Below are positions 1 to 26,327 of a stretch of 26,327 bases of DNA, piece by piece (position 1 is the stretch's first letter; each line of letters begins with the position of its first letter). Source of the stretch: a virus. Location: the IMG/VR virus record IMGVR_UViG_3300042905_001238, positions 1 through 26,327 of that record. One strand, written 5' to 3'. A program made the position numbers and the translations under genes. Below the pieces are notes generated by a model that was not told the DNA's origin, did not search any database, and worked only from the letters and a program-made list of their open reading frames with translations.

Positions 1-286
1 AGTAAAAGATAAAGTAGTTAAGATACTTAAGGAACACGGTGTCTACTATTTCTTCCCTGCAACATTTGGTATGGGGCGCAGCGGTGTGCCTGATATTGTA
101 TGTTGTGTTGATGGTAAGTTCATGGCTATAGAATGTAAGGCTGGTGCTAACAAGACTACTGCCCTACAGGATAGAGAGATAGCTGCTATCAATGCGGCAG
201 GGGGTACGGCCTACGTAGTAAACGAAGACAACATAGATGCGGTCACTGGGTTCATAAAGATAATGAAGGGGATACTAAATGACTAA
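1..286 (+). CDS. VRR-NUC domain nuclease, 5'-partial
   Basis: The reading frame is open from base 2, so the true start lies left of the window; an internal ATG at 71 is probably not the start because the upstream codons (VKDKVVKILKEHGVYYFFPA) read as an ordinary VRR-NUC N-terminus. The visible part carries the PD-(D/E)XK signature of this family: GxPD (GVPDIV), then the E-x-K pair (AIECKAG), then a Q/D-rich helix (LQDREIAAI). VRR-NUC proteins are Holliday-junction or flap-type nucleases, and phages often place small stand-alone versions in the replication module. Here it opens the early operon, upstream of the DNA polymerase. Family assignment is firm from the motifs; the substrate is inferred. 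Confidence 0.88.
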   Translation, partial: VKDKVVKILKEHGVYYFFPATFGMGRSGVPDIVCCVDGKFMAIECKAGANKTTALQDREIAAINAAGGTAYVVNEDNIDAVTGFIKIMKGILND

Positions 287-488
287 AGCAATTGAAGTGA
301 AAGTGACTAAGTTTGGGACAGTAACTAGAGAGGGTACTCTTGTTGAGTTAACCCAAGGCGACATGATAGAAGCCCACAACGAATTAGTGAGTAGCTACAT
401 GGAACTAAGGGATGAGTTTATTAAACTACAAAAGGAGTACAACGCACTTCTGCTGTCGATGATAGTTCCCGAGGAGGCAATACAATGA
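279..488 (+). CDS. hypothetical protein, helical
   Basis: This 69-residue protein starts at an ATG that overlaps the end of the VRR-NUC gene by 8 nt and is preceded by a good Shine-Dalgarno (AAGGGG at 266-271). The N-terminal 25 residues look like two short strands rich in Thr and Val; residues 28-60 form a predicted amphipathic helix (charged and leucine residues alternate). I see no enzymatic motif and do not recognise the family. Its tight coupling with the nuclease and the next gene places it in the same early transcript. Confidence 0.7.
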   Translation: MTKAIEVKVTKFGTVTREGTLVELTQGDMIEAHNELVSSYMELRDEFIKLQKEYNALLLSMIVPEEAIQ

Positions 489-757
489 AGTTAAAAGAAG
501 TAGTACTTAAAGCACCAGCGAAGATGGTAGGAAGAAAGTTAGCAACTAGCACTAGAGGGCATGGCACTTCCGATGAAAAGGACTTCCTCAATGGCATAGG
601 TACATACTCACCGAACATACATTACAGTAGGCGTAGGTATGTAGAGGAGTACATGAAGACGGCACTGGTACGTGTAAGGTGGGGAAATATAGATAAGCAA
701 GAAGTGTTAGAACATTGTCAGAAACTTTTACTTAAACTAGGAGATTCAAAATGGTAA
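485..757 (+). CDS. hypothetical basic protein
   Basis: A 90-residue protein with a strong Shine-Dalgarno (AGGAGG at 472-477) and a 4-nt overlap with the preceding gene. It is basic, with a Lys/Arg-rich N-terminus, an S-R-R-R-Y segment near residue 48 and a helical C-terminal third (residues 66-87). The basic character is compatible with nucleic-acid binding, but there is no recognisable domain. It precedes the polymerase in what appears to be one transcription unit. Confidence 0.7.
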   Translation: MKLKEVVLKAPAKMVGRKLATSTRGHGTSDEKDFLNGIGTYSPNIHYSRRRYVEEYMKTALVRVRWGNIDKQEVLEHCQKLLLKLGDSKW

Positions 758-1104
758 CAAAGACAGGCAAGAAGATGGGCAGACCAGTAGGTGCAAAGAA
801 CATGAAAGTAATAGCAGTTAGCACTTCCAACACCAGCGTAAAAGGACGTCTGAAATCACCAGTAGGTTTTAAGGATGTACGTGCAGAAGGTGAGTTACAT
901 GCAGAAGATGTGGACGCGGATACGGCTAGAGAATTCCGTATATTAAGGGATCGAGTAGCCAGCGCCTTACACCCAGAGGAGGCAAGACTAGCGCAGTTGA
1001 TAGAACTACAACGTATGGTTAAGTCTTTAGAGCATCAAGCTATCGGCTACCGCGCAGTTATATCTTACCTAGAACATACCATATCAAGTTCAGTAGACAA
1101 GTAA
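751..1104 (+). CDS. hypothetical protein upstream of DNA polymerase
   Basis: A 117-residue protein beginning at ATG 751 with AGGAGA at 739-744; it overlaps the previous gene by 7 nt. The first 35 residues are basic with a K-K-M-G-R-P-V-G-A-K-N stretch reminiscent of AT-hook-like or other disordered DNA-binding tails. Residues 45-65 are acidic, and residues 60-112 are helical and leucine-rich, suggesting an oligomerising helical domain. The stop codon directly abuts the polymerase start. Function is unknown; a replication accessory role is only a guess from position. Confidence 0.7.
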   Translation: MVTKTGKKMGRPVGAKNMKVIAVSTSNTSVKGRLKSPVGFKDVRAEGELHAEDVDADTAREFRILRDRVASALHPEEARLAQLIELQRMVKSLEHQAIGYRAVISYLEHTISSSVDK

Positions 1105-2925
1105 ATGGATCTTATAACACTGGATTTTGAAACCTACTACGCTACTGACTACGGTCTTAGGAAGTTTACTACGGAGGAATACATCCGGCATAAGTCTTTC
1201 GAGGTCATAGGCGTTAGTGTAAAGGTTAACTCCGAAGAAGCCGTTTGGTTCTCAGGTACTAAGGAACAGACCAAGCGGTTCTTAGATGGTTATAACTGGG
1301 GTTGCGTTGCTATTGCTCATAATGCTGTGTTCGATATGGCTATACTTAACTGGCACTTTGATATACGACCCAAGCGTATTGCGGATACTCTATCAATGGC
1401 AAGAGCCCTACATGGTACAGAAGTAGGTGGTAGCCTTGATGCGTTAGTAACGCACTATGGCTTGGGAGTTAAGGGTAAGGAAGTGCTAAACGCACTAGGT
1501 AAGCATCGCATAGACTTCACTGCTGAAGAACTGGAAAGGTATGGTGAGTATTGCAAGAACGATTCAGAGTTAACCCATAAGCTGTTTGAGGTACTATGTT
1601 TCAACTTCCCAGTTTCCGAACTTAGACTTATTGATCTGACGGTTCGTATGTTCACCGAGCCTACATTGAGTCTTGATGCGGCTAAGCTGACCGACCACTT
1701 ACAAAATGTACAGATAAAGAAAGCCAAACTTATGGAAAGGCTTAAGGAAACTAAGGCTGATCTACTGAGTAACCTCAAGTTTGCAGAACTGCTTAAACTG
1801 CTAGGGGTAGAGCCCCCGATGAAGATAAGCCCTGCCACGGGTAAGGATACTTATGCCTTCGCTAAGAGCGACGAGGCGTTCAAAGCACTATTGGAACACG
1901 AGAACACTTATGTACAGACCCTTGTGGCTGCTAGGCTAGGGGTTAAGTCTACGATTGAAGAGACTAGAACTGAACGTCTACTAGGCATAGCCAAGCGGGG
2001 GTTGCTACCTATACCACTACGCTACTACGCCGCACATACAGGGCGTTGGGGTGGTGATGACAAGGTGAACATGCAGAACCTACCCCGCAAGTCCCCACTT
2101 AAGCACGCTATATGTGTCCCCAAAGGCTTTGTCCTTGTTGACTCCGACTCTAGCCAGATTGAAGCAAGGACGTTGGCTTGGCTTGCCGGACAGGATGACT
2201 TGGTAGCGGCATTTGAGAAGGGTGAGGATGTGTACTCCATCATGGCTGCTGCCATATACAACAAGCCTATAGCCGAGGTAACTAAGGATGAACGGTTTGT
2301 AGGTAAGACTACTATTCTAGGTGCAGGGTATGGCATGGGTGCGGCTAAGTTTAAGGCACAGCTAAAGACCTTCGGGGTGGATATAACTGAGGAACAGGCT
2401 AATGGTATCATTCATGTCTACCGTGAAACATACCCCAAAATACCCGCGTTATGGAGACAGGCATCAAGGGCGTTAGAGGCTATAAAGGGTGACCAGTCAG
2501 CACCGCTAGGGCTTGATGGGGTGCTAATAGTTAGGGGTACTGTAGGTATCCAGCTACCTAACGGGTTGTACCTCAAGTACCCAAACCTACGTGATTGGGC
2601 TAATTCCAGCGGTAAACTAGAGCAGGTGTACGACACCAAGAAGGGTAAGGCACTGATACCAAACCGTATCTACGGGGGTAAGGTGATAGAGAACGTATGC
2701 CAAGCCCTTGCACGCATTGTAATAGGTGAACAGATGCTGGTGATAAGCAAACGGTACAAGGTGGTGATGACTGTACACGATGCTATAGCTTGCTTAGTAC
2801 CAGTAGAAGAAGCGGATGAAGGCAAGGCGTTCGTTGAAGGTTGTATGAGGGTTCGCCCTACATGGGCACAGGGGTTACCACTGAACTGCGAGGCGGGGAT
2901 GGGTCTAACCTATGGGGACTGTTAA
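1105..2925 (+). CDS. Family-A DNA polymerase with 3'-5' exonuclease (Leu762 type)
   Basis: Phage replicative DNA polymerase of 606 residues: a DnaQ-like proofreading exonuclease followed by a Pol I-type polymerase domain, without the 5'-3' exonuclease of bacterial Pol I. Exonuclease residues visible are D7 and E9 (DFET), D77 (HNAVFD) and the Y149-x3-D153 motif. Polymerase motif A is DSSQIEAR with catalytic D348. Motif B is R397-x3-K401-x7-Y409-G410. Motif C is VHDA with D559. The residue matching E. coli Phe762 is Leu405. Motif C normally reads HDE; here the Glu is Ala560. The start immediately follows the upstream stop, and no strong Shine-Dalgarno is visible, so translational coupling is likely. 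Identification is certain from the ordered motifs; lifestyle implications are discussed under findings. Confidence 0.97.
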   Translation: MDLITLDFETYYATDYGLRKFTTEEYIRHKSFEVIGVSVKVNSEEAVWFSGTKEQTKRFLDGYNWGCVAIAHNAVFDMAILNWHFDIRPKRIADTLSMARALHGTEVGGSLDALVTHYGLGVKGKEVLNALGKHRIDFTAEELERYGEYCKNDSELTHKLFEVLCFNFPVSELRLIDLTVRMFTEPTLSLDAAKLTDHLQNVQIKKAKLMERLKETKADLLSNLKFAELLKLLGVEPPMKISPATGKDTYAFAKSDEAFKALLEHENTYVQTLVAARLGVKSTIEETRTERLLGIAKRGLLPIPLRYYAAHTGRWGGDDKVNMQNLPRKSPLKHAICVPKGFVLVDSDSSQIEARTLAWLAGQDDLVAAFEKGEDVYSIMAAAIYNKPIAEVTKDERFVGKTTILGAGYGMGAAKFKAQLKTFGVDITEEQANGIIHVYRETYPKIPALWRQASRALEAIKGDQSAPLGLDGVLIVRGTVGIQLPNGLYLKYPNLRDWANSSGKLEQVYDTKKGKALIPNRIYGGKVIENVCQALARIVIGEQMLVISKRYKVVMTVHDAIACLVPVEEADEGKAFVEGCMRVRPTWAQGLPLNCEAGMGLTYGDC

Positions 2926-2950
2926 CTTAAAATATAGGGATTGTAAACTT

Positions 2951-3364
2951 ATGGAGATGCACTACCCAATAGGAAGTCAGTACGCCGATTTGATAGGTAC
3001 TGGATCATTGGTGGGGTTTGCCAATGAGATACTGAAAGCAACAGTGCAATTCCGTGCAAAGCGAGATGCGGCCTTAGCTATTATTGCTGCTAAAACTATA
3101 GCACTACGTGAGTACAAGCGTGTGAGTAGGGCTAAGCCCGTTAAGCGTGAGACTAAGGCTATGCAGGTTATAGAGAGATACATCAGGAGGAAGCCGGGGG
3201 CTACTCGTGGCGAGATCATAATCAAGGCACTAGATAAGTTTAGTGCTGGAATTTCCGCAAGTTCAGTTGGGTATAGTATAAAAGCCCTAGTGGATCAGGG
3301 TAGGGTTAGATACATAGGGTCAACTGGCTACCGTAAGTATTTCATAGTAGAGGCTAAGCCATGA
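2951..3364 (+). CDS. winged-helix-like DNA-binding protein
   Basis: A 137-residue protein. I chose ATG 2951 (AGGGA at 2936-2940), but an in-frame ATG at 2912 overlapping the polymerase end by 14 nt is also possible and would add 13 residues. The N-terminal 60 residues are mostly helical. Residues 69-134 have the pattern of a winged helix: a first helix (MQVIERYIRR), a turn with a helix (TRGEIIIKAL), a recognition-like helix (ASSVGYSIKALVDQ) and a beta wing (GRVRYIGSTGYRKYFIV). A similar layout is found in front of the nuclease domain at 5908. This suggests DNA binding, possibly transcriptional regulation or replication initiation. The family name is not recognised. Confidence 0.72.
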   Translation: MEMHYPIGSQYADLIGTGSLVGFANEILKATVQFRAKRDAALAIIAAKTIALREYKRVSRAKPVKRETKAMQVIERYIRRKPGATRGEIIIKALDKFSAGISASSVGYSIKALVDQGRVRYIGSTGYRKYFIVEAKP

Positions 3365-3513
3365 GAGATTGGGAAGTTGAGATGGTTATAGATGGTGTAG
3401 TCATATCATGCAGCATGGTGGGTGAAACTGCCGCAGACGTTATAGAAGAAATACTAAGTAACGAGGATAACGTAGAGATAAGGAAGATACGACTGATACT
3501 AAGGACAGTATGA
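3361..3513 (+). CDS. small hypothetical protein (50 aa)
   Basis: A 50-residue ORF that starts at the ATGA overlap with the preceding gene and itself ends in an ATGA overlap with the next, so it fits the tiling of the operon exactly. The sequence begins MRDWEVEMVIDGVVIS, two likely beta strands, followed by a helix (ETAADVIEEIL) and a final basic strand (VEIRKIRLILR). This is a compact alpha/beta fold of unknown function. Support is mainly the exact 4-nt overlaps on both sides. Confidence 0.6.
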   Translation: MRDWEVEMVIDGVVISCSMVGETAADVIEEILSNEDNVEIRKIRLILRTV

Positions 3514-3701
3514 TATTCACCATGTACCCAGTGCTAACAAATCCTGATCTATGGAAACGGTGCAACAACTGCTTAGTGCATAGGCTAATAGAAGGTGGCG
3601 TAACTACTAAGGGTAAGTTCCGTTGTGCTAAGTGCGTAAAGTTAAGGAGAGAAGCCATGATACAAATTAAGGAGCGTAAAAATGCGAAAGTGGGGCAATA
3701 G
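3510..3701 (+). CDS. small zinc-ribbon-like protein
   Basis: A 63-residue basic protein starting in an ATGA overlap. It has two CxxC knuckles, C18-x2-C21 and C39-x2-C42, separated by 17 residues, the spacing expected of a zinc ribbon. The C-terminal 20 residues are Lys/Arg-rich. Small zinc-ribbon proteins in phage early regions often bind nucleic acid or modulate host polymerase, but nothing here specifies the target. The gene overlaps the next small membrane-protein ORF by 20 nt. Confidence 0.65.
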   Translation: MIFTMYPVLTNPDLWKRCNNCLVHRLIEGGVTTKGKFRCAKCVKLRREAMIQIKERKNAKVGQ

Positions 3702-3813
3702 TAGTGAACACAATGAAACATTAATGTACATACTCGCACTGGGGGGTACAGTCGTGGCACTACTAGCCCTGCTTGGTGCTATCTATTTGGTAGACATAGT
3801 GAGATCGTTATGA
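3682..3813 (+). CDS. small single-pass membrane protein (43 aa)
   Basis: A 43-residue ORF with a clean Shine-Dalgarno (AAGGAG at 3669-3674, 7-nt spacing). The N-terminal 14 residues are hydrophilic (MRKWGNSSEHNETL). Residues 16-38 form one hydrophobic membrane helix containing small residues, followed by a short basic tail (VRSL). Topology and size are compatible with a small holin-like, antiholin-like or superinfection-exclusion peptide, none of which can be decided from sequence. It overlaps the preceding gene by 20 nt, and its stop falls in another ATGA motif. Confidence 0.6.
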   Translation: MRKWGNSSEHNETLMYILALGGTVVALLALLGAIYLVDIVRSL

Positions 3814-3867
3814 AGGAAGCTGAGGTCGCTTGGTCTTGTCAGCAACCATCTGTGCAAACGCCACTAG

Positions 3868-3897
3868 GGGTGGATATACGAAGTGGAGAACACATGA
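3868..3897 (+). repeat. 30-bp direct repeat, copy 1 (gene-junction repeat)
   Basis: A 30-bp segment ending in GGAGAACACATGA that recurs at 4805-4834 with a single C/T difference (base 3879 versus 4816). It carries a Shine-Dalgarno (GGAG) and the ATG used by the Cys-rich protein at 3894. In frame 1 it can be read as a gene tail (G-W-I-Y-E-V-E-N-T-stop) identical to the end of the gene at 4655-4834, but here it directly follows a TAG, so this copy looks like a transplanted junction rather than a working gene end. Confidence 0.8.
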
Positions 3898-4079
3898 AAC
3901 AGTGCCCATCATGTGGAGGCAACTGCGGGTACAGCAAAAGTAGGGGGTGTCAGTACGGAAAGGGAGATGATAAGCCCTGCAAAACTCACCCCTCTGCCCC
4001 TCATGGGTTTTTAAGAAACGCATCGCACAATGCAGGCAGATATGTCTGTGAGTGTGAACATTGGGAGGAGAACACATGA
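3894..4079 (+). CDS. small cysteine-rich protein, putative zinc binding
   Basis: A 61-residue protein starting MKQCPSCGGNCGYSK at ATG 3894, behind a good GGAG site. An in-frame ATG at 3810, overlapping the membrane peptide by 4 nt, would give 89 residues, but its Shine-Dalgarno is weak. Cysteines lie at C4, C7, C11, C19, C29, C52 and C54, with several histidines (H32, H37, H45, H56), enough for one or two zinc sites. The C-terminal C-E-C-E-H-W motif is unusual. The gene ends in E-E-N-T with an ATGA overlap, one of a series of such ends in this cluster. Function unknown. Confidence 0.65.
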   Translation: MKQCPSCGGNCGYSKSRGCQYGKGDDKPCKTHPSAPHGFLRNASHNAGRYVCECEHWEENT

Positions 4080-4408
4080 CAATAATGACTAAGGAAGAAG
4101 TTGGTGCTTGGTGCAAAGAGATAGCGGATCAAATAAACAGCGACCCAATACTTTTAGATGTATTTACAAGAGCGTATTGCACTGAAGAGGAAGAACCCAT
4201 GAACGAGGTGAAGGCATTGCGGTTAGCGGCTGGATTAACTCAGCGTGAACTAAGCGTAGCAACTGCTATCTTCCCACTAGACGTAATAGTAAATGCGGAA
4301 CTTGGTGAGGCACTAACTAAAACACAGTGGGGGGTTGTACAGTACGTGTGCAACGATAGGATAAAGATGTTCAAACGAGATGCGGGATTAACGATTAAGT
4401 TGGGCTAG
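4076..4408 (+). CDS. HTH (XRE-like) domain protein
   Basis: A 110-residue protein starting at ATG 4076, directly after GGGAGGAG and in an ATGA overlap; the alternative upstream TTG (4061) is not needed. The N-terminal 40 residues are acidic and helical. Residues 42-95 resemble an XRE-type helix-turn-helix: VKALRLAAGLTQRELSVAT is the typical first part of this fold, followed by a less typical recognition region. A second possible start, ATG 4199 preceded by GAGG, would give a 69-residue free HTH protein. A role as regulator within the early cluster is inferred. Confidence 0.68.
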   Translation: MTIMTKEEVGAWCKEIADQINSDPILLDVFTRAYCTEEEEPMNEVKALRLAAGLTQRELSVATAIFPLDVIVNAELGEALTKTQWGVVQYVCNDRIKMFKRDAGLTIKLG

Positions 4409-4502
4409 GCAGACATGCCGAAAATGTCTTGCGGGATTCTGCGTCGGGAAACCCAGTTAATCTCGATAGATAACCGCCTGACTTATTCACTTTGGAGAAG
4501 AT
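4409..4502 (+). other. 94-bp intergenic segment with hairpin
   Basis: The longest stretch without a convincing gene. It contains a perfect inverted repeat, AGACAT (4411-4416) and ATGTCT (4424-4429), with a 7-nt loop, and a minor GGGAAACCC hairpin further on. No T-tract follows the first hairpin, so it is not a classical terminator. The segment ends with the Shine-Dalgarno GGAG (4494-4497) of the next gene. A 40-codon ORF (4416-4538) runs through it out of frame with the next gene, but I do not consider it real. Confidence 0.5.
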
Positions 4503-4658
4503 ATGAAAACAAGAGAAGAACTAGTGCAGGATGTTGATACGGCGATGACTGCTTGGCATGCTGCTGATGATGGCACAGCCGCTGATTGGCACTTTGCTGC
4601 TGTTGCTTGGGACGTTGCTAAGGCTGCTTTGGCTGATTACGACGAGGGGAACACATGA
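4503..4658 (+). CDS. small alanine-rich protein (51 aa)
   Basis: A 51-residue ORF starting MKTREELVQDVDTAM behind GGAG (4494-4497). It is helical and Ala/Trp/Asp-rich, with repeated A-D-W-H-F/A-V-A-W-D-V-A segments. It ends in E-G-N-T and an ATGA overlap with the next gene, the same ending style as its neighbours. No family is recognised, and function is unknown. Confidence 0.6.
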   Translation: MKTREELVQDVDTAMTAWHAADDGTAADWHFAAVAWDVAKAALADYDEGNT

Positions 4659-4834
4659 ACTACAAAGACATAAAAACTTTCTCTGAGAGGTGCGATTCAC
4701 ATCCTGACCATAAACAGGGGATGATTAGTGAGAGGGATATTCAGCGTAGGCTGAATGAGGAAGTGGAGGAACTGAGAGAGTACGTCGAGAATGGTCTTGC
4801 TGAAGGGTGGATATATGAAGTGGAGAACACATGA
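4655..4834 (+). CDS. small charged helical protein (59 aa)
   Basis: A 59-residue ORF beginning MNYKDIKTFSERCDSH in an ATGA overlap, with GAGGGG just upstream. Residues 24-50 are a charged helix (RDIQRRLNEEVEELREYVE). The last nine residues, G-W-I-Y-E-V-E-N-T, are encoded by copy 2 of the 30-bp junction repeat. Function is unknown. The exact overlap on both sides and the Shine-Dalgarno support a real gene. Confidence 0.6.
   Translation: MNYKDIKTFSERCDSHPDHKQGMISERDIQRRLNEEVEELREYVENGLAEGWIYEVENT
4805..4834 (+). repeat. 30-bp direct repeat, copy 2 (gene-junction repeat)
   Basis: Second copy of the junction repeat also present at 3868-3897, with 29 of 30 bases identical. Here it is fully functional in two ways: it encodes the last nine residues and stop of the upstream gene, and it supplies GGAG plus the ATG of the downstream gene. 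Confidence 0.8.
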
Positions 4835-5004
4835 GTGATAGCAGAGACGAACTAGCAGCAATGGCAATGATGGCATTAGTTATTAAGTACGGCTACAAGT
4901 GGGGCGATGACGAAGAAGAGCAACGTATGAAGGGTGCGGAGACTGCGTACAAGATAGCAGACACTATGATTAAATATAAAAAGGAGAATCAAAATGAAAG
5001 ATGA
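4831..5004 (+). CDS. small hypothetical protein (57 aa)
   Basis: A 57-residue ORF starting MSDSRDELAAMAMMALV from the GGAGAACACATGA junction. It has a helix at residues 6-20, a K-Y-G-Y-K-W-G turn, an acidic patch (D-D-E-E-E) and a second helix ending in a lysine-rich tail. It overlaps the following acidic-protein gene by 11 nt; the AAGGAG of that gene lies inside its 3' end. No family is recognised. Confidence 0.6.
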   Translation: MSDSRDELAAMAMMALVIKYGYKWGDDEEEQRMKGAETAYKIADTMIKYKKENQNER

Positions 5005-5194
5005 AGATGACAAGGTAACGGAAGCAAACTACAGGGACGAATACTACGCAGAGGAAGATGCAGAACTGCAAAAAGAGGAAGAACGTGATGAGATGCGTAA
5101 GCAGATGCAAGACGAAGAAATGCGGGAGGAGATGAGGGCAGAAGAAAACGCAGAGATAATTAGAGAAATACAAGCGGAAGAAGAACTAGGATGA
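4994..5194 (+). CDS. highly acidic helical protein (66 aa)
   Basis: A 66-residue protein with Shine-Dalgarno AAGGAG at 4981-4986. It has 28 Asp/Glu against 10 Lys/Arg, a net charge near -18, and apart from the first 15 residues reads as one long charged helix rich in E-E-M-R repeats. No hydrophobic heptad is strong, so it may be a single helix or a weak coiled coil. Such composition occurs in DNA-mimic and anti-restriction proteins, but also in ordinary phage filler proteins, so any function is speculation. Confidence 0.7.
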   Translation: MKDEDDKVTEANYRDEYYAEEDAELQKEEERDEMRKQMQDEEMREEMRAEENAEIIREIQAEEELG

Positions 5195-5289
5195 ATATGT
5201 ATCAGTACATGATCGCTATAGTTATAGGCGTAGTGTTACTTATAGGTATGGCACTGGGTGGTTTAGTTGCAATGTTACTAGGAGGATAA
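5191..5289 (+). CDS. 32-residue single-helix membrane peptide
   Basis: A very short ORF starting in an ATGA overlap with the acidic-protein gene and ending one base before the DUF3310 start. Residues 8-30 form a single hydrophobic helix with a G19-x3-G23 packing motif; the N-terminus is M-N-M-Y-Q-Y. Its own 3' end contains the Shine-Dalgarno of the next gene. Because an endolysin gene lies 240 bp downstream, a lysis-related role (holin-like pore peptide) is possible, though the length is below that of usual holins. Confidence 0.55.
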   Translation: MNMYQYMIAIVIGVVLLIGMALGGLVAMLLGG

Positions 5290-5493
5290 ATGGCAGCGAA
5301 CGATAAGCAAGTAAGCGGTACGCACTACAAAGACAAGGACATTCAACCTTGGGACTACATAGCTGCTAACAAGCTAGGTTACTTTGAAGGTAACGTAGTG
5401 AAATATGTTAGTAGGTGGAAGAGCAAGGGTGGTCTAGAAGATCTAAAGAAGGCTAGGCACTACCTCGATAAGCTAATAGAACTGAATAGATAA
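5290..5493 (+). CDS. DUF3310 family protein
   Basis: A 67-residue protein, full length for the DUF3310 family, with a strong Shine-Dalgarno (AGGAGG at 5280-5285). It shows the family pattern: V-S-G-T-H-Y-K near residue 8, Q-P-W-D-Y-I (19-24), N-V-V-K-Y-V-S-R-W-K (35-44) and a closing helix (LEDLKKARHYLDKLIEL). Related phage proteins are sometimes labelled nucleotide kinase-like, but no kinase motif is present and the biochemical role is not established. These proteins are common in phage early regions. Confidence 0.9.
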   Translation: MAANDKQVSGTHYKDKDIQPWDYIAANKLGYFEGNVVKYVSRWKSKGGLEDLKKARHYLDKLIELNR

Positions 5494-5518
5494 GTGAATA
5501 GATAAGTGAATAGATAAG
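5483..5518 (+). repeat. three perfect 12-bp tandem repeats (all-frame stops)
   Basis: TGAATAGATAAG is repeated three times without mismatch, starting in the last codons of the DUF3310 gene and running into the Shine-Dalgarno of the endolysin (AAGGAGGGG from 5516). Each unit contains TGA, TAG and TAA in three different frames, so the array closes every frame between the two genes. Confidence 0.9.
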
Positions 5519-5527
5519 GAGGGGATC

Positions 5528-5911
5528 ATGGAAACATTACTGCTGTGGTTAAGTCTGGTAGTGTACTTTGAATCAAGAGGTGAACCCGCTGTATGTCAGC
5601 AAGCAGTAGCGCATGTGGTGCTTAACCGCACTAAGGATGGGGATGTAGCTAAGACGGTACTAGCACCTTACCAATTCTCATGGGTTCCTGAGAAGATGCA
5701 CAACGGTATACTGAAACCTGAGCATAGACCCAACAAAGAATCCCCTGCATGGAAGCAAGCAGTAGAGTCAGCATTGAAGGCTATATACACAGTAGACTTT
5801 TACGAGGCTACCCACTTCCATGCAACGTACATAGCCAAGCCTAAGAGTTGGTCTAATTTGAAATTGGTGCATACCTGTGGTCAACATCATTTTTATAAAG
5901 AGATAGCGTGA
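5528..5911 (+). CDS. SleB-type cell wall hydrolase (endolysin)
   Basis: A 127-residue peptidoglycan hydrolase of the Hydrolase_2/SleB family, which usually acts as a lytic transglycosylase or amidase on the murein sugar backbone. Visible family features are the catalytic-region motif Y-F-E15-S-R-G-E19, V-L-N-R (31-34), Q-F-S-W (49-52), T-H-F-H-A (95-99), and the terminal W108 and G-Q-H-H-F-Y-K. The first 13 residues are hydrophobic (LLLWLSLVVYF) but lack a basic N-region, so a true signal sequence is doubtful. AAGGAGGGG precedes the ATG. It sits in the early operon between DUF3310 and a nuclease rather than beside tail genes, and it is the only lysis enzyme in the window. The role in host lysis is inferred from the family. 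Confidence 0.9.
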   Translation: METLLLWLSLVVYFESRGEPAVCQQAVAHVVLNRTKDGDVAKTVLAPYQFSWVPEKMHNGILKPEHRPNKESPAWKQAVESALKAIYTVDFYEATHFHATYIAKPKSWSNLKLVHTCGQHHFYKEIA

Positions 5912-6792
5912 GGGGAGTAAAGAAGGAAGTTGATCCTGCAAGCGAAAGGATGAGGTTGTACCTAGCTGGACGAAGAGACTGGGTTTCGCAGAAGCACCTT
6001 GCTAGATATTTTATTGTAAGCAGGGGGAAGGTTACTACTTTACTAAAGAAAGCTGTAAAGACAGGTATACTAGAGGAAACCGTATTTCACGATAACAAGT
6101 ACTACAGAACCCCAAGGGTATCGACAATGAGTTCATGGTCTTACAGTAGTCTCAAAACATTTGAGCAATGCCCGAAGAAGTATTACCACTTACGGATACT
6201 CAAGGACATACAAGATAAAGGTAGCGATGCTACGTTGTACGGGCAGGAACTACATAAAGCTGCTGAGGACTACGTAAAGTCAGATGTGGCTATACCCCCC
6301 AAGTTCTCGTTTGTTAAGGACGTACTAGATAAGCTGAAGAACATCACAGGGGACAAGCACTGTGAACTTAAGCTAGGTGTAAAGAAGGTAGGCACTGGAT
6401 ACGCACCCTGTGGTTTCTTTGATGCCGATGTATGGTGGCGGGGTGTAGCTGATCTGGTGATTAGGAAAGGGGACATAGCTTTCTCTGTAGACTACAAGAC
6501 CAGTAAGAACGCTAAGTATGCAGATACTAAACAGTTAGATGCTATAGCTGCTGCGCTGTTCATCCACTTCCCAGAGCTTAAGAAGATCAAGTCAGCATTA
6601 GCATTTGTAGTAAGTAAAGAGTTCATACACAAGGAGCACCACGCTGAGCTTCGTGATTCATACTTCAACACATTTGAACCGGAGCTAGATCGTCTTGCTA
6701 CTGCCGAAGAAACAGGAGTGTGGAACGCATCATCAGGGCCGCTGTGTAAGTTTTGCCCAGTACATCATTGTGAACATCAAAGGAGAAGATAA
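5908..6792 (+). CDS. PD-(D/E)XK nuclease (Cas4/RecB-like) with N-terminal winged helix
   Basis: A 294-residue protein starting at GTG 5908 in overlap with the endolysin stop; ATG 5950 and ATG 6127 are alternative starts. Residues 12-68 look like a winged helix. From M74 the usual phage RecB-like core begins (SSWSYSSLKTFEQCPKKYY), followed by the H of a RecB helix (G-Q-E-L-H-K-A-A), D182 in G-V-A-D-L-V, and D195-Y-K197, the PD-(D/E)XK active site. C88 together with C280, C283 and C288 matches the one-plus-three cysteine arrangement that holds a 4Fe-4S cluster in Cas4 and AddB nucleases. In phages these proteins process DNA ends or support recombination and replication. The N-terminal HTH appears to be an added module. 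Confidence 0.88.
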   Translation: MRGVKKEVDPASERMRLYLAGRRDWVSQKHLARYFIVSRGKVTTLLKKAVKTGILEETVFHDNKYYRTPRVSTMSSWSYSSLKTFEQCPKKYYHLRILKDIQDKGSDATLYGQELHKAAEDYVKSDVAIPPKFSFVKDVLDKLKNITGDKHCELKLGVKKVGTGYAPCGFFDADVWWRGVADLVIRKGDIAFSVDYKTSKNAKYADTKQLDAIAAALFIHFPELKKIKSALAFVVSKEFIHKEHHAELRDSYFNTFEPELDRLATAEETGVWNASSGPLCKFCPVHHCEHQRRR

Positions 6793-7058
6793 TGCCTTAC
6801 GTAAACAAGCCTAGACCATACAAGAAAGAGTACGAACAGTATCAAGGAACGGAAGAACAAAAGAAGAACCGTGCTAAGCGTAACACTGCACGTAGCAAGC
6901 TAGAGAAATCCGGTAGCGTAAGTAAGGGTGATGGTAAAGATGTAGATCACGTCAAGCCGCTGTCCAAAGGCGGATCAAATGATAGTTCCAACCTGAGCGT
7001 AAAAACCGCCAGTGCCAACAGATCTTTTAAAAGGAAAGCAGATCGCTCAGTTAAATGA
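6792..7058 (+). CDS. HNH endonuclease-like protein
   Basis: An 88-residue basic protein overlapping the nuclease stop by one base (TAATG), with AAAGGAGAAG just upstream. The C-terminal half has the HNH core: D52-H53-V-K-P-L-S-K-G-G, then N67-L and N76-R-S-F. The zinc-binding cysteines found in many HNH proteins are absent, and the N-terminal half is Lys/Gln-rich and probably disordered. Small HNH proteins of this type are frequent in phage early regions and may nick or cut DNA; some are mobile homing nucleases, but here the gene is embedded in the operon without intron signs. Confidence 0.85.
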   Translation: MPYVNKPRPYKKEYEQYQGTEEQKKNRAKRNTARSKLEKSGSVSKGDGKDVDHVKPLSKGGSNDSSNLSVKTASANRSFKRKADRSVK

Positions 7059-8617
7059 AAATAATAGACGATAAAATATTACTGGTTCGGACAAAACGAC
7101 CCCATCTAATAACAGAAAGTATCAAGAAGAGTAAGGTAGTAAGTCAGGAAGAAGATGTATACGAGGTGGCAATACACTGGGGGCTAGAGGAAGCACAAGC
7201 CCTCGCTAAACTTCGTATTAAGGACGTACCTTCAACGATCAAGCGTGACTACAAGTGGACAGGTAGGCTTACTCCATTTGCTCACCAGAAGGAAACATCT
7301 TCGTTCTTAACCTTACACAAGAAGGCGTTTTGTTTCAATGAGCAGGGTACGGGTAAGACCGCATCTGTTATCTGGTCTGCTGACTACCTCATAAACATAG
7401 GGGAGATACGCCGTGTGCTGGTGCTATGCCCCCTGTCTATTATGAAGTCGGCTTGGCAAGTGGACATGTTCAAGTTTGCTATGCACCGTAGTTGCTCTGT
7501 TGCTTATGGGGACTCTAAGACACGCGCTAAGATCATCGCTGCTGGTGCTGAGTTTGTAGTAATCAACTTCGACGGTCTTGCTGTTGTTAAAGATGAAGTA
7601 ATAGATGACGGCACGTTTGATCTGGTCGTAGTCGATGAGTGCAATGCCTATAAGAACATGCAAACTAATAGGTGGAAGGTGCTAAGGGATGTATGCGCTA
7701 GTGCTAAGTGGGTGTGGATGCTAACAGGTACGCCAGCGGCGCAGTCTCCTCTGGATGCTTACGGTATAGCAAAGCTAATTAACCCCGAAGGATGCCCTAA
7801 GTACTACGGTCAGTTCCGAGATCAGGTGATGTACAAAGCCTCGCAGTATCGCTGGATTCCTAAGCCACAGGCACAGGAGGTAGTGCACAAGGTGCTACAG
7901 CCAGCCATTAGGTTTGAGAAGGATCAGTGTCTCGATCTACCCGAGGTAACCTTTGTTGACCGTGAAGCGCCACTAACAGCGCAACAGCAGAAGTACTACA
8001 ACATGCTTAAGAGGCAGATGACTCTAACTGCGGATGGCGAATCAGTCACTTCAGTTAACGCCGCTGTTAACCTCAACAAGCTGCTACAAATATCTGGTGG
8101 TGCTGTCTATTCGGATAATAAAGAAGTCATAGAGTTTGATGTATCTAATAGGCTACAGGTAATCCTAGAGGTGATTGAAGAATCATCGCATAAGGTGCTG
8201 GTGTTTGTTCCGTTCACCCATACTATAGAGTTGTTCAGAGAGTTTCTTGAGAAGAACAAAATATCGTGCGGGGTTATCAACGGGCAGGTTTCAGTTAACA
8301 AGCGCAGTGAGGTGATTAAGCAGTTCCAAGAGTTACCTGATCCACATGTGCTAATCATACAACCTCAAGCTGCATCACACGGTCTTACACTAACTGCGGC
8401 TAGTACTATTATCTGGTATGCGCCCGTAACTAGCGTAGAGACTTATTTACAAGCCAATGCGCGAATCAACCGTCCGGGGCAGAAGAACGCCATGACTATT
8501 GTGCATATACGAGGTAGTGAAGTAGAGAACAGGTTGTATAAAATGCTGCAAGGCAACATAACAAATCATACGAAGATAATAGATTTATACCGCCAAGAAA
8601 TATCAGAAAGTGTTTGA
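7055..8617 (+). CDS. SNF2-type DNA helicase/translocase
   Basis: A 520-residue superfamily-2 ATPase. Motifs in order: Q-motif-like F-A-H-Q (75-78), Walker A G98-T-G-K-T102, Walker B V-V-D194-E195-C-N (DECN instead of the usual DEAH), motif III L-T-G-T-P (223-227), and motif VI A-R470-I-N-R473-P-G-Q in the second RecA fold. The arrangement and length fit the small phage SNF2-like helicases used in replication or recombination. The N-terminal 70 residues precede the helicase core and have no recognised domain. The start overlaps the HNH stop by 4 nt with little Shine-Dalgarno, implying coupling. It is the last gene before a probable internal promoter. Confidence 0.95.
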   Translation: MKIIDDKILLVRTKRPHLITESIKKSKVVSQEEDVYEVAIHWGLEEAQALAKLRIKDVPSTIKRDYKWTGRLTPFAHQKETSSFLTLHKKAFCFNEQGTGKTASVIWSADYLINIGEIRRVLVLCPLSIMKSAWQVDMFKFAMHRSCSVAYGDSKTRAKIIAAGAEFVVINFDGLAVVKDEVIDDGTFDLVVVDECNAYKNMQTNRWKVLRDVCASAKWVWMLTGTPAAQSPLDAYGIAKLINPEGCPKYYGQFRDQVMYKASQYRWIPKPQAQEVVHKVLQPAIRFEKDQCLDLPEVTFVDREAPLTAQQQKYYNMLKRQMTLTADGESVTSVNAAVNLNKLLQISGGAVYSDNKEVIEFDVSNRLQVILEVIEESSHKVLVFVPFTHTIELFREFLEKNKISCGVINGQVSVNKRSEVIKQFQELPDPHVLIIQPQAASHGLTLTAASTIIWYAPVTSVETYLQANARINRPGQKNAMTIVHIRGSEVENRLYKMLQGNITNHTKIIDLYRQEISESV

Positions 8618-8641
8618 CTTTGTCAAAGGTTGTGATATAGT
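8613..8641 (+). promoter_or_regulatory. putative sigma70-like promoter overlapped by palindromic operator
   Basis: TTGACT (8614-8619) and TATAGT (8636-8641), spaced by 16 bp, form a plausible -35/-10 pair. Overlapping the -35 is a perfect inverted repeat, TTTGAC-TTT-GTCAAA (8613-8627), the shape of a dimeric repressor site. The gene 8673-9080 begins 31 bp after the -10, with AAGGAG at 8661-8666. This would let the downstream replication genes be controlled separately from the upstream operon. Confidence 0.5.
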
Positions 8642-8672
8642 TACTACGGTATAAAACGAGAAGGAGATTAAA

Positions 8673-9080
8673 ATGTTAGATAGCGAAGTAGATATTAACA
8701 AGCTAGTAAAGGTGTACCTAAAGATTCGTAATGCTATAGATGAAAAGGAAACGCAGCATAAAGAAGAGTTAGCATCACTGAAAGAGCAGTTTGGTATCGT
8801 CGGGCAAAGCCTCTTGAACTTATGCAAAGAGCAGAACCTAGACAGTATCAGAACGCCAGTAGGAACAGTCTCTCGTAGGATTTCTACACGGTATTGGACG
8901 AGTGATTGGGATTCGATGTATCGGTTCATATCAGAACATGATGCACCTTTCTTACTGGAGCAAAGAATCCACGGGACGAATATGAAGGAGTTCCTAGAAG
9001 CTAATCCCGAAGCGTTCCCTATGGGTATGCAAGCAGACCGTAGTTACACCGTACAAGTTCGTAAGCCTAATAAAATATAA
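8673..9080 (+). CDS. coiled-coil protein, possibly Gp157/Gam-like
   Basis: A 135-residue protein with AAGGAG at 8661-8666. Residues 5-52 form a charged coiled coil (INKLVKVYLKIRNAIDEKET and onward). Then S-I-R-T-P-V-G-T-V-S-R-R (58-69) resembles the short beta turn after the coiled coil in siphovirus Gp157-type and some Gam-like proteins. The rest (W75 to the end) is a mixed segment with W, F and a Y-T-V-Q-V-R-K strand. The similarity is only in pattern, so the family name is tentative. It lies between the helicase and the ssDNA-binding-like protein, consistent with a recombination or nuclease-inhibitor role. Confidence 0.62.
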   Translation: MLDSEVDINKLVKVYLKIRNAIDEKETQHKEELASLKEQFGIVGQSLLNLCKEQNLDSIRTPVGTVSRRISTRYWTSDWDSMYRFISEHDAPFLLEQRIHGTNMKEFLEANPEAFPMGMQADRSYTVQVRKPNKI

Positions 9081-9090
9081 GGAGCAGTAA

Positions 9091-9999
9091 ATGAGTAACC
9101 TAGCTATTTTCAAACAAGATGGTGCTGTTGTTTCTACCAAGAGAGAGCTTAGCGATTTTGCTAAGACATTTGAATCAGCCACTAACGCCAGTACTTCACG
9201 CCGTATACAAACCAATGTTAATGGTACGTTCAAGCGCCTAGTAAACGGCAAGCAAATCGGTGATGCCCTACGTGGTGAGATCAACGTAATCATCGTGTAC
9301 GCACTGCCAAAGGTATCCCGTATATTCTACAAAGAGAAATTTGATCCCGCTAAAGAAGCTACCCTGCCTAACTGCTGGTCTAACTTAGGTGATAAGCCCG
9401 AAGAAGCTGCATCAGACAAACAGCATACCAACTGCGCTGACTGCCCAATGAACATAGCTGGTTCTGGCGAAAGCGAGAAGAGCAGGGCTTGCAGGTTCCA
9501 ACGCCGTATCTCTGTGCTAGTTGAGAACGATGCCCCGGGCGATGTGTATCAGTTCAACATCCCTGCTAAGTCTATCTTCGGTAAGGGTACAGGCAACGTG
9601 CATCCTTTCGAGAGCTACATCAAGTTCCTGCTTGCTAACGGCGAATCACCTGACAATGTGGTTACCAACATAAGCTATGACTTGAACGCAGACTCTATGG
9701 AGCTTGCATTTACGCCACTACGGGGTATAACCGACGAAGAATATGCATTGGTTAAAGCAGCTCAAGCTAGACCTGAGACCCAGATGTATACTAAGATCAC
9801 TGTTGCTCAAGCTGACAAGGTAACTAAGCAGCCGATTGCAATAGAGCAAAAGCCTAAGATAGCCCGTTCTGATGAGCCCGACGAAGAAGATGCTGAAGTA
9901 ATCGAAGAGCCTATCAAGCGTCCGGCTAAGAAGGTAGAACTACCACCGCAAACTAAGCAGTCACTAGCAGATGTAGTTGATGATTGGAGCAAGGACTAA
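9091..9999 (+). CDS. putative ssDNA-binding / replication protein with Cys4 motif
   Basis: A 302-residue protein with AAGGAG at 9079-9084. The central region (residues 55-210) is strand-rich and carries four cysteines, C95, C115, C118 and C134, in the pattern P-N-C-W-S...N-C-A-D-C-P...R-A-C, suggesting a zinc site. Residues 245-285 are low in hydrophobics and alternate acidic and basic runs (D-E-P-D-E-E-D-A), and the protein ends V-D-D-W-S-K-D, an acidic tail ending with an aromatic like those of phage ssDNA-binding proteins. Position between helicase, HTH protein and primase supports a replication role. I recognise the Cys pattern from environmental phage proteins of unproved function, so the ssDNA-binding call is an inference. 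Confidence 0.65.
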   Translation: MSNLAIFKQDGAVVSTKRELSDFAKTFESATNASTSRRIQTNVNGTFKRLVNGKQIGDALRGEINVIIVYALPKVSRIFYKEKFDPAKEATLPNCWSNLGDKPEEAASDKQHTNCADCPMNIAGSGESEKSRACRFQRRISVLVENDAPGDVYQFNIPAKSIFGKGTGNVHPFESYIKFLLANGESPDNVVTNISYDLNADSMELAFTPLRGITDEEYALVKAAQARPETQMYTKITVAQADKVTKQPIAIEQKPKIARSDEPDEEDAEVIEEPIKRPAKKVELPPQTKQSLADVVDDWSKD

Positions 10000-10004
10000 T
10001 AACT

Positions 10005-10238
10005 ATGAGTACCGGCTACAGTGCTAGGATTATCCAACAAAATAGCAAAGCCGATAAGTCCCGTCTTGGTGTGCGTCTAGGTAAGGCGTGCATCAAGCGG
10101 AACATCCCGGTGGCTATAGTAGCTACTAGCTTAGGGGTTAGTCGGCAGACCATTTACAACTGGTTTATCGGGGCTTCTGATCCGCTAAACTTCATGGTTT
10201 CTACGATCAAAGATTTCATAGCCTCAACCAATAAGTAG
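10005..10238 (+). CDS. small helix-turn-helix DNA-binding protein
   Basis: A 77-residue protein; ATG 10005 with AAGGA upstream (9990-9994) is preferred over an in-frame TTG at 9984. Residues 36-56 (A-I-V-A-T-S-L-G-V-S-R-Q-T-I-Y-N-W-F) form a classic helix-turn-helix with a conserved G-V-S-R-Q-T-I core. The N-terminus is basic. It is a candidate regulator of the adjacent transcription units, for example at the palindrome at 8613. It is followed by the hairpin before the primase gene. Confidence 0.8.
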   Translation: MSTGYSARIIQQNSKADKSRLGVRLGKACIKRNIPVAIVATSLGVSRQTIYNWFIGASDPLNFMVSTIKDFIASTNK

Positions 10239-10263
10239 TTTTCACAGCCCACAAGAGAGCATA

Positions 10264-10286
10264 AGGGGGTAACTCCCTCTTTTTTT
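10264..10286 (+). terminator. terminator-like hairpin before primase gene
   Basis: AGGGGG (10264-10269), loop TAA, CTCCCT (10273-10278), a 6-bp stem with one G-T pair, followed by C and seven T residues (10280-10286). The hairpin-plus-T-tract shape fits a rho-independent terminator or attenuator. It ends only 4 bases before the ATG of the primase-helicase at 10291. Confidence 0.65.
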
Positions 10287-10290
10287 GACT

Positions 10291-13134
10291 ATGACAGATA
10301 ATGACCTTCTGAGTATTGTCCAGCCATCCGATGGATGGTTTGCAGTGCTTGGTATAAAGGGTAAGGACAATGTCAGGCAAGAGCTTGTAGAGACAAGGGA
10401 GGAAGTGGATGCAGTAGTAGCAAAGTTTGTAGCCCAGAAACGTAACGTGTACTTCGGCGTAGCTAAGTTTGAGACTAATAAAAATAGGTTCAAGGAGAAC
10501 GTCAAAGCACTAAAAGCGTTTTGGTTGGATATTGATTGCGGGGAGAGTAAGGCTGAGATCAACTCCAAAACTGGTAGGCCGGATGGTTACATAGACCAGA
10601 CTACAGGGCTTAATGAACTAAAGCGTTTCTGCAAGATAATAGGGTTACCAAAGCCACTGATTGTTAATTCGGGACGGGGTATACATGTGTACTGGCCCCT
10701 TACTGAATCCGTAACAAGAGAGGAGTGGGAGCCCGTAGCAGAACGACTAAGAACACTTTGCGTAATCCATAACTTCCACATAGACGGGAAAGTATTTGAA
10801 GTAGCCCGTGTGCTTAGAATCCCCGGAACCTATAACTTTAAAGATGAACCGCCTGAGAGAGTAGACGTAATTGGCTATGCTCCGCCGATAGAATTTGAAA
10901 CGCTAAAGAACTTACTCGGAGTACAAGAGAGGTCTGAAGTACCCCCTAAGCGCGAACTAACCGAACTGGCTAAGTCCATGATGGACAGCACCATATCTAA
11001 GTTCAGCAAGATTATGATCCGCAGTGCTAGTGGTACGGGGTGTGCACAGTTACTTGATTGCTACGAGAACAGGGAATCGTTATCAGAGCCACGATGGTTT
11101 GATGCGTTATCCATAGCTAAGTTTTGTGTAGATAAAGACAAAGCGATTCATAAGTTATCACAAGGGCATCAAGACTACGACCCGATTACTACTGAGCAAA
11201 AGATAGCACACATAGGTGGGCCTCATAGTTGTGCGGAGTTTGACAAGTCTAACCCCGGTGGGTGTGAAGGTTGCCCACACAAGGGGAAGATAAAGACTCC
11301 TATACAGCTAGGCAAAGAGATAGTCGAGGCTACAGAAGCAGATAACATAGTAGTCGTAGACTCCGAAGATGAAACAGAAGAAGCGGAAGTCCACAAGATT
11401 CCTAAGTACCCCAGTCCTTTCTTTAGGGGTAAGTCAGGCGGCGTCTACTTAGCACCTGCTGATGAAGAAGTAGAACCAATACGGGTGTATGAGCATGACC
11501 TGTATGTATTAAAGCGTATGCGTGATCCCGTCTTAGGGGACGTAGTAGTAATGAAGCTGCACCTACCTCGAGATGGGGTTAAGCAGTTTGTAATACCTAA
11601 TACCGCAGTTACAGACAAGAATGAACTTCGTAAGGTGCTATCTAGCTTTGGCGTTGTACCTAACATGAAGCAGTTTGGTCACCTGACCGAGTTCATCCTA
11701 CTATCAATCAGAGAACTACAATTTAAAAGGAAGGCAGAACTTATGAGATTACAATTTGGATGGGCAGATGATGACAGCAAGTTCATTATAGGAGATCGTG
11801 AGATAACCCGTGATGGCATATTCCACAGTCCCCCTTCGTCAATTACGTCGGATATAGCGGCTCAGTTACAACCCGCAGGGACACTAGAGAAGTGGAAGGA
11901 AGTATTCGACCTGTACGGCAGACCGGGGCTAGAGCTTCATGCCTTTGCTGCGCTGACTGCGTTTGGTTCGCCTCTACTTAAGTTCTTAAAGCAGAACGGG
12001 GCGATCATCAACGTAATACACCCTAAGTCTGGTACTGGTAAAACCACGATTCTACATATGTGCAACAGTGTATATGGCAACCCTGACAGGTTAGGGTCTA
12101 TGTGGAATGACACCCTTAATGCCAAGATCATGCGGCTAGGGGTGATGAACAACCTACCTAACACGGTAGACGAAATGACCAACATGACCCCGGCTGACTT
12201 CTCTACCCTAGCATATAGCATGTCTCAGGGGCGGGGTAAGGATAGGGTTAAGGCATCAACTAACGAGCTGCGTCTTAACTTGACCTCATGGCAATCTATA
12301 TCTCTGGCTAGTTCTAATGCCAGCTTTGTAGAGAAGATGACCGCTATGAAGAACAGTGCCGACGGTGAGATGATGCGGCTAATAGAGTACAAGATAGACT
12401 ACACCGATACATTGGAGAAGTCTTTTGCCAAGCAGATGTTTGACCACCAGTTGAAGCAGAACTACGGGCACGCTGGGGAAATATACGCCGAGTGGCTGGT
12501 CAATAACTTAGAGGAAGCCAAGGCTACTTGTATCAGCATCCAAGCAAAGTTAGACCTAGAGTTGAAGCTAACGCAACGTGAGCGTATATGGTCAGCAGCC
12601 CTAGCAGCTAATATAACTGGTGGTTTGATTGCTAAAAAGCTTAAATTGTTAGACTGGGACATGAAGGCGATATACATGGCAGCAACTGCGATGATACTGG
12701 GTGTACGGGAGGAAGTAGCCCCACATGCAGACAACGCCGTATTGGTTGTAGCTGACTACATCAACCGCCATATGCAGAACATCCTAGTGGTAAACAACGG
12801 AGTAGACGCTAGGTCTAAACTGCCTTCGTTCCCAGTGCTTGAACCCAAGAGCGACTTGCTTATCAGGTATGAGCCAGACACTAAGAAAATGTTCATATCC
12901 GCTAGTAGCTTCAAGAGCGACTGTGTAAAGATACAAATTAACTACAAAGAAACGTATAACCAGTTGGTTAAGAAGGGGATAGTATTAGGTTCTGAGACTA
13001 AGCGACTGGCTAAGGGCACAAAGATAGTAGCCCCGGGGGTACGTTGTATAGTGTTTAACTGTGAAAACCCTGATTTCATAGGCTTAGAGGGTTTAGTTCC
13101 TGCTGAGGTTGAAGATGTTGGTGGACAGAGTTAG
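10291..13134 (+). CDS. AEP-type primase-helicase (DUF927-like ATPase)
   Basis: A 947-residue replication protein. The N-terminal archaeo-eukaryotic primase domain shows motif I W-L-D80-I-D82-C, motif II S127-G-R-G-I-H132-V-Y and motif III R173-V-L-R176-I-P-G-T-Y. Residues 270-310 fit a PriCT-like linker (Y-D-P-I-T-T-E-Q-K). C314, C325 and C328 with H330 form a Cys-rich zinc-like segment. The C-terminal half is a superfamily-3-like ATPase as in DUF927 proteins: Walker A G581-T-G-K584-T and Walker B V-D627-E628. It would synthesise primers and unwind DNA for the family-A polymerase. ATG 10291 (not TTG 10285) is chosen because the protein then starts like other phage primases, although no Shine-Dalgarno is found in front of it. 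Confidence 0.93.
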   Translation: MTDNDLLSIVQPSDGWFAVLGIKGKDNVRQELVETREEVDAVVAKFVAQKRNVYFGVAKFETNKNRFKENVKALKAFWLDIDCGESKAEINSKTGRPDGYIDQTTGLNELKRFCKIIGLPKPLIVNSGRGIHVYWPLTESVTREEWEPVAERLRTLCVIHNFHIDGKVFEVARVLRIPGTYNFKDEPPERVDVIGYAPPIEFETLKNLLGVQERSEVPPKRELTELAKSMMDSTISKFSKIMIRSASGTGCAQLLDCYENRESLSEPRWFDALSIAKFCVDKDKAIHKLSQGHQDYDPITTEQKIAHIGGPHSCAEFDKSNPGGCEGCPHKGKIKTPIQLGKEIVEATEADNIVVVDSEDETEEAEVHKIPKYPSPFFRGKSGGVYLAPADEEVEPIRVYEHDLYVLKRMRDPVLGDVVVMKLHLPRDGVKQFVIPNTAVTDKNELRKVLSSFGVVPNMKQFGHLTEFILLSIRELQFKRKAELMRLQFGWADDDSKFIIGDREITRDGIFHSPPSSITSDIAAQLQPAGTLEKWKEVFDLYGRPGLELHAFAALTAFGSPLLKFLKQNGAIINVIHPKSGTGKTTILHMCNSVYGNPDRLGSMWNDTLNAKIMRLGVMNNLPNTVDEMTNMTPADFSTLAYSMSQGRGKDRVKASTNELRLNLTSWQSISLASSNASFVEKMTAMKNSADGEMMRLIEYKIDYTDTLEKSFAKQMFDHQLKQNYGHAGEIYAEWLVNNLEEAKATCISIQAKLDLELKLTQRERIWSAALAANITGGLIAKKLKLLDWDMKAIYMAATAMILGVREEVAPHADNAVLVVADYINRHMQNILVVNNGVDARSKLPSFPVLEPKSDLLIRYEPDTKKMFISASSFKSDCVKIQINYKETYNQLVKKGIVLGSETKRLAKGTKIVAPGVRCIVFNCENPDFIGLEGLVPAEVEDVGGQS

Positions 13135-13309
13135 CTACGACGTTAAGTGGAAGAAGTTTAGGAGGGGGTATTCGATCTTTATCCCTTGCCTAAACTGTGC
13201 TAATGCTAAGCTAGAATTACTTTGCACCACAAATAGGCTGAAGATAAAGGTGCTAACCAAGGTGGTTATTGAAGGGGGTATACGCGGCTTAAGGGTATGG
13301 AGGATGTGA
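13115..13309 (+). CDS. small conserved-type hypothetical protein (64 aa)
   Basis: A 64-residue protein starting at ATG 13115, overlapping the primase stop by 20 nt; an in-frame TTG at 13109 is less likely. The pattern W-K-K-F-R-R-G-Y-S-I-F-I-P-C-L-N near residues 11-26, then a basic strand and a closing G-G-I-R-G-L-R-V-W-R, resembles small phage proteins that recur behind replication genes. I do not know a function. It is the last gene of the + strand unit, right before the convergent terminator. Confidence 0.7.
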   Translation: MLVDRVSYDVKWKKFRRGYSIFIPCLNCANAKLELLCTTNRLKIKVLTKVVIEGGIRGLRVWRM

Positions 13310-13338
13310 TATACTACAAGTCTTGGTAGTGCCCCTTG

Positions 13339-13367
13339 CCCCCCGACTAAACACCGGGGGGTTTTTT
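13339..13367 (+). terminator. rho-independent terminator at the convergence point
   Basis: A 7-bp perfect GC stem, CCCCCCG (13339-13345) and CGGGGGG (13355-13361), with a 9-nt loop, followed by six T residues (13362-13367). It ends the rightward replication unit. The T-tract overlaps the stop codon of the leftward giant-protein gene; for that strand the same hairpin has no T-tract, so it mainly serves + strand transcription. Confidence 0.9.
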
Positions 13368-16300
13368 ATTTCTGGCCTACTCTAGACTTCTCTAGCAACG
13401 GCTCTATTATATCTAGATGCCTACGAGGGACTGCCAACCCCTCAATACCTTCTTCACGACGGTCGGCACGATTCTTAAGCGACGCATCTATCGTACTATC
13501 CTCAATTGGTAGGGCGCTATTCTTGTAGTTGTAAACGTCAATATCTTTAAGTCGAGCCTCAATAGCTTCTTCATTATCATCGGTATCATCTGCCTCATAC
13601 CGTCGAATAGCGAGGTCCAGTTTATCAAGGGCTTCTTTTCTGTCTTTCTCAATCCCCTTTAACATCCGTTGAGCAATGAAGTTCTTCTTCTGTATCTCTG
13701 CAGTCTCAGTACTGTGGAACCCCAAGGTTTGTGCTGCTAACTTAGCAGTTGTATACCATTCGGGGTCCCTAATTTCATCCCCTTCACGTGTTTGAAGTCC
13801 TTCACTGCGTAGACGGTAGGCAGTTGCAGCACCACGGAAGAACGCAGGGAGTCCCTTTTCTACTGCTCGGTTGACATGTCCACTGTTCCAGTCATCAAAA
13901 GCCCCAGCTATCTGTTCACCCATCCCACCAAAAGGCCCAGTCAATGTGTTAAACACCATGTCTTGGAACGCACCCTTAGAGTTTTCCGCAGGGGCATCTT
14001 CTGTAAACCACAGGTTATTAAGCGAAGTCGATGCGCCTATGTTTAAGTCAGTAAGCGCAGAAATAGGACCCATCTTCACACTACGTTGCAGCATTAACGC
14101 TTGTTCATCGGTTAGCCCTAAAGCCTTTGCTAGACTACTACCTTCACCAAAGAAATCTGGTATGAACGACTCACGAAACCATAAGTCTAGGCTACGTTTA
14201 CCCAGCGGATTACCCTCATCATCGTCATCATAGTATTCATCTTCATCATCGCCTTCCATATCTGGGCGCATAAGCTCCCGTACACCTTCAGCCGCACCCA
14301 TAATAACGCTATATAGTGGCAACCCAACTACTCCTGAGAATAGCCCAGTCATACCTAGTGTTCCGAAGAACTTAACCGCCGCATCTTTCCTATCTTTAGC
14401 TGGTAGCTTACGGAGCATATTGACAAAGTTACGTGTTAAGTAGGACGTCATTTGCAGCGGGTATGTCATAAACTGCGTTGCTAATCTAGTAGCAGGGGTC
14501 TTCATAAACCGGGGCTTGTTGTACTGCGTGTAGTTGAATAGGGCATCGTACACTAGCTCAGTAGCTTTCTTTATGCCCTGTTTAGTAGCCTCTGCGTCAG
14601 ATACTCCTTCCTTCTTAAGTTTGGCAAACTCAAGCTCAAACGAAGCCATGTACATTGTTTCACGGGATATGCGCTCTAGGTGATGGAAAGCCCCACCCAT
14701 AAAATTAAAGGTTGTTCTGAAGCCTTTATGTATCCACCCTTCATACTCCGCTGTAGGAGTTCTTGCTCTCGAGGTCATATCGGCTGCATACGTGGACATG
14801 AAAATATCACGGTTATTAGCCGTTTCCCACGCCGTCTTTAGTGCCTTACGATACACTGGGTCTGGGTGCTTATTAATGTAGCTAGAGTCATTGATAGATG
14901 GTTGACCCCAGTTTGTTATCACATTCCCATTTGCATCTTTCTTGCTAGTACCAAGTTTGTTAAACAGGAATGAGTATCGTGCAAAAGTCTTAGATGCTTC
15001 AGCAACCCCATACTCTGCCTGTAACACAGGTAGCCCCACTATAGGCAACTGCGTCATTTGAACCAGCGCAGACTTAGGGGCGGTTAACATATAGTAGAAC
15101 ACTGCTTGGTTACCAAAACTTGCTAATGAGTCTAGATTAAACTCCCCGGGTACTTGAGGCATCAGCTCAGCCCCAGCACGTAGTGCTATCTCGTCTATAA
15201 AAGCATTAAGGCGTAGCTTGTCTGGGTTACCTGCTAGTTCAGCGTAAGCACTACCCAAAGCATTACGTATCTTATCTGAGTACGCAAGCCGGGATAACTG
15301 ATTAGCCGCAGTATGCTGGGAGGTTATAAAGTTACGCAGCACATCAGCACTAAACCCAGTCTTACCTTGGCGATGTGTAAACCTACGGCGCATGTCTTTC
15401 TCAGGCAGCGTCATTAGATACATCTGATAGACTTCATCTTTTAGCGCTTCAATATCTGTGAGCTTGTTTGTATCCAGCATCTCAAAGATGCCCTTCAGCA
15501 TCTGGCTAGACTCAACAACTTCAGCCCGCATCTGTCTTAGGTTGTCCCCAAAATCAAGCGTCAAATCCTCTACCATCTTTTCTTTGGTGCGCTTGTCTCC
15601 AGCCTTTTTCAGTTCCTCTACCCGTTTGTCCACAGCGTTATTACGCGCCGCCGCAGATTGGAACATATAGAACTCACCGGATTGCCCCTTACCTACACGG
15701 AACCAGAAGTTACCGTAACGCATTAATGGAAAGTAGATACCTAGCTTCTTAGCATCTTGGAATGTCTTGGCAATAGATGCCATCAATTTGCCTTTGGGGG
15801 TAGAGGCATCGTTAATATCCCCGGGCACATTAGATGATGCTATCTTATCGGTTAGTAGCTGCTCATGTAGGCGGAATGTTTCTTCGTACTTATCCCGTGC
15901 CATCCTGTATACATCTTGGCCCTTACCCTTAGCAATTTTACCCAGACGATCCCATAGGGTGTACACATAGGAGATCCTATTCTTACGTTTAGTTACCCGT
16001 CCACTCGCTGCTATCTTTTCTTTTCCACTAAGCGTCGGGTCTGCATGGGCTTGTTCTAGTTGCTTTAATTCAGCATCATTCTGTAGGGCCTCGGCAAGAG
16101 TCTTATATTTAGCAGGATCTACTTGTTGCAACGTAGCTGCGTTCATAACGTCGCCTAGCAGTTTGCCACCTTCTTCTGACTTCTTATTAAATTTTACCCA
16201 TGCTGGCACTTGCTCTGCTAGTTCTCTAATCATCCTAGAGCGCATACCCGCCATTTCCTGCACGGCATCATTAACCTTATTTATGTTAACGATCTTATCC

Positions 16301-19300
16301 CCTACCCAACGGCCTATATCTTGTGTAGTTAGTGTAGGCAGGATAGCGCGAATAGAACCTACTTTAAGAGAATCCCCCACCGCTTTGAGCAGTCGGATTG
16401 CATCCTTAGAATTTCTAGTCTTTCTTATTAACTCACCGATACTTGCATTTAGATATGTATAAGTCTGTGACTTTTCAAGTTTCTCTGAGAGCTTGTTTAC
16501 TTTTACCTTCTTGGGTTTCTTAGCCAATGCTACTGAAGGAGTAGTTTTCTCTGTGAACTTAGGAGCCCCTGCTATCTTGTTCGTTACTATTATTAGGTCA
16601 TGAAATGCAGACTTATACTGCGGGCCCATGTTAAATAGATTGCGGATACTCTGCACAAAGGAGTTAATGAATGTATCAGTCTTGTATCTACCCGGTGCAC
16701 TCATTAAGAACTCTTGCATCTCAGGCTGGGTTAGCCCGTAGGATATAAACTCCTTGAGGTCATTGAATACATCCGCACCATTTTCTTTTGCCAGTATCTG
16801 TATAGCTGGAGGAACCCTGCCTTCGCTGTTCAGTAGTTTGTAGTACTCACCCGCCCTGTCCATAAGCTCCATGAGATCGTATATTGCATCTCTGGTTTTC
16901 TTATCTACAGAATTGTGATCCTTAAGATACGAATTGATCTTGGACATGGTAGCCCCATGCAGCATCTCATGGAGTAACACAGTATTATTAAGGCCACTAA
17001 TAGCATCTAGGTATATAACCCCACCCTTGCTGGTTTCAGCATACATCCCAGCAGCGCCATTACCTTTAGTAAATTCATGCCTAAGTTCAGGATCTTTTAT
17101 GTCCGTTTGGGGGTCACGAACTATGACTATAGTAATTTCACCAACGAAGGGTTTTAGCATCCTCACTAGCGTTTTTTCAAAAACAGTTCCAAAACGTGAT
17201 ATGTATGCTACGGCATCTTTAGCAGACTTAAACGCACTTATAACTGGATCGGTAGTTGGGTTTGTGTGAGTGCTTAACAATTGCCCACTTTTAGCCGTTT
17301 CTTTTATCTTGGCTTTATTCTGGGCAATCATGTGTTGGCGAGGAGTAATGTTTGGGTTAGTTATAACCTCACTAGCTATTACCCCAGCTTTATTCTTTCT
17401 GTATCTAGGGTCATTGGCAATCTTATACGCCTGTGTTAATGCCTCTATAGTTTCTACGTTACGTATAGTGTTAGCATCTTCCAGTTCTAATTCGTTAGCG
17501 TAGTCACCCTCGTTTAAAGGTGCTCTCTCTACAACAGCCTTAGCCTTTTCCGCAGTACGAATAGCATCTATACCAGACCCTTGCTGGGCACGGCGTTGTT
17601 GCTGCTTATCTGCTTTCTGTTCCGCAGTTAGTTCTTGAACTGGGCGACCACGTTTCTTACCCGCTGCCTGTAATCCGGTTAATGGGTCAACTTTAGCTTC
17701 ATCTTTGATTTCTGCAACATCTTTGACAGCCTCATCTTTGATTTCTGCAACATCTTTGACAGCCTCATCTTTGATTCCTGCAACATCTTGGACAGTATCC
17801 GGTTTGATTTCTGCAACATCTTTGACAGTCTCGTCTTTGATTTCTGCAACGTCTTGGACAGCCTCTGGTTTGATTTCTGCAACACCCCCAGTAAGCGTCG
17901 GCTCAACACGCCCAGCGGCTTCAGCTACATCAGGTAACCCAGTAACTGCAGGTTCAGCAGCTCCCCCTACGTCATCTAGTGTAGTCGCGTAAGGCTCCGT
18001 TCTTCCTGTAACATCTGCAGCAGGTGCTCCAAGTACACCCACTGATCCGGGCTCAGCTCCAGTAGGCTCTCCGGTAGGCTGCGTGATACTCGTATCTTCC
18101 CCGCCACGCACTTCAGGGCTAGGCTCAATTCCTCCGGGTTCAACTTCAGTAACAGCTCCTGTTCCTGTTGAGTCATATCCTTTCTCCTGCGCTATGATAT
18201 TTCCTGCTTGCTTCAGCGCTTCTGTTTCATTAATCCCTTTCCGTATGATAGTTCCGTCTTCAGCGACCTGATCGGTCATCAACTGGCTAACTACCGAGTC
18301 GTATTTTTTAGCGATCTCAGATTCGTTCTGCCTAACACCACTTAATCTTTCCTCAGTATCTGCTTCTTCCTGAGCTGCGGCGGCTGCGGCGGCTTCTTCG
18401 TCTCTACCTTGGGGATTGATTGCACCTACGCCAGCACCTAGTACACCACCAGCTAACCCTTCTAATGCCCCAGCCCCAGCTACGCCACGCATCGTAGGCA
18501 CGTCAAAACCTTCTTTTTGCAGGGCTACATTCTTGGCATACTGTTCTTGTGCACCTTGTGCAACTTCGGGTATTGCTTCGGCTGCACCTGTTTCTACAGC
18601 CCGTCTAACTACCCCTTTTTTAGCCGCCTCTTTACCTGCTTCCCCAACTATCTTTTTAGTCATCCCCTTTACTAGCAGAGGATCAACTCCAGTCACTGCA
18701 GTTATGCCGCCTAACGCAGCACCACCTAGTATCAACCCAAGATTCTCTCCGTTGTAGTCTTGAGCAAGCTGCGCCCTAGCTTCAACTTGTTCTGGGGGCA
18801 TACCTATTTTGGCTAGTTCTTCCTTAACCGCATCGTAGATACCACCCTTAATAACCCCCGTGCCCATAGCGGTGCCGATAGCTGCCGAAGTTTTAGATGG
18901 TACTAACCTTTGAAATGCAGTTTGTGCAGTGGTAGCAACTTTCTTAGCGGTACCAAATGCTTGTAAGCCTTTCTTCAACAATTGCCCAAAGACAAGGGGG
19001 GCCATAGTACCAAGAGCGTTAACGGTTAGATCTACTGGGGCGGTAGCATATGCTTGTAAAGCCGCAGTAATTTGATCTCCAAAGCCTTTATCCTCTGCCT
19101 CTTTCATAATACGAGCTACTTCAGCAGAATCATTCTTAGACTGAGCACTAAACAACGCAGACACAGAGTCTTCCATATTCTTTAGCTGCTGTGATGCTGG
19201 ATTGTTTGCCCCTAGTGTGTCCGTCAACATTCGGAAACCCCCAAGCGCACCCGCCCCAAGTTTTAGGGGGACATCGGCTACTTGGCGTAGTGAGCTTTGT

Positions 19301-19458
19301 TGCTCTGGAGTTGGTGCAGGTGTAGCTGGAGTTGATGCTACTGGCTCTGGGGAACTCGTTTGCTGGCGTATATAGTCTGCCAGCTTTTGTGCCGATTCGG
19401 TATCCCCCGCTGCATCTGCCCTTCTTAGAGCATCATAGACAGCATTTATATCCGTCAT
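13366..19458 (-). CDS. giant virion-associated polyvalent protein with HExxH motif
   Basis: A 2030-residue protein, 23 percent of the window. The N-terminus (1-60) is a short helix followed by a Pro/Thr/Ala linker. Residues about 127-347 hold several Ala/Gly-rich hydrophobic segments that could insert in a membrane. Six 11-residue repeats occupy 526-591. A zinc-metalloprotease motif, L-L-H830-E-M-L-H834-G, follows a strand-rich region. The middle part is mostly helical. Residues 1694-1723 are hydrophobic, followed by an acidic D/E/Y linker near 1740. The C-terminus (about 1860-1900 and on: L-P-A-F-F-R-G-A-A-T-A-Y-R, then E-G, then L-G-F) resembles the large-polyvalent-protein domain LPD38. 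It is the last gene of the virion operon, overlapping the previous by ATGA without a clear Shine-Dalgarno. A packaged, ejected protein with host-directed or self-processing protease activity is inferred. Confidence 0.85.
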   Translation of the reverse strand: MTDINAVYDALRRADAAGDTESAQKLADYIRQQTSSPEPVASTPATPAPTPEQQSSLRQVADVPLKLGAGALGGFRMLTDTLGANNPASQQLKNMEDSVSALFSAQSKNDSAEVARIMKEAEDKGFGDQITAALQAYATAPVDLTVNALGTMAPLVFGQLLKKGLQAFGTAKKVATTAQTAFQRLVPSKTSAAIGTAMGTGVIKGGIYDAVKEELAKIGMPPEQVEARAQLAQDYNGENLGLILGGAALGGITAVTGVDPLLVKGMTKKIVGEAGKEAAKKGVVRRAVETGAAEAIPEVAQGAQEQYAKNVALQKEGFDVPTMRGVAGAGALEGLAGGVLGAGVGAINPQGRDEEAAAAAAAQEEADTEERLSGVRQNESEIAKKYDSVVSQLMTDQVAEDGTIIRKGINETEALKQAGNIIAQEKGYDSTGTGAVTEVEPGGIEPSPEVRGGEDTSITQPTGEPTGAEPGSVGVLGAPAADVTGRTEPYATTLDDVGGAAEPAVTGLPDVAEAAGRVEPTLTGGVAEIKPEAVQDVAEIKDETVKDVAEIKPDTVQDVAGIKDEAVKDVAEIKDEAVKDVAEIKDEAKVDPLTGLQAAGKKRGRPVQELTAEQKADKQQQRRAQQGSGIDAIRTAEKAKAVVERAPLNEGDYANELELEDANTIRNVETIEALTQAYKIANDPRYRKNKAGVIASEVITNPNITPRQHMIAQNKAKIKETAKSGQLLSTHTNPTTDPVISAFKSAKDAVAYISRFGTVFEKTLVRMLKPFVGEITIVIVRDPQTDIKDPELRHEFTKGNGAAGMYAETSKGGVIYLDAISGLNNTVLLHEMLHGATMSKINSYLKDHNSVDKKTRDAIYDLMELMDRAGEYYKLLNSEGRVPPAIQILAKENGADVFNDLKEFISYGLTQPEMQEFLMSAPGRYKTDTFINSFVQSIRNLFNMGPQYKSAFHDLIIVTNKIAGAPKFTEKTTPSVALAKKPKKVKVNKLSEKLEKSQTYTYLNASIGELIRKTRNSKDAIRLLKAVGDSLKVGSIRAILPTLTTQDIGRWVGDKIVNINKVNDAVQEMAGMRSRMIRELAEQVPAWVKFNKKSEEGGKLLGDVMNAATLQQVDPAKYKTLAEALQNDAELKQLEQAHADPTLSGKEKIAASGRVTKRKNRISYVYTLWDRLGKIAKGKGQDVYRMARDKYEETFRLHEQLLTDKIASSNVPGDINDASTPKGKLMASIAKTFQDAKKLGIYFPLMRYGNFWFRVGKGQSGEFYMFQSAAARNNAVDKRVEELKKAGDKRTKEKMVEDLTLDFGDNLRQMRAEVVESSQMLKGIFEMLDTNKLTDIEALKDEVYQMYLMTLPEKDMRRRFTHRQGKTGFSADVLRNFITSQHTAANQLSRLAYSDKIRNALGSAYAELAGNPDKLRLNAFIDEIALRAGAELMPQVPGEFNLDSLASFGNQAVFYYMLTAPKSALVQMTQLPIVGLPVLQAEYGVAEASKTFARYSFLFNKLGTSKKDANGNVITNWGQPSINDSSYINKHPDPVYRKALKTAWETANNRDIFMSTYAADMTSRARTPTAEYEGWIHKGFRTTFNFMGGAFHHLERISRETMYMASFELEFAKLKKEGVSDAEATKQGIKKATELVYDALFNYTQYNKPRFMKTPATRLATQFMTYPLQMTSYLTRNFVNMLRKLPAKDRKDAAVKFFGTLGMTGLFSGVVGLPLYSVIMGAAEGVRELMRPDMEGDDEDEYYDDDDEGNPLGKRSLDLWFRESFIPDFFGEGSSLAKALGLTDEQALMLQRSVKMGPISALTDLNIGASTSLNNLWFTEDAPAENSKGAFQDMVFNTLTGPFGGMGEQIAGAFDDWNSGHVNRAVEKGLPAFFRGAATAYRLRSEGLQTREGDEIRDPEWYTTAKLAAQTLGFHSTETAEIQKKNFIAQRMLKGIEKDRKEALDKLDLAIRRYEADDTDDNEEAIEARLKDIDVYNYKNSALPIEDSTIDASLKNRADRREEGIEGLAVPRRHLDIIEPLLEKSRVGQK
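17686..17883 (-). repeat. six tandem 33-bp repeats encoding 11-residue units
   Basis: Within the giant gene, six consecutive 33-bp units encode residues 526-591, consensus V-A-E-I-K-D-E-A-V-K-D. Units 1 and 3 carry K-P-(E/D)-(A/T)-V-Q-D, the others K-D-E-(A/T)-V-K-D, giving a partly alternating P/D pattern. The last unit is degenerate (A-K-V-D). No spacer separates units. Confidence 0.95.
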
Positions 19459-20828
19459 TTGTATTTTTTATCAACAAGCTGCTGTATATCGTTGGGTAGT
19501 CTTGCCGCAAGTGGTTTTGGATTCACTACAGGCACTGGGTTATTATCCACAAGGGGTGGTGTGTCTATACCCCCTAGTCTCAGATACTCTTGCTTTTCCA
19601 AATTAGTAACATAATCCGCAGCTAGGGTGGTAGGCTTTCCAGCCTTTCTATTTTCCTTATCCAGCTTCTTTAACCTGTTTAGTTCTATGGTCCTTGGCAT
19701 ACCCCGCCTTTCAAGACTTTTTGCTACATTATCTACGGCTGTATCGCCCCTTTTAACCTCCAGAGTCTGTTTATTAATACCAGTCTCTTCCTGCTTATTT
19801 TCAAGACCCCCCGCACCTATCTTATGCTGTAGGTAAGACGGAACAAGCCTTCTTTCCCCTATTATGCCAAACGCCTCAGTCTGCAACTTTGCCATAGATG
19901 GGTTATCTTTTCTTTTCCCTTCCTTAACAAGCTCCATCTGGTTAGCAACATAGGCTGCTACTTCGGCGCGGGCATCTGTATCTTTCCCTGCATGTATGCC
20001 AGCTTGCCTCAACTCCTTGAACATACCTTCAGCAGACTTCTGACCTTCTATAGCCTCAGTACGGCGTCTTTGTTCTACGTCAGCCATACCTTTAATACCC
20101 GCTTCTGTATCAGCTCTTTGCCCAGCAAGGGATTCTGCAAAGTTAGGCGCTGTGGCGGCAAGCCCCTTAAATATATTTTGCGTTCCAAATGGACCAGACT
20201 GTGCACCTATGTTGGCACCTAGCCTAATAAGGTTCATGTTTAAGTCTTGTTTGCTACGTGCTTTAGCCCTTTCAGGTGCACCAGCGTAATAAGCCTGTAG
20301 TGCTTGTGCTTGAGTATCAGGAATTGACGCCCGCCTACCTTCTACTTGGCTATAGAGATCATTTAACCCATACTGTTCTTCTGGTACTTCACCGCCAGCA
20401 TCAAATGCAACTATTCCGCCGGTAGCAAAGTTACTCCGGTCATACTTCTCGCCGGGTCTTGGAATACTCATTAACCCGCCATGTGCCCTAGATATATCAG
20501 CGGTAGACTGAGGAGCCACCGGCGCACCAGCACCTACAGCAGCGCCACTACTATCGGTAATACCCTGACCACTGCTATCAGCAACTTGCTGACCAAGTGT
20601 GTCTTGTGCCACTGTTGTTTTTGGAGCTTGACTGTTGTTTAATTGAATACGATCTTGTGCCATCCCAGCCATAACTGCGTATATAGGGGGTATACGGCCC
20701 ATCTGAGCCATCTGCTGTAACTGGGCTTTGCTATACTTTAGTGCCAACGAGTCTATACTGGGAGCACCAAACTCCTTATCTGTTCTACCAAATATATCGT
20801 CGTTACGGTTACTTTGCATTTCAGCCAT
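19455..20828 (-). CDS. virion-associated protein, GG-motif type
   Basis: A 457-residue protein starting at 20828 (AAGGGG upstream on the - strand) and overlapping the giant gene by 4 nt. Residues 1-110 are Gln/Asn/Ala-rich. Residues 117-148 contain G-G-L-M-S-I-P-R-P-G-E and T-G-G-I-V-A-F-D-A-G-G-E-V, a glycine-pair module also found twice in the protein encoded at 22362-24350. From residue 150 on it is helical, with many Glu/Lys/Arg, suggesting a rod or coiled-coil part. There is no enzymatic motif. Position among virion genes and the shared module point to a structural or internal virion protein. Confidence 0.75.
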   Translation of the reverse strand: MAEMQSNRNDDIFGRTDKEFGAPSIDSLALKYSKAQLQQMAQMGRIPPIYAVMAGMAQDRIQLNNSQAPKTTVAQDTLGQQVADSSGQGITDSSGAAVGAGAPVAPQSTADISRAHGGLMSIPRPGEKYDRSNFATGGIVAFDAGGEVPEEQYGLNDLYSQVEGRRASIPDTQAQALQAYYAGAPERAKARSKQDLNMNLIRLGANIGAQSGPFGTQNIFKGLAATAPNFAESLAGQRADTEAGIKGMADVEQRRRTEAIEGQKSAEGMFKELRQAGIHAGKDTDARAEVAAYVANQMELVKEGKRKDNPSMAKLQTEAFGIIGERRLVPSYLQHKIGAGGLENKQEETGINKQTLEVKRGDTAVDNVAKSLERRGMPRTIELNRLKKLDKENRKAGKPTTLAADYVTNLEKQEYLRLGGIDTPPLVDNNPVPVVNPKPLAARLPNDIQQLVDKKYK

Positions 20829-20842
20829 TTCAGTGCCCCTTA

Positions 20843-21946
20843 TTATTTAGCGCCTAAACCCGCTGTACCCAATGCAGCTAGGCCAGCACCTGCAAGCTGT
20901 GAATTCATTGACGGTGGAGTTGCATATGTAGTTGCTGTTGATCCCATCTGTAACGGCATCCCACGAACCAGACTCTGGTAGTAACCTAACTGCTCCATCG
21001 GGTAGTCACGTTGACGTAAGAAGTCAGCATACTGAGTATCCATCTGTTGCTGTTGTAGCCCTTGTTGCTGAGCACCCACATTGTACTGTGACTGGAGCCG
21101 TTGTAGGTTTGCTGCTTGTTCTGCTGTGCCTAACTGACCAAGACCTTGTGCACCACTAATACCAGATTGTAATCCAGCTTGACCCATCTGGCCCATCTGA
21201 CCAGCAGCACCTATACCAGAAGTAAGCCCCTGCATACCCATTTGACCTAAACTTTGCTGACGAGCTTGCGCTGCGGCGTAGGCGTTTTGCAACCCTTCTT
21301 GCTGTATCTTATTCTGTGTGAACCCTAGATTTCTTTCACGCTCAGTACCAGCAAGTATATTCCTAGCACCGCCATATGTACCTTGTCTAGCTGCACCCAT
21401 GTTCTGAACTAGCTGATCTTTCTGGGCATCACGAAGGGCTTGCTGCTTCTGTACGTCTACTACGTTCTGCATGTAGGGCGACATAAAAGCTGAAGGATCA
21501 GCAAAAGCCGCGTTTGCCCCTTGGCTTGCAACGTCATACCCCATCTGGGCACCAATACCAGACCCCATCAACCCACCTGTGAGTCCAGCTTGTCCAGCAC
21601 CTAACCCCATTTGCGTAGCGCCACCCAGCCCATAACCAGCCGCACCAAACTGACCCGGAGTACCCATACCCAGAGTTTCTTGTTGTGATGCTTGTTGTGC
21701 GTTAGAAAAACCCGCTATACGTTGACCTTCATACGGGGTATATGGGCGATAAGACTGAGCCTGAGCCCGCTGCATTATGTCCGTTACATACGGTTCGGCA
21801 TATGCAGGTAAATTAGATTGGGTAACAGTAGATGAAGTTTCAGCTGGCATACCCCCGCCACCTTTATACAACTTAACCCTACCAGCTTCTAGCTGGAACC
21901 CTCTTACATCTGGCCCGTCATTAAACTCAAAATTTGTATATGCCAT
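20843..21946 (-). CDS. Gln/Gly/Ala-rich virion protein
   Basis: A 367-residue protein with GGAG just upstream (- strand). A mainly polar N-terminus (1-75, including L-P-A-Y-A-E-P-Y-V-T-D-I-M) is followed by a Gly/Gln/Met-rich stretch of short G-L-G/G-M-G motifs (90-145). A conserved-looking helical core (about 150-240) has F-M-S-P-Y-M-Q-N-V-V-D-V-Q-K-Q and G-G-A-R-N-I-L-A. A second Q-rich repeat zone and a hydrophobic C-terminus (L-A-G-A-G-L-A-A-L-G) complete it. I recognise the F-M-S-P-Y core from virion proteins of environmental podo-like phages; probable internal or tail protein, function unproven. Confidence 0.75.
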   Translation of the reverse strand: MAYTNFEFNDGPDVRGFQLEAGRVKLYKGGGGMPAETSSTVTQSNLPAYAEPYVTDIMQRAQAQSYRPYTPYEGQRIAGFSNAQQASQQETLGMGTPGQFGAAGYGLGGATQMGLGAGQAGLTGGLMGSGIGAQMGYDVASQGANAAFADPSAFMSPYMQNVVDVQKQQALRDAQKDQLVQNMGAARQGTYGGARNILAGTERERNLGFTQNKIQQEGLQNAYAAAQARQQSLGQMGMQGLTSGIGAAGQMGQMGQAGLQSGISGAQGLGQLGTAEQAANLQRLQSQYNVGAQQQGLQQQQMDTQYADFLRQRDYPMEQLGYYQSLVRGMPLQMGSTATTYATPPSMNSQLAGAGLAALGTAGLGAK

Positions 21947-21948
21947 GA

Positions 21949-22365
21949 TTACTCCACAGGTATCTCAAAAAATATCCCTTTATGTGTAGCGCCTTCTGGT
22001 CCAAAGATCTTTAGCCAGCCAGCCCGCCCTATAGATTCTATAACCCCGCAATTACAATCCTTAGCAAATCTTTGTAGCATTAGCAGCATGGGGGTTTTCC
22101 ATTTCAACCCTTCAATACCACCTATAAAGTGAAACGCTAAGGCATTAATCCTTGGGTAGTTAACTACTTGTGTAACAACCGCCCCGTACACACAGCTATT
22201 ATCATAGGCAATCCACAACTGCCTTGAGCCATCTAGGATAACTGCTTTTATATCCTCTGTTTTGTACCTTCCATAACTATGCTCCGCTGCCTTTTCCATG
22301 TAGCCTTCAATCTCACCCCACACTGAATCTACATACTCTGGGAGAATCAAAGATATTTTAATCAT
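21949..22365 (-). CDS. GNAT-fold protein, T7 gp13-like virion candidate
   Basis: A 138-residue protein starting in an ATGA overlap with the upstream gene. It has the alpha/beta order of a small GNAT fold: an N-terminal strand and helix (V-W-G-E-I-E-G-Y), a helix (T-E-D-I-K-A-V-I), a strand pair (L-W-I-A-Y-D... G-A-V-V-T-Q-V), a central helix (M-L-L-M-L-Q-R-F-A) and closing strands. T7 internal virion protein gp13 and its relatives have a GNAT-like fold and lie in the same kind of position, near the ejection proteins. The classical acetyl-CoA R/Q-x-x-G-x-G/A loop is not evident, so an enzymatic role is doubtful and a structural role in the virion is the better guess. Confidence 0.7.
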   Translation of the reverse strand: MIKISLILPEYVDSVWGEIEGYMEKAAEHSYGRYKTEDIKAVILDGSRQLWIAYDNSCVYGAVVTQVVNYPRINALAFHFIGGIEGLKWKTPMLLMLQRFAKDCNCGVIESIGRAGWLKIFGPEGATHKGIFFEIPVE

Positions 22366-24350
22366 GCAGCCAATACTTTCCTATCGTTTATTTTCTTAAC
22401 TTGTTTCTTTGTGCCGTGGGCTGACTGCCTAACTCTATCCATCATAGCGTGCAATTTCTTAGCCCCTGCCTTAGATGATCCGCCACCAATATCACTGACT
22501 ACATCAGCAGAAATAACAAACTCACCATCAGCTAATCTAGCAGGTTGCCTATTGCCTATTGTTGCACGGATAGAATCACTAAGCCCATCACCCGGACCAT
22601 CTAGATAATTACCGCCCCTAGCCAAGCTAGTTAACCCGCCTATTGCTAGTGGTATCTCCATCTGTTGAGTTTCTGGGTTGTAGACGTATTTAGAAGTATC
22701 AGTATATTGGTACTCATGCTCGTCTATCCCGGGGGCTGTAAAAGTTGCTGGCCTATACGGTGCGTACTTATCTCCTAGTGGGGATTCCTCTACTGTTATT
22801 GGTTTAAAGCCGTAGTTACGCTCACTACTATCCACCGGGGTTTGTGTCTGAGTAGCCTGTTGTGCCTGTAACTGCTTTAATATATCTGGCACTTGAGGCC
22901 GCTGTTGTTGCCGCCCTATATTAGCTAAGTAACTCTGCAGTGGATTGGACTCTTCTATTTGTGGGTTTATGCCCCGTACATATTCCTGAATAGCGTCCAT
23001 ATCTGGGGTAGCCATCTTCTTTTCTACTTCGCCACCATCAGCATAGCCATCGTACCCAGCTTCGTCATCGTAAGAACCGCCACCTGCTAACCCCATCAAC
23101 CCACCTACTGCAGCCTTAACAGCGCCGGGGTATTCAGTTATACCGGGGTAGGGGTTTACATCAGCAAAGTACTGTCTTTCTGAAGTATCAGTGTAAGATG
23201 CTGGTCCTGTGGGGAACTGAGCTATTCTTTCCACGGGCTTATACGGCCCTCTATACGGAGTAACTTTTGTCTCAGGCCGTCGATTACTAGACGGTTGCAT
23301 AGCGTCCATTAACATAGGCCCACCTATTGCCCCAGTAGCCAATACACCCGTCGTACCACCGGGATAATTATTAGGAAAATCATCAAACATACCGGGTTTT
23401 CCTGCCGAGGTTGATGGCGTTGCAGGTGCACCTACTTGTGGAGCAGGTGTTGGGCTAGGAGTTTGGAGTATTCCACGGGGTGGAAGTGGAGCTGCACCTA
23501 GTGGTACCTGTGGAGTACTTGAATAGAGGCTGGTGTTAATATTAGGACCGCCCCTAACTTGAGGTGTTCCACCATACATATTATATGGCGTCCCAGTACC
23601 TGTAAAAGCCCGAGCATCTGTGCCAATAGTCTGCCCTACGTTTGTGACTTCACCTGCCGCCCCACTGATTCCTCTACCCGTCGTAGACGGATTCCTTAAC
23701 CCTGTGGCTATACTGTTATCTATTTGGTTAATAGCGGGTCTAATTAATTGTTTACTCCCTTGGGATAATGCCCGTTCTCCTAGCTTCCTCCCTGCAAAGC
23801 TACTTAGGCTACCAGCAGCGCCAGCCGTACCCCATGCACCAAGCCCAGCCAGAAAACTTTGGCCTAGATCGCCTGTCTCCTCATATGTTCTACCCCCCTC
23901 GACTACGCCTATACCCCCACTTACATAAGGATTAGATAGTATTTCGCCAAATTGAGTTAATCCTCTAGAAAATACATTACCAGTTTGACTACCAGCAGCA
24001 GATAAACTACTAGCCCCCGGTGCAGTAACCCCTCCAGCGCCAACCCCCGGGGCTAACCCAGTAGCGGCACCCTGACCAAGAGCAGTGCCAGTTGGGAAGA
24101 CTGCAGAAGCACCACCAGTAGTACCAGCGGCGGCAAGTTCAGCGGCAGTGGCAAGTTCAGCGGCAGTGCCTACTGTTCCTGCTACTGTTCCTACTGTTCC
24201 TAGTGTACCCGCAGTACCCGCTACTAAACCCGCACCCCCCGCGCCTGCCGCCAGTGTACCTCCCGTTGTTGCTGCCGCTAATGTTGCGGCTGCTGCGGCT
24301 TCTGCCATTGCAATCGCTGCTGCTGACATGCCTACAACTATGAAAGCCAT
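22362..24350 (-). CDS. Ala/Gly/Thr-rich virion protein with conserved C-terminal domain
   Basis: A 662-residue protein with AAGGAG on the - strand. Residues 1-120 are almost entirely Ala, Gly, Thr, Val and Leu, an unusual hydrophobic flexible segment. Residues 120-400 are Pro/Gly/Thr-rich and poorly structured. G-G-L-M-G-L-A-G-G-G (416-425) and G-G-L-T-S-L-A-R-G-G (571-580) repeat a glycine-pair module. The C-terminus from 583 (D-G-P-G-D-G-L-S-D-S-I-R-A onward, through D-G-E-F-V-I-S-A-D-V-V-S and K-A-G-A-K-K-L-H-A-M-M) is a pattern I have seen at the C-terminus of many phage virion proteins, function unknown. A membrane-interacting ejection protein is possible because of the N-terminus, but not shown. 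Confidence 0.75.
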   Translation of the reverse strand: MAFIVVGMSAAAIAMAEAAAAATLAAATTGGTLAAGAGGAGLVAGTAGTLGTVGTVAGTVGTAAELATAAELAAAGTTGGASAVFPTGTALGQGAATGLAPGVGAGGVTAPGASSLSAAGSQTGNVFSRGLTQFGEILSNPYVSGGIGVVEGGRTYEETGDLGQSFLAGLGAWGTAGAAGSLSSFAGRKLGERALSQGSKQLIRPAINQIDNSIATGLRNPSTTGRGISGAAGEVTNVGQTIGTDARAFTGTGTPYNMYGGTPQVRGGPNINTSLYSSTPQVPLGAAPLPPRGILQTPSPTPAPQVGAPATPSTSAGKPGMFDDFPNNYPGGTTGVLATGAIGGPMLMDAMQPSSNRRPETKVTPYRGPYKPVERIAQFPTGPASYTDTSERQYFADVNPYPGITEYPGAVKAAVGGLMGLAGGGSYDDEAGYDGYADGGEVEKKMATPDMDAIQEYVRGINPQIEESNPLQSYLANIGRQQQRPQVPDILKQLQAQQATQTQTPVDSSERNYGFKPITVEESPLGDKYAPYRPATFTAPGIDEHEYQYTDTSKYVYNPETQQMEIPLAIGGLTSLARGGNYLDGPGDGLSDSIRATIGNRQPARLADGEFVISADVVSDIGGGSSKAGAKKLHAMMDRVRQSAHGTKKQVKKINDRKVLAA
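24132..24167 (-). repeat. 18-bp tandem repeat (two perfect copies)
   Basis: GGCAAGTTCAGCGGCAGT occurs twice in tandem (+ strand 24132-24149 and 24150-24167), followed by three near copies of ACTGTTCCT. It encodes the A-A-E-L-A-T-A-A-E-L-A-A-A-G part of the Ala/Gly-rich segment and may vary in length by slippage. Confidence 0.9.
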
Positions 24351-24823
24351 AATGAGTCTCCTTTATACTGCAAAAATTCTTGGTAACTTCCAATGGTCAA
24401 TTCGTTTTCTGCTTTGTCAATGTCGGTTTCTTCTGTTCCGCAGATCGTTGTCCACACAGTTTCTTCGTGCGTGACCAAGGCGCGTTTAACTCCAGCCGGT
24501 GACTCGAACATATCGCCCGATTTCATGCGCTTCCAGCCGTCCTCGGTCAATACCGAAATGTCACCCCTTACAACAATGTTAACCTGTTTGAACTTGTGCA
24601 GCTTCCCGATGAGAATGGAGCCTTTTGGCGCTGTCATTTCACGAACGTATACTTTATTACCAAAGCAATGGCGTAATGGAATTTCAATTTGTGGCATCTG
24701 CAATAATACAGCTTCAATGGCAAACAGCTTCTCGATCATGTCGCCACTCATCGTGCTCAGAGTGGTAGTAAAGTCTACCACTTCATTTGCTGTACTTTGG
24801 GGATCTACTAGCTGTAGGCTCAT
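24338..24823 (-). CDS. cupin-fold protein
   Basis: A 161-residue protein; I chose ATG 24823 (AAGGA upstream) rather than a TTG at 24883 that would overlap the fiber gene. Residues 50-125 are a cupin-type beta barrel: L-I-G-K-L-H-K (71-77), V-N-I-V-V-R-G-D-I-S-V-L (81-92), W-K-R-M-K-S-G-D-M-F-E-S-P-A-G-V-K-R (97-114), then E-T-V-W-T-T-I-C-G-T-E-E-T-D. H76 and H119 are candidate metal ligands, but the full ligand set of enzymatic cupins is not evident. Such cupins often stand beside phage tail genes, function unknown. It overlaps the next virion gene by 13 nt. Confidence 0.85.
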   Translation of the reverse strand: MSLQLVDPQSTANEVVDFTTTLSTMSGDMIEKLFAIEAVLLQMPQIEIPLRHCFGNKVYVREMTAPKGSILIGKLHKFKQVNIVVRGDISVLTEDGWKRMKSGDMFESPAGVKRALVTHEETVWTTICGTEETDIDKAENELTIGSYQEFLQYKGDSLWLS

Positions 24824-24863
24824 AGTGGCATTATCCTTAAGTTTCTTGCGTATGTATAGTGAA

Positions 24864-25793
24864 TTATGGTATGGCTGATACAAACTGCAATGTAGCTATG
24901 ACTCCGGGAGACTGTGGAGTGGTGGGAGTAGACCCAGCGGCTATAGTTGCAATACTTATCCCTAAATCAGTTCCATGCCACATGATCTCCAAGAAATCAG
25001 CAGCAGCTAATTGGATCATATAGTTTAAACCGGCAATGAGCTGCCCATCTACCCCGCCATGACTGCTGTGGATTGTAAAGACGCTATTGCTATTGGCTAT
25101 ACCTGCTCCAGTAGGGGTAGTTGCGTTCTTTCTAAACCATATATCAATGTCATGAGCCGCAGTGTCAGTATTAATAAACTGAGCGCTGAACTGTAAGTTA
25201 TATATCCCTGCATTGGTCACAGTGAGCTTGGTTGCCATAGCCCCGGTTAATGCTCTTGAGGTCACTGTTTGCGACACAGAGACGGTATACGTCCCTAGAC
25301 CACCGCTTGTACCTGTTAGCTGGACAACAACGTAGGTGTCGGCAGAAACCGTAGTTCCTGCTATTAACATCCCCGGAAAGATAAGCCCTGTTAACCCAGA
25401 GGCTACAGTTAGAACAGTTAGTGCTATTGAACCTGTGAAAGCTGCTGATCTAGAGGCAACCGATACCCCGCTAGATATGTCTGTAGTGGCAAGACGCATC
25501 GGGTATTCAGTAGTTACACTTCCACCAGCTTGATTGGTTGTATCGTAAAACGATCCATAAGGCAGAGTTATACCTACCCCCGACCCGGTAAAGTCTCCGC
25601 CTACAAAGTGATCCCCAGTAAATGTAGTTCCTTCAAACGTACCTCCAATAAAGGCATCTGCTTGTATAGGCGTTCTAGAGTCTAGCTGACTGAAGTAAAC
25701 CCCCAGTACCCGTATGAGCTGCGTGTTGTACTGCTGGTTGTATTGCACCGGGGGTACTGGCATCGGTGGAGCTCTGAACAACACCATACCCAT
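24864..25793 (-). CDS. fiber-like structural protein with inserted beta module
   Basis: A 309-residue protein with GGGAGAAG upstream (- strand) and a 1-nt overlap with the preceding gene's stop. The N-terminus (11-40) is a Pro/Gln/Asn linker. Residues 47-71 are F-x-G-G repeats (F-I-G-G-T-F-E-G-T-T-F-T-G). Residues 187-280 form a C1q/jelly-roll-like head (I-Y-N-L-Q-F-S-A-Q-F, then I-D-I-W-F-R-K-N). Between them, residues about 116-186 are a T/G/V-rich module with G-T-S-G-G-L-G-T-Y-T-V-S-V-S-Q-T-V, common in phage fibers. This fits a fiber, spike or capsid-decoration protein that contacts the host; the assembly partner is unknown. Confidence 0.75.
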   Translation of the reverse strand: MGMVLFRAPPMPVPPVQYNQQYNTQLIRVLGVYFSQLDSRTPIQADAFIGGTFEGTTFTGDHFVGGDFTGSGVGITLPYGSFYDTTNQAGGSVTTEYPMRLATTDISSGVSVASRSAAFTGSIALTVLTVASGLTGLIFPGMLIAGTTVSADTYVVVQLTGTSGGLGTYTVSVSQTVTSRALTGAMATKLTVTNAGIYNLQFSAQFINTDTAAHDIDIWFRKNATTPTGAGIANSNSVFTIHSSHGGVDGQLIAGLNYMIQLAAADFLEIMWHGTDLGISIATIAAGSTPTTPQSPGVIATLQFVSAIP

Positions 25794-26327
25794 TATCTTC
25801 TCCCGCTTGGCCTAGCATCAACACGGGGGCTACCTATCTGCCACTTAACCCCTATATCAGTAGAGCTTATCTTTATCGCCATCTGCCTTGCACGGGCACG
25901 GATAAACACTTGGTTTGTATACTCGTCCACTGCGGTACTAATAACTTGTTGGGCGTCTGAAGCCTCTTCAGTGTATGGAGCCCCCGGGAAACTGCGTGGT
26001 AGTATAGTTAATACTGCAGTAGGCGTTGGGTTTGCAGTCCTATCAGACCCATTAAAATTAACGTCAGGTATGATCCGCTTGGTTAGCATGAACTTATCAC
26101 CGTCATCTATGTCTATGTCGTTTGACTGGATATACGCTTCCATCCCCACCACCCCATCATCAACCCCATTTTCATGGCTGTACAAGTAGCTTATCCCTAG
26201 ATCAGAATCGTATTCCGCCGCCTGTGGGTAAGTCCTTAGTGGGCTATCGTTCCAAGCAGTACGCTCTATAGTGCCGTAGTACCAGATCTGTTCAAGGTAG
26301 TTGTAGATCACGTAACTATCATTAGTG
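25793..26327 (-). CDS. virion structural protein, C-terminal part (5'-truncated by window edge)
   Basis: The frame stays open to the window edge; a GTG at 26309-26311 is merely internal, since the upstream codons (T-N-D-S-Y) continue the same domain. The visible ~178 residues contain Y-N-Y-L-E-Q-I-W-Y-Y-G-T, T-A-W-N-D-S-P-L-R-T-Y-P, H-E-N-G-V-D-D-G, F-I-R-A-R-A-R-Q-M and a final W-Q-I-G-S-P-R-V-D-A-R-P-S-G-R-R. I recognise this ending from large tail- or baseplate-associated proteins of podo-like phages, whose function is not firmly assigned. It is the upstream neighbour of the fiber gene and, by direction, is transcribed before it. Confidence 0.75.
   Translation of the reverse strand, partial: TNDSYVIYNYLEQIWYYGTIERTAWNDSPLRTYPQAAEYDSDLGISYLYSHENGVDDGVVGMEAYIQSNDIDIDDGDKFMLTKRIIPDVNFNGSDRTANPTPTAVLTILPRSFPGAPYTEEASDAQQVISTAVDEYTNQVFIRARARQMAIKISSTDIGVKWQIGSPRVDARPSGRR

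Follow-up and report, generated by a model that had tools for sequence, protein, structure and literature searches.

A recurrent 13-base gene seam as a putative mobile stop/start linker in a mosaic array of small phage genes

Why should several junctions between small phage genes, all within one kilobase, be built from nearly the same 13 bases? The question is raised by a viral contig from IMG/VR (the window, meaning the whole 26,327-base stretch that was analyzed), in which an array of small genes occupies part of the early region, between the DNA polymerase gene and the DUF3310, lysin and nuclease genes. An earlier reading made from the sequence alone (the sequence-only reading) had reported four such junctions, each providing GGAG and a start codon, and three of them also encoding the end of the upstream protein as N-T-stop. 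A scan of the window bears this out: three copies of the seam are exact (GGAGAACACATGA) and the copy at 4646 has one mismatch (GGGGAACACATGA); no other site in the 26.3 kb comes within one mismatch; the upstream protein ends in N-T-stop within the seams at 4067, 4646 and 4822; and each exact copy carries the SD GGAG, a 5-base spacer and an ATGA overlap that includes the ATG. The seam, 13 nt long and non-palindromic, thus contains the start of the next gene and overlaps the upstream gene. When up to three mismatches are allowed there are 18 matches compared with 6.5 expected, a number reached in 0 of 100 shuffles, and two more diverged copies (at 4190 and 4494), absent from the list of the sequence-only reading, come to light. 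The features of the array are collected in Table 1.

Table 1. Seam copies, cassettes and associated features of the array (window coordinates)
Feature	Position	Strand	Basis or remark
Headless gene tail GWIYEVENT-stop with seam 1 (GGAGAACACATGA at 3885-3897)	3868-3897	+	Repeat comparison
Cassette Z, 61 aa	3894-4079	+	Chimera: MKQCPSCG N-terminal part and CKTHPxAPHGFLRNASHNAGRYVCECEHW C-terminal module
Seam 2, exact	4067-4079	+	Z stop and A start overlap
Fused cassettes A (4076-4202) and N (4199-4408), 110 aa	4076-4408	+	In-frame join through the seam variant at 4190
Diverged seam GAAGAACCCATGA	4190-4202	+	Read through in frame (EEPM); crossover bracketed in seam positions 1-7
Non-coding spacer, moves with cassette N, ends in ACTTATTCACTTTGGAGAAGAT	4409-4502	+	Neighbour comparison
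Diverged seam GGAGAAGATATGA	4494-4506	+	Mismatch scan, partner comparison
Cassette K, M(K/S)TREELV...YDEGNT, 51 aa	4503-4658	+	N-terminus preceded by up to 11 different contexts
Seam 3, one mismatch GGGGAACACATGA	4646-4658	+	Mismatch scan
Cassette M, MNYKDIKTF...GWIYEVENT, 59 aa	4655-4834	+	Source of scar tail
Seam 4, exact	4822-4834	+	Mismatch scan
Cassette S, MSDSRDELAAMAMM..., 57 aa	4831-5004	+	Right end of array; purifying selection

The cassettes behave as separable pieces. Residues 1-20 of cassette Z match a single locus (L130), and residues from about 20 to 61 match other loci. Cassette A travels alone as a 137-bp block (4066-4202) that is 99.3% identical in L005 and ends at 4202, and cassette N travels separately in L004, L005 and L093. 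The spacer downstream of N is found before four different genes. For the modules of S and Z, to which the estimate was confined (the values for A, M and N being left out for unaligned codons), pN/pS is 0.16 in each case (12 sequences for S); being under purifying selection, both are taken to be real proteins. The C-terminal block of Z (window 3966-4076) has 70-77% DNA identity with Vibrio phages of the Zobellviridae (e.g., ICP2 and 172P1), in two of which the gene next to the block is annotated as holin or hypothetical protein. The spacer, lying 3' of cassette N, is a possible regulatory or 3'-end element; its predicted RNA fold is weak (z -1.9). Cassette K matches DUF7438 weakly (E=0.005, below cut-off), two cassettes searched against annotated phages gave no match, and in a search for the host neither the exact tail-plus-seam 21-mer nor a profile of the Z block matched GTDB genomes. 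Repeats of other kinds also occur in the window: tandem 33-bp units (5.8 copies, 17695-17884) within the gene for a 2030-aa protein on the minus strand (13366-19458), which probably encode a coiled coil or a fibre repeat in a virion protein, and three perfect copies of the 12-mer TGAATAGATAAG at 5483-5518, between the DUF3310 and lysin-like genes.

Comparison with the closest relatives (IMG/VR contigs L004, L005, L101-L104 and L091) shows conserved flanks around a reshuffled interior. The left flank (genes 3510-3813) is 88.6-98.7% identical in close relatives (95.5-98.7% without L104) and the right flank (the DUF3310 gene) 88-99% (93-99% without L104), figures that cover the relatives other than L091, which matches window 4065-7100 at 97.7%. 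In every contig compared, the set or the order of small genes in the 1-kb array between these flanks differs. The alignment that the sequence-only reading had suggested as a check thus reveals different small genes inserted between seam copies, and conservation of the same genes in the same order, which it had named as evidence against its idea, is not seen. The edges of BLAST blocks fall at seams: besides the cassette A block, the block 3978-4079 ends at one, and the blocks 4822-5469 and, in L091, 4065-7100 start at one. The same cassettes and seams recur in other gene neighbourhoods, namely those of L084 (with a Sak single-strand annealing protein), L086 (YqaJ nuclease) and L119 (integrase).

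The loci used for statistics were mainly fetched by protein similarity, and the seam was therefore not used in finding them. The 40 contigs contain 406 distinct gene-start junctions; 31 contexts among these carry the exact 13-mer, which joins 15 upstream with 18 downstream families. The runner-up is itself a seam variant (GAAGAACACATGA, with 6 upstream and 5 downstream families), and non-seam 13-mers join at most 3. Exchange of partners is seen from both sides. The numbers of upstream clusters found across a seam are 8 for the gene beginning MSDSRDEL (cassette S, with 11 upstream clusters in all), 6 for MTIMTKEE and 5 for MKTREELV, and 6 different genes lie, across a seam, upstream of the gene that follows seam 2; conversely, the tails CEHWKENT, YDKENT and IEAAHGIKENT (the last with the exact seam) are followed by 5, 7 and 10 downstream genes, respectively. 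The same arrays have other linkers as well, among them GTGGGGCGTATGA after the tail AKREAWGV, which joins three families. The tail IEAKLKEKNT-stop with GAAGAACACATGA precedes many different genes, and together with the IEAAHGIKENT-stop junctions it represents the same phenomenon beyond the close relatives of the window (L011, L078, L103, L119, L204, L242, L267 and L322).

Where the exchanges took place can be read from the edges of homology. In 67 pairs of sites that share only the downstream gene, identity is 1.00 at seam base 1 and drops to 0.55, 0.39 and 0.22 just upstream, and in 21 pairs that share only the upstream gene it is 1.00 through ATGA and then 0.43 and 0.29; pair sites were picked by seam similarity, so that high identity inside the seam is given by construction, whereas the sharp outer edges are not. 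Homology starts at the seam 59 times (7.0 expected) and ends there 47 times (7.2 expected). Over whole contigs, break points lie at 41 of 45 seam starts compared with 92 of 168 other ATG starts, most of which lie outside the arrays (odds ratio 8.5, p 3.5e-6). This last result is weakened by the within-array control, since within 400 bp of a seam the non-seam ATGA junctions are broken as often (38/43) as the seams themselves; the array is therefore exchanged as a whole, and the seam is not uniquely hot. The idea that the seam lets small genes be swapped accordingly survives in part: different small genes do stand between seam copies in relatives with stop and start in register, but ATGA junctions lacking the seam break equally often, and some exchanges fall inside genes.

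The equal breakage of the two kinds of junction would be expected if illegitimate recombination acted at random points, selection retained intact genes, and the seam were simply carried along as a common gene tail. Gene-internal chimeras, a tail graft upstream of the seam in L136 (ISSP joined to YDKENT) and a seam length below known pairing minima (PMC3945230) all comport with such random joining. On its own, however, it leaves unexplained why 18 x 15 otherwise unrelated families have the same 13 nt and why AAT is lacking from Asn-Thr tails, and it does not sit well with the enrichment of seams as break points over whole contigs; as a full account it is considered unlikely.

The codon usage of these tails is informative as to the level at which the seam is conserved. 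Genes ending in Asn-Thr number 40 among 524 distinct genes, and all 40 spell the end AAC ACA TGA (AACACATGA), although AAC and AAT are used about equally (1282:1224); identity is therefore at the nucleotide level and does not reflect a preferred peptide end. The spacer AACAC is present in 32 of 59 distinct contexts among the GGAG-N5-ATGA sites of cassette loci. When only loci retrieved through protein similarity are counted, G[GA]AG-AACAC-ATGA is present in 36 distinct contexts, compared with a total of 1 for the nine other arrangements of the same spacer bases, and in polA-relative loci AACAC occurs 10 times and each permuted spacer at most once. These counts bear on the proposal that the seam is a translational coupling element, the best combination of TGA stop, SD and ATG in the host, whose recurrence is convergent. 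The SD, the spacer of 5 and the ATGA overlap at every exact copy are consistent with this proposal, and a 13-bp mycobacteriophage repeat, SAS, has likewise been proposed for translation initiation (PMC3203893). Yet permuted spacers of the same composition are essentially absent, core genes of the same contigs, including those with other ATGA overlaps, use other spacers, the seam is rare in polA-relative and DUF3310-relative phages, and variant bases in it travel with one neighbour. The first two points led to rejection of a translation optimum as the main explanation, and convergence is regarded as improbable. Nor is the 13-mer a general start site, the other outcome that the sequence-only reading had named as contrary to its proposal.

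The variant bases that go with one neighbour also bracket crossovers within the seam, and they do so in several sub-intervals: positions 1-7 at window 4190 and at L145:4249, 3-8 at L116:5791 and 10-13 at L107:866. Point mutation could mimic some of these crossovers. The differing intervals are evidence against one fixed cut site, and hence against the possibility that a site-specific recombinase or a homing nuclease acts on the seam in an integron-like array, for which the series of small genes between copies of one short sequence and an HNH-like protein encoded at 6792-7058 might otherwise speak. Integron cassette arrays have structured attC sites and an IntI integrase; the 13 bases here are non-palindromic, no integrase was found among the window proteins scanned (those of the minus strand in part), and seam-less junctions are exchanged too, so that an integron-like site was rejected and a dedicated target of either kind appears very improbable. 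An origin of the rearrangements in metagenome assembly, as chimeras formed at short repeats, is barely credible: the closely related sequences are all metagenome contigs and some junction repeats reach 30 nt, but contigs from separate metagenomes show the same arrangements without a base difference over 700-1300 bp, the reading frames of the chimeric genes are open, and purifying selection acts on the S and Z modules.

Exchanges inside genes have given rise to chimeric proteins, as in K+Z (L103 1204-1449), K+E (L101 644-1006 and L104 4466-4783) and A+K (L107 875-1321). In the window itself, the chimera at 3894-4079 and the in-frame fusion at 4076-4408 through the seam at 4190 indicate that the linker separates or fuses genes depending on frame.

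The first seam lies next to what may be a relic of such an event. The segments 3868-3897 and 4805-4834 are identical at 29 of 30 bases, a repeat longer than the seam alone. At 4805-4834 the repeat is the coding tail GWIYEVENT-stop of the gene at 4655-4834; the frame at 3885 reads TAG GGG TGG ATA TAC GAA GTG GAG AAC ACA TGA, the same tail with TAG directly before it and no gene ahead. The tail is intact in L084, L086, L091 and L093. In the simplest reading of the sequence, 3868-3897 would be a recombination scar whose gene body was lost or replaced.

Taken together, these observations favour a reading in which the seam is a mobile stop/start linker within a hyper-mosaic array of small accessory cassettes, its copies spread by short-homology exchange; based on sequence comparison, a probability of roughly 0.6 is assigned to it. 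In one frame the linker would end the upstream gene (E-N-T-stop) and give an SD (GGAG) and an overlapping ATG to the next. Its copies would be related by descent and would have spread whenever a cassette, a gene tail or an entire junction was copied to another place. The probable route is recombination through short homology (single-strand annealing), or else template switching, when phages co-infect a host, intact stop/start coupling being selected for among the products. Since exchange at the linker would leave the stop, the ribosome-binding site and the start in register, recombinants would be viable and the linker would multiply. We infer that homology shared at the linker would make exchange more frequent, probably by way of an enzyme of the annealing kind.

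Annealing recombinases act on short homology, and one array-bearing contig, L084, encodes the annealing protein Sak, while the related L086 encodes a YqaJ nuclease; among window proteins no annealing recombinase was identified. The minimal pairing length is 31-34 bp for RecA and 23-27 bp for Red-beta (PMC3945230), so that the 13-bp seam falls short of the Red-beta minimum, and additional shared tail is present at some junctions only; for RecET, joining over 5-13 bp is reported at low frequency (PMC2327257). A conserved 302-aa early protein (9091-9999) with four conserved cysteines (C95, C115, C118 and C134) and an acidic C-terminus is possibly a ssDNA-binding protein; in the recombinase search its predicted structure (mean pLDDT 66.7) had no PDB match at E<=0.001.

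Several known systems resemble the array in part. Boundary (linker) sequences are an old and contested idea for the mosaicism of lambdoid phages and are absent at most mosaic boundaries (PMC3029335, PMC3233612). Like them, the seam is a short conserved sequence at gene boundaries where modules exchange, with different flanking genes in relatives; unlike them, a single 13-mer is shared by many unrelated gene pairs, with several copies in each genome; it carries the stop as well as the start, and the gene neighbourhoods in which it is found differ. Cluster K mycobacteriophages also have a 13-bp asymmetric repeat, the SAS (GGGATAGGAGCCC), which has an SD core and stands in one orientation where unrelated non-structural genes begin. 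The SAS precedes the start by 3-7 bp, however, and mostly sits in intergenic gaps >50 bp (PMC3203893), whereas in GGAGAACACATGA the start is part of the repeat and the upstream gene extends into it. The PeSL of T4-type phages (Arbiol 2010; Comeau 2014), as cited in PMC4503421, are likewise short cassettes, repeated at gene junctions, through which modules are shuffled; as described there they consist of promoter and terminator stem-loop, and the seam is instead a translational stop/start linker. A promoter/terminator cassette was rejected for the seam, where promoter- and terminator-like sites are not above shuffles and the neighbouring spacer folds weakly. The interlinked ninR genes of lambda (Kroger and Hobom 1982), in the account cited in PMC8022706, are packed, small, non-essential genes with ATGA overlaps, an arrangement found here as well; according to that account they have only ATGA in common, whereas in the present array the common sequence extends to 13 nt and the gene content varies by reshuffling from one close relative to the next. 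The seam is thus an unusually clear new form of known boundary-sequence mosaicism, gene-internal chimeras included.

The choice between homology at boundaries and random joining as the source of phage mosaicism has stayed open because most junctions lack boundary sequences (PMC3029335, PMC3233612). Here one 13-mer marks dozens of junctions whose partners have been exchanged, and diagnostic bases lie within it, which makes the two models separable. More tentatively, the linker may be self-propagating and act as a 13-nt homology patch at which small accessory proteins are shuffled, by gene or by domain, among phage backbones that otherwise differ; as the frame of the upstream module would decide between a split and an in-frame fusion, such an array would keep making new genes and chimeras. 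The seam also points to a way in which small phage genes whose function is unknown become recombined and fused, and it can serve as a marker when metagenomes are searched for accessory arrays of this sort.
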